Shown piece by piece: positions 1 to 64,000 of a DNA stretch of 64,000 nt. Origin of the DNA: Wenjunlia vitaminophila DSM 41686. GTDB taxonomy: Bacteria > Actinomycetota > Actinomycetes > Streptomycetales > Streptomycetaceae. Below the pieces are notes generated by a model, which did no database searches, was not told where the DNA came from, and saw only the letters and a list, made by a program, of their open reading frames with translations. Where the stretch lies: assembly GCF_000380165.1 (NCBI RefSeq), contig NZ_KB904647.1:188-64187 (forward strand), read 5' to 3'. Each line of letters starts with the position of its first letter. Within the stretch, counting starts at the first letter, position 1. A program made the position numbers and the translations under genes.

Positions 1-352
1 ACTCCCGCCCCAACCGCCACACCTGCTCCACCACACCCGCCGTATCCGCCACCGGAAACGTATTCGCCATCGCATGCACCGCCGTAAACCCACCCCGCGC
101 CGCCGCACGCGTCCCCGTCGCCACCGTCTCCGCATCCTCCCGACCCGGCTCCCGAAGATGCGTATGCAAATCCACCAACCCCGGCAACAACACCAACCCC
201 TCCGCATCCACCACCCGCACACCACCACCACCCGAACCACCAGCCGACACACCCACACCCACCTCAGCCACCACACCACCCACCACCAGAACATCCCGCG
301 GCGCACCCCCCAACACCCGCGCACCACGAATCAGGAATTTCGACTGGCTCAC
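1..352 (-). CDS. pyrC: dihydroorotase, N-terminal part (cut by window edge)
   Basis: Catalyses ring closure of carbamoyl-aspartate to dihydroorotate in pyrimidine synthesis. The visible 117 residues begin with GTG at 352, whose GTGA overlaps the pyrB stop, so the two are translationally coupled. The metal-binding signature [10 protein letters not shown] characteristic of dihydroorotases lies near residues 62-71, followed by the HAMANT stretch seen in this family. The rest of the gene lies beyond the window. Odd: from codon 7 to the window edge all 111 codons end in G or T, with leucine mostly TTG and glycine mostly GGT, whereas neighbouring genes use C- and G-ending codons. The protein itself looks intact. 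Confidence 0.93.
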
Positions 353-1377
353 TTGCTCTCCTCGGAACGGTGGTGGGAAGGGACGGTGCCGGGCAGCGCT
401 GGTTCCGCGCCCCCCAGCAGCAGGTAAAGGACGGCCATCCGGACGCTGACCCCGTTGCTGACCTGTTCCACGACGGTGGAGCGGACGGAGTCCGCGACGT
501 CCGCGGCGATCTCCATGCCGCGGTTCATCGGGCCGGGGTGCATCACGATGGCGTGGTCGGGCAGCTTCGCCATCCGGGTGGCGTCCAGCCCGTAGCGGCG
601 GCTGTACTCGCGTTCGGTCGGGAAGAACGCCGCGTTCATCCGTTCCCGCTGTACCCGCAGCATCATCACGGCGTCGGACGCGGGCAGCACGGCGTCGAGG
701 TCGAAGGACACCTCGCAGGGCCAGCTCTGCACCCCGATGGGCAGCAGGGTGGGCGGGGCCACCAGGGTCACCTCGGCGCCCAGGGTGCTCAGCAACAGGA
801 CGTTGGACCTGGCCACCCGGCTGTGCAGCACGTCACCGACGATGGTCACGCGCCGGCCGGCCAGGTCCCTTCCGGTGCCGTCGCCGGGTCCGCGGTGCCA
901 GACCGGGCCGCCGTCCGGTGCCCCGGCGAGGTGACGTCTCATGGTGAAGGCGTCCAGCAGGGCCTGGGTGGGGTGCTCGTGGGTGCCGTCACCGGCGTTG
1001 ACCACACTGCCGCGGATCCAGCCGGAGTGGGCCAGACGGTGCGGGGCGCCGGAGGCGTGGTGCCGGATGACCACCGCGTCGGTCCCCATCGCCTCCAGGG
1101 TCAGTGCGGTGTCCTTGAGCGACTCGCCCTTGGAGACCGAGGACCCCTTGGCGGAGAAGTTCAGCACGTCGGCGGAGAGCCGTTTGGCCGCGGCCTCGAA
1201 CGACACCCGGGTCCGTGTCGAATCCTCGAAGAAGAGGTTCACCACGGTACGGCCCCGCAGGGTGGGGAGCTTCTTGATGGGGCGGTCGGCGACGCGGGCC
1301 ATCTCCTCCGCGGTGTCGAGGATGAGCAGGGCGTCGTCGTGGGTGAGGTCGGCTGCCGAGATCAGGTGGTGCTTCAC
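349..1377 (-). CDS. pyrB: aspartate carbamoyltransferase catalytic subunit
   Basis: Transfers the carbamoyl group from carbamoyl phosphate to aspartate, the committed step of pyrimidine synthesis in the cytoplasm. The 342-residue protein has the carbamoyl-phosphate loop STRTR (53-57), HPTQ (135-138) and a late HPGPMNRG segment, all typical of the family. A roughly 20-residue Gly/Pro-rich insertion near residues 150-170 makes it a little longer than the usual 310 or so residues. The start is GTG at 1377. It lies downstream of pyrR across a 265-base gap without a visible gene, and its stop overlaps the pyrC start. Expression is probably controlled with pyrR by pyrimidine supply. Confidence 0.97.
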
Positions 1378-1642
1378 AGGAACTCCGTGGCGGGGACATC
1401 AGGCGTGGGCACCGGCCGGGACGGTTCGGCGCGGGGACGTCGGGCGGGCACGTCGGACGGGGCGGGTCAGGGTCCGGACGTTACGGGTGGGCGTCGGGTG
1501 GGCGTCGAGCGGCCAGTTCCGGCGTGTCGCGCCGGGGCACCGGGTGGGTACGGGGCCGTTCAAGCGCGCCGGGCCGGGGTGTCGGACCGGGCGCCGCGCG
1601 GAGCCCGCGGTCGGGGGCTCGGGCGGGGGTGACCCGCGGGGG

Positions 1643-2284
<642 letters not shown>

Positions 2285-2445
2285 TTAAAGGACGCCTGAT
2301 TACCCTGCCACGGTACCAGGGGGCCGGCGCGCACCCGCCACCGCCCCCCGCGGCGGCAGGGCCGGAGGACCCCGTGGAGCAGGCCCGCACACCTGCGCGA
2401 ACAAGCCAGACTCGGCGTCCGTGGGGCCCGGTCGGACCATTCGGC

Positions 2446-2475
2446 TTGACGAAGCCAAATTACGCTGCGTAACCT
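2446..2475 (+). promoter_or_regulatory. bldD promoter with embedded BldD box
   Basis: TTGACG (2446-2451) and TAACCT (2470-2475) form a -35/-10 pair with an 18-base spacer. Between them, 2459-2473 reads ATTACGCTGCGTAAC, which matches every fixed position of the published BldD box nTnACnCWGnGTnAn. A second imperfect inverted repeat (GTAACCTCAC / GTGAGTTAC) follows at about 2469-2488. BldD is known to repress its own promoter in Streptomyces, so autoregulation is the natural reading. Confidence 0.75.
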
Positions 2476-2579
2476 CACAGTGAGTTACCGCGCTGGTCGC
2501 CGGGCACGGGGTGTCCCGGCAGGCGGGCCACCGCGGGATTGTTGACCATGATCGCCGAGTACCACGTCCGGGGAGCCAT

Positions 2580-3080
2580 ATGTCCAGCGACTACGCCAAG
2601 CAGCTCGGGGCCAAGCTCCGTGCCATCCGCACCCAGCAGGGCCTGTCCCTCCACGGTGTCGAGGAGAAGTCCCAGGGGCGCTGGAAGGCCGTCGTCGTCG
2701 GCTCCTACGAGCGGGGAGACCGCGCCGTCACCGTGCAGCGCCTCGCCGAGCTCGCGGACTTCTACGGGGTTCCGGTCCAGGAGCTGCTTCCCGGCAGCAC
2801 CTACCCGGGTGCCTCCGAGCCGCCGCCGAAGCTCGTCCTCGACCTCGAGCGCCTGTCCCAGGTGCCGCCGGAGAAGGCCGGCCCGCTGCAGCGCTACGCC
2901 GCGACGATCCAGAGCCAGCGCGGCGACTACAACGGCAAGGTGCTCTCCATCCGCCAGGACGACCTGCGGACGCTCGCGGTCATCTACGACCAGTCGCCCT
3001 CGGTGCTGACCGAGCAGCTCATCAGCTGGGGCGTCCTGGACGCGGACGCCCGCCGGGCGGTCCCCCAGGACGAGGGCTGA
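2580..3080 (+). CDS. bldD: developmental master repressor BldD
   Basis: BldD is the dimeric DNA-binding repressor that holds Streptomyces in vegetative growth; a c-di-GMP tetramer glues two subunits together. The 166-residue protein has an N-terminal Cro/CI-type helix-turn-helix (about residues 8-70) and a C-terminal domain with both c-di-GMP signatures, RGD (114-116) and RQDD (125-128), at the same positions as in S. coelicolor BldD. I chose ATG 2580 because it gives the MSS start of known orthologues and is preceded by GGGGAG. Only a few substitutions in the linker and the last residues distinguish it from Streptomyces BldD as I recall it. Confidence 0.97.
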   Translation: MSSDYAKQLGAKLRAIRTQQGLSLHGVEEKSQGRWKAVVVGSYERGDRAVTVQRLAELADFYGVPVQELLPGSTYPGASEPPPKLVLDLERLSQVPPEKAGPLQRYAATIQSQRGDYNGKVLSIRQDDLRTLAVIYDQSPSVLTEQLISWGVLDADARRAVPQDEG

Positions 3081-3102
3081 GGCATTCGTCCCTGGTGAAA
3101 CG

Positions 3103-3135
3103 TCTCACCCTCCCGGGTGGCCCGGGAGGGTGAGA
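3103..3135. terminator. bidirectional hairpin between bldD and nusB
   Basis: A perfect 15-bp stem (core CTCACCCTCCCGGG at 3104-3117 and its complement at 3121-3134) with a TGG loop sits between the convergent bldD and nusB stops. No U-tract follows in either direction, as is common in actinobacteria. Confidence 0.8.
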
Positions 3136-3193
3136 TCTCTGCTGTTCCTGATGCGCCGGCCCGCGCGGGGCCAGCAGCGCACGGACCGGTCAT

Positions 3194-3622
3194 TCAGTCC
3201 CGGCGAAGGCTGGGCTTGAGCTCCTTGAGGCGGCCGAGGAGACCGTTGACGAAGGCCGGTGACTCGTCCGTGGAGAACTCCTTGGCCAGTTCGACGGCCT
3301 CGTCGAGCACCACGGCGTCCGGCACCTCGTCCTCCCACAGCAACTCGTAAGCGCCGAGGCGGAGCACGTTGCGGTCCACGACCGGCATCCGGTCCAGGGT
3401 CCAGCCCACGGAGTAGGCGCCGAGCAGCTCGTCGATCCGCGTCGCGTGTTCCGCGTAGCCCTCGACGAGCTGCATCGTGTACTCGGTGACCGGCGGCTGC
3501 CGGTCGTCGGTCCGCGAGTGCCGGATCCAGTCCGCCATGACCGTGGTCGGCTTCTCACCGCGCTGGTCAGCCTCGAAGAGGATCTGAAGGGCGCGCTTGC
3601 GGGCCTTGTTGCGAGCAGCCAC
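3194..3622 (-). CDS. nusB: transcription antitermination factor NusB
   Basis: NusB, with NusE (S10), loads onto boxA of nascent rRNA and supports antitermination. The 142-residue all-helical protein starts MAARNKARKRALQILFEAD and contains the conserved block DRNVLRLGAYELLW and the late VNGLLGRL, matching the family from end to end. GTG 3622 is two bases from the efp stop, so it forms a two-gene unit with efp, as in most actinomycetes. Confidence 0.96.
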   Translation of the reverse strand: MAARNKARKRALQILFEADQRGEKPTTVMADWIRHSRTDDRQPPVTEYTMQLVEGYAEHATRIDELLGAYSVGWTLDRMPVVDRNVLRLGAYELLWEDEVPDAVVLDEAVELAKEFSTDESPAFVNGLLGRLKELKPSLRRD

Positions 3623-3624
3623 GG

Positions 3625-4191
3625 TTAGCTGTTCACCCGACCGAGGTACTCACCCGAGCGGGTGTCGACCTTCACCTTCTCGCCGGTGGTGATGAACAGC
3701 GGGACGCCGATCTCGTAGCCGGTCTCCAGCCGGGCCGGCTTGGTGCCGCCGGTGGAGCGGTCACCCTGGACACCCGGCTCGGTGTACTCGATGACCAGCT
3801 CGACCGAGGCCGGCAGCTCGACGTACAGGGGGTTGCCCTCGTACATCGCCACGACCACGTCGAACCCCTCGAGCAGGTAGTTCGCGGCGTCGCCCACGGT
3901 GTCGGGGGAGATGTGGATCTGGTCGAAGGTCTCCGTGTCCATGAAGACGAAGTCGGAGCCGTCCTTGTAGGAGAACTGCATGCCGCGCTTGTCGACGTTC
4001 GCCGTCTCCACCTTCACCCCGGCGTTGAAGGTCTTGTCGACGACCTTGCCGGAGAGCACGTGCTTCAGCTTGGTGCGGACGAAGGCGGGGCCCTTGCCGG
4101 GCTTGACGTGCTGGAACTCGACCACGGACCAGAGCTGGCCGCCATCGAGCTTGAGCACCATGCCGTTCTTGAGGTCGTTCGTGGATGCCAC
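3625..4191 (-). CDS. efp: translation elongation factor P
   Basis: EF-P enters the ribosomal E site and relieves stalling at polyproline stretches. The 188-residue length and three beta-barrel domains are standard. The tip loop that reaches the peptidyl-transferase centre reads KPGKGPAF (30-37). This is the PGKGP-type loop reported to work without beta-lysyl or rhamnosyl modification in an actinobacterial EF-P subfamily, and no modification gene is visible nearby. Starts with GTG 4191 and is followed by nusB. Confidence 0.96.
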
Positions 4192-4255
4192 GGTTGCGGA
4201 ATCTCCTGGAGTGCTGCTTCGGGGACCCAGGGGGCGCGCCCGCGCCCTCGCGGGC

Positions 4256-5359
4256 CTACAGGGCGAGCAGCTCCTTGGTCGTGATGGTGAGTAGCTCGGG
4301 CCCGCCGTCCGTCACAGGACGGACGACGAGTGTGTCGTCGATCCGGACGCCGCCCCGGCCCGGAAGGTAGACCCCGGGCTCGACGGTGACCGGCACACAA
4401 GCGTCCAGTTTACCCACGGCCGCAGGCGACAGCCGAGGGTCTTCGTGGATTTCCAGGCCGACGCCGTGGCCCACCGAGGACCCCAGCAGGTCGCCGTGGC
4501 CCGCCCGGTCCACCACCTGCCGCACCGCGCGGTCCACGTCCCGGTACGCGGCTCCGGGGGCCAACGCCTCCCTCCCGGCGCGCTGGGCGGCGAAAACCAG
4601 CTCGTAGAGCTCGATCTGCCAGCTCGCGGGCTCGCTGCCGACGACGAAGGTGCGACCCACCTCGCACCGGTACCCGCGGTAGCAGGCGCCGAGGCAGACC
4701 GTGAGGAAGTCGCCCTCCTCGACCCGCCGGTCCCCGGGGTGGTGGTTGGGCGCGCCGGCGTTGGGTCCCGTGCCGACGTGCGGGGGGAACGCGGCCGAGT
4801 CGGCGCCGTGGTCCACCAGCCGGCGCTCCAGCTCCAGGGCGAGGTGCCGTTCGGTCCTGCCGACCAGGATCGACTCCAGCAGCTCGCCCAGCGCGTGGTC
4901 GGTGATCTCCGCGGCCACCCGCAGCGCCGCGATCTCGTCGTCCTCCTTGACCAGCCTCAACTGCTCGACGGCCCGGTCCAGATCGGTGAGCCTGAGCCGC
5001 GGGGCCGCCCTGGCCAGCTCCCGGTGCCGGGCGACGGTGAGGTGGTGTTCCTCCACGGCGAGGCCCTGCACGCCGATCCTGTCGGCCAGCTCCGCGGCGG
5101 CGACCGCGCAGTCACCGTCCGCGGACGGCAGCACCACCTGTTCCACCCCTTCGGGGGGCCAGCCCCGCTCAGGCTCCGCCCAGGGCTCCCGGGGCAACAC
5201 CAGCACGTCGTGGTCGGGGGCCAGCAGCAGGGCCGCCCCGGGTGGCGCGCCGTCGGTCAGGTAGCGGACGTTGGCCGCCCGGGAGACCAGGGCGGCGCAG
5301 CCGCCCGCCGTGCAGCGCTCGCGCAGCCTCGCCCGCCGAGCCGCGTGGACCTCGGACAT
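4256..5359 (-). CDS. M24-family (Xaa-Pro peptidase-like) protein with altered metal site
   Basis: The 367-residue protein has the two-domain architecture of Xaa-Pro aminopeptidase/PepQ: a creatinase-N-like domain (about 1-135) and a pita-bread domain (about 140-367). [14 protein letters not shown] (296-309) and VTVEPG (324-329) are the usual His and Glu motifs. The two aspartate ligands expected in the iDfG...sDitRT region are however Cys222 ([10 protein letters not shown]) and Glu233 (CEVGRT), and the final glutamate is Asp341 (GVRIDD). It may use an altered metal centre or be non-catalytic. The ATG at 5359 has no clear Shine-Dalgarno; TACGCT seven bases upstream could be a -10 of a leaderless transcript. 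It lies just upstream of efp. Confidence 0.85.
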
Positions 5360-5465
5360 ACGGCGAGCGTAAGCGGCATCGGGTCCGGCGGCCCACCCGG
5401 AGGGGCCACTCGGGGTGTCCGGCTGGCAACGGTGGCCCTGACGGGCCGCACCTCCTGACGAGGGC

Positions 5466-6242
5466 CTACCAGACCGGGGGCCCCACCATGCTCCGGGCGA
5501 CCACCCGGTCCAGCGCCTCGGCCGCGGCGGAGACGTCGAGCGTGGAGTTGTCGATGATCGGCAGACCGGAGCCGTACCAGCCGGCCATCCGCCCGTGGAT
5601 GCGGGCCACCTCCTCGTCGGACAGCCGACGGTTGCCGCTGCGCTCGGCGTTGCGGGCCAGGACCACCTCAAGGCCGGGGAGGAGGACCACCGGCAGCAAC
5701 CCCGGCCCGACGTGGCGTTTCCAGCCGCCGAGGCCCACCACCGGGCGGTCCGGGAAGACCGCGTCGTCGATGATGCAGGAGATGGCGTTGGCGAGGAAGT
5801 TCCGGGCTGCGAAGCCACAGGTGCGGCGGGCGAGGCGGTACTGGGCCTCGGAGTTCTCGTTCCAGCCGGACTGCGGGTCGGCGAAGCCGGACCTGACCCA
5901 CTCCCGGACGTCGTCGAGGCTGATGTGGGCCGTGGGCACGGGACGGGTGTCCGCCCACCGGCGCGCGATGGTGGTCTTACCGGCCCCCGCCGGTCCTATC
6001 AGCAGCACGGCGATCGGTGCGGAGGTGGACACCGACGGCGGTTGCGCGGCGGCCTGGGGCACGGGGACCGGACTGGACGGCGGCAGCGGGAAGTGCCCGG
6101 TGCTGCCGGTGGGCTGCTGCGCCGGCGGCGGCACCGGCGGGCTCCCCTGGCCCGGATAGCCGGTGCCGGGCGTCCCCCGAGCTCCGGCACGTCCTGGCGG
6201 AACGCCGGGCGGCGGGGGCATCGGCACCCCAGCATGTTGCAT
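5466..6242 (-). CDS. P-loop ATP-binding protein with proline-rich N-terminus
   Basis: Function unknown. From ATG 6242 the protein is 258 residues: an unstructured Pro/Gly/Gln-rich segment of about 75 residues, then a kinase-like P-loop domain with Walker A GPAGAGKT (83-90), a following HISLDDVREW segment and a mid-domain IIDDAVFPDR that could be the Walker B strand. The fold resembles small-molecule phosphotransferases or zeta-toxin-like kinases, but I see no substrate-specific motif. An upstream in-frame GTG would add 32 basic residues and is less likely. It stands just downstream of aroQ on the same strand. Confidence 0.8.
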   Translation of the reverse strand: MQHAGVPMPPPPGVPPGRAGARGTPGTGYPGQGSPPVPPPAQQPTGSTGHFPLPPSSPVPVPQAAAQPPSVSTSAPIAVLLIGPAGAGKTTIARRWADTRPVPTAHISLDDVREWVRSGFADPQSGWNENSEAQYRLARRTCGFAARNFLANAISCIIDDAVFPDRPVVGLGGWKRHVGPGLLPVVLLPGLEVVLARNAERSGNRRLSDEEVARIHGRMAGWYGSGLPIIDNSTLDVSAAAEALDRVVARSMVGPPVW

Positions 6243-6360
6243 CTCGGCCCCACTCTGTCTTCCGTGGCACGGCACCCTCCCCCCGGGCAGCCCGTGCACT
6301 CGCCTTCGAACCGTGTCCCGCAAGGCGGGTTCCCCCACCGTGTTGGCCGGTCAGGAGTCT

Positions 6361-8447
<2,087 letters not shown>

Positions 8448-8451
<4 letters not shown>

Positions 8452-9632
8452 CTGACCACCAGGTGCTCGAGGTAGCTGACGACGTTCCGCCGGGTCTCGG
8501 CGACCGAGTCGCCGCCGAACTTCTCCGCCACGGCGTCGGCGAGCACCAGGGCGACCATCGCCTCGGCCACGATGCCGGCGGCCGGGACCGCGCAGACGTC
8601 GGAGCGCTGGTGGTGCGCCCTGGCTGGTTCCCCGGTGACGACGTCCACGGTGGCCAACGCCCGCGGGACGGTGGCGATCGGCTTCATCGCGGCCCGCACC
8701 CGCAGCAGTTCCCCGGTGGACAGGCCGCCCTCGGTGCCTCCGGACCTGCCCGACCTGCGCCGCAGCCCGGTGGGTGTGGGCTCGATCTCGTCGTGGGCCC
8801 GCGAACCGGGCGTCCTGGCCAGTTCGAAACCGTCGCCGACCTCGACGCCCTTGATCGCCTGGATGCCCATCAGCGCCCCGGCGAGACGGGAGTCCAAACG
8901 TCGGTCCCAGTGCACGTGTGACCCCAGCCCGACGGGGACGCCGTAGGCCAGCACCTCGACCACGCCCCCGAGGGTGTCCCCGTCCTTGTGTGCCTGGTCG
9001 ATCACCCCGACCATGGCTTCGGACGCCTCCCGGTCCAGGCAGCGCACGGGGTCGGCGTCGAGCCGTTCCACGTCAGCGGGCAGGGGGTGGACGCCGCGCG
9101 GCGCGCTGGCCCCGCCGAGCTCCACCACATGGCTGACGATCTCGATCCCGGTGGTGTGCCGCAGGTACGAGCTGGCCACCGCGCCGAGTGCCACCCGGGC
9201 CGCGGTCTCCCGGGCGCTGGCCCGCTCCAGCACCGGGCGGGCCTCGTCGAACCCGTACTTCTGCATCCCGGCCAGGTCGGCGTGACCCGGGCGGGGGCGG
9301 GTGAGCGGGGCGTTGCGGGCGAGCTCGGCGAGCTCCTCGGGGTCGACCGGGTCGGCCGCCATCACCTTCTCCCACTTGGGCCACTCGGTGTTCTTGATCG
9401 TCAGGGCGATCGGGCCGCCCAGGGTCAGGCCGTGGCGGACGCCGCCGAGGAAGGTGACCTCGTCCCGCTCGAACTTCATCCGGGCACCGCGGCCGTAGCC
9501 GAGCCGCCGCCTGGCCAGGGCGTCCGCCACCATGTCCGTGGTGATCGGCACTCCCGCGGGCAGTCCCTCAAGCGTCGCGACGAGTGCGGGGCCATGGGAC
9601 TCCCCCGCGGTCAGCCAGCGCAACCTGCTCAA
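8448..9632 (-). CDS. aroC: chorismate synthase
   Basis: Makes chorismate from EPSP by a reduced-FMN-dependent elimination. The 394-residue protein carries the signatures [30 protein letters not shown] and [14 protein letters not shown], and the usual length. The start is TTG at 9632, preceded by AAGGAGC at suitable spacing. It heads the tight aroC-aroK-aroB-aroQ run; aroE lies 183 bases upstream on the same strand, without a visible gene between. Confidence 0.97.
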
Positions 9633-9815
9633 CAGTGCTCCTTACCCTCGCGGCCCCGGGCCGGCCCGGTGACCAGACCCAGGCAGATCCTTCCACGACC
9701 CGGTCCGCCGACGGTCCGCCGTCCAGCCTACGGAACGGACCGGGACCCGGGTCGGGGTGTGGGGACCCGCGGGAGACCCGGACCCGCGGCGGAGCGGGCT
9801 GGGCGACACCGGGGC

Positions 9816-10652
9816 TCACCGTCCGGCCAGTGCCTCCTCGCCGGCCCTGCGCATGGCGGCCAGCGGGGCCGGACGACAGCCGGTCATCCGCTCCACCTGG
9901 AGGACCGCCTGGTGCACCAGCAGGTCGAGGCCGCCGACCACGGTGCCGCCGCGGACCGACCAGGCCGCGGCGAGGGGCGTGGGCCAGGGGTGGTAGAGCA
10001 CGTCGAAGAGCGTCCCGGGCCGGTCGGGCACCGCGGCGGACAGCGCGTCGGCCGCCCCGGCAGGAACGGTGCTGACCACCAGCTCCGCGGCGAACGCCGT
10101 CGCCGCGCGCTCCCAGGGGACGGGCCTGACCGCTACGCCGAGGCGCTCCCCGAGCTCCCGCAGCTCCGCGGCTCGCCCGGGGCCGCGGACGTACACCAGG
10201 ACCTCTCCGGTACAGACCCGGCCGAGCGCGGCCACCGCGGAGGAGGCGGTGGCCCCGGCGCCGAGCACCGCCGCGGAGTCGACCCGGGTCACGCCGCGTT
10301 CGTCGAGCGCGGCGACCAGGCCCGGGACGTCGGTGTTGTCACCGACCAGGCGCCCGTCCTCGGTGAAGACCACTGTGTTCACCGCGTGCACCGCCCGTGC
10401 GGTCGGGCTGACCTCGTCCAGCAGCGGGATCACCGCCCGCTTGAGCGGCATGGTCAGGGACAGTCCCGCCCACCGCTGGCGCTCCGGCTCCAGGCTCCGC
10501 AGGAAGTCCGGCAACCCCGCCTCGTCCACCTCGAACCGGTCGTAGGTCCATTCGGTGAGGCCCAGGTCGGCGTAGGCGGCGCGGTGCAGTGCCGGGGAGA
10601 GCGAGTGGGCGATCGGTGAGCCGAGCACCGCCGCGCGGCGGGCGTCGGTCAC
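9816..10652 (-). CDS. aroE: shikimate dehydrogenase
   Basis: Reduces 3-dehydroshikimate to shikimate with NADPH. The 278-residue protein has the N-terminal substrate motif GSPIAHSLSP (11-20), the conserved GLSLTMPLKRAV lysine region, DNTDVPG, and a Rossmann glycine motif AVLGAGATASS. GTG 10652 overlaps the mltG stop by four bases, so aroE is coupled to mltG rather than to aroC. A typical AroE length argues against fusion or truncation. Confidence 0.95.
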   Translation of the reverse strand: MTDARRAAVLGSPIAHSLSPALHRAAYADLGLTEWTYDRFEVDEAGLPDFLRSLEPERQRWAGLSLTMPLKRAVIPLLDEVSPTARAVHAVNTVVFTEDGRLVGDNTDVPGLVAALDERGVTRVDSAAVLGAGATASSAVAALGRVCTGEVLVYVRGPGRAAELRELGERLGVAVRPVPWERAATAFAAELVVSTVPAGAADALSAAVPDRPGTLFDVLYHPWPTPLAAAWSVRGGTVVGGLDLLVHQAVLQVERMTGCRPAPLAAMRRAGEEALAGR

Positions 10653-12664
10653 CCGTCGTCCCCGTGCTCACGCCGGTACTTGTTGAACTCCTCCACGTTC
10701 TTGTTGTGCTCCTCGATGGTGGCGGCGAACCGGGTGTCCCCGGGTTTGACGGTGACGAAGTACACCCAGTCGCCCTCCGGCGGGTTGGCCGCCGCCTCGA
10801 TCGCCTGGTGCCCGGGGTTGCCGATGGGCGCGGGGGGCAACCCGGGGTGCTCGTAGGTGTTGTACGGACTGTCCACGCTGGTGTCGTCCACCGTGACGTC
10901 GAGGGTACTGCGGTTGAGGGCGTAGTTGACCGTGGAGTCCATCTGGAGCTTGCCCATGGTGGCGTCGGTGTTCAGCCGGTTGTACATGACCCGGGAGACC
11001 TTGCCGAAGTCCTTGTCCTCCTGGGCCTCCGCCTGGACGATGCTGGCCAGGATGATGATCTCGTAGGGGCTCCGCCCGACCTTGCGGCCCGCCTCCTCGA
11101 GGTTGTCCTTGGCGTACTCCTTCTCGGCGCGGTCCACCATCTCCCTGAGCAGGTCGGCGGGCTTGGTGCTCTTGCCCACCGCGTACCGGGACGGGAACAG
11201 GAAGCCTTCCGGGTTGCCCTCGGCGTAGGCGGGCAGACCCAGGTCGGTGTTCCTCGCGATCTCCTCGGTGGTGCCGGTCTTGAGCTTCAGCCGCTTGTCG
11301 ATCTCTGCGTAGATCCAGGTGGCGCGGCGTCCCTCGGGGATGGTGAGGGCGTTGAGGTTCTTGGGGTTGGTCAGGATGCCCATGGCCGCGGCGGCGGACA
11401 TCTTCTTGCGGACCATGTAGACGCCCGGCTGGATGGACTGCGACTTGGGGTTGGCGTTGGCCTCCTCGGTGAACGCCCGGACGCTCTTGATCACGCCCTT
11501 GTCATGGAGGATGTTGCCGATGTCGGTGGCGCCCGCACCCTCCGGGATCTCCACCTCCACGTCGCCCGAGCCCTGGCCCGAGAAGTCCGGCGGATCGCCG
11601 AAACGGCTGTCCCAGAACTTGTAGCCGGAGTAGCCGGCGGTCGCCACCACTCCGCCGAGGACCAGCGCCACCACGAGGCAGGCACAGCCGCTCCGGCGCT
11701 TCTTCGGCTTGCGGTTCTTGTTCCGGCCGCCGGAGTCGTCGTCGGAGTCGTGGTCGTCGTCGGCCCGGGAGTCCCCGTCGTCGGAGAAGAAGGGGTGGCG
11801 CTCCTCCTCGTCGTCCGCGGGGCCGCCGGTCCCGCCGTCGGACCGGCCGTCCGGTTCCGCTGGGCCGGGTTGCCGTTCCTGCCGGGGGGCACCGGGGGAC
11901 GCGCTCGGGTCGCCGCCGGGGAACCCGCCCCCGTGGGGCTCGCCCGGGTGGTGGGGGTGCTGGCCGGGGTGGGGCTGGCCCCCGGGGTAGGGGGCGCCCT
12001 GGCCCTGGTGGGGGTCGTGGCCGGGGTCGTGGTGCGCGGCCTGGGCCGGGTGTGCCCCCGGCTGCGGAAACGGGTACCCCCCCGGGTGCTCCTGCTGGCC
12101 GCCACCGGGGCCGTGGTGCGGGTCGGGATAGCCACCGGGCGCCATCCCGCCGGGGTCCCCCGGGTGGGAGCCGGGGTGCGGCTGCACGTAGGGGTCGGAG
12201 TAGTAGCCGCCGCCCAGCGGGTCACCGGTTCCGTACGGGTCCTGGGAGGCGTACGGGTCCTGCTGCGGGTACGAGGTGTGCTGGGGGTGCGGCTCCTGCT
12301 GGGCGTACGGGTCCTGCTGCGGGTACGAGGACTGCTGGGGGTACGAGGACTGCTGGGCGTACGGGTCCTGCTGCGGGTACGAACCGCCGTACGGGTCCTC
12401 GTGGTACGCGCCGCCCCCGGTCGACGAGTGATCCCCGGACTGCGCGGCCCAACCCTGACTCCCGTACTCCCCGGAGTGGAACGACTGGCCCTGTGGGTAC
12501 TGGGCCTCGGGGGGTGTGTGCGGGTGGTGCGTCTGGTCTGCGGTGGCCCCCTGAGCGTTCCAGTCATCGGAGGGCGCTCCGTGTCCGGTCCACTGCTGGT
12601 CACCGTGGAGGGGATCCTCCGGATACCACGGATCGGCCCCGGAGCCCCGGCCAAGGTCAGTCAT
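10649..12664 (-). CDS. mltG: endolytic murein transglycosylase MltG with long disordered N-terminus
   Basis: MltG cuts nascent glycan strands at the outer face of the membrane and sets glycan length. A single membrane segment lies at about 327-350 (CACLVVALVLGGVV region), after a basic KKRRSG stop. The YceG domain follows, with the catalytic-glutamate helix ASIVQAEAQE and the late VNYALNR and YNTYEHPGLPPAPIGNPG blocks. The cytoplasmic first 320 residues are low complexity: Tyr/Pro/Gln repeats of the form SYPQQDPYAQQ at about 90-145, then His/Pro/Gly-rich and acidic stretches. The total of 671 residues is nearly twice the E. coli protein. Coupled upstream of aroE. Confidence 0.93.
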   Translation of the reverse strand: MTDLGRGSGADPWYPEDPLHGDQQWTGHGAPSDDWNAQGATADQTHHPHTPPEAQYPQGQSFHSGEYGSQGWAAQSGDHSSTGGGAYHEDPYGGSYPQQDPYAQQSSYPQQSSYPQQDPYAQQEPHPQHTSYPQQDPYASQDPYGTGDPLGGGYYSDPYVQPHPGSHPGDPGGMAPGGYPDPHHGPGGGQQEHPGGYPFPQPGAHPAQAAHHDPGHDPHQGQGAPYPGGQPHPGQHPHHPGEPHGGGFPGGDPSASPGAPRQERQPGPAEPDGRSDGGTGGPADDEEERHPFFSDDGDSRADDDHDSDDDSGGRNKNRKPKKRRSGCACLVVALVLGGVVATAGYSGYKFWDSRFGDPPDFSGQGSGDVEVEIPEGAGATDIGNILHDKGVIKSVRAFTEEANANPKSQSIQPGVYMVRKKMSAAAAMGILTNPKNLNALTIPEGRRATWIYAEIDKRLKLKTGTTEEIARNTDLGLPAYAEGNPEGFLFPSRYAVGKSTKPADLLREMVDRAEKEYAKDNLEEAGRKVGRSPYEIIILASIVQAEAQEDKDFGKVSRVMYNRLNTDATMGKLQMDSTVNYALNRSTLDVTVDDTSVDSPYNTYEHPGLPPAPIGNPGHQAIEAAANPPEGDWVYFVTVKPGDTRFAATIEEHNKNVEEFNKYRREHGDDG

Positions 12665-12780
12665 CTATCCCCTATCACCGGGATGGCGGCACTCACGACC
12701 CGGCCCGGTTGTCGCACCAGCGTTCGAGTGAGCGCCCTTACGGGTAGTCACCCCCCCGCGCGAACGCTACCGTACCTCGA

Positions 12781-13239
12781 TCAGACAACCACCTCGACGC
12801 ACTCCCCCGGGGGACGCCCGGACACCCGCTCGGCCTCCAGCGCGCTCTGCAGGATCACCACCGCAGCCGCCTGGTCCACCACCGAGCGACCCTTCTTCGA
12901 GCGCACGCCGGAGGCACGCAGGCCCTGGGTGGCGCTGACGGTGCTCATCCGCTCATCCACCAGTCGTACCGGCACCGGTGCCAGCAGCCGGGCCAACGAC
13001 ACGGCGAACGCGCGGACCTTGGCCGCCGCCGGACCCTCCCGCCCGTTCAACGAACGGGGGAGCCCGACCACGACCTCCACCACCTCGTACTCAGCGGCCA
13101 GCGCAACGATCCGGGCCAGGGCGCCCTGCCTGGCCCGAACCGTCTCCACGGGTGTGGCCAGCAACCCGTCGGGGTCGCAGGAGGCGACCCCGATCCGGGC
13201 GTCCCCGACGTCAACCCCGAGGCGGCGCCCCCGCCTCAT
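12781..13239 (-). CDS. ruvX: RNase H-fold pre-16S rRNA / Holliday-junction resolvase homologue
   Basis: YqgF/RuvX family, implicated in pre-16S rRNA 5' maturation in E. coli and in transcription or recombination elsewhere. The 152-residue protein begins [19 protein letters not shown], whose aspartate is the first catalytic residue, and contains [12 protein letters not shown] and RLVDERMST with the further acidic residues. ATG 13239 overlaps the alaS stop by four bases, a common pairing in actinobacteria, and mltG follows after 116 bases. Confidence 0.93.
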
Positions 13240-15911
13240 CGGCCCGCACGCTCGGCCACCAGCCGCTGGAACGCGTCCATGGCCTGCGGCACCGCGTCGG
13301 GTTTGCTCCCGCCGCCCTGCGCCACGTCGTCCTTGCCCCCGCCACCACCACCGAACGTCTTCGCGGTGGCGCGCACCAGCTCGCCGGCCTTGAGCCCGCG
13401 CTCCCTGGCCGCCTCGTTGGTCGCCACGACCACCAGTGGGCGGTCACCGGTGACCGTGAACGCGGCCACCACGGCCGGGCGCCCGGCCAACCGACCGCGC
13501 ACGTCGAGCACCAGCCTGCGCAGGTCGTCCCCGGAGGTGCCGTCCGCGACGCGGGTCGTCACCAGCGCCACCCCGGCCACGTCCTCGGCCTGCTGGGCGA
13601 GGCCCGCGGCCTGGCTGAGCACCTTCTCGGCGCGGAACTTCTCGATCTCCTTCTCGGCGTCCCTCAGCCGTCCGAGCACCCCGGAGATCCGCTCGGGCAG
13701 CTCCTCCGGACGGCTCCCCTTGAGCAGGTCGGTGAGCTGCGAGACCACGGTGTGCTCCCGGGCCAGGAAACGGTAGGCGTCCACGCCCACCAACGCCTCC
13801 ACCCGGCGCACCCCGGAGCCGATGGAGGACTCGCCGAGCAGCTTGACCAGGCCGAGCTGCGCGGTGTTGTGCACGTGGGTGCCTCCGCACAGTTCCTTGG
13901 AGTAGTCGCCGATGCTGACCACTCGGACCCGCTCGCCGTACTTCTCGCCGAACTCCGCGATCGCCCCCTGCTGCTTGGCTTCCGCCATGCTCATGACCTC
14001 AGCGGTGACGTCGAGCTCACGGGCGAGCACCTCGTTGATCTTCTGTTCCACGTCGTTGAGCACGGTCCGCGGAACGGCGCTCGGGGAGCCGAAGTCGAAG
14101 CGGAACCGACCGGGGGAGTTCTCCGACCCGGCCTGCGCCGCGGTCGGGCCCAGCGCGTCGCGCAGCGCCCGGTGGGTGAGGTGGGTGGCGCTGTGCGCCC
14201 GGGCGATGGCCCGCCGGCGGGAGCCGTCGATCTGCGCGTGGGCCGCCGCACCGACGGTGACCTCGCCGACCTGGACCACGCCCTTGTGCACGCTCACCCC
14301 GGGGACCGGCTGCTGCACGTCGCGGACCTGGACCACCGCGCCGTTGTCCAGCCTGATCCGGCCGGTGTCGGCGAGTTGCCCGCCGCCCTCCGCGTAGAAG
14401 GGGGTGCGGTCCAACACCACCTCGACCTCGTCGCCCTCCCGGGCGGCCGGGGCCGGCAACCCGTCGACCACGAGCCCGACCACGTTGGCCTCGCCCTCGG
14501 TGGCCGAGTAGCCGGTGAAGACGGTGGTGCCGGAACGGTCAGCGACCTCCCGGTACGCCGACAGGTCCGCGTGGCCCAGCTTCTTGGCGCGGGAGTCCGC
14601 CTTGGCCCGTTCCCGCTGCTCCTTCATCAGCCGGCGGAACCCCTCCTCGTCGACGGCCAGGCCCTGCTCGGCCGCCATCTCCAGGGTGAGGTCGATGGGG
14701 AAGCCCCACGTGTCGTGGAGCAGGAACGCCTTCTCGCCGGGCAGGACGGTGCCGCCGGCCCGGCGGGTCTCGGTGACCGCCCCGTCCAGGATGGCGGTTC
14801 CGGTCTTCAGCCGCTCGAGGAACGACGCCTCCTCGGCCGCCGCCACCGTCTCGATCCGCTGGTGCTCCTCGTGCAGCTCGGGGTACTGCGGTCCCATCGC
14901 CTTGACCGTGACCTCGACCAGCTCCCGCACGGTGGGGCCGGTGGCACCCAGCAGCCGCATGTTGCGGATGGCCCGGCGCATGATCCGGCGCAGCACGTAG
15001 CCCCGGCCCTCGTTGCCCGGGGTGACCCCGTCCCCGATGAGCATGACCGAGGTGCGGATGTGGTCGGCGACCACCCGCAGGGACACGTCCGAGCCCTCGG
15101 CGTCGCCGTAGGCGCAGCCGGTCAGCTCGGCGGCCCGATCGATGATCATCCGGCTGGTGTCGATCTCGTACATGTTCCGCACGCCCTGGAGCACCATCGC
15201 CAGGCGTTCGAAACCGAGCCCGGTGTCGATGTTCTTGGCCGGCAGCTCGCCGAGGATCGGGAAGTCCTCCTTGCCCTCACCCGGCCCGCGCTCGTACTGC
15301 ATGAAGACGAGGTTCCACAGTTCCACGTACCGCTCGTCGTTGACGGCGGGGCCGCCCTCGACGCCGAACTCGGGACCGCGGTCGTAGGAGATCTCCGAAC
15401 AGGGGCCGCACGGGCCCGGCACGCCCATGGACCAGAAGTTGGGCCCCATGCCGAGACGCTGGATGCGCTCCGCCGGCACCCCGATCACGTCCCGCCAGAT
15501 CCGCTCGGCCTCGTCGTCCCGCTCGAAGACGGTGATCCACAACCGTTCCGGGTCCAGGCCGTACCCGCCCTCGTCGACCGGGAGCGTCATCAGCTCCCAG
15601 GCGAGCTTGATGGCCCCCTCCTTGAAGTAGTCACCGAAGGAGAAGTTGCCGCACATCTGGAAGAACGTGCCGTGCCTCGTGGTCTTGCCGACCTCCTCGA
15701 TGTCCGGGGTCCGCACGCACTTCTGCACGCTGACCGCGCGGGGGAACGGAGGAGTGACCTCACCGAGGAAGTAGGGCTTGAACGGCACCATGCCCGCGGG
15801 CACCAGCAGCAGCGTCGGGTCGTCGGCGATGAGCGATGCGGACGGCACGACGGTGTGCCCGCGCTCCTCGAAGAAGCGCAGCCAGCGGCGGCGGATCTCT
15901 GCCGACTCCAT
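13236..15911 (-). CDS. alaS: alanyl-tRNA synthetase
   Basis: Charges tRNA-Ala and edits Ser/Gly mischarging. I chose ATG 15911 (891 residues) because it gives the family start ([19 protein letters not shown]), overlaps the upstream stop by one base and follows GAGGG; longer in-frame starts read out of the preceding genes. Class II motifs lie in the first 250 residues ([30 protein letters not shown]), the editing domain has HSATH and CGGTH metal motifs, and the C-terminal domain has the glycine-rich [17 protein letters not shown] signature. Confidence 0.97.
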
Positions 15912-16246
15912 CAGTGGCCCTCTTTCCAGTCGTGAAGCTGCGGGTGGGGACGGGGAACGTCGTGCCCGGGGGCCGGCAGGGCCCGGTCCGGCGTCCCCGG
16001 ACGGATGACGTAGGCACCCTGGCTCGATCTGCCGAGGGTGTGGTTCAGCTCTTCCTCGCGCTCGGCCATGCCGACGCGGACGTCGGACACGAACGTGCGC
16101 ATCCGGTCGCCGACCTGCGCGGCGCGGCCGACCGCGGTTTCCGTGAGGCCCTCCGGGGTCAGACGACGGGCCGCCCGGTTGACCTTGGTGGTCCCCCAGG
16201 CACCCACCGCGGCTCCAGCGGCGAGCCAGAACAGGCGGCCTAGCAC
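15911..16246 (-). CDS. conserved actinobacterial membrane protein (DUF6167-like)
   Basis: A 111-residue protein of unknown function. The N-terminus ([20 protein letters not shown]) is a single membrane segment, followed by a basic amphipathic helical region (about 25-80) and a Pro/His-rich tail. It starts at GTG 16246 behind GAGGAA, eight bases after the DUF948 gene, and its TGA shares one base with the alaS ATG, so it is co-translated with alaS. The assignment to the DUF6167 family is from memory of the position and shape. Confidence 0.8.
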
Positions 16247-16254
16247 TGTGTTCC

Positions 16255-16671
16255 TCAGCCCTTCGGTCGGCGGGGCTGCTGGCCGCTGCCGAGCGCACCC
16301 CGCGGCTTGGTGGACTCCTGCCGCCCGCGGGCGGCCTGGCTGGCCCGACGCACCCCGTGGCCGAACGCCGCCACCTTGACCAGCGGCCCGCCGAGGGCCG
16401 CGTTGACCGTGGCGGAGAGCGCGGAGGCGTTGGCGGTGACCTGCTTGACGTCGGCGGTGATCGAGTCGACGCGCTCCAACTGGACCCCGGTGCGCCGCAG
16501 CGTCACCGCGGCCTCGCCGAGCAACGGAACGGTCTGGTCGGCGATGCCGCTGACCAGCCTGGCCGTCTGCCGGAGCACCCGGGCGACCCGCACCAGGACC
16601 ACGGCGAGGAAGACCACCAGGACGGCCCAGAACCCGGCGACCACCAACCCTGCCACCTGACCTGCGGACAC
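16255..16671 (-). CDS. DUF948 family membrane protein
   Basis: A 138-residue protein with an N-terminal membrane helix ([21 protein letters not shown], residues about 6-27) and a coiled-coil domain with [25 protein letters not shown], typical of DUF948 proteins; the C-terminus is basic and disordered. GTG 16671 follows GAGGGAG. It precedes the small DUF6167-like gene and alaS. Molecular role unknown; DUF948 proteins are generally thought to be envelope-associated. Confidence 0.8.
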
Positions 16672-17010
16672 GTTGCGCGCTCCCTCGTGGATTGTCGGCC
16701 CTGACGGATGCGGTCCCGCCGGACGTCGGCGTGGTCGGGCTCGGTGGACCGGGCCCCAGGACGGGCCCGCGGACGGGTCCGCGCGAGCCACGCCCCGCGG
16801 TGTCGCGGCCCGGGGACAGGGCTCGCCCGGTGCCCCGCGAGGCCCCCGCCCGGCGGGCCCACCCGGTCCGCGTGCACGGCCAGCAGACACTGACCTTATC
16901 GCGCCGGCACCGGCGGACCCCACCGGCTTTGCGGCACGCGGGGACGAGCAAGGCCCGCCGTCGCCCCTGCCGAACGTGGTCGGCGGGACGCCGGCGGGCC
17001 AGCCCGTGGA
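16672..17010. other. intergenic region between rpsD and DUF948 gene
   Basis: 339 bases without a convincing gene on either strand. GGCCCGCCG at 16952-16960 and its complement at 16992-17000 could form a stem with a long (31-base) loop and end rpsD transcription. The rest is G/C-rich without recognised sites. Open frames here lack a ribosome-binding site and family resemblance. Confidence 0.5.
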
Positions 17011-17622
17011 TCAGCGTGCGTAGTACTCGACGACGAGCTGCTCGTCGCAGATCACCGGGATCTCCCGACGGTTCGGGTCGCGGTCCAGGCGGAACGCCAG
17101 CGCCTTGAGGTTGACCTCGAGGTACCTCGGGGTCTCGCCCTCACCGGCGTAGCCACCCTCGCGGGCCACCTGGAACGGGTGCTTCTCCCGGCTGCGCTCC
17201 CGGACCATGACCACGTCGCCGGGACGGAGCCGGAACGACGGCCGGTCCACCTTGCGTCCGTTGACCTCGATGTGGCCGTGCACGACCATCTGCCGGGCCT
17301 GGTAGATGGTGCGGGCGATACCGGAACGCAGGACGAGCGCGTCCAGACGGCGCTCAAGCTCGATGATCAGCGCTTCGCCGGTCTTGCCAGTGACCTTCCG
17401 AGCGCGGTCATAGGCACGGCTCATCTGCGTCTCACTGATGTCGTACTGAGCGCGCAGACGCTGCTTCTCCAGCAGTCGGACCTTGTAGTCGCTGCTCTGC
17501 TTGCGACCCCGACCGTGCTGACCCGGCGGGTACGGGCGGGCCTCGAAGTACTTGACCGCCTTCGGGGTGAGCGGGATGCCAAGGGCTCGGGACTTGCGGA
17601 CCTTTGGCCGTGACTGGTTCAC
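17011..17622 (-). CDS. rpsD: 30S ribosomal protein S4
   Basis: Primary 16S rRNA-binding protein. The 203-residue protein starts (GTG) [36 protein letters not shown] and ends [14 protein letters not shown], with the S4 RNA-binding domain around residues 93-155. The N-terminal zinc-ribbon cysteines are absent: this is the zinc-free form usual in Streptomyces. It sits alone behind a 250-base leader with TAGGAT-like -10 elements near 17805-17812, so the mRNA leader may be long. Whether S4 regulates it is not evident. Confidence 0.97.
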
Positions 17623-17872
17623 GAGGAAGGAACCTCCGTAGTGGGTTGACGTGCCTCAAGGATCGTGCTCTCGAAGATCGGCACCACCCCACGAGCCCCA
17701 TGCCCACGACCGCCCGCCGGTGGCGGGCGCTCGGGAGGCCGGGTCAGCCGCGCCCTCGGAGTGAAGCCTGCGCCCGGACCTGCCAGGGGTCGGGCGCGCA
17801 CGAATCCTATAGAGAGTAACGCGTCCGGGGACCTGTTCCTCCACGGCGCCCCCCGCACCCGGGTCGGACGGG

Positions 17873-19243
17873 TCAGCTCGGCGCCTGCTCCTCGCCCTCT
17901 CCGGCCAGGCGGCGGCGCAGCCGCTCGACGACGTCCGCGTAGCGGGCCTCCGTGCCGTACCGCGTCGGCTGGTAGTAGCGCCTGCCGTGGACCGCGTCCG
18001 GCGCGTACTGCTGGGCGGCCACGGCGCCCGGCACGTCGTGCGGGTACTGGTAGCCCCGGCCGTGTCCGAGGCTGTTCGCGCCGCGGTAGTGGGAGTCGCG
18101 CAGGTGGGTCGGGACCGGGCCGGCGAGCCCCTTGCGGACGTCGGCCAGCGCGGCGTCGACGGCCAGCACCGCCGCGTTGGACTTCGGGGCCAGGGCCAAC
18201 GCGATGGTGGCCTGGGCCAGGGTGATCCGCGCCTCGGGGAACCCGATCATCTGCACCGCCTGGGCCGCGGCGACCGCGGTCTGCAGCGCCCCGGGGTCGG
18301 CAAGCCCGATGTCCTCGCTCGCCGAGATCATCAACCGGCGGGCGATGAACCGCGGGTCCTCTCCCGCCTCCACCATCCGCGCCAGGTAGTGCAGCGCCGC
18401 GTCCACGTCGGAACCCCGGATGGACTTGATCAGGGCACTGGCCACGTCGTAGTGCTGGTCGCCGGAGCGGTCGTAGGTCACCGCCGCCCGGTCCACCGCG
18501 GTCTCCAGGGTGGCCAGGGAGATCGTCGTCTCGCCCTTGGCCAGCGCCGCGCCGGCCCCCGCCTCCAGCGCCGTCAACGCGCGCCGTGCGTCCCCGCCGG
18601 CCACCCTCAGCAGGTGCTCCTCGGCGTCCGGGGCGAGCGTGACCGCGCCGTCCAGGCCCCGCCCGGCGGACAGCGCCCGGTGCAGCAGCCCCCGCAGGTC
18701 CTCGTCGGTGAGGGACTCCAGGGTGAGCAGCAGCGAACGGGAGAGCAGCGGGGAGATCACCGAGAAGTAGGGGTTCTCCGTGGTCGCCGCGACCAGGGTC
18801 ACCCAGCGGTTCTCCACCGCGGGCAGCAACGAGTCCTGCTGGGCCTTGCTGAACCGGTGGATCTCGTCCAGGAACAGGACCGTGTCCCTGCCGTAGCCGC
18901 CGCTGTCCCGCCTGGCCGCCTCGATGACCGCTCGGACCTCCTTCACCCCCGCGGTGATCGCGGACAGTTCCACGAAGCGACGGTTGGTGACGCGGCTGAC
19001 CACGTGGGCCAGGGTGGTCTTGCCGGTGCCGGGCGGCCCCCACAGGATCACCGAGGCAGGACCCGCGGGCCCGCCCTGCGGCTCGGCGACCAGGCGGCGC
19101 AGGGGCGAGCCCTCCTTGAGCAGGTGCCGCTGCCCCACCACCTCGTCCAGGGTGCGCGGGCGCATGCGGACGGCCAGGGGGCTGCGGCCGGGCTCCTTCT
19201 CCGCGCGGGCCTCTGCCGCGGCGGTGAACAGGTCGGGTTCCAC
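17873..19243 (-). CDS. rarA: replication-associated recombination protein A (MgsA/RarA AAA+ ATPase)
   Basis: RarA acts at stalled replication forks. The 456-residue protein has Walker [10 protein letters not shown] (69-77), Walker [11 protein letters not shown] (122-131), sensor region [10 protein letters not shown], the arginine-finger LLSRS region, and the C-terminal tetramerisation domain with [11 protein letters not shown] and [22 protein letters not shown]. Starts with GTG 19243. It is the closest neighbour of the VKOR gene but with a 56-base gap and no sign of coupling. Confidence 0.95.
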
Positions 19244-19299
19244 ACCGGGAAGCCTAGGACACCGGACCGACTACCTGACCGGGCCGACCGGGGGCCGGC

Positions 19300-19947
19300 T
19301 CACAGCAGGGTGCGCCAGTAGGACCAGAAACGGGTCAGGATCAGCATGGCGATCGCCAGGTACCAGGTGAACGTGATCAGCCAGTGGAACTCGGACGCCA
19401 CCGCCAGTGCCCGCCTGCCGCGCGCGCCCAGCGGGATCACGTCCGTCCGGAGGTTGTGCAGGGTGACGTAGACGAACATCGGGATGGTGGCGGCCCAGGC
19501 GACCATGCAGTACGGGCAGAGCGCCCCGATGGTGTACAGGGACTGGTAGATGAGCCAGTGGATGAAGCAGACGCCGAAGAGGGTGCCGAGCTGCACCCCG
19601 CCCCAGAACCACCGGCGGAACCTGGCACCGGCCAGCAGTGCGGCACCGACCAGGGCCACCATGGCGTACCCGGCGAGCCCCATGAACATGTTGGCGAAGC
19701 CGAACGCCTGCGCCTGGTCGGTCTGCATCACCGAGCCGCAGCTCAGCACCGGGTTGATGCTGCAGCTCGGCACGTAGGACGGGTCCTCGAGCAGCTTGAT
19801 CTTCTCGATGGAGAGCACGAACGCCGAGAGGAGACCCACCGATCCGGTCACCACCAGGAGCCAGGCGAAGGCACGCCCGGCGCCGATCGTCGGGGCGGCC
19901 GGCTCCTGGTCGGTGACCGGGGCAGTGTCCAGCGTGGTGGTCGTCAT
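19300..19947 (-). CDS. vitamin K epoxide reductase family membrane protein
   Basis: VKOR homologues use quinones to reoxidise thiol oxidases that make disulfides outside the membrane. From ATG 19947 (behind AAGGTGG) the protein is 215 residues with about five membrane helices. The loop cysteines Cys62 and Cys70 (SCSINPVLSCG) and active-site Cys144-Pro-Tyr-Cys147 are all present, so it should be catalytically competent. Unlike some bacterial VKORs it carries no fused thioredoxin domain, and no DsbA-like gene is adjacent; a CPDC thioredoxin-like protein occurs at 57.9 kb. Confidence 0.9.
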   Translation of the reverse strand: MTTTTLDTAPVTDQEPAAPTIGAGRAFAWLLVVTGSVGLLSAFVLSIEKIKLLEDPSYVPSCSINPVLSCGSVMQTDQAQAFGFANMFMGLAGYAMVALVGAALLAGARFRRWFWGGVQLGTLFGVCFIHWLIYQSLYTIGALCPYCMVAWAATIPMFVYVTLHNLRTDVIPLGARGRRALAVASEFHWLITFTWYLAIAMLILTRFWSYWRTLL

Positions 19948-20047
19948 CCGCCACCTTCCGTTCTCCGTGTGAGCAGTCCCACCCTGCCCAACGGTAACGC
20001 CCCCGGTGAGGTGCCGGCCCGAGGGCAGTTCACCCCCGGGAGTGACG

Positions 20048-20092
20048 GGCCCCGCCACGGCACCGGTCGTCCGCCGGCGTCGTGGCGGGGCC
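20048..20092. terminator. hairpin downstream of aspS
   Basis: A perfect 12-bp stem (GGCCCCGCCACG at 20048-20059, complement at 20081-20092) with a 21-base loop that can fold further. It lies just beyond the aspS stop and ends the hisS-aspS transcript. No U-tract. Confidence 0.65.
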
Positions 20093-20109
20093 GTCCCGCC
20101 GATCGGGGA

Positions 20110-21888
20110 CTAGTCCCCTGCGACCTTGGTCGCCGCGTCCTGCGGCCGGGCGTCCACCCCGGCCTCCCGGCGCTGTGCCGGGGTGATCGGGGTGGGCGCC
20201 CCGGTCAGCGGGTCCCCGCCGGTCGAGGTCTTCGGGAAGGCGATCACGTCCCTGATCGTCTCCACCCCGGCGGCGAGGGCCACGATCCGGTCCAGGCCGA
20301 AGGCGATGCCGCCGTGCGGTGGCGGACCGTAGTTGAACGCCTCGAGGAGGAAACCGAACTGCGACAGGGCCTCCTGCTCGGACAGGCCGATCGCTGCGAA
20401 CGCCCGCTGCTGGACCGCGCGGTCGTGGATGCGGATCGAGCCGCCGCCGATCTCCGAACCGTTGAGCACCAGGTCGTAGGCGTTGGACAGGGCGCTGCCC
20501 GGGTCCTTGTCGAAGGTGTCGAGGCTCTGCGGGCTGGGCGCGGTGAACGGGTGGTGCAGTGGCGTCCACCCGGCGAACTCGCCCTTGTCGTCCTCCACCG
20601 CCTCGAACATCGGGAAGTCCACGACCCACAGGAACGCCCAGGCGGACTCGTCGATCAGGCCACAGCGCCGGCCGATCTCCAGCCGGGCGGCTCCCAGCAG
20701 CTCCAGCGACGGGGTCCTGCGGCCGGCGGCGAAGAAGATCGCGTCGCCCGGGGCGGCACCGGCCGCCTCGACCAGCCCGGCCAGGTGTTCCTCGGAGAGG
20801 TTCTTGGCCACCGGCCCGCGCAGCTCCCCGGTCTCCGCGTCCACCAACACGTACGCGAGGCCCCTGGCGCCGCGGGCCCGCGCCCAGTCCTGCCAGGCGT
20901 CCAGCTCCTTGCGGGTCTGGGTGGCACCGCCGGGCATCACCACCGCGCCCACGTGCTCGGCCTGGAACACCCGGAACGAGGTGCCGCCGAAGTACCCGGT
21001 GAGGTCCACCAGCTCCTGGCCGAACCGCACGTCCGGCTTGTCCGAGCCGTACCTGGCCATGGCCTCGGCGTAGGTGATCCGGGGCAGCGGGCGGGGCACC
21101 TCGTGCTGGTGCACCTCCCTCCAGACCCGCGCGATGACCTGTTCGCCGACGTCCAGCACGTCCTCCTGCTCGGCGAAGGACATCTCGACGTCGAGCTGGG
21201 TGAACTCCGGCTGCCTGTCGGCGCGGAAGTCCTCGTCCCGGAAGCAGCGAGCGATCTGGTAGTAGCGCTCCATGCCGGCGACCATGAGCAACTGCTTGAA
21301 CAGTTGCGGGGACTGCGGCAGGGCGTACCAGCTACCGGGCTGGAGCCGGACCGGCACCAGGAAGTCACGGGCGCCCTCGGGGGTCGACCGGGTGAGGTAC
21401 GGCGTCTCCACGTCGAGGAAGCCGTTCTCCTCCATCACCGTGCGGATCACGTGGGTGATCTTCGAGCGCAGCCGCAGGGCCCGCGCGGGGCCCTCCCGCC
21501 GCAGGTCGAGGTAGCGGTACTTCAGCCGCACCTCCTCGTTGACCGAACCCGGCTCGTACTCCGCCACGGGGAACGGCAACGGAGCCGCCTCGGACAGCAC
21601 CGTGAGGTCGGACACGACCACCTCGACCGCGCCGGTGGGCAGTTCGGGGTTCTCGTTGCCCTCGGGGCGGATCCGCACCTCGCCGGCGACCTTGACGCAG
21701 TACTCGGCGCGCAGCCCGTGCACGGAGTCCAGGTCCCGGACGACGACCTGCACCGTTCCGGAACCGTCCCGCAGGTCGAGGAACGCGACACCCCCGTGGT
21801 CCCGGCGCCGGGCCACCCACCCGGCGAGCGTCACGGTGGTGCCGGCGTCGCTCGCGCGGAGCGCCCCGGCGTCATGGGTGCGGATCAC
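20110..21888 (-). CDS. aspS: aspartyl-tRNA synthetase
   Basis: Class II synthetase charging tRNA-Asp (possibly also tRNA-Asn; specificity cannot be read here). I chose GTG 21888, giving 592 residues: it overlaps the hisS TGA as GTGA and gives the family N-terminus [10 protein letters not shown]. An anticodon-binding OB domain (about 15-105) is followed by motif 2 [20 protein letters not shown], a bacterial-type GAD insertion domain (about 290-410), and motif 3 [12 protein letters not shown]. The C-terminal tail after [15 protein letters not shown] is extended, as in other actinomycetes. Confidence 0.96.
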
Positions 21889-23159
21889 TGCAACTTCTCC
21901 TTGATCGTGGTGATGAGGGCGTCCAGGGCCACGGGGTGCTGCTCGCCGCTGTCCAGGTCCTTGAGCTGGGCGACGCCGTCGGCCAGGTCCCGTTCGCCGG
22001 CGACGACGGCAAGCCGCGCCCCCGAGCGGTTGGCGGACTTCATCGCGTTCTTCAGGCCCTTGCCGCCGTAGGCGAAGTCCGCGGCGACGCCGGCCCGGCG
22101 CAGCTCGGTGAGGACACCGAACAGCACCCGCCTGGCCTGCTCCCCCACCGGCACCGCGAAGACCTCCACCGGGGAGGGTGGTTGCGGCGTCACGCCTTCT
22201 GCCTGCAGCGCCAGCACGGTGCGGTCCACCCCGAGGGCCCAGCCGACCGATGGCAGGGAGGGACCGCCGAGGAGTTCGGACAGGCCGTCGTAGCGACCGC
22301 CGCCCCCGACCGCGGACTGCGCGCCGAGACCGTCGTGGACGAACTCGAACGTGGTGCGGGTGTAGTAGTCCAGGCCCCGCACCAGTGCGGGGGCGTCCTC
22401 GAAGCCCACCCCGGCGGCGCCGAGCAGGTCGCGGACCTGCTCGTGGTACGCCTTGCACTCCTGGCACAGGTGGTCGCGCATGAGCGGGACGCCCTCGAGC
22501 AGGGCCCGCATCGCGGGGCGCTTGTCGTCCAGCACCCGCAACGGGTTGATCTCGATCCGGCGGCGGGTGTCCCCGTCGGGGTCGATCGCCTCGAGGTCGA
22601 GGCCGCGGAGGAACTCCTGGAGCGCGGCCCGGTAGGCGGGGCGGCAGTTGGCGTCGCCCAGGGTGTTCAGGAGCAGCCGGACGTCGCGCAGGCCGAGTGA
22701 CCGGTAGGCCTCCACGGCCAGCAGGATCAGCTCGGCGTCCAGGTACGGGTCCTCGGCGCCCAGGGCCTCGGCACCCACCTGGGAGAAGTGGCGGTAGCGG
22801 CCGGCCTGCGGGCGCTCGTAACGGTAGTAGGAACCGGAGTACCACAGCTTGACCGGGAGGCCACCGCGGTGCAGGTTCCGTTGGAGGGCGGCGCGCAGCA
22901 CCGCCGCGGTGCCCTCGGGACGCAGGGCGAGCTCGGTGCCGCCCTTGGTGGTGAGGGTGTACATCTCCTTGGTCACGATGTCGGTGGACTCACCGACGCC
23001 CCGGGCGAACAGCGGGGTGTGCTCGAACGCCGGGGTCTCCACGTAGCCGTAGCCGGCGCGGCGCAGCGGTGCCGCGAGCGCCTCGCGGACCGCCAGGAAG
23101 ACTTCGGAGTCGGGGGGGATCAGGTCGTAGGTGCCCTTGGGGCCTTGGAACGTGCTCAC
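21885..23159 (-). CDS. hisS: histidyl-tRNA synthetase
   Basis: Charges tRNA-His. The 424-residue protein has class II motif 2 ([19 protein letters not shown]), the histidine-binding [15 protein letters not shown] and GGGRYDGL, motif 3 [11 protein letters not shown], and a C-terminal anticodon-binding domain. Starts with GTG 23159, thirteen bases after the upstream metallo-hydrolase gene, and is coupled to aspS. The hydrolase-hisS-aspS order is conserved in actinobacteria. Confidence 0.96.
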
Positions 23160-23171
23160 GGTGCAGACTCG

Positions 23172-23888
23172 TCACAATCCTCGTTGCGGGGGCGCCGGCT
23201 TGGGCTGCCCCTCCGCGTCGGCGGCCACCTGCCGCAGGTAGGGGTTGGTGGCGCGTTCGCGGCCGATGGTGGTCTGGGGTCCGTGCCCGGACAGCACCAC
23301 GGTGGAGTCGTCCAGTGGGAGGCACACCCGTGCCAGGGACCGGAGGATCTCGAGGGGGTTGCCGCCGGGCAGGTCGGTCCGTCCGATGGAGCCGGCGAAC
23401 AGCAGGTCGCCCGAGAAGAACACCTGGGGGACGTCCTGGTGTTCGGGCAGCCGGAAGGTCACCGACCCCTTGGTATGGCCGGGGGCGTGCGCGACGGTGA
23501 GTTCGATGCCGGCCAGGCGCAGCGTGTGGCCGTCGGTGAGGGTGCGGACGTCGCTCGGCTCGCCCACGGTGATCTCCCCCATCAGCCGGGCCCCGATGGC
23601 GCGGCCCATCGCCTTCGCCGGGTCGCTCATCATGTAGCGGTCCTCGGGGTGGATCCAGGCCGGGACGTCGTGTGCCCCGCACACCGGGACCACGGAGGCG
23701 ACGTGGTCGATGTGACCGTGGGTGAGGAGGACGGCGACGGGCTTCAGCCGGTGCTCGCGGACCAGCTCGGCGACACCGGGGGCGGCCTCGTGCCCCGGAT
23801 CAATGATCACGCACTCCTCGCCCGCGGCTGGGGCGACCAGGTAGCAGTTGGTCCCCCAGGCCCCGGCGGGGAACCCGGCAATGAGCAC
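23172..23888 (-). CDS. metallo-beta-lactamase-fold hydrolase (glyoxalase II-like)
   Basis: A 238-residue cytoplasmic hydrolase with the complete di-metal set: THGHIDH (about 56-62), HAPGHT, GDLLFAGSIGRTDLPGG and GHG. The layout fits the glyoxalase II/YcbL group of thioester hydrolases; the substrate is not known from sequence, and in actinomycetes it could be a mycothiol adduct. Starts with GTG 23888. It leads the hisS-aspS unit and is divergent from the cyclophilin gene. Confidence 0.88.
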   Translation of the reverse strand: MLIAGFPAGAWGTNCYLVAPAAGEECVIIDPGHEAAPGVAELVREHRLKPVAVLLTHGHIDHVASVVPVCGAHDVPAWIHPEDRYMMSDPAKAMGRAIGARLMGEITVGEPSDVRTLTDGHTLRLAGIELTVAHAPGHTKGSVTFRLPEHQDVPQVFFSGDLLFAGSIGRTDLPGGNPLEILRSLARVCLPLDDSTVVLSGHGPQTTIGRERATNPYLRQVAADAEGQPKPAPPQRGL

Positions 23889-24057
23889 GTTCGTCCTCTG
23901 ATCGTCGGTGGTGGCTCGTGAGGCTCAAGAGCCTACCGGCGGCAACGGGCCCATCGCGAACCAGATCGCGCGCCCCGTGCCTACACTTGTGCGCCGAACC
24001 GGCCGAGGCGGCCGATCCGCGGTGCGGAGCACACCGAGTGAGAAGGGGACCGAGTCG

Positions 24058-24906
24058 GTGGTCAGCAAGGAGCAGCGGCGACGGCAACTCGCCCGCGAGA
24101 AGTTCCAGCGCCAGCAGCAGCGGCGGAGCGCACAGCGGGAACGGGCGAAGCGGCGCAACGTCGTGATCGCCACCGTACTCGCCGTGGCCCTTGCCGCGGG
24201 GGCCGCGGCCGTCGCGGTGGCCGCCGTGGGCGGGGACGACGAGGGCACCGAGGCGAAGCAGTCCCCGTCCCCCTCCCCTTCCGCGTCCAGCGCGCCCCCC
24301 AAGAACCCGTGCGCCGAGCCGGCCAAGGGCACCCCCTCGACCAAGTCGTGGAAGGAGGAGCCGGCGATGAAGGTGAACAAGAAGGCCACGTACACCATGA
24401 CGCTGGACACGAGCTGCGGCGAGATCGCCATGGAGCTGTATCCGGCCAAGGCCCCGCACACCGTGAACTCGTTCTCGTTCCTGGCCGGGCAGAAGTACTT
24501 CGACCACTCCCCCTGTCACCGCCTGGTCACCGACGGGATCTACGTGCTGCAGTGCGGCGACCCGGGCGGCGGCGCCGGACCGGGCACCCCCGGCTACACG
24601 ATCCCCGACGAGAACCTGGACGACCCCTCCGTCAAGGGCGGGGTGTACCCGGCCGGCACGGTGGCCATGGCCAACCGGTACGACCGCACCACCAAGCAGG
24701 GCCGGAACACCGGTGGCTCCCAGTTCTTCCTGGTCTACCAGGACAGCGAGCTGCCCCCCGACTACACACCGTTCGGGAAGGTCACCGCGGGGATGGACGT
24801 GCTGAAGAAGATCGCTGAGGCGGGAACCCAGACCGGGATGCCGGACGGGGCGCCCAACGCCACGGTGGTCATCGACAAGGCGACGGTCGTGGCCCGCGAG
24901 GACTGA
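24058..24906 (+). CDS. membrane-anchored peptidyl-prolyl isomerase (cyclophilin)
   Basis: Isomerises X-Pro bonds. From GTG 24058 (behind AAGGGGA) the 282-residue protein has a strongly basic N-terminus, one membrane anchor (about 34-58), a Ser/Pro linker, and a cyclophilin domain (about 105-280) with GEIAMELYPAKAPHTVNSF, FDHSPCHRLV, QCGDP and NTGGSQFFLVYQD. The domain is expected on the outer side. A TACACT -10-like element lies at 23982-23987. The place beside relA and hisS matches ppiB in mycobacteria. Confidence 0.9.
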   Translation: MVSKEQRRRQLAREKFQRQQQRRSAQRERAKRRNVVIATVLAVALAAGAAAVAVAAVGGDDEGTEAKQSPSPSPSASSAPPKNPCAEPAKGTPSTKSWKEEPAMKVNKKATYTMTLDTSCGEIAMELYPAKAPHTVNSFSFLAGQKYFDHSPCHRLVTDGIYVLQCGDPGGGAGPGTPGYTIPDENLDDPSVKGGVYPAGTVAMANRYDRTTKQGRNTGGSQFFLVYQDSELPPDYTPFGKVTAGMDVLKKIAEAGTQTGMPDGAPNATVVIDKATVVARED

Positions 24907-24928
24907 GCCGCGGGACCGGACGCTTCGG

Positions 24929-24959
24929 CGTGCGCCGGGCGGACCTGGCCCGGCGCACG
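24929..24959 (+). terminator. hairpin downstream of the cyclophilin gene
   Basis: A perfect 12-bp stem (CGTGCGCCGGGC at 24929-24940, complement at 24948-24959) with a seven-base loop begins 22 bases after the stop codon. Confidence 0.7.
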
Positions 24960-25199
24960 GACCGGCGCCGGCCGCCGCGGGGCGGGTCGGCTCGGGGGAC
25001 GGGCCCGCCGCACGGCACCGCCCGCGAGAAACTTCGGCCGTGCGGGATGCGGACAGCCCCACCGCCGTTCGCCTATGTTGGGCGTTGTGCAGGGCGTTCG
25101 TGCCGAAGACCCCTCCTGGTCCGTAGGGGGCGAGGAGGGCGGAACTGTGGACGATGGCCGTGTGGGGCACCACTCGGACATCACGTAGGAGGAGGCGCT

Positions 25200-26429
25200 G
25201 TGACCAGCGACCCATGGGGCCGCGTCGACGAACAGGGGACCGTGTACGTGCGTACGGCCGACGGCGAGCGTGTCGTCGGATCGTGGCAGGCGGGCTCCCC
25301 GAAGGAGGCCCTCGCCTACTTCGAGCGCAAGTACGAAGGACTTGCTGTCGAGATCGGCCTCCTCGAGCGGCGGGTGCAGACCACTGACCTGTCGCCGAAG
25401 GACGCACTGGCCGCGATCGAGCACCTGCGTGCCACGGTGGACCAGGCCCACGCGGTGGGCGACCTGGCCGCCCTGGCCAAGCGGCTCGACGCGCTGGTCA
25501 GCGTGGTCGAGGAGCGGCGGGAGGAGCGCAAGGCACTCAAGGCCAGGGCGACCGACGAGGCCCGTCGGGCCAAGGAGGAGCTGGTCGCGGAGGCGGAGCA
25601 GCTCGCCGCGAGTGACCAGTGGCGGGTGGCCGGGGAGCGGCTGCGGGCCCTGGTGGACACCTGGAAGGGTCTGCCGCGGCTGGACCGCAAGAGCGACGAC
25701 GAGCTGTGGCACCGGTTCTCCCACGCCCGTTCGGCGTTCTCCAAGCGCCGCAAGGCACACTTCGCCTCGCTGGACGCCCAGCGCGAGGAGGCGAGGCGGC
25801 GCAAGGCGAAGCTGGTCACCGAGGCCGAGGCGCTGTCGGGCTCCACCGACTGGGGGCCGACCGCGGCCCGTTACCGCGAGCTGATGTCCGAGTGGAAGGC
25901 GGCCGGCCGGGCCCAGCGGGAGGCCGAGGACGAGCTGTGGAACCGTTTCCGCAGCGCTCAGGACGTCTTCTTCCAGGCGCGGTCGGAGACCTTCGCCGAA
26001 CGGGACGCCGAACAGCGGGAGAACCTGACCCGCAAGGAGGAGCTGGTCGTCGAGGCGGAGAAGATCCTGCCGGTCACCGACCTCAGGGCGGCCAGGGCGG
26101 CGTTCCGTTCGGTCAACGAGCGCTGGGAGCAGATCGGCCATGTGCCGAGGGACGCCAGGCCCCGCATCGAGGCCCGGCTGCACGCCGTGGAGCGGGCCAT
26201 CCACGAGGCGGAGGAGGCCGAGTGGCGGCGCACCAACCCTGAGGCAAGGGCCAGGGCCGAGGGTCTGACCGGCCAGTTGCAGGCTGCCGTGGACAGGCTG
26301 CGTTCCCAGGTGGAGCAGGCCCGCGCCGCGGGCAACGACGCCAGGGCAGCCAAGCTCGAGACGGAGCTCATGGGGCGCCAGGCCCTGCTGGAGCAGGCCC
26401 AGAAGGGCCTGCAGGAGTTCAGCGGCTGA
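25200..26429 (+). CDS. DUF349 coiled-coil protein
   Basis: A 409-residue, almost wholly helical, highly charged protein. At least three DUF349 repeats are recognisable by the W-K-x-L/A-G...ELWxRF pattern: near 142-190, 218-262 and 295-335. Function is not established for the actinobacterial family. GTG 25200 follows AGGAGG at ideal spacing. A 240-base untranslated stretch upstream contains TATGTT (25074-25079) as a possible -10. A strong hairpin follows the stop. Confidence 0.88.
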   Translation: MTSDPWGRVDEQGTVYVRTADGERVVGSWQAGSPKEALAYFERKYEGLAVEIGLLERRVQTTDLSPKDALAAIEHLRATVDQAHAVGDLAALAKRLDALVSVVEERREERKALKARATDEARRAKEELVAEAEQLAASDQWRVAGERLRALVDTWKGLPRLDRKSDDELWHRFSHARSAFSKRRKAHFASLDAQREEARRRKAKLVTEAEALSGSTDWGPTAARYRELMSEWKAAGRAQREAEDELWNRFRSAQDVFFQARSETFAERDAEQRENLTRKEELVVEAEKILPVTDLRAARAAFRSVNERWEQIGHVPRDARPRIEARLHAVERAIHEAEEAEWRRTNPEARARAEGLTGQLQAAVDRLRSQVEQARAAGNDARAAKLETELMGRQALLEQAQKGLQEFSG

Positions 26430-26441
26430 GCTCCGGGGGCT

Positions 26442-26480
26442 GGCCTCCGGGCAGGGGCTTTCGGCCCCTGCCCGGAGGCC
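26442..26480 (+). terminator. hairpin downstream of DUF349 gene
   Basis: A 17-bp perfect stem (26442-26458 with 26464-26480) and a TTTCG loop, twelve bases after the stop codon. One of the strongest hairpins in the window; no U-tract. Confidence 0.85.
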
Positions 26481-26577
26481 GGCCGACAGCAGGGCTCCGC
26501 CGTGGAGTTCGGCGGCGGAGCGCAGCGGGCGCGGACCGCGCCCGTCGGGACGGCCGTTCGAGAGGGACGAGGGATTC

Positions 26578-26982
26578 GTGACGGAGTACGTGCTGCGCCC
26601 GGTCGGGCGGGTCGAGTCGGAGCTGACCGACCGGGCGGCAGCGCCACGGCAACCCGACGAGGGAGCCCCCGACGCCTGGCTGGTCTTCGACGACCGGTAC
26701 CTGCCCGCCCTGGACGGCCTCACCCCGGGCGGCGACGTGCTCCTGCTCACCTGGCTGGACCGTGCCGACCGCGACACGCTCGCCGTCCGCCCGCGCGGTG
26801 ACGCCGCCCGCCCAGTCACCGGGGTCTTCGCCACCCGCGCCCCCGACCGCCCCAACCCGATCGGGCTGCACGTCGTCCACGTCCTCGCCGTGGCGGGGCC
26901 CCGCGTCCACGTCCGCAACCTCGAAGCCCTCGACGGGACCCCGGTCCTGGACGTCAAACCCCTGCTCACCGCGGACCGCTGA
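26578..26982 (+). CDS. tRNA (adenine37-N6)-methyltransferase TrmO family
   Basis: TrmO/TsaA-like proteins methylate t6A37 of tRNA-Thr using SAM. The 134-residue protein carries the family signature GVFATRAPDRPNPIGLHVV (about 81-99) and LDVKPL near the end, with a short beta-barrel form lacking the C-terminal extension of the E. coli protein. GTG 26578 follows GAGGG. It is convergent with relA. Confidence 0.85.
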   Translation: MTEYVLRPVGRVESELTDRAAAPRQPDEGAPDAWLVFDDRYLPALDGLTPGGDVLLLTWLDRADRDTLAVRPRGDAARPVTGVFATRAPDRPNPIGLHVVHVLAVAGPRVHVRNLEALDGTPVLDVKPLLTADR

Positions 26983-27048
26983 CGGGCGTCTCCAGGGGAC
27001 CCGCCGGCACCGCCCCCCCGGGGGGACCGGAGGCGCGCGGCGCGTGGG

Positions 27049-29607
<2,559 letters not shown>

Positions 29608-29718
29608 GGGAACTCCTCCTCGGCCCCTCCCGCTGTGGGCCCGCGGGAGGGAGGGTCCGGTTCTCCATGGTAGCGATCGAGGACGGAAAAGCGCCTGTGG
29701 TGCTCCGGGGTGCCACGA

Positions 29719-29747
29719 CAGCGGGCGCCCGCCGGGGGCGCCCGCTG
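29719..29747 (-). terminator. hairpin between apt and relA
   Basis: A 12-bp perfect stem (CAGCGGGCGCCC at 29719-29730, complement at 29736-29747) with a five-base loop between the apt stop and relA start. It could end or reduce the secDF-apt transcript before relA. Confidence 0.6.
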
Positions 29748-29784
29748 CGCAGGAGAACTGCCCGACGGGGTCGGACGGTCACGG

Positions 29785-30357
29785 TCAGACGGTGACCAGC
29801 GCCTCCAGGGGTGCCCCGGCGAGCACCGTCTCCAGGCGGGTCCTGCCCTGGAGGAAGGCCAGCTCCATCAGCACCGCCAGCGCGGCGACCTCGGCCCCGG
29901 CGCGCCGCACCAGCTCCACCGACGCCTCGGCGGTACCGCCGGTGGCCAGCACGTCGTCGATCACCAGGACCCGTTCACCGGGCAGGAAGGCGTCCCGCTG
30001 GACCTCGATCTCGGCGGTGCCGTACTCCAGGGCGTACGCCTGGGACAGGCACTCCCCGGGGAGCTTGCCGGCCTTGCGGACCGGGACGAAACCCACGTCC
30101 GCCCGTACCGCCACCGGCGCCGCCAGGATGAAGCCGCGGGCCTCCAGGCCCACCACCTTGTCCACCTGGTGCCGCACGGCCAGCGCGGCCAGCGCCTCCA
30201 CCAGGGCCGTCATGGCCGCGGCATCGGCGAGCAGCGGGGTGATGTCCTTGAAGACCACGCCCGCGCGCGGGTAGTCCGGGACGTCCCGGATGCGGCTGGT
30301 CAGCAGCGTGCCCAGGTCCACGGGGACCGGCTGGCCGGTGGTTTCTGTGGCGCTCAT
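29785..30357 (-). CDS. apt: adenine phosphoribosyltransferase
   Basis: Salvages adenine to AMP using PRPP. The 190-residue protein has the N-terminal RDVPDYPRAGVVFKDITPLL block and the PRPP motif VLVIDDVLATGGT. It starts at ATG 30357, nine bases after the secF stop, so it is probably cotranscribed with secD-secF. Purine salvage beside relA is a conserved pairing that links GTP/ATP pools to the stringent response. Confidence 0.96.
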   Translation of the reverse strand: MSATETTGQPVPVDLGTLLTSRIRDVPDYPRAGVVFKDITPLLADAAAMTALVEALAALAVRHQVDKVVGLEARGFILAAPVAVRADVGFVPVRKAGKLPGECLSQAYALEYGTAEIEVQRDAFLPGERVLVIDDVLATGGTAEASVELVRRAGAEVAALAVLMELAFLQGRTRLETVLAGAPLEALVTV

Positions 30358-30366
30358 CGTCCCCCC

Positions 30367-31533
30367 TCAGCGTCGCTTCCCGGACGGTCGGTTCCTGCTG
30401 CGACCTCGGTTGACCGGCTGCCGGCGCTGCCCCCGCTGCGGCCCCACTCCGGCGGTCGCCGTCGGTGGCTCGGCGTCCTCGGGGCCCTTGGCCAGCGAGA
30501 TCGTCTCCAGCTCGCCGGCCGGCCCGTCCTGGGAGTCGCCCTGGTCCTTGCCCTTGGCCCGGTCCGAGGCGCGGCGGGCGGCGACCCGCCTGGCCAGGTC
30601 CTTCATCTCCGGCTGCTGTTCCTTCAGCCAGGACATCAGCGGGGTGGCGATGAAGATCGACGAGTAGGCACCCGCGGCGAGGCCGATGAACAGCGACAGT
30701 GCGATGTCGTTGAGCATGCCGGCCCCGAGCAGGCCTCCGCCGACGAAGAGCAGCGCACCCACCGGCAGCAGCGCCACGATCGAGGTGTTGATCGAGCGGA
30801 TCAGGGTCTGGTTCAGGCCGAGGTTGGCCGCCTCGGAGTAGGTGAAGCGGCTCTGACTGGTGATGTTCTTGGTGTTCTCCTTGATCGTGTCGAAGACGAC
30901 CACGGTGTCGTAGAGCGAGTAACCGAGGATCGTCAACAGACCGATCACCGTGCCCGGCGTCACCTCGAAACCCACCAGGGCGTAGACCCCGACGGTGATG
31001 GTGAGGTCGTGGATCAGGGCGAGCAGGGCACCGAGCGCCATCCGCCACTCGAAGGCGATGGCCAGGTAGATCACCACCAGGACCAGGAAGATCCCCAGGC
31101 CCTGCCACGCCTTGCGGGAGATCTCCTTGCCCCAGCTCGGGCCGATCACCTGGGCGTCGACCTGCTCGACCTTGATCCCGAGGTCCTTGGCGAACTCCTT
31201 CTTCGCGTGGTCCGCCTCGGCAGTGTCCAGCTCGCTCATCTGGACGCGCAGCTTGTCGTTGCCCAGCTTCTGCACGATGGCGGTGTGACCGGTGATCTCC
31301 TCGGCCGCCTTCCTGGCGTCCTCCTGGGAGATCTTCTGGTCGTTCTTCTGGACGGTGAAGACCGCGCCGCCGGAGAACTCGATGCCCATCCTCAGACCGG
31401 GGGTGATCAACCCCACGATCGCGGCCACGGTGATGACCAGCGAGAGCACGAACCAGCGCTTCCGCTTCCCGACGAAGTCGTAGGAGACCTCGCCGCGGTA
31501 CATCCGCTCGCCGAGACTGCCCAGCCGGGACAT
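30367..31533 (-). CDS. secF: protein translocase subunit SecF
   Basis: With SecD uses the proton gradient to pull exported proteins through. The 388-residue form from ATG 31533 (behind GGAGG) overlaps the secD stop by one base. Six membrane helices are expected; the motif GIEFSGG follows the first helix, and the SecF signature GYSLYDTVVVFDTIKEN lies in the membrane region. A charged C-terminal tail rich in Arg/Gly extends past the last helix. Confidence 0.96.
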   Translation of the reverse strand: MSRLGSLGERMYRGEVSYDFVGKRKRWFVLSLVITVAAIVGLITPGLRMGIEFSGGAVFTVQKNDQKISQEDARKAAEEITGHTAIVQKLGNDKLRVQMSELDTAEADHAKKEFAKDLGIKVEQVDAQVIGPSWGKEISRKAWQGLGIFLVLVVIYLAIAFEWRMALGALLALIHDLTITVGVYALVGFEVTPGTVIGLLTILGYSLYDTVVVFDTIKENTKNITSQSRFTYSEAANLGLNQTLIRSINTSIVALLPVGALLFVGGGLLGAGMLNDIALSLFIGLAAGAYSSIFIATPLMSWLKEQQPEMKDLARRVAARRASDRAKGKDQGDSQDGPAGELETISLAKGPEDAEPPTATAGVGPQRGQRRQPVNRGRSRNRPSGKRR

Positions 31534-33314
31534 CAGGCCTCCTTCAGGGGGGTGATGGGACGGCGTCGGCCGCGGATCGGCGCCGGAGCGCCCAGCCGCG
31601 TCGGATCGAGCCCGGACCACTTGTGGCCCTGGCCGTAGAACCGGGTGCGGGCCAGCAGGGTCATCATCGGCTTGGTGAACAGGAAGACCACCGCGACGTC
31701 GAGCAGCGTGGTCAGGCCCAGGGTGAAGGCGAAGCCCTGCACCTTGCCCACCGAGACGATGTAGAGGACCGCGGCGGCGAGGAACGACACGAAGTCCGAC
31801 ACCAGGATGGTGCGCCGGGCGCGCGGCCAGGCCCGCTCCACCGCCGGCCGCAGCGAGCGGCCCTCACGGATCTCGTCCCGGATTCTCTCGAAGTACACGA
31901 TGAACGAGTCGGCGGTGATGCCGATGGCCACGATGGCACCGCAGACCGCGGGCAGGTTCAACGCGAACCCGATGCCGGGACCGAGCAGCGTCATGATCGT
32001 GTAGGTCAGGATCGCGGAGACCCCGAGGCTGAGCACCGAGACGAAGGCGAGGCCCCGGTAGTAGGCCAGCGAGTACAGGATGACCAGCGCCATGCCGATG
32101 CCGCCGGCGATCAGACCGCCGCGGAGCTGGTCGCTGCCGAGCGCGGCGGAGACCTCGGTGACGTCCTCGGTGCGGAAGGACAGCGGGAGCGCGCCGTAGG
32201 ACAGCACGTTGGCGAGGTCCTTGGCCTGCTGCTGGGTGAAGCTGCCGCTGATCTCGGCCCGGCCGCCGGCGATGCTCGAGGAGACCGAGGGGGAGGAGAC
32301 CACGTCGCCGTCGAGGACGATCGCGAACCGGTTGTTGGGCTCGGCGTTCTTGGCCAGCTCGCCGGTGACGTCGGCGAACTTCTTGGAGCCCTTGCCGTCG
32401 AACTCGAGGTTCACCTGCCAGGTGCCCCGCTGCTGGTCGTAGGAGGCCTCGGCGCCGTCGAGGTCCGTGCCGTCCACGGCGGCCGGTCCCAGCGCGTACT
32501 TGTAGCCCTTGTCGTCACCGGTGCCACAGGCCACGATCGGCTGGTCGGGCTTGCCCAGCGGGGGCTTGCTGTTCTTCGCGCAGGTCACCGCGTCGAGCTG
32601 CTTCTGGAGCTCGGGGGTGACGGTGGTGTCCAGGCCGTCGGTGGCCGCGGGGGACGGGGTCGAGGAGCCCTTGTCCTCCGCCTTGGCGCTCTGCGACGGG
32701 GTGGTGCTGGGTGAGGCGTCGTCCTTGGTCAGGGCCTCGGAGACAGCCCGGCCCTGGGTGGTGGAGCTGGGGTTCGCCGACGAGCTCGAGCTCTCCTTGG
32801 CCTTCTCGCCCGCGTCCTTGGCGTCGTCGCCCTTCTTCGCGTCCTTGTCGGCGTCTGGCTTCTTGGTGGCCTTGCCCGACGTGCTCGCCGAGGGCGACGC
32901 GGCGGGTGCGGGATTGGCCTCGGTGATGGCCAGCACGGGGCGGAAGTACAGGCGCGCGGTCTTGCCGACCTGTTCCTTGGCCTGCTGCTCGTTGGTGCCC
33001 TTGGGGATGTTGACGATGATGTGCTTGTCGCCCTGAGTCTGGACCTCGGACTCAGTCACCCCGACCCCGTTGACCCGCCGCTCGATGATGTTGACGGCGG
33101 TTTCGAGGTTCGTCTTGTTGACCGCGTTCTCCTGACCTGGCTCGCTCTTGGCGGCCAGGGTGATGCTGGTGCCGCCGGCGAGGTCGATGCCCAGGCGCGG
33201 CGTGTGCTCCCCGGAGAGGAACATGCCCCCCACCAGCGCCACGATCGTCACCAGGATCACGGCCAGGGCGGTCCCTGGCCTCTGCTGGGAGCGGCCCTTC
33301 TTGGGTGCTGCCAC
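31533..33314 (-). CDS. secD: protein translocase subunit SecD
   Basis: Partner of SecF. The 593-residue protein has an N-terminal helix, the LGIDLAGGTSI motif, the P1 periplasmic head, and a C-terminal five-helix block with ITADSFIVYFERIRDEIREG. Residues about 134-230 form an insertion of low-complexity Lys/Asp/Ser/Ala/Pro residues in the extracytoplasmic domain, absent from E. coli SecD but common in actinomycetes. GTG start at 33314. Lies between yajC and secF. Confidence 0.96.
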   Translation of the reverse strand: MAAPKKGRSQQRPGTALAVILVTIVALVGGMFLSGEHTPRLGIDLAGGTSITLAAKSEPGQENAVNKTNLETAVNIIERRVNGVGVTESEVQTQGDKHIIVNIPKGTNEQQAKEQVGKTARLYFRPVLAITEANPAPAASPSASTSGKATKKPDADKDAKKGDDAKDAGEKAKESSSSSANPSSTTQGRAVSEALTKDDASPSTTPSQSAKAEDKGSSTPSPAATDGLDTTVTPELQKQLDAVTCAKNSKPPLGKPDQPIVACGTGDDKGYKYALGPAAVDGTDLDGAEASYDQQRGTWQVNLEFDGKGSKKFADVTGELAKNAEPNNRFAIVLDGDVVSSPSVSSSIAGGRAEISGSFTQQQAKDLANVLSYGALPLSFRTEDVTEVSAALGSDQLRGGLIAGGIGMALVILYSLAYYRGLAFVSVLSLGVSAILTYTIMTLLGPGIGFALNLPAVCGAIVAIGITADSFIVYFERIRDEIREGRSLRPAVERAWPRARRTILVSDFVSFLAAAVLYIVSVGKVQGFAFTLGLTTLLDVAVVFLFTKPMMTLLARTRFYGQGHKWSGLDPTRLGAPAPIRGRRRPITPLKEA

Positions 33315-33421
33315 CTTCTCGATTCTCCCTGTCCGAACCGCCCCGGGAGCGGGGGCTCACGGGGCGATCACGAAGTGTTGGTGCGGACCTGCTCGGCCGA
33401 ACCTGAGCGACCGGCCGGCGT

Positions 33422-33973
33422 CTAGACGCCCGCAGGGCCCTCCTCGTCGTCCTTGCCGGCACGCCCGGCGTTCTTCCGGGACCCGGCGCCCGCCGGCTCG
33501 GACTCGTCCGGGTCCTCGTCCGCCGCGTCGTCCCGCACCTCGTCCTCGGCACCGTCATCGGCCCGGACCGCGGAGTCCTTGCCCAGGTCCACGGAGCCGA
33601 GGCCCGCCGGGCTGTCCGGAACGGTCAGTCCCTCACCGAGATCATCACTCGCAAGGGCCTCGTCCTCAATGGTGCCGTTGACGATCCGGTCATACTCGTC
33701 GTCCTCGAGGACCGCACCCACGGCGTTCTTGGCGAAGGTGGCGTGGACGCCGGGAGCCAGCTCGAGGACCACCGTGTCCTCTCGCGTCTCCTTGACGCGG
33801 GCGTACAGACCGCCGATCGTCCGTACCCCCGTCCCTGGCTGGACGCCCTCGCGGAGCTGCGCCGCGGCACGCTGCTTGTTCTTGGCCGAACGCGTCATCA
33901 GCCACATGGCGCCGACGAGCACGATGAACGGGAGGAGAGTGACGACGATATCCACGGTCAGGAAGTCCTTCAC
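33422..33973 (-). CDS. yajC: preprotein translocase subunit YajC
   Basis: Small accessory subunit of SecDF. The first membrane helix (about 5-23, IVVTLLPFIVLVGAMWLM) and the following RSAKNKQR...LREGVQPGTGVRTIGGLYARV match YajC. At 183 residues it is about 70 longer than usual because of an acidic Asp/Glu/Ala-rich tail. GTG start at 33973. The yajC-secD-secF order is the usual one. Confidence 0.93.
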   Translation of the reverse strand: MKDFLTVDIVVTLLPFIVLVGAMWLMTRSAKNKQRAAAQLREGVQPGTGVRTIGGLYARVKETREDTVVLELAPGVHATFAKNAVGAVLEDDEYDRIVNGTIEDEALASDDLGEGLTVPDSPAGLGSVDLGKDSAVRADDGAEDEVRDDAADEDPDESEPAGAGSRKNAGRAGKDDEEGPAGV

Positions 33974-34173
33974 GGGGCCGCCCTAGGCGGCCGGTCTGTG
34001 GGGATGTGGGGGGACCGTCCGGTCAGGGGCGGCGTCGGCGGAGTCTAGGGGACTTCGCCGTCATAGAACAACGCCAAGCATCGCATCCCAGTTCCCCTGG
34101 GGGCGAGCCGGTGCGGCACCGTTCTCGGAGCGCGGCGGCGGGGGCCACCTCCGCGTCTTCTCCTCCCATGGTG

Positions 34174-35244
34174 TCACGGTTGGCCGAATAGTCCGCGCTG
34201 CGGCGCGGCGAGTCCCAGGTGGGCCCAGGCCGCCGGTGTGGCGATCCGCCCCCGGGGGGTGCGGGCGAGCAGCCCCTCGCGCACCAGGAAGGGCTCGGCC
34301 ACCTCCTCGACGGTCTCGCTCTCCTCCCCCACGGCCACGGCCAGCGTGGACAGCCCCACGGGGCCACCGCCGAACAGCTTCAGCAGCGCCTCGAGCACCG
34401 CGCGGTCCAGCCGGTCCAGTCCGCGGGCGTCCACCTCGTAGATGTCCAGGGCCCGGGCCGCCACCTCCTTGGTGATCACACCGTCCGCCTTGACCTGGGC
34501 GAAGTCCCGGACCCTGCGGAGCAGCCGGTTGGCGATGCGGGGCGTCCCCCGGGACCGTCCGGCGATCTCCGCGGCCCCCTCCGCCTCGAGCGGCACGTCC
34601 AGCAACCTGGCGGAGCGGTGCAGCACCCGCTCCAGCTCGGCCGGGGCGTAGAACTCCATGTGGGCGGTGAAGCCGAAACGGTCCCGCAGCGGCGGCGGCA
34701 GCAGCCCGGCCCGGGTGGTCGCCCCGACGAGGGTGAACGGGGGGAGCTCCAGGGGGATGGCGGTGGCACCCGGGCCCTTGCCCACGATCACGTCCACACG
34801 GAAGTCCTCCATCGCCATGTAGAGCATCTCCTCGGCGGGCCGGGACATCCGGTGGATCTCGTCCAGGAACAACACCTCGCCCTCGGTCAGCGAGGACAGG
34901 ATCGCTGCGAGGTCACCGGCGTGCTGGATGGCCGGCCCCGAGGTGATCCGTATCGGGGCGTTCATCTCGGCTGCGATGATCATGGAAAGGGTGGTCTTGC
35001 CCAGTCCTGGCGCGCCGGAGAGCAGCACGTGGTCGGCGCTCGCGCCCCGCTGCCTGGCCGCCCTGAGCACGAGCGAGAGCTGCTCCCTGACCCGCTCCTG
35101 GCCCACGAACTCGGCCAGGTCCTTGGGGCGCAGCGCCGCCTCCACCGCCTGGTCCTCCCGGTCGGCGGAGGGGGCCACCAGTCGCTCCCCGGGGGCGCCC
35201 GGCTGGCCCTGGGTGGTGTCGGATGCGGTGTCGTCCCAGTTCAT
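34174..35244 (-). CDS. ruvB: Holliday junction branch migration ATPase RuvB
   Basis: AAA+ motor that drives branch migration with RuvA. The 356-residue protein has Walker A GAPGLGKT (77-84), Walker [11 protein letters not shown], sensor 1 GATTRAGLL, and a C-terminal winged helix. It follows ruvA by 43 bases in a ruvC-ruvA-ruvB unit on the minus strand. Confidence 0.97.
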
Positions 35245-35287
35245 GGTCGGTCTTTCGGTAGACGGAGCACGGTCGGTGCGGGGCTCG

Positions 35288-35908
35288 TCAGCGGGCGCGG
35301 CCCAGCCCTCGCAGTGCCAGCCGGAGCAGCGCCGAGACGTCGGGGGAGGCTCCCGAGGCCACCGCGGCGTCCGCCTCCGGGGCCACCGCGGCCACCGCCT
35401 CGTCGGCCTGCCTGGCCGGGTACCCGAGGCCGACGAGCGCGGAGTGGACCTGGTCCCGCCATCCCGCGGGGCCCGCGACGGCGACCGGCCGCCGGCCGGA
35501 GCCCACCGGGTCGCCGAGGCGGTCCTTCAGTTCGAGGAGCAGCCGCTGCGCCCCCTTCTTGCCGATGCCGGGCACCGCCGTGAGGGCCTTCTCGTCCCCG
35601 CCGGCGAACGCGGCGCGCAGGCCGTCGGGGGTGTGCACGGCGAGCATCGCCTGGGCGAGCCGCGGCCCTACCCCGCTCGCCGTCTGGAGCAACTCGAACA
35701 CCTGGCGCTCGTCGTCGTCGGCGAAGCCGTAGAGGGTGAGCGACTCCTCCCGGACCACCAGCGAGGTGGGCAGGCGGGCGGTCTGCCCGACACGGAGGGT
35801 GGCCAGCGTGCCGGGGGTGCACTGCACCGCCATCCCGACACCGCCGACCTCGATCACCGCGGTGTCCGGGCCGACGGCCGCCACCCGGCCACTGACAAAC
35901 GCGATCAT
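35288..35908 (-). CDS. ruvA: Holliday junction binding protein RuvA
   Basis: Tetrameric junction-binding subunit. The 206-residue protein has the N-terminal OB domain ([23 protein letters not shown] start), tandem helix-hairpin-helix segments ([31 protein letters not shown]), and the C-terminal RuvB-binding domain ([17 protein letters not shown]). ATG 35908 overlaps the ruvC stop by four bases (ATGA). Confidence 0.97.
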
Positions 35909-36504
35909 GAAGGTGCTCCTGGGTGGGTCCTGGGTTGCCGGCCGCGCTGTTGGCCGGCACCGTACGACGGTGTGCCGGCAGGGGTCGCCGGGGAACGGGC
36001 GGCGGCCACCGCGGCGGCGAGCCGGCCGGTCGCGGTCCCGCGCCAGATGTGGCAGATGGCCAGCGCCAGGGCGTCCGCCGCGTCGGCTGGCTTGGGCGGC
36101 GCCGACAGCCTCAGGAGCCGGGTGACCATGGAGGTGACCTGCGCCTTGTCCGCGCGTCCCGTGCCGGTGACGGCGGCCTTGACCTCACTGGGGGTGTGTA
36201 GCGCCACGGGCAGCCCCCGGCGGGTGGCGCACAGCAGGGCCACGGCGCTGGCCTGCGCGGTGCCCATCACGGTGCGGACGTTGTGCTGGCTGAACACCCG
36301 CTCCACGGCGACGGCTTCGGGCCGCTGCTCGTCCAGCCACTGCTCGAGTCCCTGCTCGACCAACAGCAGGCGCTCCCCGATGTCGAGGTCGGCGGCGGTA
36401 CGCACCACACCCACGGCGACCATGTGCAACGGCCGCCCCGGGGTGCCGTCCACCACGCCGACCCCGCAGCGGGTGAGCCCCGGGTCCACTCCCAGCACCC
36501 GCAC
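35905..36504 (-). CDS. ruvC: Holliday junction resolvase RuvC
   Basis: Endonuclease resolving four-way junctions. The 199-residue protein starts [20 protein letters not shown] with the first catalytic Asp, followed by [20 protein letters not shown] (Glu), and the late [12 protein letters not shown] with the last acidic pair. GTG 36504 has AAGGGGGAG upstream. A basic disordered tail extends beyond the usual length of about 170. Confidence 0.97.
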
Positions 36505-36572
36505 GCTGACTCCCCCTTACCTTCCGCGTCCTCGCGCAGGCTACCGGCCGGCACCGACAGCGCCCCGGCACG

Positions 36573-36612
36573 CCACGGGGCCGGCGTGCCCTCGTGCACG
36601 CCGGCCCCGTGG
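36573..36612 (-). terminator. hairpin between yebC and ruvC
   Basis: A perfect 16-bp stem (CCACGGGGCCGGCGTG at 36573-36588, complement at 36597-36612) with an eight-base loop, positioned after the yebC stop and before ruvC. It probably separates yebC from the ruv transcript. Confidence 0.75.
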
Positions 36613-36658
36613 AACGCCCGGCAGGTGGCCGTCCGTCATGTGGTGTCCCGGGTCGCGG

Positions 36659-37411
36659 TCAGGCGCTGATCTTCTCCATGATCTCGTCCGGCACGTCGAA
36701 GTTGGCGAAGACGTTCTGCACGTCGTCGCTGTCCTCGAGGGCGTCGATCAGCTTGAAGATCTTCCGCGCGCCCTCCTCGTCCAGCGCGACCTGCACGCTG
36801 GGCAGGAAGTTGGCGTCAGCGGAGTCGTAGTCGATCCCGGCGTCCTGGAGCGACTTGCGCACCGTGACCAGGTCCCCCGCCTCGCTGACCACCTCGAAGG
36901 ACTCGCCGAGGTCATTGACCTCCTCGGCGCCCGCGTCCAGGACCGCGCCCAGCACGTCGTCCTCGGTCAGGTCGCCCTTGGGGACGATCACCACGCCCTT
37001 GCGGGAGAACATGTAGGACACCGAGCCGGGGTCGGCCATCGAGCCGCCGTTGCGGGTCATGGCCACCCGCACGTCGGAGGCCGCGCGGTTGCGGTTGTCG
37101 GTGAGGCACTCGATCAACATGGCCACGCCGTTGGGGCCGTACCCCTCGTACATGATGGTCTGGTAGTCGGCGCCGCCGGTCTCCAGACCGGAACCGCGCT
37201 TGACGGCCCGCTCGATGTTGTCGTTGGGGACCGAGCTCTTCTTGGCCTTCTGGATGGCGTCGTACAGCGTCGGATTGCCCTCCGGGTCACCGCCGCCGGT
37301 GCGGGCCGCCACCTCGATGTTCTTGATCAGCTTCGCGAAGAGCTTGCCACGCTTGGCGTCGATCACGGCCTTCTTGTGCTTCGTCGTAGCCCATTTAGAG
37401 TGGCCGGACAT
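36659..37411 (-). CDS. YebC/PmpR family probable transcriptional/translation regulator
   Basis: A 250-residue protein beginning [23 protein letters not shown], the invariant YebC start, with [11 protein letters not shown] and [11 protein letters not shown] blocks. Family members are annotated as DNA-binding regulators, and recent work ties some to relieving ribosome stalling at proline-rich sequence; which applies here is unknown. Clustering with ruvC is widely conserved. Confidence 0.95.
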
Positions 37412-37459
37412 CAGCCTGTCTCCTTCGCGTCACCACTTGTCCAGTCGAACGGGGCGATC

Positions 37460-38065
37460 CTATCGGGACCGCACCATCTCCACGAACAGTCGATGGACGC
37501 GGTGGTCACCGGTCAGTTCCGGATGGAACGAGGTCGCGAGCAGCGGCCCCTGGCGCACCGCGACCACCCGCCCCTCGGCGGGTCCGCTGCCGACCCTGGC
37601 CAGCACCTCGGCCCGGGCACCCACCGACTCGACCCAGGGCGCGCGGATGAACACGCCGTGCACGGGGCCTCCGTCCACGCCGGCGAGGTCCACGGGGGCC
37701 TCGAAGGAGTCGTTCTGCCGCCCGAAGGCGTTACGCCGGACGATCATGTCGATCCCGCCGATGGTCTCCTGGTCGTCCCGGCCGTCCAGGATCTTGTCCG
37801 CGAGCATGATCATGCCGGCGCACGAACCGTACGCGGGCATCCCGGCCGCGATCCGTTCCCTCAGCGGCTCGAGCAGCCCGAACGCCACCGCCAGGTTGGA
37901 CATCGTGGTGGACTCGCCGCCAGGCAGCACCAGGGCGTCCACCCCGGCGAGCTCCCCCACGCGGCGGACAGGAACGACCGAGGCACCGGCGGCGGCAAGG
38001 GCGGCGCTGTGCTCGCGCACGTCGCCCTGGAGGGCGAGCACGCCGATGACGGGGGTGGCGGACAC
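37460..38065 (-). CDS. pdxT: pyridoxal 5'-phosphate synthase glutaminase subunit
   Basis: Releases ammonia from glutamine for PdxS. From GTG 38065 (behind GAGAGG) the 201-residue protein starts [18 protein letters not shown] and has the nucleophile in GSCAGMI, the GGESTTM turn and the His-Glu pair in SFHPEL. Downstream of pdxS after 158 bases containing a G/C-rich stem-like sequence. Confidence 0.96.
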
Positions 38066-38223
38066 GGGAGGGCACCTCTCAACACGGACTCGGGGCGGTG
38101 GAAGGGCGGTGGCGGTCCGGCGGCGGCCCCCCGGACGGGACGTCGGGGGGGGCCGTCCGGCCGGCGACCTCACCGACCGGAGCCGTTCCGACCGCGGTGG
38201 GCGGCCGGAACGGGCGCGCGGCG

Positions 38224-39141
38224 TTACCAGCCCCGGTTGGCGTAGCGCTGCGACTCCGGCAGCTCGTCGCAGTTGATCCCGACCATGGCCTCGCCCAGAC
38301 CGCGGGAGACCTTGGCGATCACGTCCGGGTCGTCGTAGAAGGTGGTGGCCTTGACGACCGCCGCGGCGCGCTTGGCCGGGTCACCGGACTTGAAGATGCC
38401 GGAGCCGACGAACACGCCCTCCGCCCCGAGCTGCATCATCAGCGCCGCGTCCGCAGGCGTGGCCACGCCACCCGCGCTGAACAGCACCACCGGGAGCTTC
38501 CCGAGCGTGGCGACCTCCTTCACCAGCTCGTACGGGGCGCGGAGCTCCTTGGCCGCGGCGTACAGCTCGGTGTCGTCCAGGGTGGTCAGACGACGGATCT
38601 CGGAACGGATCTGCCGCATGTGGCGCACCGCCTCCACCACGTTCCCGGTGCCCGCCTCGCCCTTGGAACGGATCATGGCCGCGCCCTCGGCGATCCTGCG
38701 CAGCGCCTCGCCCAGGTTGGTGGCACCGCAGACGAACGGCGTGGTGAAGGCCCACTTGTCGCTGTGGTTGACCTCGTCGGCGGGGGTCAGCACCTCGGAC
38801 TCGTCGATGTAGTCCACGCCCAGGGCCTGCAGGACCTGGGCTTCCACGAAGTGCCCGATCCGGGACTTGGCCATCACGGGGATGGAGACGGCCTTGATGA
38901 TGCCGTCGATCATGTCGGGGTCGGACATCCGGGCAACGCCGCCGTCCCGGCGGATGTCGGCGGGCACACGCTCGAGGGCCATCACAGCGACGGCACCGGC
39001 ATCCTCAGCGATCTTGGCCTGATCTGGCGTGACCACGTCCATGATCACACCTCCCTTGAGTTGCTCCGCCATGCCGCGCTTCACGCGCGCCGTGCCGGTC
39101 TCGGGGCTGTCGGACGAGGGGAGGGGGGACGCAGTGGACAC
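38224..39141 (-). CDS. pdxS: pyridoxal 5'-phosphate synthase lyase subunit
   Basis: Condenses ribose 5-phosphate, glyceraldehyde 3-phosphate and ammonia to PLP as a dodecamer with PdxT. The 305-residue protein has [17 protein letters not shown], the DPDMIDGII segment, and the catalytic lysine in [14 protein letters not shown], plus the C-terminal [23 protein letters not shown] start at 39141, stop TAA. Confidence 0.97.
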
Positions 39142-39197
39142 GGTGTGACCTCACACTCAAAGACGAAAAGTCGACGACTCCATCGTAGAGCGCTCGC

Positions 39198-39734
39198 TCA
39201 TGTGGCCGAATACAGCGGGGTCGGAGACTCATCATCCATCTCAAATGTCATGGGGAAGGGCGCATAACCAGCCAGCCGGAACCAGCGCACCAACCGGTGC
39301 CGGCGCACCGCCCTGGCCGCCCGCACCGAGTCGTTGTGGAAGCGCCGTGCCATGGGCACCCGGCGGACGGCGGCGGACAGCTCCCGGATCGCCTCCTCGC
39401 CCCCCGGGACCGAGCGCAGCGCCTCGAGCTGCTCCTCCTCGCCGAACACCGCCCGCATCGCCTGGCTCAGCTCGCTCTCCGCCACCTCACGCTGTTCGTC
39501 GTCGGCCTGCCGGGCGGCCTGCGCCGCCTGGTACAGCACGATCGAGGCGGCCGGGTCGAGCAGCCCGGAGGTGGCCACCTCCTGCGCCACCGAGGCCCGG
39601 CGCAGGAGCTGCGCGTCCAACGCCGCGCGGGAGGCGTCTATCCGCGAGTGCAGGCGGTCCAGGCGGCCAGCCGTCCAGCTCAGGTACACCCCGAAGGCGA
39701 GCACGACGATGACGATCAGGATCCAGGTGGTCAC
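39198..39734 (-). CDS. LemA-like membrane protein
   Basis: A 178-residue protein with an N-terminal membrane helix (about 4-22) and a helical domain. The segment MARRFHNDSVRAARAVRR resembles the LemA signature ARRFYNDAV, and the order of helices fits LemA, but conservation is partial. Function unknown. It lies between pdxS and pimA on the same strand with gaps of 56 and 65 bases. GTG start at 39734. Confidence 0.65.
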   Translation of the reverse strand: MTTWILIVIVVLAFGVYLSWTAGRLDRLHSRIDASRAALDAQLLRRASVAQEVATSGLLDPAASIVLYQAAQAARQADDEQREVAESELSQAMRAVFGEEEQLEALRSVPGGEEAIRELSAAVRRVPMARRFHNDSVRAARAVRRHRLVRWFRLAGYAPFPMTFEMDDESPTPLYSAT

Positions 39735-39799
39735 GTGCGCAGGCTACTGCCTCGGTCCCGGGCGGCCACCGGCCCGCGACCGGTCCTCCGCGAGCGGCG

Positions 39800-40978
39800 T
39801 CACACCCGACGGCCGAAGCGGGCGAAGAGCCCCACGCGCTCGTCGGCGGCGACCGAGGCGGCGCCGGTGGCCACCGTCTCGTACACCGCCAGGATGTCCC
39901 CGGCCACCGCCGGCCAGTCGTAACGGCGCACGTGGCGGCTGCCGACAGCCCGCAGTTCCGCGAGCCTGGCCGGATCGCCGAGCAGGCGCAGCGCGTGGTC
40001 GGCGAGGGCGTCGGGGTCGCCCACCGGGAACAGTTCGCCGGCGGCCCCCTGGTCCAGGACCTGCCGGAAGGCGTCGAGGTCGCTGGCGAGCACCGGCGCC
40101 CCGGCGGACATCGCCTCGACGAGGATGATCCCGAAGCTCTCCCCGCCGGTGTTCGGGGCGACGTACAGGTCAACGCTGCGCAGCAGCCGGGCCTTGTCCG
40201 CGTCGCTGACCATCCCGAGGAACTCCACCTGCCCCCGGACGTGCGGCGGCAGGCCCTCCGCGGCCTCGCGCTCGTCACCCCGGCCGGCGACGAGCAGCCG
40301 CGCCCCGGGGCGCTGGTGCGAGATCCGCTCGAACGCCGAGAGCAGCGTCGGCAGGCCCTTGCGTGGCTCGTCGAGGCGGCCGATGAACCCGATGGTGCCC
40401 GGCCGTCCCAGATCCGCCCTGCCCTGCCACTCCGGGCGCGGGGTGGCGTCCGCGAAGAACCGCACGTCCACCCCGTTCGGGATGACCACGGCGTCTCCGC
40501 CGAGGTGCTCCACCAGGGTGCGCCGGGCGTACTCGCTGACCGCGATGCGGGCGCTGATCTTCTCCAGGGCCGGTTGCAGGATCGGATACGCGGCGATCAT
40601 GGCCCGGGAGCGCGGGCTGGACATGTGGAAGGTGGCCACGATCGGGCCCTGGGCGGCCCAGCAGGCGAGCAGCCCGAGCGACGGGGGCGCCGGCTCGTGG
40701 ATGTGCAGCACGTCGAACCGTCCGTCGTGCAGCCAGCGGCGCACCCGGGCGGCGGACAGGAAACCGAAGTTGAGCCGGGCGACGGAGCCGTTGTACGGCA
40801 CCGGTACCGCGCGGCCCGCGGACACCACGTAGTCGGGCAGCGCGCCGTCGTCGTCGGCGGAGGCGAGCACCGACACCTGGTGGCCGTGCCCGAGCAGGTA
40901 CTCGGCGAAGTCACGGATGTGGAACTGCACGCCCCCCGGGATGTCCCAGGAGTACGGGCAGACGATCCCGATCCTCAC
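39800..40978 (-). CDS. pimA: phosphatidylinositol mannosyltransferase PimA
   Basis: GT4 enzyme that adds the first mannose from GDP-mannose to phosphatidylinositol at the inner face of the membrane. The 392-residue protein starts MRIGIVCPYSWDIPGGVQFHI, with the GGVQ loop, HIHEPAPPS, and the C-terminal acceptor/nucleotide block APNTGGESFGIILVEAMSAG. GTG 40978 overlaps the upstream acyltransferase stop as GTGA. It ends the pgsA-acyltransferase-pimA unit. Confidence 0.95.
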   Translation of the reverse strand: MRIGIVCPYSWDIPGGVQFHIRDFAEYLLGHGHQVSVLASADDDGALPDYVVSAGRAVPVPYNGSVARLNFGFLSAARVRRWLHDGRFDVLHIHEPAPPSLGLLACWAAQGPIVATFHMSSPRSRAMIAAYPILQPALEKISARIAVSEYARRTLVEHLGGDAVVIPNGVDVRFFADATPRPEWQGRADLGRPGTIGFIGRLDEPRKGLPTLLSAFERISHQRPGARLLVAGRGDEREAAEGLPPHVRGQVEFLGMVSDADKARLLRSVDLYVAPNTGGESFGIILVEAMSAGAPVLASDLDAFRQVLDQGAAGELFPVGDPDALADHALRLLGDPARLAELRAVGSRHVRRYDWPAVAGDILAVYETVATGAASVAADERVGLFARFGRRV

Positions 40979-41877
40979 CTCCGTCCCCCGTCCGCTGACC
41001 GGTCCAGGTCGGCCAGCCAGAGCCGTTGCAGCATGTGCCAGTCCTCCGGGTGTTCGGCGATGCCCTGGGCGAAGACGTCGGCCATGGACTGGGTCATCGC
41101 CGCCACCTTCTCCGTCCGCGTGCCGTGCGCGGGCACCGGCACCGGGGGGTGGACCTGGCCGTGCAGGATGTCGCCGTACCACAGGGTGACCGGCAGCAGC
41201 AGGGCGCCGGTCTGCAGCGCCAACAGCGCCGGCCCCGCCGGCATCCGGGCCGCCTCGCCGAAGAAACGCACCTCGACGCCGCTCCGGGACAGGTCGCGGT
41301 CGGCCACGAGGCAGACGAGACGGCCCGCCCGCAGTCGTCTGACCATGGTGTCGAACGGACCCTGGCCCCCGGTGTGCGCCAGCACCTCCATGCCCAGGCT
41401 CTCCCGGTACGCGACGAACCGGTCGAACAGCTTCTCCGGCCTCAACCGCTCCGCGACGGTGGTGAACGGGTAGCCGCGCTCGGCGATCCACGCCCCGGCC
41501 AGGTCCCAGTTGGCCAGGTGCGGCAAGGCCAGGATGACCCCCTGTCCCGAGGCCATGCCCTCGTCCACCCGGTGCACGTCCTTGGGGTCGAACGAGGCGC
41601 GGACCCGCTCGCTGTCCCAGGTGGGCAGCCTGAACGACTCGCGCCAGTAGCGCATGTAGGACCGCATGCCGGCCTGGGAGAGCTCGCTGATCGCGGACGG
41701 TGGGGCGGCGGGCACCACCCGGCGCAGGTTGGCCTCCAGGCGCAGCACGCTCCGCCCCCGGCGGGACCAGACGTTGTCGGCGATCCTGGTGAAGAGGCGT
41801 TCGGCCGCTGACTCCGGCATGCGCTTGACCGCGGTCCAGCCCAGCGCGTACGCGGTGTCGGTCAGCCGTTCCCTCAC
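40975..41877 (-). CDS. phosphatidylinositol mannoside acyltransferase (lauroyltransferase family)
   Basis: HtrB/LpxL-type acyltransferase that acylates PIM mannose. From GTG 41877 the protein is 300 residues; conserved parts are the hydrophobic LPHLANWDLAGAW (acyltransferase His/Asp-type motif, about residues 122-134) and VADRDLSRSGVEVRFFGEAARMPAGPALLAL. The GTG overlaps the pgsA TGA. Neighbours pgsA and pimA leave little doubt about the pathway; it corresponds to mycobacterial PatA. Confidence 0.93.
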   Translation of the reverse strand: MRERLTDTAYALGWTAVKRMPESAAERLFTRIADNVWSRRGRSVLRLEANLRRVVPAAPPSAISELSQAGMRSYMRYWRESFRLPTWDSERVRASFDPKDVHRVDEGMASGQGVILALPHLANWDLAGAWIAERGYPFTTVAERLRPEKLFDRFVAYRESLGMEVLAHTGGQGPFDTMVRRLRAGRLVCLVADRDLSRSGVEVRFFGEAARMPAGPALLALQTGALLLPVTLWYGDILHGQVHPPVPVPAHGTRTEKVAAMTQSMADVFAQGIAEHPEDWHMLQRLWLADLDRSADGGRR

Positions 41878-42536
41878 GCGGGCCCGCCCTTTCGGGCGGA
41901 CTCCAATGCGTCCGCCTCCTGCGCCTCGTGGTAGACCGCGTGCATCCGCTGCCACAGGGTGATCGCACTGCCCACGGCGACCACCCACAGGGCGATCGGC
42001 AGCAGCCAGTCGATGTAGGGCACGCCGTACTCGTGCAGGCCGGAGAGTCCGGTGAGCACCAGCGTGATCACCATCCGGTCGGCGCGTTCGATCAGTCCGG
42101 AGACGTCACACTTCAACCCGAGGCTCTCGGCCCGGGCCTTGGTGTACGACACCACCTGCCCGCTGGCGAGGCAGAACAGCGTGACCGCGGCGAGCAGCAG
42201 GTCGTCGCCCTTCCCGGCGAACCACATCAGCAGTCCGCCGAAGACCGCGGCGTCGCCCACCCGGTCGAGCGAGGAGTCCCAGAACGCCCCCCAGCGGCTG
42301 GACCGTCCCACCTGGCGGGCCATGGTGCCGTCCAGCAGGTCGGAGAAGACGAACAGGGTGATGACCAGGGTCCCCAGGAAGAAGGTCCCCCTGGGGTAGA
42401 AGACCAGGGCCCCCGCCGCCACGCCGACGGTGCCCACTGCCGTGACCATGTCCGGGGAGACCCCGGCGCGCACCAGCATGGTGGCGAACGGCGTGACGAC
42501 ACGCGTGAAGAACGCACGCGCGTACTTGTTGAGCAT
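41874..42536 (-). CDS. pgsA: phosphatidylinositol (phosphate) synthase
   Basis: CDP-alcohol phosphatidyltransferase; actinobacterial members join CDP-diacylglycerol and inositol phosphate. The 220-residue membrane protein contains the complete motif D-x2-DG-x2-AR-x8-G-x3-D-x3-D at Asp66, Asp69, Gly70, Ala73, Arg74, Gly83, Asp87 and Asp91. I chose ATG 42536 by homology (LNKYARAFFTRVVTPFA); GGGAAGG lies unusually close to it. First gene of the PIM unit, divergent from the EF-G-like gene. Confidence 0.94.
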   Translation of the reverse strand: MLNKYARAFFTRVVTPFATMLVRAGVSPDMVTAVGTVGVAAGALVFYPRGTFFLGTLVITLFVFSDLLDGTMARQVGRSSRWGAFWDSSLDRVGDAAVFGGLLMWFAGKGDDLLLAAVTLFCLASGQVVSYTKARAESLGLKCDVSGLIERADRMVITLVLTGLSGLHEYGVPYIDWLLPIALWVVAVGSAITLWQRMHAVYHEAQEADALESARKGGPA

Positions 42537-42835
42537 GACCTTCCCGATGGTGTCGGCGGATGCCGGAGGGCCCGGACGGGCACCGGCTGGCCCATCGTAG
42601 CCAGACAGCGACTCCCTCCTCTGCGACGGCACCCGTCGGGTGACGGCGACGGGACCGCCCCACCGGGCCGGCACGGCGCGGAGGACGGCGCCCGCACGCC
42701 CTATGGACGGGTGCTGACGCCCGTGGAAAGCTCGAGGGACCGCGGGCGTCGACGGGGCCGCCGGAGCGGTCCCGTGGCGTGCGCGTTCCCCATCCCTGCG
42801 GACTTCCACTGCACGGTGGAGCGGGAGGCGAGCCC

Positions 42836-45031
42836 ATGGCCGACAGGACGAACCCCCACCCAGGAGCCGCCGGAAGGGCACCGACGGCCGACCAGCCCTC
42901 GTCCGTACGCAACGTGGTGCTGGTCGGCCACAGCGGCTCGGGCAAGACCACGCTCGTCGAGGCGCTGGCCCTGGCGACCGGCGCGACCACCAGGGCGGGG
43001 CGGGTCGAGGACGGCGGCACCATCTCCGACCACGACGAGATCGAGCACCGCCAACACCGCTCGGTACAGCTCTCCCTGGTGCCGGTCGAGTGGAACGGCA
43101 TCAAGATCAACCTGCTGGACGCCCCCGGATACGCGGACTTCGTCGGGGAGTTGCGGGCCGGACTGCGGGCCGCGGACGCCGCCCTCTTCGTGGTCTCCGC
43201 GGCCGACGGGGTGGACGGGGCCACCCGGATGGTGTGGGAGGAGTGCGCCGCCGTCCGGATGCCCCGCGCGGTCGTCGTCACCCACCTCGAGGCCGCCCGC
43301 GCCGACTTCGACGAGATGCTCCGGGTGTGCCGGGAGGTCTTCGGCGGCGACAACCCCGAGGCTGTGCTCCCGCTGTACCTCCCGGCGTACGGCGCACCGG
43401 GCGGCGACGGGCAGTCCCCGGTCACCGGCCTGCTCGGGCTGCTCTCCCAACGGGTCTTCGACTACTCCTCGGGCGAACGCCTGGAGCGCGACCCGGACGA
43501 CGACCAGGCGGCGCTGATCGCCGACGCCCGGGACCGGCTGATCGAGGGGATCATCGCGGAGAGCGAGGACGAGTCCCTCATGGACCGCTACCTCGGTGGC
43601 GAGGCGCTGGACATGAAGACGCTCGTCACCGACCTGGAACGGGCCGTGGCCCGCGGCACCTTCCACCCGGTGCTCGGCGCGGCCCCGGCCGCCAACGGTG
43701 CCAGGCAGGGCCTGGGCACCGTGGAACTGCTCGAGTTGATCACCGGGGGGTTCCCCACCCCGCCCGAGGGCCGGCTCCCGGAGGTGACCACCCCGAACGG
43801 CCGCCCCCGCCCTGCGCTGACCTGTGATCCCCAGGGGCCGCTCGCCGCCGAGGTCATCAAGACGACCTCCGACCCGTACGTGGGCCGGATCAGCCTGGTG
43901 CGGGTGTTCTCCGGAACGCTGCGGCCGGACCAGACGGTGCACGTGTCCGGGCACGGCCTGGCCACCAGGGGGCACGAGGACCACGACGTGGACGAGCGCC
44001 TCGGCACCCTGTCCTCACCGTTCGGCAAGCAGCAGCGCGCCGTCGCCAAGTGCGTCGCCGGGGACATCTGCACCGTCGCGAAGTTGACCCGGGCCGAGAC
44101 CGGCGACACGCTCTCGGACAAGGACGACCCGCTGCTGGTGGAGCCGTGGGAGATGCCCGACCCGCTGCTGCCCGTGGCGATCGAGGCGCACAGCAAGGCG
44201 GACGAGGACAAGCTCTCCCAGGGCCTGGCCCGGTTGGTGGCCGAGGACCCCACCATGCGCCTGGAACAGAACCAGGACACGCACCAGGTGGTGCTGTGGT
44301 GTCTGGGCGAGGCCCATGTGGACGTGCTCCTCGACCGGTTGCGCTCCCGGTACGGCGTCCAGGTGGACACCGTGCCGCACAGGGTGTCGCTGCGCGAGAC
44401 CTTCGGAGCCAGGGCCGGCGGGCGCGGGCGCCACGTCAAGCAGTCCGGTGGCCACGGCCAGTACGCCATCTGCGAGATCGAGGTGGAGCCCCTCCCGGGA
44501 GGCGGTGGGTTCGAGTTCGTGGACAAGGTGGTCGGCGGCGCGGTGCCGCGCCAGTTCATCCCCTCGGTGGAGAAGGGCGTGCGGGCCCAGCTCGCCAGGG
44601 GCGTCGCCGCGGGGTACCCGGTGGTGGACGTGCGGGTGACCCTGCTCGACGGCAAGGCGCACTCGGTGGACTCCTCGGACGCGGCCTTCCAGACCGCGGG
44701 CGCGCTGGCGCTGCGGGAGGCGGCGGCGGGCACGGTGATCCACATGCTGGAGCCGGTGGCCGAGGTCGGGGTGCTGGTCCCGGACGAGTACGTGGGCCCG
44801 GTGATGAGTGACCTGTCCGGCCGCCGTGGCCGGGTGCTGGGCACCGAGCCGGCGACGCCGGGGCGGACCCTGGTGCGCGCCGAGGTCCCGGAGATCGAGA
44901 TCAGCAGGTACGCGGTGGACCTGCGGTCGCTCTCCCACGGCACCGGCCGGTTCAGGCGCGCCTACGCCCGGCACGAGCCGATGCCGCCCCAACTCGCCGT
45001 CAGGGTCCGCGAGACGGCGGCCGAGAGGTAG
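42836..45031 (+). CDS. EF-G-like GTPase paralogue with altered G motifs
   Basis: The 731-residue protein has the five-domain order of EF-G, from ATG 42836 behind GGGAGG. P-loop GHSGSGKT (31-38) is intact, but the canonical DTPGH is DAPGY (95-99, catalytic His to Tyr), the NKxD guanine motif is THLE (149-152), and switch I has RSVQ instead of RGIT. Domain IV to V run through HVKQSGGHGQYAICEIEVEPL and LSGRRGRVLGTE, both EF-G-like. Actinobacterial EF-G2-type paralogues of this kind are not the main translocase; a role in stress or recycling is conjecture. Confidence 0.9.
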   Translation: MADRTNPHPGAAGRAPTADQPSSVRNVVLVGHSGSGKTTLVEALALATGATTRAGRVEDGGTISDHDEIEHRQHRSVQLSLVPVEWNGIKINLLDAPGYADFVGELRAGLRAADAALFVVSAADGVDGATRMVWEECAAVRMPRAVVVTHLEAARADFDEMLRVCREVFGGDNPEAVLPLYLPAYGAPGGDGQSPVTGLLGLLSQRVFDYSSGERLERDPDDDQAALIADARDRLIEGIIAESEDESLMDRYLGGEALDMKTLVTDLERAVARGTFHPVLGAAPAANGARQGLGTVELLELITGGFPTPPEGRLPEVTTPNGRPRPALTCDPQGPLAAEVIKTTSDPYVGRISLVRVFSGTLRPDQTVHVSGHGLATRGHEDHDVDERLGTLSSPFGKQQRAVAKCVAGDICTVAKLTRAETGDTLSDKDDPLLVEPWEMPDPLLPVAIEAHSKADEDKLSQGLARLVAEDPTMRLEQNQDTHQVVLWCLGEAHVDVLLDRLRSRYGVQVDTVPHRVSLRETFGARAGGRGRHVKQSGGHGQYAICEIEVEPLPGGGGFEFVDKVVGGAVPRQFIPSVEKGVRAQLARGVAAGYPVVDVRVTLLDGKAHSVDSSDAAFQTAGALALREAAAGTVIHMLEPVAEVGVLVPDEYVGPVMSDLSGRRGRVLGTEPATPGRTLVRAEVPEIEISRYAVDLRSLSHGTGRFRRAYARHEPMPPQLAVRVRETAAER

Positions 45032-45214
45032 GCCCGGGAGCTGATCGGACCCGCCGGGCGGCGGATCCGGAATCTCCACGGCACGGGCGCACCCGGGTGG
45101 TTAGGCTGACGACCTGGTGTGCCCGTGCCGCGCCGCGGGCATGCTTCTGCGCAGCAGGACCGTCGGGCGCGGCAGGAACCTGCGGGCGCAGCCCGCGAGT
45201 TGGCAGGGGGTACG

Positions 45215-46855
45215 GTGACCACGTTCGACTTCAGCCCGGGAGCCCAGGTCCCGCTGACCGACGTGGGGCAGCAGACCGCGCCGACCCAGATGCTCTCCTC
45301 GGCTGCCTACCGCGACGGCAGCATGGAGGAGCTCACCAAGCTCAGTGAGGGCACGTCCCAGTCGGCCGGCAGGTTCAGCCTGCTGGAGCCGAACCTCGGC
45401 GAGGCCTTCTGCCGCGCGGTGCAGGTGCGGATGCTCGGCGGCGGCCGGAAACCGGTGATCCAGTCGTTCGGGGTGGACCCGGCGGCGGTGGTGCGGCACT
45501 GCCTGGCCGCGAGTCGCATCCGCAGGAACCGGGACATCCGGCTGACCATCGTGATGGCCGTGTTCGGGCTGCTGTTCCTGCCCGGGACGCTGGTGTGGGT
45601 CGGGGCCTTCCAACTCAAGCGGACGCTGTCCCGGACGGCGTCGCGGTTCAGTTCCCTGAACTCCCTGGTGATCGTGGTGGTGGCCGCCGCAGCCGTGCTG
45701 TTCGCGGTCCGGCCGCCGGCCTCCGGCCTCCCCGGCCTGTACCTGCGGCTGGTGTTGCTGGCCCCGGTGGCCGGCTGGTTCGTCGCCAGGCGGCTGTGCA
45801 CCGCCACCGCCGTCGAGCTGCGCAAGAGGTGGACGGCCGTGCTGGACGGCGCGGACGCCGGCCCCTCGGTGCCGGAGGCGGTGCCGTCGGGGCCCAACGA
45901 CACCAGGGCCGAGCGGATGCGCGAGGAGCTGGAGAAGCTGGGCCAGGAACAGAACAGCAACGTGGTGTTCTACCGGGGGCGTGACGGCATACTCGGCATG
46001 GGCTCCCGGTGGGGCGGCTGGGTGATGGACGAGGAGCTCCGCCCGGCACCGGGCCACACCGACATCAACCAGTTCCGTTCGTGGGACGTGGTCAAGGCCA
46101 TCCACGGAGCCCTCCGGGACCTTCCGCGCGGCCCCCTGCACAGCGGCGGGTTCCCCCGCCCCTCGGTGCGGCACTGGATCGTGGTGCCGGTGAACGAGGG
46201 AGCGGGGGCCGTCTCCCGGCCGAGCGGGCCCGAGGTGGACGGCTACTCGATCCGCGACTTCGAGGTGCAGCGCATCTGCAACGAGCAGCAGTTCGACGCC
46301 GGAAGCCGGCACTACGTGGGTGTGCAGTTCGTGTTGTGGGAGGGACAGTTCGTCCTGACCCTGATGTGCACGGTCACCACGCTGCACCGCTCGCTGCGGG
46401 TCGAGGTCACCGGCTACACGCTGGGTCCTGTGGCGCCGTCGCTCGCGGGCAAGCCGTCGCCGAGGACCAAGACGGTCCCCAAGAGCGTCAAGTTCTGGGA
46501 GACCAAGAAGGTGACGCTGCCGCTGGTGACGACGGAGGAGGTGGTCCGACTCGCCATCCGGGCGCCGCTGATCTGGATCCCCTCGCTGCTGGAGTGGCTG
46601 GGCGGCAAGCTCACCCTGCCGGAGCCGTTCGGGCTGCGGCACTCGTGGGTGGAGCCGCCGTGGACCCACCGGTTCATGGCGGACGACGCGCTGCGTGCCG
46701 CCGCCCCCGTGATCCGCGCGGTGCACGCGGCCACCCTCAAGGTGCTGGAGGACAACAACGTGGACGTCGAGCCGTTCCGCAACCGCGCCGGGAGCCTCGG
46801 CGGCGCGGTCCAGGGCGCGGCCCCCGGCAAGGTGGACCACTACGACGCCCGTTGA
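45215..46855 (+). CDS. uncharacterised membrane protein
   Basis: A 546-residue protein of no family I recognise. From GTG 45215 (behind AGGGGG) it has a cytoplasmic N-terminus of about 108 residues, three hydrophobic segments (about 109-131, 150-166, 174-193), an acidic/charged stretch with NVVFYRGRDGILGMGSRWGGWV, and a large C-terminal domain of about 300 residues with basic PRTKTVPKSVKFWETKK and a further hydrophobic stretch. It follows the EF-G-like gene by 183 bases and is convergent with the HIT gene. Similar proteins sit here in other streptomycetes, from memory. Confidence 0.8.
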   Translation: MTTFDFSPGAQVPLTDVGQQTAPTQMLSSAAYRDGSMEELTKLSEGTSQSAGRFSLLEPNLGEAFCRAVQVRMLGGGRKPVIQSFGVDPAAVVRHCLAASRIRRNRDIRLTIVMAVFGLLFLPGTLVWVGAFQLKRTLSRTASRFSSLNSLVIVVVAAAAVLFAVRPPASGLPGLYLRLVLLAPVAGWFVARRLCTATAVELRKRWTAVLDGADAGPSVPEAVPSGPNDTRAERMREELEKLGQEQNSNVVFYRGRDGILGMGSRWGGWVMDEELRPAPGHTDINQFRSWDVVKAIHGALRDLPRGPLHSGGFPRPSVRHWIVVPVNEGAGAVSRPSGPEVDGYSIRDFEVQRICNEQQFDAGSRHYVGVQFVLWEGQFVLTLMCTVTTLHRSLRVEVTGYTLGPVAPSLAGKPSPRTKTVPKSVKFWETKKVTLPLVTTEEVVRLAIRAPLIWIPSLLEWLGGKLTLPEPFGLRHSWVEPPWTHRFMADDALRAAAPVIRAVHAATLKVLEDNNVDVEPFRNRAGSLGGAVQGAAPGKVDHYDAR

Positions 46856-46880
46856 GACACCGCGCGGGGCCGGTCGGGTA

Positions 46881-46927
46881 CCACCCCGCCCGCGGCGTCC
46901 GGGCTGGACCGCGGCGGGCGGGGGTGG
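46881..46927. terminator. hairpin between convergent membrane-protein and HIT genes
   Basis: CCACCCCGCCCGC (46881-46893) pairs with 46914-46927 with one bulged G, loop of 20 bases. It lies between two converging stops and may serve both. Confidence 0.65.
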
Positions 46928-47497
46928 CTACTCCGCGCCGGGCGCGGACAGCGGGTGGTGCCAGACCTGGGCGAGCATGGTACGGGTGTCCGCGAGGAGC
47001 TGGGGCAGCACCCGGGTTTCACCGATCACCGGCATGAAGTTGGTGTCACCACCCCAGCGCGGCACCAGGTGCTGGTGCAGGTGGGCGGCGATCCCGGCCC
47101 CGGCCACGGCGCCCTGGTTCATGCCGATGTTGAAACCCTGGGCTCCCGACGCCTGGCGCAGCGTGGTCATCGCCTTCTTGGTGAACTCGGCGAGTTCCAC
47201 GGTCTCCGGCGCGGTGAGGTCGGTGTAGTCGGCGACGTGGCGGTAGGGCACCGTCATCAGGTGTCCCGAGTTGTACGGGTACAGGTTGAGTACCGCGTAG
47301 ACGTGCTCGCCGCGGGCCACCACCAGCCCTTCCTCGTCCGACAGACCGGGGATGGTGCAGAACGGGCAACCGTCACCGGCCCCGGGACCGGTGGGCTTGT
47401 TCTCGCCCTGGATGTACGCCATCCGGTGGGGTGTCCACAGGCGCTGGAACGCGTCCGGCGACCCCACTCCGACCTGCAACTCCGGCTCACGCGTCAT
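46928..47497 (-). CDS. HIT-domain protein, probable Ap4A phosphorylase
   Basis: A 189-residue HIT protein with the catalytic His139-Leu-His141-Gln-His143 motif followed by LVPRWGGD, a Cys44-Pro-Phe-Cys47 zinc knuckle, and VLNLYPYNSGHLM. It closely follows mycobacterial Rv2613c, an Ap4A phosphorylase, in sequence and in its location between pgsA and thrS; I infer that activity. ATG 47497 chosen because it gives the family start. An upstream GTG/ATG extension looks unlikely. Confidence 0.88.
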   Translation of the reverse strand: MTREPELQVGVGSPDAFQRLWTPHRMAYIQGENKPTGPGAGDGCPFCTIPGLSDEEGLVVARGEHVYAVLNLYPYNSGHLMTVPYRHVADYTDLTAPETVELAEFTKKAMTTLRQASGAQGFNIGMNQGAVAGAGIAAHLHQHLVPRWGGDTNFMPVIGETRVLPQLLADTRTMLAQVWHHPLSAPGAE

Positions 47498-47640
47498 GCC
47501 GGTCAGCATAAGCGTCCGCGGCGGGCGAGGGGACCCGAGGGCAGCCGGACGGCGCCCCACCACCGGTTACCGCCCCGTCGTCCCCGGGGGGCGGCGGGTC
47601 CGGCCGGGTGGCTGTCGGTGCCGCGTGGTAGAAGACGCCC

Positions 47641-48393
47641 ATGACGACGCTTGCCTTCCCGGAGTTCCTCGATCTCATCGAGGACCGTTCCGCCGCACTG
47701 CGCGGGGCCGCCGCCGGCCCGGCCGACCTCGAGGTCCGTGTCCCCGGCTGCCCGGACTGGTCCCTGCGGGACCTCGTTGCGCACCTCGGCTTCGTGCAGC
47801 GGTTCTGGGCGGCCACCATCGCCGCTGGCCCGCGGGACGCCCCGCCGAACCGGGCCGCGATCGACGGCGCGGACCCCCACGGCGACCTCGTCGCCTGGTC
47901 GTCCGAGTCGACCGACCTGCTCCTGGCCGCGCTGCGGGACGCCGGCCCCGAGCGGGGCTGCTGGGCCTGGTGGGACCCCGCGTCCGCTTCGTGGACGGCG
48001 GCGTCGGTCGCCCGCCACCAGGTGCAGGAGGCAGCGGTGCACGCGCACGACGCCCAGGAGGCGGTGGGACGGCCCGAGCCGATCCCCACAGTGGCCGCCG
48101 TGGACGGCCTCTCGGGGTTCCTGGACGTGTTCCTCGGCTCGGCGGGCCCGTGGCCGCACCGACCGGCCAGGGTCTCGGTCCAGGTCTCCCAGGGCCCGCG
48201 GTGGCTGGTGGACCTGGCCGAGCGGGGCTCGCTGGTCGTCGAGGACGACGGGACGGCCCCTGCCGTCCGACTCGAGGGCTCCGCCAGCGACCTGCTGCTG
48301 TTCCTCAACGGGCGCCTGGGGCCCGACCGGATCAGGGTCGAGGGGGACCGTGCCCTGGTCGAGGCCCTCCTCGCCTGGCCCGACCTGACCTGA
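47641..48393 (+). CDS. maleylpyruvate isomerase N-terminal (DinB-like, mycothiol-type) protein
   Basis: A 250-residue protein of the four-helix DinB/MDMPI fold: VPGCPDWSLRDLVAHLGFVQRFW near 33-56 and SVARHQVQEAAVHAHDAQ near 122-139 carry the metal-ligand His residues, followed by a C-terminal SCP-like domain with ASDLLLFLNGRLG. Such proteins are often mycothiol-dependent enzymes; the substrate is unknown. ATG 47641, with no close partner upstream. Confidence 0.85.
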   Translation: MTTLAFPEFLDLIEDRSAALRGAAAGPADLEVRVPGCPDWSLRDLVAHLGFVQRFWAATIAAGPRDAPPNRAAIDGADPHGDLVAWSSESTDLLLAALRDAGPERGCWAWWDPASASWTAASVARHQVQEAAVHAHDAQEAVGRPEPIPTVAAVDGLSGFLDVFLGSAGPWPHRPARVSVQVSQGPRWLVDLAERGSLVVEDDGTAPAVRLEGSASDLLLFLNGRLGPDRIRVEGDRALVEALLAWPDLT

Positions 48394-48420
48394 TCGCCCC
48401 TCCCCCGGGCTGACCGCGGT

Positions 48421-48462
48421 CCGGGGCGCCGGCGGCCGGGGGTCCAGCCGCCGGCGCCCCGG
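48421..48462. terminator. hairpin between convergent gene and thrS
   Basis: A perfect 16-bp stem (CCGGGGCGCCGGCGGC at 48421-48436, complement at 48447-48462) with a ten-base loop, between the DinB-like gene and thrS stops. Confidence 0.8.
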
Positions 48463-48466
48463 GTGC

Positions 48467-50446
48467 TCACACCTGGACGCGGCGCTCCACCGCGTCGGCG
48501 ATCTCCGCCAGGGCGGCGTCCCGGGGGATGCCGTTGGCCTGGCTGCCGTCGCGGTAACGGAAGCTGACGGCGCCGTTGGCCATGTCGTCGTCCCCGGCGA
48601 TGACCATGAACGGGACCTTGTTCTTCTGGGCGTTGCGGATCTTCTTCTGCATCCGGTCGGCCGACGCGTCCACCTCGACCCGCAGGCCCCTGGACCGTGC
48701 CTGGGCGGCGAACTCCTCGAGGTAGGGCACGTGGGCGTCGCCGATGGGGATGCCCACCGCCTGCACCGGCGCGAGCCACGGCGGCATGGCGCCGGCGTAG
48801 TGCTCGAGCAGCACCGCGAAGAACCGCTCGATGCTGCCGAACAGGGCGCGGTGGATCATCACGGGCCGTTGCCTCGAGCCGTCCGCGGCGGTGTACTCCA
48901 GGTCGAACAGCTCAGGCAGGTTGAGGTCCACCTGCACGGTGGACATCTGCCAGGTCCGGCCGATGGCGTCCCTGGCCTGCACCGAGATCTTCGGCCCGTA
49001 GAACGCGGCACCGCCGGGATCGAGGACCAGCTCCAGCCCCTGCTTCTGGGCCGCCTGCCGCAGCGCGTCGGTGGCCCGCGCCCACACCTCGTCGGTGCCG
49101 ACGGACTTCTCCGGGTTCCTGGTGGACAGCTCCAGGTAGAAGTCGTTGAGTCCGTAGTCGCGCAGCAGGTTGAGCACGAAGGTGAGCAACGAGTCCAGCT
49201 CGTCGGGCATCTGCTCGACGGTGCAGTAGATGTGTGCGTCGTCCTGGGTGAAACCACGGGCCCGGGTGAGGCCGTGGACCACGCCCGACTTCTCGTAGCG
49301 GTAGACGGTGCCGAACTCGAACAGCCGCAGCGGCAGCTCGCGGTAGGAACGCCCCCTGGCCCGGTAGATCAGGTTGTGCATGGGGCAGTTCATGGGCTTG
49401 AGGTAGTAGTCGTGGCCCTCGTCGAGCTGCATGGGCGGGTACATGGCGTCCCGGTACCAGTCGAGGTGGCCGGAGATCTCGTAGAGCCTGCCCTTGGTGG
49501 CGTGCGGGGTGTAGACGAACTCGTAGCCGGCCTCTTCGTGGCGCCTGCGGGAGTAGTCCTCCATGGCCCGGCGGATGATCCCGCCGCGCGGGTGGAACAC
49601 CGCCAGGCCCGAGCCGATCTCCTCGGGGATGGAGAACAGGTCGAGTTCGGCACCAAGCCGCCGGTGGTCCCGCTTCTCCGCCTCGGCCAGGAAGTCCAGG
49701 TGCGCCTTGAGTTCGTCCTTGGAGGGCCAGGCGGTGCCGTAGATCCGCTGGAGCATCGGGTTGCGCTCGCTGCCCCGCCAGTAAGCGCCCGCGGAACGCA
49801 TCAGCTTGAACGCGGGGATGATGCGGGTGTTCGGCAGGTGCGGGCCCCGGCACAGGTCGCGCCAGCAGAGCTCGCCGGTCTTGGCGTCCAGGTTGTCGTA
49901 GATGGTCAGCTCACCGGCTCCGACCTCGGCCGAGGCGCCCTCCGCGGCGTCCGCGGCGGCGCCCTTGAGCCCGATCAGCTCGAGCTTGTAGGGCTCGTCG
50001 GCGAGCTCGGTGCGGGCCTCGTCGTCGGTGACGACCCGGCGGGAGAACCGCTGTCCGCGCTTGACGATCTCCTGCATCTTCTTCTCGACGCGCTTGAGGT
50101 CGTCGGGCTGGAACGGAGTCCGCACGTCGAAGTCGTAGTAGAACCCGTCCTTGATGGGCGGGCCGATGCCGAGCTTCGCCTCGGGGAACAGCTCCTGCAC
50201 CGCCTGCGCGAGTACGTGCGCGGTGGAGTGGCGCATGATCGCCAGGCCGTCCTCGCTGTCGATGGCGACGGGCTCGACCTCGTCGCCGTCCGCCAGCCGG
50301 TGGGTGAGGTCCCTGAGCTGGCCGGCGACCCGGGCGGCGATGATCCGGCGGTCACCCTCGAAGAGCGCCGCGGCCGTCGTCCCCGTGGTCACCACGCGCT
50401 CATCCCGCTCGGAATCGCGTTTGATGATCACACGGAGGTCTGACAC
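48467..50446 (-). CDS. thrS: threonyl-tRNA synthetase
   Basis: Charges tRNA-Thr and edits serine. From GTG 50446 (behind AGGAGAG) the protein is 659 residues: TGS domain (1-65), N2 editing domain with HSTAH and a later Cys/His pair, class II catalytic core with zinc ligand MNCPMHN and motif 2 region [15 protein letters not shown], and the C-terminal anticodon domain ([18 protein letters not shown]). The 80 bases upstream contain a threonine-rich reading frame described separately. Confidence 0.97.
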
Positions 50447-50526
50447 CGGTCTCTCCTGACTCGTGCACGTGGAACACATGGGCGCGTGTTCGTGAACGTG
50501 TGTGGGCGCGTGTCCCGGGGACACAT
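50428..50526 (-). other. possible short leader ORF overlapping the thrS start
   Basis: A 32-codon frame from ATG 50526 to TGA 50428 reads through the thrS start in another frame. Its first half is threonine-rich with four ACG codons in nine (positions 6-14), produced by an in-frame 24-base repeat (TGGGCGCGTGT at 50479-50489 and 50503-50513 on the plus strand). There is no good ribosome-binding site, and a competing in-frame GTG for thrS starts at 50524. It may be chance; it resembles an attenuator peptide only in composition. Confidence 0.3.
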
Positions 50527-50637
50527 GGCCGCGGCGGGGTGCCGCGCTGACGAATCGTACCGAGCCGGATGCCCGACGGGCGAAACGGTAACGCGCCGGA
50601 CAGGCCCTCCGGGGCCCGGCCGCGCGGCGGCGCCTGA

Positions 50638-51885
50638 TCAGCCCCGCTGCTCGCGGAGCTCCTCCACGAGCTCGGCCGCGCCCCGCACCGAGGCCGACAG
50701 CCGCTCCCGCTCCTGCGGATCGACGGGCGCCGGCGTCACCTCCCGCACCGCGGTCAGACGGCGGAACCCCCCACGGCCGTGCAGCAGGCCGCTCACCCGG
50801 ACCGGGACGCCGGCCAGGTGGGCGTGGGCCGCCACCCGGTAGCGGCCCCCGGCGAGCTGGGCCACCACCTGCTCGACGTCCGCGCCGGCCAGCACGCGCA
50901 GCCGGACCGTGCCGGCCCCGTCCGCGCTCCGCCGGTAGAGCGCCACCACCTCGCCGGTGATCCGCACCGCGACCGACTGCTCGGCGTGCAGGTACCGGAC
51001 GCCGGCCTCACGCAACACCGGCAGGTCCACCGGGGAGAACACCACGGCCGGCGGCCGGTTCGGGTAGCCGTGCGGCGGCCCGACGGCGGACGACCAGGAC
51101 AGTGAGACCTCCACCAGTGCGGCACCGTGCACCAGCCGCACCAGGGACTCGGTCAACTCACGGCAGACCCCGCGGTCGACCGCGGAGTCGAACGCCTCCA
51201 TGGAACCGGTGGCCCTGCGGTGGTCCACGGCATCCCTGGTGGCGTTGAGGCTCCGCAGCAACGCCGTGGTCAGCGGCCGCCCCTGGGGCACCGGCGCGTA
51301 GACGGTCAGCGGCCGGCCCCCGGGGGAGGACTCCACCAGGACCTGGCTCAGCACCCCGGCGACGTAGCGGGCGTGGCGCTCGCCGAAGTACCCGTGAGGA
51401 GGGCAGTCGGCGTGGGCGACCGCGAGGAGCATGGCGCGCACGCCGGTCCACAGGCGCTCGGCCGCTTCCCAGGACACCGTTCCCGCGGTCCGCGGCACCT
51501 CCCGCATCCAGCGGATCTCGTCGCCGGGAACGGCGAGACCACGCAGGATCCGGACGGCCGAGGGCGCTCCGGAGCGGGCCAGGGCCGTCAACGCCTCGTG
51601 GAGCAGCTCCCCGTGGTCCTCCCACCGTCCGCCGTGCGGCACCAGCAGGCTGACCTCGCGGTCGGCGAACCGGGTGCCGACCGGCGGGGTCCAGCGGGTG
51701 TACCGGCCGGGGACCCCACCGCGCCGCTGCCAGCCGTACCTGGCCAGCAGCCCGCTGAGCACCGCGGGATCGACCCACCGCGCGTCGGGCAACTCCTCGA
51801 GGGGGCCCTCCCCGTCCGACACCCCCGACCTGGAACCGCCCGGTCTCGAGCCGTCCGGCCGTGAACCCTCCGCACGCGTCCGCAT
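50638..51885 (-). CDS. uncharacterised protein coupled to DUF4365 gene
   Basis: A 415-residue soluble protein that I do not recognise. The N-terminal 20 residues are Arg/Gly/Ser repeats ([15 protein letters not shown]). The body is compositionally normal for this genome and moderately hydrophobic, with [22 protein letters not shown] and a late OB-like beta-rich segment ([22 protein letters not shown] ... [19 protein letters not shown]). No membrane helix or catalytic motif is clear. Its start at 51885 shares one base with the stop of the DUF4365 gene, so both are made together. Confidence 0.75.
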
Positions 51886-52451
51886 CAGGGCCGCCCCCCG
51901 GCCCCGACCCGGGCCATGATCTCGGCCAGCGCACGGTCGTCGAAGATCCGCGCGGTGGATATCCGCACCTGGGTCCTGAGCCGCCCGGTGACCGCGTGGC
52001 CGGCCAGGTTGACCCAGTAGCAGCAGTGCCGCAGTTCGAGCCGGTCACGGCCGGCGCGCAGCCAACGTCCCCTGCTCAGCGGGGCGATCATCACGACCAG
52101 GATCCTGGGCACCGACACGGGGGTGCGGGCGAGGGCGGCCAGCTCGTCGTTGTCCAGGGTGAGGGTGAAGGACGGCCCCCGGGGCGGCAGGGGGAACTGG
52201 TGCGCGTGCGTGAGCCGCACCCTGATCGTCACCTCGTCCTCCACGGCCGGGCCGAGCGAGTCGCGGCTGAGGTACCAGTCGGTGCCGGTGGCCGAGTACG
52301 GCCGGGACAGCGTGCACCCGGCGGCCGCGGCCACCGCGTGCAGGTGAGCGGTCTGAAGCGTCTCCATGCGGTGGGGCGGGGCGGGTACCTCCCGGCACTG
52401 CTCGGTCCGCCGGGGGAGAAGCCCGCTGGGGGCGGGCTGCTGGAGAGCCAT
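51885..52451 (-). CDS. DUF4365 domain protein
   Basis: A 188-residue protein with DUF4365 features: an N-terminal helix (ETLQTAHLHAVAAAAG, 30-45), GTDWYLS (56-62), and the characteristic PRILVVMIAP ... LRHCCYWVNLAG block. DUF4365 is thought to be related to PD-(D/E)xK nuclease-like folds. Asp58 fits the first acidic position, but the expected E/QxK strand is TIRVRLTH (75-82), without lysine, so a nuclease activity is doubtful. Coupled to the 415-residue gene downstream; divergent from marR. Confidence 0.8.
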   Translation of the reverse strand: MALQQPAPSGLLPRRTEQCREVPAPPHRMETLQTAHLHAVAAAAGCTLSRPYSATGTDWYLSRDSLGPAVEDEVTIRVRLTHAHQFPLPPRGPSFTLTLDNDELAALARTPVSVPRILVVMIAPLSRGRWLRAGRDRLELRHCCYWVNLAGHAVTGRLRTQVRISTARIFDDRALAEIMARVGAGGRP

Positions 52452-52734
52452 CGAGTGGGTTTCCTTCTGCCATGGTGACGATGAGTAATCGTCAGGGTGG
52501 GTGATCGAACAAACAGTTCGTCACTACTGTTCCTCTCCGTAGGCGCACTACCTCAAACGACTACGGGACAACATGATTTGTTAACGCTCGGTCACCCAAG
52601 AATCGATGACGGAGAGTCACCATGGCGGGTGAGTGAGGCGGGGCGATCTCCGACGGGCCGGGTGTCCACGACCGGGGTCACCCGTGCGGGTGGATTCCGG
52701 TGCACGACCCCTTTCGGCCGCCATGCGCTACGCC
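52452..52734. other. divergent promoter region between DUF4365 gene and marR
   Basis: The region is clearly richer in A/T than its surroundings and has no gene-like frame. It contains the inverted repeat CGAAC-AAACA-GTTCG at about 52505-52519 (resembling, but with a five-base spacer not matching, an actinobacterial LexA box) and CCGTAG (52537-52542) with CTACGG (52561-52566). I see no firm -35/-10 for the minus-strand gene. Confidence 0.5.
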
Positions 52735-52797
52735 TATAGTTAGGAACCTAACCGATAGGTGCCTAATGGATAGGGACCTAATCGACAGGAGCCGATC
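52735..52797 (+). promoter_or_regulatory. marR promoter with four-copy operator-like array
   Basis: TATAGT at 52735-52740 is a good -10, with TTTCGG (52712-52717) as a weak -35 at 17 bases. Four 14-base units follow at exactly 15-base spacing: 52739-52752, 52754-52767, 52769-52782 and 52784-52797. The first is GTTAGG-AA-CCTAAC; the next two keep G-A-TAGG-NN-CCTAAT; the fourth (GACAGG-AG-CCGATC) is degenerate and contains the marR Shine-Dalgarno. Such arrays are typical operator DNA, and MarR proteins usually bind their own promoter. Confidence 0.75.
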
Positions 52798-53343
52798 ATG
52801 CCTCGCTCCCGCCGCTCTCCGCCGCACCCAAACCCGAACGAGGCAAACCGCAGGGAAACCCTCGACTGGATCTTCCAGTCGACGCCCGACCTCAACGTGA
52901 ACGACGCCGAGTTGGGCGCACTGCTCTTTGCCGGATCAGGGCAACTCGTCCGCACGGTCGAGGATCACCTGCACCGATACGGCCTTTCTCCAGGACGGTT
53001 CGCGGTGCTCCTCGCTCTGGGGTCCGCCCCCGGAGGTCAGCGCACCCCCTCCGCGCTCGCCGAACGCATCGCGGTGAGCCGGCCGACCGTGACGGGGATC
53101 GTCGACGGGCTGGTCAACGCCGGGCTGGCGCGCAGATGCGCGGATCCCACCAACCGGCGGAACCAGCCGGTGGCCCTCACCGAAGAGGGACAGCGGCTGA
53201 TCGAGGAGACCGTGCCCGACCACTTCCGCCGACTGGCCGCGGCGGTGGGCAGGTTCAGCCCTGCCGAACGGGAGACCCTTCGCCAAGCCATGGGTCTCAT
53301 CAACCGTTTCGGCGACTTCCTACTCGAGGAGAAAGCACCATGA
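52798..53343 (+). CDS. MarR-family transcriptional regulator
   Basis: A 181-residue dimeric winged-helix regulator: dimerisation helices at both ends and a wHTH with LAERIAVSRPTVTGIVDGLVNAGLARR (about 89-115) followed by ADPTNRRNQPVALTEEG, the usual MarR wing. An N-terminal Pro/Arg-rich segment precedes it. One cysteine (Cys116) sits at the wing base. ATG 52798 with AGGAG upstream inside the fourth repeat unit. Coupled to the DUF3179 gene by an ATGA overlap. Confidence 0.92.
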   Translation: MPRSRRSPPHPNPNEANRRETLDWIFQSTPDLNVNDAELGALLFAGSGQLVRTVEDHLHRYGLSPGRFAVLLALGSAPGGQRTPSALAERIAVSRPTVTGIVDGLVNAGLARRCADPTNRRNQPVALTEEGQRLIEETVPDHFRRLAAAVGRFSPAERETLRQAMGLINRFGDFLLEEKAP

Positions 53344-54497
53344 TGCTCGTGCTGATGTATTCATTAGCGGTGGTGGCCCTCACCATCGGCACAGCCGCGT
53401 TCTACCTCGCGCTGGTACCAGCGTTTCCGGTGTCCTGGCTCTACTACCACTACTTCATCCGCAAGCCCGCGGCCTGGACGCTCCTGGCCGCAGGCGTCGG
53501 AATCGCCGTGTGGGAAACCGTCGATGACGGGTTCCCGCTCTCGATGATCGCTCCGCTGTCCCTGTTGGTGTTGGCGACGTGGCTCACGTACTGGTTCCAC
53601 CAGGACGTGCAGTTCCCGGCCGTTGACTACCCGGAGATGGCGGAGGACCCGCTGAGCCTGCCGCTGCGCGGCGAGATGCAGCTCGCGGTGATCGAGTACG
53701 GCGGGGTGACCAAGGCGTACCCGCTGGACTACGTCATCCACCACCACATCGTCAACGACCGCTTCGGCGACAAGATCGTCTCGCTGACCTACTGCGCCCA
53801 CTGCCGAAGCATCATGCCCTTCGACGTGACCGACATCGGGCCCCTGCTCGTCGGCTCGTTCAAGGACACCAACATGATCGTCGCGGACCGCCGCACCAAG
53901 ACGTTCTTCCAGCAGGCCACGTTCAAGTCGATCATCGGCAAGCTCCACCCGCACACCCTGAAGTTGATCCACTTCCAGGTCCTGTCCTGGACCGACGTCA
54001 GGCGCCTCGACCCCATGCCCCAGGTCGCGAAGGTGACCGAGCGGGACGTCAAGGGGATGGACTTCGCGGTCCCCGGCAGCTACGAGCGGCTCATGTCCAG
54101 CAACCACACCCTGGGCCTGCCGAAGAACCGCCGCGACAACACCTTCCCCCCGCGCACCCGTGTCGTGGGCGTTCTGGAGCCCACCATGCGCCCCTGGTCG
54201 TACCTCCGGAACGAACTGCTCCAGCAGCGCGTGGTGAAGAACGAGGACGGCTTCTACATGGTGGCGGTCAACAGCACCATCAACGCCTTCCAGGGTGAGG
54301 TGGACGGCCACGAGGTGAAACTGGCGATCACCGAGGACCTCCAGCTCAGCGACCGGGCCACCGGCACCGTGTGGGACCTGCGGGGCCACCGCATCCGCGG
54401 TGAACTCCAGTCGAACCTCACCCCCGTCGCCCTGTCCGACGAGTACTGGTTCTCCTGGAAGCTCTACCACCCCGACACCAAGCTCATCCGGTTCTGA
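53340..54497 (+). CDS. DUF3179 membrane protein
   Basis: A 385-residue protein of unknown function. Three hydrophobic segments in the first 90 residues (about 2-24, 44-60, 66-86) precede the DUF3179 domain (about 100-370) with AYPLDYVIHHHIVNDRFGD, a TYCAHC motif (Cys152, Cys155; TYCPLC in relatives), FDVTD and LSWTDVRRLDP. ATG 53340 overlaps the marR stop; ATG 53343 is also possible. Codon 9 (53364-53366) is TTA, the only leucine TTA I could find in the genes of this window. Expression should depend on MarR and, in Streptomyces, on the bldA tRNA. Confidence 0.9.
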   Translation: MMLVLMYSLAVVALTIGTAAFYLALVPAFPVSWLYYHYFIRKPAAWTLLAAGVGIAVWETVDDGFPLSMIAPLSLLVLATWLTYWFHQDVQFPAVDYPEMAEDPLSLPLRGEMQLAVIEYGGVTKAYPLDYVIHHHIVNDRFGDKIVSLTYCAHCRSIMPFDVTDIGPLLVGSFKDTNMIVADRRTKTFFQQATFKSIIGKLHPHTLKLIHFQVLSWTDVRRLDPMPQVAKVTERDVKGMDFAVPGSYERLMSSNHTLGLPKNRRDNTFPPRTRVVGVLEPTMRPWSYLRNELLQQRVVKNEDGFYMVAVNSTINAFQGEVDGHEVKLAITEDLQLSDRATGTVWDLRGHRIRGELQSNLTPVALSDEYWFSWKLYHPDTKLIRF

Positions 54498-54538
54498 CCG
54501 GACACCCTCCCCCTGGGGGTGCACGACGCGAACACGAA

Positions 54539-54574
54539 CAGGGCCCCTACCGATGTCCATCGGTAGGGGCCCTG
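54539..54574. terminator. strong hairpin between DUF3179 gene and tRNA-Val
   Basis: A perfect 17-bp stem (54539-54555 with 54558-54574) with a two-base loop between the plus-strand DUF3179 gene and the minus-strand tRNA-Val. It can terminate both converging transcripts. No U-tract. Confidence 0.85.
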
Positions 54575-54582
54575 CGACAGCG

Positions 54583-54654
54583 TGGGCGATACTGGGATCG
54601 AACCAGTGACCTCTTCGGTGTGAACGAAGCGCTCTCCCGCTGAGCTAATCGCCC
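54583..54654 (-). tRNA. tRNA-Val (anticodon CAC)
   Basis: A complete 72-nucleotide cloverleaf: acceptor GGGCGAT pairing with ATCGCCC, anticodon stem CTTCG/CGAAG around loop TTCACAC, and the TTCGATCC T-arm. The 3' CCA is not encoded. The second copy at 54871-54942 is identical. No variable-arm extension. Confidence 0.95.
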
Positions 54655-54822
54655 TTGACACGCTGAATAATACAGGCCGGGCAGCGCCCGGTCCAAACGC
54701 CTTACCCAGTACGGCTCCCAGGCGTCCGCCGGGTCATCGGCCCGGCACGACCCCCGGTCGAAGCACCCGCGGGAACACCGGCCACCCGAGGAGAGCACCG
54801 CCCCGCGACCGCGCACAACAAC

Positions 54823-54863
54823 GAGGACGGCGGTCCACACATCACGTGCGGACCGCCGCCCTC
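54823..54863 (-). terminator. hairpin downstream of the second tRNA-Val
   Basis: CGGCGGTCC (54828-54836) pairs with GGACCGCCG (54850-54858), extended by GAGG/CCTC after one mismatch; 13-base loop. It lies directly 3' of the minus-strand tRNA at 54871-54942, between the two copies. Confidence 0.65.
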
Positions 54864-54870
54864 ATCCCGG

Positions 54871-54942
54871 TGGGCGATACTGGGATCGAACCAGTGACCT
54901 CTTCGGTGTGAACGAAGCGCTCTCCCGCTGAGCTAATCGCCC
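54871..54942 (-). tRNA. tRNA-Val (anticodon CAC), second copy
   Basis: Identical in sequence to the tRNA-Val at 54583-54654, including the anticodon loop TTCACAC. The 3' genomic sequence after the discriminator A is CCG, so CCA must be added by the nucleotidyltransferase. A terminator-like hairpin between the copies suggests separate transcripts. Confidence 0.95.
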
Positions 54943-54997
54943 GGGTGCGGGGAAAACACTACCGCACCCGTACGGGTGCTCAGCACCGTCGCAGAGG

Positions 54998-55510
54998 TCA
55001 GGGCAGGTGCGGGCCGTACTGCGACAGGTAGATCGCCACCCCACCGCCGGCGAGCAGCAGGCCCACGATCAGGAAGACCAGGTTCCTGCGGCGGGTCCGC
55101 GGGTCCATCGCCCGACTGGCCGCCCTGGCAGCCTGCTGCTTGGACCAGCGCAGCACCCGCTGCGCCCAGACGAACTCGGTGCCGAGCACCGCGAGCCCCA
55201 GGAAGATCGCCACCCAGCCCGGCCCGGGGAGCACCAGCATGGCGATGCCGGCGACGATGATCGCGACACCGACCAGGAAGACGCCGATCTGCCAGGTGAG
55301 GTGGAGGGGCCGGTACCTCTTGACGAACATCGGCGCCCGGGAGCCGAACTCCGGCTTGCCGTCCGCTCCCGCCACCTTGTCCTCGGCAACCTGAGCGGCG
55401 ACCTGGACGCCGCTGTCCTTGTACACCCGACCCTCGGCCCCCGTGTCCGGCGAGGCCCCCTCAGAGTCATCCTCGGGCTTCCCGTGCAGCCCGTCGCTCC
55501 CCGTCGTCAT
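54998..55510 (-). CDS. PGPGW-motif (TIGR02611) membrane protein
   Basis: A 170-residue protein with an acidic soluble N-terminus (about 60 residues), three to four hydrophobic segments and the signature LPGPGWVAIFLGLAVLGTE (about 93-111) of the TIGR02611 family. ATG 55510, with AACCATG context and no strong Shine-Dalgarno. Adjacent and divergent to ssgB, an arrangement I recall from Streptomyces. Function unknown. Confidence 0.88.
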   Translation of the reverse strand: MTTGSDGLHGKPEDDSEGASPDTGAEGRVYKDSGVQVAAQVAEDKVAGADGKPEFGSRAPMFVKRYRPLHLTWQIGVFLVGVAIIVAGIAMLVLPGPGWVAIFLGLAVLGTEFVWAQRVLRWSKQQAARAASRAMDPRTRRRNLVFLIVGLLLAGGGVAIYLSQYGPHLP

Positions 55511-55700
55511 GGTTTCAAAGTTACAGGAGCTTTGCCTTTCACCGGAACGGCGGTTGTCCCAACAAATACACTAAGCCGGACGAGGTACCCGAAGGTTAGC
55601 AATCCAGGCAGAGGGGTTTACAACGGCCCTGGAGGTGGCATGTCGATTCCGCCGACGTGCGATTCCCCGAGCGCACACTGAGCGAAAGGCCATGGCGCTT

Positions 55701-56114
55701 ATGAACACCACGGTCAGCTGCGAGCTGCACCTGCGCCTCGTTGTGTCGAGCGAATCCTCACTGCCCGTTCCCGCGGGCCTGCGGTACGACACGGCCGACC
55801 CCTATGCCGTGCACGCCACCTTCCACACCGGTGCGGACGAGACCGTCGACTGGGTCTTCGCCCGCGATCTCCTGGCCGAGGGCCTGCACCGGCCCACCGG
55901 CACCGGCGACGTCCGCGTCTGGCCGTCCCGGAGCCACGGCCAGGGCGTCGTATGCATCGCCCTGAGCTCGCCCGAGGGCGAAGCCCTGCTCGAGGCACCC
56001 GCCCGCGCCCTGGAGTCCTTCCTGAAGCGCACCGATGCGGCGGTTCCACCAGGCACCGAGCACCGTCACTTCGATCTCGATACCGAGCTCTCGCACATCC
56101 TCGCCGAGAGCTGA
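55701..56114 (+). CDS. ssgB: sporulation septum protein SsgB
   Basis: SsgB positions FtsZ at future sporulation septa with SsgA. From ATG 55701 the protein is 137 residues (MNTTVSCELHLRLVVSSESS), the same length and almost the same sequence as S. coelicolor SsgB as I recall it. An in-frame ATG at 55692 gives three more residues; GAAAGG lies four bases from it and 12 from the chosen start, so either could be used. Sequence this conserved marks a sporulating relative of Streptomyces. BldD controls ssgB in S. coelicolor, but I see no matching box in the 190 bases upstream. Confidence 0.95.
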   Translation: MNTTVSCELHLRLVVSSESSLPVPAGLRYDTADPYAVHATFHTGADETVDWVFARDLLAEGLHRPTGTGDVRVWPSRSHGQGVVCIALSSPEGEALLEAPARALESFLKRTDAAVPPGTEHRHFDLDTELSHILAES

Positions 56115-56453
56115 GACCCCGCCCGGCCGTCCGACTCGGGGGTACGGTCCGGGCCCGAGTGCACCCACAGCAGCCGCCGCTCACGACACCGCTGGAAGCG
56201 AGCCTTGCCGGCGCCGTTGCCCGCGTCCCGTTCCCGGACGCGGGCAACGGCGCCGCACGCGTGCCGGGCGGAGCCTGCCGCCTCCGGCACACCCCACACC
56301 CGCTCGCCGGCACCCCGGCCCCGGGGGCGCCCGTAAGGGCTTCAGCCACGCCGCGACCCGGCCGCATACGGAGCGCGGTCGCCGTGCACGCTACAGTCAC
56401 CGGGCAGGGCGCATGCCCCTCCACCGCCACCAGACCGGTCAGGGAGCTCATCA
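56115..56453. other. intergenic region between ssgB and CGNR gene
   Basis: 339 bases without a convincing gene. Its main content is a 20-bp perfect hairpin (annotated separately); no promoter is clear ahead of the GTG at 56454. Confidence 0.55.
56209..56255 (+). terminator. 20-bp perfect hairpin downstream of ssgB
   Basis: Both arms are complete, 56209-56228 and 56236-56255, with a seven-base loop and no mismatch. This is the longest perfect stem I found in the window and lies about 95 bases after the ssgB stop. No U-tract follows. Confidence 0.8.
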
Positions 56454-57041
56454 GTGCTGATCACCCATGACACCCGGTGCGCGCTCGACTGCGTGGTCGA
56501 GCTGCTCGGTACCGCACCGGAGTGCAACGGGGAAGAGGGACTGCCCGACATCGCCACGCTGCGCGACTTCGTCCAGCGTCAGCGGATAAGCGAAGTGGAG
56601 GTGGGCGAGCTCAGGGAGCGGGACCTCGCCGCGGTGCGCCGGGCCCGGGAGCGGTTCGCCGCCGTCTTCCGGGCCCCCACCGACAGCACGGCGGCCGAGC
56701 TGATCAACGCCATGGTCGCCGACGCGGGGACCACCCCCCGGCTCACCAACCACGACGAGTACAACTGGCACATGCACTACTTCTCGCCGGGGGCGACGGT
56801 GGCCGACCACCTCGCGGCCGACGGCGGCATGGCGCTGGCCTTCCTGATCGTCGCGGGCGAGCGCGAGCGACTGCGGCACTGTGACGCCCCGGACTGCCGC
56901 AGGGCCTTCGTGGACCTGTCCCGCAACCGCTCCCGCCGGTACTGCGACAGCCGCACCTGCGGCAACCGGCTACACGTCGCGGCCTACCGGGCACGACGCC
57001 GGGAAGCGGCCGTGCCGCCCCCCGCGCAACCAGCCGACTGA
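56454..57041 (+). CDS. CGNR zinc-finger protein (ABATE domain)
   Basis: A 195-residue probable transcriptional regulator: an N-terminal ABATE-type ligand domain (about 1-135) and a C-terminal CGNR zinc finger with Cys143, Cys148, Cys164, Cys169-Gly-Asn-Arg. GTG 56454 is eight bases from AGGGAG. Stands alone, with a large hairpin structure after its stop. Target genes are unknown. Confidence 0.9.
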   Translation: MLITHDTRCALDCVVELLGTAPECNGEEGLPDIATLRDFVQRQRISEVEVGELRERDLAAVRRARERFAAVFRAPTDSTAAELINAMVADAGTTPRLTNHDEYNWHMHYFSPGATVADHLAADGGMALAFLIVAGERERLRHCDAPDCRRAFVDLSRNRSRRYCDSRTCGNRLHVAAYRARRREAAVPPPAQPAD

Positions 57042-57059
57042 CCGCCCCCAGCGGGCTCC

Positions 57060-57112
57060 CCGCTCCAGGGGCCCGGAGAACGGGACATTCCGGCCCCCGA
57101 CCCCTGGAGCGG
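57060..57112 (+). terminator. branched hairpin downstream of CGNR gene
   Basis: CCGCTCCAGGGG (57060-57071) pairs with CCCCTGGAGCGG (57101-57112); the 29-base loop holds an inner CCGGA/TCCGG pair (57074-57078, 57089-57093). Confidence 0.65.
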
Positions 57113-57253
57113 CAATATGCGACACCTCATCAGGTGAATACGCGTCAGTGAATAGCGCGGACCGGGAGCGGCTTCCCGGTCACTTCGACGCCCGTCGAGA
57201 GGAATACCGAGATCGTCCGTTATGGATTTCGGGTGCGGGCCGACCGAGATGCC

Positions 57254-57712
57254 TCAGATTCCCCGGCGCCGAAGAATTTCCTCGATTTCCCGGAAATCCG
57301 ACAATCCATCATCACGGGAAGACTTCTTGGGCTTCCCGCCGCCGCCCGGCCGCAGGCCCGCCGCCGGGGTCGTCCCCGCACCCACCGGAGCGGCTCCACG
57401 CTCCGCCGCCGGCGGGGTGTCCCCACGCCGGTCCCCCGCGACCCGGGCCACCACGAACAGCACCGCGGACACCGCGAGCACCGCCATGCCCACCCACACC
57501 GTGGAGTCGAAGACCAGGTCCACCGCCCAGTCCCCGACCGCCTCGCCCACGTCCTGCCCGAGCGGCAGCACGCCGCTCATGTAGAGCCCGACGGGTAGCA
57601 GGGACCACGCCGTCAGTCGGACCGCCCGCAGGAACCTGCGGCGGTACGCGTGCAGGAAGGCTATGGCCAGGCCGGCCCCGGACAGCGCGATGCAGACAGT
57701 CGCCGTCAGCAC
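57254..57712 (-). CDS. uncharacterised membrane protein
   Basis: From GTG 57712 (behind GAGGGGG) a 152-residue protein with three hydrophobic segments (about 4-20, 30-48, 72-92) and a C-terminal Gly/Pro/Lys-rich tail ending SDFREIEEILRRRGI, an amphipathic motif. I recognise no family. The following 228 bases form a divergent region shared with the thioredoxin-like gene. Confidence 0.75.
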   Translation of the reverse strand: MLTATVCIALSGAGLAIAFLHAYRRRFLRAVRLTAWSLLPVGLYMSGVLPLGQDVGEAVGDWAVDLVFDSTVWVGMAVLAVSAVLFVVARVAGDRRGDTPPAAERGAAPVGAGTTPAAGLRPGGGGKPKKSSRDDGLSDFREIEEILRRRGI

Positions 57713-57940
57713 GGTGTCCCCCTCGTCTCGTCGTCGCGCTCGCCGTTCCGACAGCGCGCCGGGGCCCTGCCGCTGCGCCCCGTCCTCCCATCGTGCCTCG
57801 GCGAGCGGGTGCGATGCCAGGATCAGACCGGTTCCCGGGGAAATCTCAGGGACGGGCTCCTCCCTGGGCCCGATCCGCGCCGTCGGCCGACCGCAGGGGT
57901 CACTCGGGGTTCCCGGGCGGGGGATGCCACACTGCACGGC

Positions 57941-58444
57941 ATGAGTGATGCCCCGCCCCGCCGCGCCACGCTGGACGTCTGGTGCGACCTGCAATGCCCC
58001 GACTGCGGCACGGCCCTGGAGGACATCAGGGCCCTGCGCGCCCGTTACGGCGACTCCCTCGTCATCGAGTTGCGGCACTTCCCGCTCGACAAGCACAAGC
58101 ACGCCACCGCCGCCGCGCAGGCCGCCGAGGAAGCCTTCGCCCAGGGCAAGGGCTGGCCCTACGTCGAAGCGGTACTCGGCCGCGTCCAGGAGCTGACCGA
58201 CCAGGGTGAGACCGCGCTGGTGCAGGTCGCCCGGGAACTCGGCCTCGACGCCAACGAGGTCGATACCGCGCTGATCGACGGGCGGCACTTCCTCATCGTC
58301 GACGCCGACCTCGCCGAGGGCCGGGCCATCGGCGTCACCGGCACACCCACGTACGTGGTGGGCGGCACCCGGTTCGACGGCGGCAAGAGCCAGCGGGGCC
58401 TGCGGGAGAAGGTCGAGGACGCCATCGACCGGCTGCTCGCCTGA
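57941..58444 (+). CDS. thioredoxin-like (DsbA/FrnE-type) protein
   Basis: A 167-residue DsbA-fold protein with active site Cys19-Pro-Asp-Cys22 within DLQCPDCGTALED and cis-proline loop GVTGTPTYVVGG near 130-141. There is no signal peptide, so it probably acts in the cytoplasm, perhaps as an isomerase or mycothiol-linked oxidoreductase. ATG 57941; no clear Shine-Dalgarno in the GC-rich leader. Confidence 0.87.
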   Translation: MSDAPPRRATLDVWCDLQCPDCGTALEDIRALRARYGDSLVIELRHFPLDKHKHATAAAQAAEEAFAQGKGWPYVEAVLGRVQELTDQGETALVQVARELGLDANEVDTALIDGRHFLIVDADLAEGRAIGVTGTPTYVVGGTRFDGGKSQRGLREKVEDAIDRLLA

Positions 58445-58495
58445 CCCCCCGGAAGCTGACCCGGGCCCGGGGGCACCCAGGGGACCAGGACGGAC

Positions 58496-59335
58496 TCAGG
58501 ACAGCGGCTTCGCCAGGTGGTGGTGGGTGACCTGGAACCCCAGGGACCGGTAGAGGCGGGCGGCGGGTTCGTTGTCGGCGAAGACGTTCAACCCGAGCTC
58601 CGCGACCCCGGCCCGGTGGCACTCGGCCTCGGCCAGCCGCATCAGGGTGCGCCCGTGGCCGCGACCCCGGTGCTCCGGCTCCACCTCGACGTCGTAGACC
58701 CAGGCCTGGTCGGTCCGGTCGGGCCCAGCCAGCCCCAGCCAGAGCACGCCGACCCGCACCCCCGCGCTGCGCAGCACCCGCAGCACGGCACCCGGGGTGC
58801 GCACGCCCTCGGGCAGGAACCTGCGCTGGTCGTCCCGCGCCTTGCTCTCCGCCTGCTCCGCATCCAGGCCCATCGCCACCAACACCTCGACGTACCCCCG
58901 GCGCTGGTCGTCGTTCCAGGCGGCGAACTCCGCGTCGGTCAGCGGGTCCGCGGAACAGCCCGGCGGCAGCACGGGAACCGGGCGGTCCCGGAGGGACAAC
59001 GCCATCGTCCGGCTCCGCTCCGAGTAGCCCAACGCCCGGGCCAGCGACAGGCCGGCCGCCTCGGACGGGGCCACCGACACCTCCACCCGCCCGCAGCCCC
59101 AGTGGCGCAGCACCTCCTCGGCGGCGAGCAACGCCACGGTGCCCCTCCCCCGCCGCCGGTCCCCCTCGTCCACGCGGAGCCCGCCCAGCCGACCCACCAG
59201 CCGGCCGAACCGCTCCCTGGCCTCCACCTCGATCTCGCCGACCGGCCGGCCGTTCACGACGATCGCGTAGCGCCTGCCACGCGACCCGTCCGCCGCACGC
59301 CGCTCCGCCTCGCACGGCCGCAGTGTGGTCGTCAT
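58496..59335 (-). CDS. GNAT N-acetyltransferase with two GNAT-like halves
   Basis: The 279-residue protein begins with a GNAT-like half (about 20-120: VNGRPVGEIEVE; LRVDEGDRRRGRGTVALLAAEE) and a second, better-conserved half with VYDVEVEPEHRGRGHGRTLM (about 211-230) and the acceptor-side LGFQVTHHHLAKPLS. The duplicated architecture resembles mycothiol synthase (MshD), but mshD identity is not certain. ATG 59335, 57 bases from the neighbouring aminotransferase start. Confidence 0.85.
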   Translation of the reverse strand: MTTTLRPCEAERRAADGSRGRRYAIVVNGRPVGEIEVEARERFGRLVGRLGGLRVDEGDRRRGRGTVALLAAEEVLRHWGCGRVEVSVAPSEAAGLSLARALGYSERSRTMALSLRDRPVPVLPPGCSADPLTDAEFAAWNDDQRRGYVEVLVAMGLDAEQAESKARDDQRRFLPEGVRTPGAVLRVLRSAGVRVGVLWLGLAGPDRTDQAWVYDVEVEPEHRGRGHGRTLMRLAEAECHRAGVAELGLNVFADNEPAARLYRSLGFQVTHHHLAKPLS

Positions 59336-59392
59336 CGGGCCCTCCCCCTTCTCATCGGTCCGGTCCGCGCCCCGCCCCCCTCGGGCGGCCGC

Positions 59393-60214
59393 TCAGGGAT
59401 CGAGCTCGGACCGGCTCCGCTCGTCGAACACGGCGATGGTCTTCGCCGTCACCGGCCCCGGGGCCCCCGCCAGTTCCCTGTCGTCCACCCGGTGCACGGC
59501 CTGCACATCGCGCAGCGAGGACGTCAGCATGATCTCCTCCGCCTCGGCCAGCACCTCCAGTGGGAGGTCCGCCTCCTGGGCGTCGGTCCACTCGAGCACC
59601 AACTCCCGGGTGATCCCGGCGAGGCAGCCGGCGTCCAGCGGCGGGGTCAGCAGACGCCCTCCCACCACCACGAACACGTTGGTGCCCGTGCCCTCGCACA
59701 GCCGGCCCACGGTGTTGCCGAACAGGGCCTCGGAGGCTCCGCGCTGCTGGGCCCGGGCCAGGGCGACCGCGTTCTCCGCGTATGAGGTGGACTTCAGGCC
59801 GGCCAACGCGCCGCGCTCGTTGCGCGGCCAGGGCACGGTGATCGCCGCGGTGCTGTCCGGTCTGCGGCCGACCGGCCCGCCGGACACCACCAGGGTGGGC
59901 GCGGCGGTCCCGCGCGCCGAGCCCAACGGCCCCGGCCCACCGGTGTACGTCACCCGCAACCTGCCGTGGGCGACGGGCTCGGCCCCGAGCACCTCGGCGC
60001 AGGCGTGGCGCACCTCGTCCAGGTCCGGTTCCGGCAGGCCGAGCCCCCGGGCGGACCTGGCCAGTCTGCGCAGGTGCCGGGTGAGCGCGAACGCCCGCGC
60101 CTGCACGATCTTCATCGTCTCGAAGACGCCGTCCCCGACGGTCAGCCCGTGGTCGAAGACGGACACCACGGCGCTTTCGGTGTCCCTCAGGGCACCGTCC
60201 ACCCAGACCCTCAT
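59393..60214 (-). CDS. class IV aminotransferase (aminodeoxychorismate lyase type)
   Basis: A 273-residue PLP enzyme of fold type IV. LKSTSYAENAVAL (about 139-151) contains the PLP lysine, EGTGTNVFVV the phosphate loop, and the N-terminal VFDHGLTVGDGVFETMKI is standard. The small size and motif choice favour aminodeoxychorismate lyase (PabC, p-aminobenzoate synthesis) over branched-chain aminotransferase. ATG 60214. Confidence 0.85.
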   Translation of the reverse strand: MRVWVDGALRDTESAVVSVFDHGLTVGDGVFETMKIVQARAFALTRHLRRLARSARGLGLPEPDLDEVRHACAEVLGAEPVAHGRLRVTYTGGPGPLGSARGTAAPTLVVSGGPVGRRPDSTAAITVPWPRNERGALAGLKSTSYAENAVALARAQQRGASEALFGNTVGRLCEGTGTNVFVVVGGRLLTPPLDAGCLAGITRELVLEWTDAQEADLPLEVLAEAEEIMLTSSLRDVQAVHRVDDRELAGAPGPVTAKTIAVFDERSRSELDP

Positions 60215-60387
60215 CGACTGCTCCTCGCCGTGTCCTCGACGCGTTGTCCGCGATGACGTTACCTCTGTGCCCGCCGGGGCCCCAGCCTTTGTGCCGCCGG
60301 GGCGCCGGGCACCGCCGGAACGGCGCGCGTCCGTTCCGGCCGTCCCCCGCGGCCGGCTGCCCCGGCGGCGTCCTGGGAAAACAGAAT

Positions 60388-60415
60388 TTGAGCTGGCCGG
60401 GGAATCCGCTAGAGT
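60388..60415 (+). promoter_or_regulatory. probable promoter of the tRNA cluster
   Basis: TTGAGC (60388-60393) and TAGAGT (60410-60415) with a 16-base spacer lie 48 bases ahead of tRNA-Gly, in an unusually A/T-containing stretch. Both elements fit the housekeeping sigma factor. Confidence 0.6.
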
Positions 60416-60463
60416 TCAACACGTCACCAGGGCACACGCACAAACGCCCGGACAGTGGCACAC

Positions 60464-60536
60464 GCGGACGTGGCTCAGTTGGTAGAGCATCACCTTGCCA
60501 AGGTGAGGGTCGCGGGTTCGAATCCCGTCGTCCGCT
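60464..60536 (+). tRNA. tRNA-Gly (anticodon GCC)
   Basis: 73-nucleotide cloverleaf: acceptor GCGGACG pairing with CGTCCGC, discriminator T, anticodon loop TTGCCAA in a CACCT/AGGTG stem, GTTCGAATC T-arm. First of four tRNA genes in a row. CCA is not encoded. Confidence 0.96.
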
Positions 60537-60560
60537 CGATGGGGGTCGAGGACCCCCCTC

Positions 60561-60631
60561 GGTGGAGTGGCCGAGAGGCGAGGCAACGGCCTGCAAAGCC
60601 GTCTACACGGGTTCAAATCCCGTCTCCACCT
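60561..60631 (+). tRNA. tRNA-Cys (anticodon GCA)
   Basis: 71-nucleotide cloverleaf with acceptor GGTGGAG/CTCCACC, discriminator T, and anticodon loop CTGCAAA in the ACGGC/GCCGT stem. 24 bases after tRNA-Gly, so probably in one transcript. Confidence 0.96.
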
Positions 60632-60685
60632 CTGCGGATCTGATCGTGTCCGGCGGTGTGTTCGCTCGGGCGATCGGTTCTGTGG

Positions 60686-60757
60686 GGGCGATTAGCTCAG
60701 TGGGAGAGCGCTACCTTGACACGGTAGAGGTCACTGGTTCAATCCCAGTATCGCCCA
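60686..60757 (+). tRNA. tRNA-Val (anticodon GAC)
   Basis: 72 nucleotides plus a genomic CCA at 60758-60760. Acceptor GGGCGAT/ATCGCCC, anticodon loop TTGACAC in CTACC/GGTAG. Reads GUC and GUU. Confidence 0.96.
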
Positions 60758-60802
60758 CCATGTCCTGTCCGGTCACGGCCGGCGAGCATGGCTGACCAGC
60801 AC

Positions 60803-60874
<72 letters not shown>

Positions 60875-60906
60875 CCCGGAGTTCGCGCTCTGCGCGTACG
60901 GTGTTG

Positions 60907-60937
60907 AGCCGCGGGTACGGAAACCGTACCCGCGGCT
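60907..60937 (+). terminator. terminator of the tRNA cluster
   Basis: A 14-bp perfect stem (60907-60920 with 60924-60937), AAA loop, followed by TTC, 32 bases after the last tRNA. Confidence 0.85.
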
Positions 60938-61206
60938 TTCTGCTGTCCATGGACGTGCCCACGGCGCGTTCGACTTCGCCGGCAGGCTCCGTACGCGCCA
61001 CGGCGTCCCCCGGCCGGGTCCCCCGCCGCAGCGCCAGCCCTTCAGCCCCAGCCCCGCGGCCCCTCAGCCCCAGCCCCGCAGACCAGCCGGCGCAGACCCG
61101 TGCGGGGCCGCGCCGGCCGATGTGGTCGCTCGCCGAGCGCCCGGGGTCCCGGCGGGCTTCGGGCCGTTCGGGCTTCGGGCCCCGCCAGGAGGTCCCCAGG
61201 ACTCGA
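60938..61206. other. gene-free region after the tRNA cluster
   Basis: Very C-rich on the plus strand. CAGCCCCAGCCCCGC occurs twice, 22 bases apart. No frame has both a ribosome-binding site and family resemblance; frames that run back over the tRNAs are artefacts. Confidence 0.5.
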
Positions 61207-61479
61207 TCAGGAGGAGAAGAGCATCCTGCCGAAGCTCCGGTGGTGGTGACCCCGGTGGCCGCTGTGCACCGCACCCCAGGCGGGGGCGGCCGGCGCGGCC
61301 GGGTACGCGGGTGGGGCGGCCGGCGGCGGAGGCTGCTGGACCCACTGCGACTCCAACTGGGTCAGCGCCTCCAACTCGCCGTAGTCCAGGAAGATCCCCC
61401 GGCACCCGCCGCACTGCTCGATCTGCACACCGCTGCGGTTGTACGTCTGCATCAACCCGTGACACTTGGGGCACTGCAT
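61207..61479 (-). CDS. TFIIB-type zinc-ribbon protein
   Basis: A 90-residue protein with a zinc ribbon in the first 30 residues (Cys3, Cys6, Cys23, Cys26; CGGCRGIFLDYGELEAL is typical of the zf-TFIIB group), a Pro/Ala-rich linker and a His-rich tail (HSGHRGHHHRSFGR). ATG 61479 with AGGAGC upstream. A role in nucleic-acid or protein binding is likely, but the target is unknown. Confidence 0.87.
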   Translation of the reverse strand: MQCPKCHGLMQTYNRSGVQIEQCGGCRGIFLDYGELEALTQLESQWVQQPPPPAAPPAYPAAPAAPAWGAVHSGHRGHHHRSFGRMLFSS

Positions 61480-61517
61480 GCTGTATCAGCTCCTCACGCC
61501 AACATGCGCCGGCCGGT

Positions 61518-62447
61518 TCACCCGGACGGCGGTGTCCTCACCTTACGCGCGTGCCGTGTCGGGGCTCCGGAGGTGAGTCCGGCGATCCGTTCACAGGCTG
61601 CGACCAGCGCCTGGTCCACCTCGTCCAGGGGCCGGCCCTCCCGCCGGGCCCGGACCACGGAGAGCGCCGCGGACTGCACGGTCAGTGCCCGGGCCGGCAC
61701 GTCCAGTACCGGCCAGGGGTCCTCCCCGCGCGGCGGCACCGCGGGACCGCCGGTGTCCTGGTAGGCGGTGAGCAGCCGGACCCACAGTTCCGGGGCCAGC
61801 AACCCGGTTGCGTACCAGGCGGCGGGGCGGGCCAGGTCCCAGGCCGGGTCGCCCACGCCCAGGTCGTCCACGTCGATCAGCCGCCACTGTCCGGGGGGCA
61901 CCCGGACCAACTGCCCCAGGTGGAGGTCGCCGTGCACCAACACGTCCCGATCGGGTGGCGTCCCCTGGCCACGTGCCCAGCCCGGCAGTCCGGCCGCGGC
62001 CCGGCGCACCACGGCGGAGGAGGTGTCCTGGGCCACCGCGCCCAACCGCTGCAGTGCCCGCGCCACCTTGGCCGGCCCGCGCATGGGGGGCGGCGTCCCC
62101 GGCAACGAGTCCAACGGCACCGAGTGGAGCCGGGCCAGCAGCCGACCGGCCTCCGCCCAGGGCGCGGCCTCCGGGTCCCCGGAACCGACCGGCTCGCCGT
62201 ACGGCCACAGGGTGACCCGGCGGCCCCGCACCCATCCGGGCCGTCGCTGCCGCACCGGTGGGAGCAGCACGCCTGGCAGTGTCGAGGCCACCGCCAGGCG
62301 GGCGTCGAGCCCTGCCTGGTCGGTGTCGGCGGCGTGGGCCTTGGCGACCAGGTCCCCGACCCGGACCACCACGGAGTCGTCGCGCTGGGCCAGCACGACC
62401 GGCTCGCCGCCCAGCATCCGTGCGAGTTCGCCCACCAGCCCGTTCAT
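61518..62447 (-). CDS. aminoglycoside phosphotransferase-family protein
   Basis: A 309-residue APH/choline-kinase-fold protein with the catalytic loop VLVHGDLHLGQLV and the metal-binding IDVDDLGVGDPAWDLARPA. The N-lobe is short with RDDSVVVRVGDLVAKAH. Substrate unknown; homologues in housekeeping chromosome regions are usually not resistance genes. ATG 62447 chosen over an ATG 14 codons upstream because the latter adds no conserved sequence. Confidence 0.85.
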   Translation of the reverse strand: MNGLVGELARMLGGEPVVLAQRDDSVVVRVGDLVAKAHAADTDQAGLDARLAVASTLPGVLLPPVRQRRPGWVRGRRVTLWPYGEPVGSGDPEAAPWAEAGRLLARLHSVPLDSLPGTPPPMRGPAKVARALQRLGAVAQDTSSAVVRRAAAGLPGWARGQGTPPDRDVLVHGDLHLGQLVRVPPGQWRLIDVDDLGVGDPAWDLARPAAWYATGLLAPELWVRLLTAYQDTGGPAVPPRGEDPWPVLDVPARALTVQSAALSVVRARREGRPLDEVDQALVAACERIAGLTSGAPTRHARKVRTPPSG

Positions 62448-62585
62448 CGCGCCAGTAGACCACGCCCGACAACCCGACACCTCCCCCAAGGTGCCGGGTT
62501 GCCTGCCGTCCGTCGCACCCCCGTCCCCACGGGGCTGCCGGTTCCTTCCCGCCCGGTCCGTGAACCGGGCTTCGGGGGCGCCTCG

Positions 62586-62792
62586 TCAGCGCCCCATCGT
62601 CCCGGCCACGGACGACGCCTGCATGACCACCTGGTCCCATCCTCCGAAGACCACGGCGAGCAGGGCGGCGAGCGGCACCACCATGGCCGCGGCCACCAGG
62701 GGGTGCCGGGTACCGGAGGCGGTGACACCGAACGTCCCGGCGCTGTGGGGACGGCTGCCGCGCCCCGCCCTGCCGGACTTGCCCATCGTCAT
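62586..62792 (-). CDS. small basic membrane protein
   Basis: A 68-residue protein from ATG 62792 (or ATG 62786), with GAGGAGA about ten bases upstream. Basic Gly/Arg/Ser-rich N-terminus, then one membrane helix (about 32-52, AAAMVVPLAALLAVVFGG). No family recognised; kept because codon use, start site and hydrophobic profile are coherent. Confidence 0.55.
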   Translation of the reverse strand: MTMGKSGRAGRGSRPHSAGTFGVTASGTRHPLVAAAMVVPLAALLAVVFGGWDQVVMQASSVAGTMGR

Positions 62793-63415
62793 CGCCGCTG
62801 GTCTCCTCGGTTCCCGCCGCCCACCGCGGCACGGTGCCGCGGGTCGGTCGTCGTCAGGTGCGTCCGGCGGCGGGCGGGGGACCTCGGGGGATGAGAGCGC
62901 CGCCCACCGCCTGACCACAAGGCTAGGCACGGCTGAGCCGTTGATCGTCATGCCGTCGTACCGCTTCGCGGGCATCCCCGAGGATGAGCGTTCGACCCAT
63001 GGCGTACTCCCCTGGGTGGAGGTGGTGGTGATCCGCACAGGGATCTCCCGGAGGGGACCGCACGACCGGGCGCGGGCGGGGCTGCCGGTGGTGCCGCGGC
63101 GGCGGCGCACGGGGGCCTCCCTCGTTCGGGGAACCCGCGGTGTCGGAGCGGTCACCTCATCGGGGAGTCGGCGCATCGGCCTTCGGGCCTGTTATTTGAA
63201 CCCAGCGGGGGCTGTACGGCTCCGCTGGCGAGCGGGGAACGCGGTGCTCCCCCGCGGACGGGTGCGGACGGGTGCGGACGGGTGACGGTACGCCACGGGC
63301 CCTACCCCCGGCCCCCGAGCGGTCCGGGGGCCAAGCGACCCGCACGGCCGTTCACCGCGGGGCGCGGCGCCGGTGCGCCGACGCCGCGCCCCCACCTCCG
63401 TCCGCCGGAGCCCGG
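62793..63415. other. gene-free region with tandem repeat
   Basis: 623 bases without a gene I can support. A 25-codon minus-strand frame with AGGGGAG upstream (ATG near 63002) ends in TAG inside the region and matches nothing. Tandem repeats at 63255-63284 are annotated separately. An inverted repeat ACGGCT-C-AGCCGT lies near 62929-62941. Confidence 0.5.
63255..63284. repeat. three tandem copies of a 10-bp unit
   Basis: CGGACGGGTG occurs three times without a mismatch, followed by a diverging partial copy. No coding frame uses it. Confidence 0.9.
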
Positions 63416-63664
63416 TCAGTCCGACGACGCGGGAGCCTCCCCCTCGGCGTCACGCGGCACCGGCTGCTCGACCAGGGCGAGCACGCGGTTCTGCATGAAC
63501 CGCGCCGTGCGCACCACCGACCCGCTGCGCGTGACCTCGCTCACCTCCACGACGCCGCGGCGCACCGCGGTCTCCACCCTGCGCCCTGCCCTCGTCGCCA
63601 GCACTTCGTAGGTCCTCGTCGTGTCCCCCGCGTCCACGACTATCTCCACACGGTCACCCTTCAT
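63416..63664 (-). CDS. conserved small actinobacterial protein
   Basis: From ATG 63664 (behind AAGGGGG) an 82-residue protein starting MKGDRVEIVVDAGDTTRTYEV and rich in beta strands, with VSEVTRSGSVVRTARFMQNRVLALVE. Similar short proteins occur in actinomycetes; I recall no function. No membrane segment or metal motif. Confidence 0.7.
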   Translation of the reverse strand: MKGDRVEIVVDAGDTTRTYEVLATRAGRRVETAVRRGVVEVSEVTRSGSVVRTARFMQNRVLALVEQPVPRDAEGEAPASSD

Positions 63665-63916
63665 GCCGTCAAACCCCCTTGAATGACGGGCCGATGGGCA
63701 CGAGTCGGCCTGCTCCTGGAGAGGTCCCCGTCCGGTGTGCCCTGTTCCTTCAGGATCGCACCCGCCACTGACATTCCCGCTCGGCGCACGCGCGTTGCGC
63801 ATCAGCACACCGGCAGACCAGTCCGTAAGCTGTGCCACGTCAGACGGACCGGCCGGAAGCGACCTCCTCAACGGGGGCAGGGGGCGAAGCCTTCCCGCCG
63901 AAGGCAGGGGAAGGAC
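63665..63916. other. divergent region ahead of the kinase gene
   Basis: 252 bases between the small protein and the kinase gene. No clear promoter, but GGGGAAGGAC at 63906-63915 is the kinase ribosome-binding site. Confidence 0.45.
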
Positions 63917-64000
63917 ATGACGATGATGCGGCTCCGGCGCGAGGATCCGCGGGTCGTCGGCTCTTTCCGGTTGCACCGGCGGCTGGGCACGGGCGGGATG
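63917..64000 (+). CDS. serine/threonine protein kinase, N-terminus only
   Basis: 28 codons from ATG 63917 to the window edge. The end of the fragment, SFRLHRRLGTGGM (16-28), is the nucleotide-binding glycine loop of actinobacterial Ser/Thr kinases (consensus Y-R-L-x3-LGxGGMG). The rest lies beyond the window. Confidence 0.75.
   Translation, partial: MTMMRLRREDPRVVGSFRLHRRLGTGGM

Follow-up and report, generated by a model that had tools for sequence, protein, structure and literature searches.

The TTA leucine codons of streptomycetes have been reported to be enriched near gene starts, and the one in adpA is described as having arisen within Streptomycineae and as chiefly responsible for the bldA phenotype (PMC4255298). 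Across 213 Streptomyces species, between 51 and 505 TTA genes are found per genome (mean 177) and most of the codons are poorly conserved; acquired near-orphan genes form a class in which a TTA is expected without any developmental role (PMC10327506). TTA genes can still be expressed in bldA mutants, mostly under high transcription (PMC4932002). On the protein side, DUF3179 includes published selenoprotein forms, which carry a UxxC/T motif (PMC9312934, PMC13188914).

Within the 64-kb stretch of Wenjunlia vitaminophila DNA analysed here (the window), a DUF3179 gene bears a lone TTA codon close to its start and overlaps a marR-family regulator gene. Taken as a whole, the locus is probably an acquired, autorepressed marR-DUF3179 unit, encoding a redox membrane protein, in which the TTA is tolerated. 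The two genes and the start of the second are laid out as follows.

52798..53343, plus strand: marR-family regulator gene, 181 aa (PF12802, E 2.9e-14; PF01047, E 1.1e-8)
53326..53331, plus strand: Shine-Dalgarno sequence GAGGAG, 8 nt before the DUF3179 ATG
53340..54497, plus strand: DUF3179 gene, 385 aa, with an ATGA overlap with marR, three predicted membrane helices and a tandem Rieske-like C-terminal part
53364..53366, plus strand: TTA leucine codon, codon 9 of the DUF3179 gene, read in the sequence; the sole TTA of the window

The DUF3179 gene begins ATG ATG CTC GTG CTG ATG TAT TCA TTA, and the TTA that the preliminary description had placed at position 9 is indeed codon 9 (53364-53366). 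Its further claim, made by eye, that this is the only leucine TTA in 64 kb holds under a computed scan, our own gene calls (about 60 genes) containing no other TTA codon in the window. The start at 53340 is reliable because GAGGAG, the ATGA overlap with the marR stop and the starts of homologues all agree, the latter sharing the start position and having 5-8 residues ahead of the conserved leucine. The nearest downstream starts are GTG codons 11 and 12, which have no Shine-Dalgarno sequence and would shorten the first membrane helix; a start beyond the TTA is thus not indicated, and the in-frame TTA falls inside the translated region of the gene, as is required of a bldA-dependent gene.

Upstream of marR lie two further elements.

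52735..52740, plus strand: possible -10 hexamer TATAGT, weak and with no good -35, seen by eye directly before the array
52741..52795, no strand assigned: four near-palindromic 10-bp units, YAGGNNCCKA, at exact 15-bp steps; putative MarR operator

Both the ATGA overlap and the YAGGNNCCKA units bear out the earlier statement that the DUF3179 gene is coupled to marR behind a four-unit array. Both domains of the regulator score above their curated cut-offs (PF12802, 53.4 bits against 27; PF01047, 35.3 bits against 24.6). The array, with unit starts at 52741, 52756, 52771 and 52786, overlaps the marR start region, and its fourth unit contains the marR Shine-Dalgarno sequence. A consensus promoter scan reported nothing at 52735..52740. 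With TATAGT just ahead of the array and the Shine-Dalgarno sequence inside its final unit, MarR sitting on the array would obstruct its own start. As judged from this arrangement, the array most likely serves an autorepressing MarR as its operator: the protein would bind these 15-bp-spaced units across its own start region and come off in response to a ligand or to stress; DUF3179 would be co-transcribed with marR and translationally coupled to it. MarR operators usually consist of one or two palindromes, less densely arranged than the four units found here.

A search allowing no mismatch found the two-unit pattern of the array nowhere else in the 6.43-Mb genome, and the closest MarR proteins of related genomes, at 36-39% identity, are encoded without such an array. 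The marR-DUF3179 pairing is independently supported, since a Caldilineaceae genome, from another phylum, repeats the adjacency: another MarR gene (PF01047, E 2.9e-14), its product only 25% identical to the MarR described here, lies directly 5' of DUF3179. Among the homologous loci with neighbours listed, that is the only one in which a MarR was recognised directly upstream of DUF3179, and the Mycolicibacterium DUF3179 locus holds no relative of the present MarR. A long perfect palindrome stands in front of the Caldilineaceae marR (L006:3430-3500).

The downstream border of the pair is formed by a hairpin and a tRNA gene.

54539..54574, no strand assigned: perfect 16-bp hairpin, read from the sequence between DUF3179 and tRNA-Val; likely shared terminator
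54582..54654, minus strand: tRNA-Val(CAC), bordering the acquired pair and syntenic in relatives

In eight other genera of the family, the typical order at this locus is thrS, a 415-aa gene, DUF4365, a gene for a DnaQ-like exonuclease (identified by eye from sequence) and tRNA-Val(CAC), continuing in most of those relatives with a second tRNA-Val, ssgB and a CGNR gene; several relatives also have hairpins at the matching place before tRNA-Val. The other genome from this genus likewise has the exonuclease adjoining its DUF4365 gene. In the window, marR-DUF3179 occupies the exact position of the exonuclease, between DUF4365 and tRNA-Val (52452-54581, compared with L119-L127 and L171). No exonuclease remnant, frame-shifted or degraded, was found in the window, and all that the genome retains is a paralogue at another site (G000:C24:35451-36146).

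A DUF3179 homologue is present in just 1 of 298 family genomes, the one studied here, and in 2 of 395 genomes of the class, while homologues occur sporadically in Mycolicibacterium, Chloroflexota, Planctomycetota, Pseudomonadota, Bacteroidota and an archaeal MAG. The nearest belongs to a GC-rich Mycolicibacterium (63% identity), with which the tree also groups the gene (100/97). On these comparisons marR-DUF3179 is an acquired pair, apparently introduced by horizontal transfer, and the incoming two-gene unit replaced the DnaQ-like exonuclease between the DUF4365 gene and tRNA-Val. The DUF3179 gene matches the host in GC3 (0.945, the 66th percentile), so that no recent transfer from a low-GC donor is involved; the low GC of the gene stems from residue choice. 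A viral origin of the pair was rejected, viral contigs containing no relative, as was plasmid carriage, for which only distant DUF3179 homologues of at most 31% identity, mostly haloarchaeal, were found. As to the site itself, the same-genus genome has about 5 kb extra between the exonuclease and tRNA-Val(CAC) (L119:4548-9833); this may be a favoured place for insertions. The tRNA-Val(CAC) genes of the window form a tandem pair about 215 bp apart (54582-54942), and they are paired in most relatives too.

How unusual the TTA is was assessed in a 776-kb sample of the genome. This sample contains 21 TTA codons among 209,671 codons, or 0.10 per 1000 codons, distributed over 19 of 639 genes (3%). 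A window of this size is therefore expected to hold 1.8 TTA genes, with P(at least one) = 0.84, and a single such gene is as expected. The TTA of the DUF3179 gene is real but statistically ordinary, and typical of accessory genes in this genome; of the distinctiveness first attributed to it, the rarity of the codon stands and the special status, with 3% of genes carrying a TTA, does not. The codons are biased in position, 6 of 21 lying within the first 20 codons against 1.3 expected, with the caveat that gene calls in the sample came from a home-made gene finder and some starts, hence some early TTA codons, are possibly wrong.

The host appears equipped to read such a codon in the streptomycete manner. 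Among the tRNA genes examined there is one copy of a bldA-type tRNA-Leu(UAA), whose sequence presumably resembles streptomycete bldA, and the adpA orthologue has a TTA in its interdomain region (L166, RS-L-PEEIGG). Together with ssgB, these two features mark a family of streptomycete type. Because of this tRNA, the TTA in adpA and the enrichment of TTA near starts, bldA-dependent translation of the DUF3179 gene is plausible, and translation is likely to depend at least partly on the bldA tRNA. The TTA at codon 9 would probably lower or delay translation until charged tRNA-Leu(UAA) accumulates, and synthesis of the protein may thereby be put off to late growth. The earlier view that the codon is read by bldA agrees with these features and with its rarity; selection for a developmental gate is unsupported, and a developmental purpose of the TTA is possible but unsupported. 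We propose that the TTA would be a tolerated feature of an accessory gene and not an evolved developmental switch.

Conservation of the codon bears on this proposal. Leucine 9 is kept in nearly all of 23 DUF3179 homologues, but its codon is not: GC-rich relatives use others, such as CTC in Mycolicibacterium xanthum, an Anaerolineae genome has CTG, and no orthologue was found in the 297 other family genomes. The codon also has company: of the seven host-rare codons in the gene, six fall within codons 7-29 (p about 7e-7; 53340-53426), among them the run TAT-TCA-TTA, and for that reason the TTA may belong to a general 5' codon pattern. In the genome sample, rare codons make up 6.0% of codons 2-10 and 1.7% of those beyond codon 50. 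We regard it as a tentative possibility that A/T-rich rare codons are simply favoured at the starts of GC-rich genes and that the TTA has no regulatory meaning; against it, TTA needs a regulated tRNA whereas other rare codons do not, and the other leucine codons do not strengthen the predicted fold of the start region (-30.7 kcal/mol with TTA against -27.6 to -30.2). The same calculation led us to reject mRNA folding as the reason for the TTA.

The preliminary description had the gene gated both by a ligand and by development, a scheme in which selection keeps the TTA and expression needs MarR release together with a developmental tRNA. The marR coupling, the array, the bldA-type tRNA and the TTA in adpA fit it, as does retention of a TTA in a gene with otherwise host-like GC3; the frequency of TTA in codons 2-10, about 14-fold its level beyond codon 100 (on 4 codons), is also above the 3.6-fold excess of rare codons over the gene body. 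The TTA is, however, not conserved, the gene being a near-orphan in its family with distant homologues that use other leucine codons, and the neighbouring rare codons TAT and TCA share its 5' position. We thus consider an evolved dual gate unlikely, and gating of DUF3179 by ligand and development is put forward here only as a hypothesis. Comparably doubtful is the idea that the TTA is a leftover of a low-GC donor, still unreplaced after transfer: the sporadic distribution across phyla, a Chloroflexota homologue that reads TAT TCA CTG at the matching position and the belief that TTA codons arrive with transferred genes (PMC10327506) speak for it, and the host-like GC3 of the rest of the gene and the GC-rich genome of its closest homologue speak against it.

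In the reading that we prefer, an acquired unit in which the TTA is tolerated, the interest shifts to the protein and its CxxC motif.

53793..53804, plus strand: CxxC, C152 and C155, both encoded by TGC; invariant over 23 homologues

The protein matches PF11376 with 202.4 bits (cut-off 27) over profile positions 4-292 of 292 (residues 92-380). Its structure model has a pLDDT of 92.6 (91.5 for the C-terminal part alone), with predicted membrane helices at residues 2-25, 31-63 and 67-85 followed by two similar halves. For the C-terminal part (53628-54494; model m3a47ce44a4fb), the top 45 rows of a second-look aligner are all of Rieske fold. The alignment to NirD covers residues of about 121-217 (94 aligned, rmsd 3.8, Z 7.3), and that to Rieske proteins covers residues 281-370 at Z 5.0-5.6. 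Unrelated proteins appear from Z 3.2, and all these values fall within the range about which the tool warns. Since, in addition, the Foldseek E-values of the Rieske matches are above 0.01 and a Rieske sequence profile matched none of 23 DUF3179 members at E up to 10, the Rieske-like fold is taken as a lead. Sequence search returned no solved structure for the protein, and no account of cluster-less Rieske folds came out of a literature search. The cluster motif CxH-x15-17-CxxH is absent. The distance from H135/H136 (within HHH, 134-136) to C152-x-x-C155 resembles that in Rieske proteins, but neither of these histidines has a Cys two positions ahead of it, so that the first Cys of the motif is missing, as is its last His.

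Four paralogues from other actinobacterial lineages have an in-frame TGA exactly at C152 (W-TGA-PLC against WCPLC; L174:1000-1263, L175:1268-1528, L176:1186-1446, L177:1563-1823), which probably encodes selenocysteine; the protein described here, with TGC at C152, is not itself a selenoprotein. Thiol or selenol redox chemistry is favoured because of these TGA codons and the invariant CxxC, and the product, anchored in the membrane and combining two Rieske-like folds with a CxxC, would probably act as a thiol oxidoreductase. Judged by positive charge, the C-terminal part lies inside, pointing to a domain in the cytoplasm and not outside it; against this stands the resemblance of related DUF3179 proteins to exported lipoproteins. 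Of the envelope redox role proposed earlier, the redox half gains from the selenocysteine position and the external domain is disfavoured by the charge. The most elaborate alternative, that DUF3179 is an unrecognised, cluster-less tandem Rieske-fold family with a CxxC/UxxC redox centre at the cluster site and that the present copy is under a MarR-bldA AND gate, joins the fold lead to the dual gate and is, in combination, improbable.

As a TTA gene, DUF3179 is one more accessory gene on a long list. Of greater use are the acquired gene pair with its local regulation and a lead on the structure and chemistry of DUF3179. From the fold and the selenocysteine position, this family of no known function gains a testable active site, and the marR-adjacent array supplies a clean single-target regulator with which to find a ligand, which in turn would point to the function.

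Compared with the streptomycete bldA/TTA genes, the locus has the familiar lone TTA near the start of an accessory gene, one tRNA-Leu(UAA) and a TTA in adpA, and differs in that the DUF3179 gene has no orthologues in its family. Akin to MarR autorepressors with an adjacent target, it has a palindromic array over the regulator's own start and a likely target in the same operon; unlike them, it has four units at 15-bp steps and genes that overlap on the same strand instead of diverging. Both halves of the model align with NirD and the Rieske-fold ferredoxins (best Z 7.3 and 5.6), from which the protein is set apart by the lack of the CxH/CxxH motif and of any sequence-level match. Finally, it shares PF11376 and a CxxC at the selenocysteine position with the DUF3179 selenoproteins, and departs from them in having Cys in place of selenocysteine; it also has three predicted helices where phylum relatives with readable N-termini mostly have lipoprotein-like signals.
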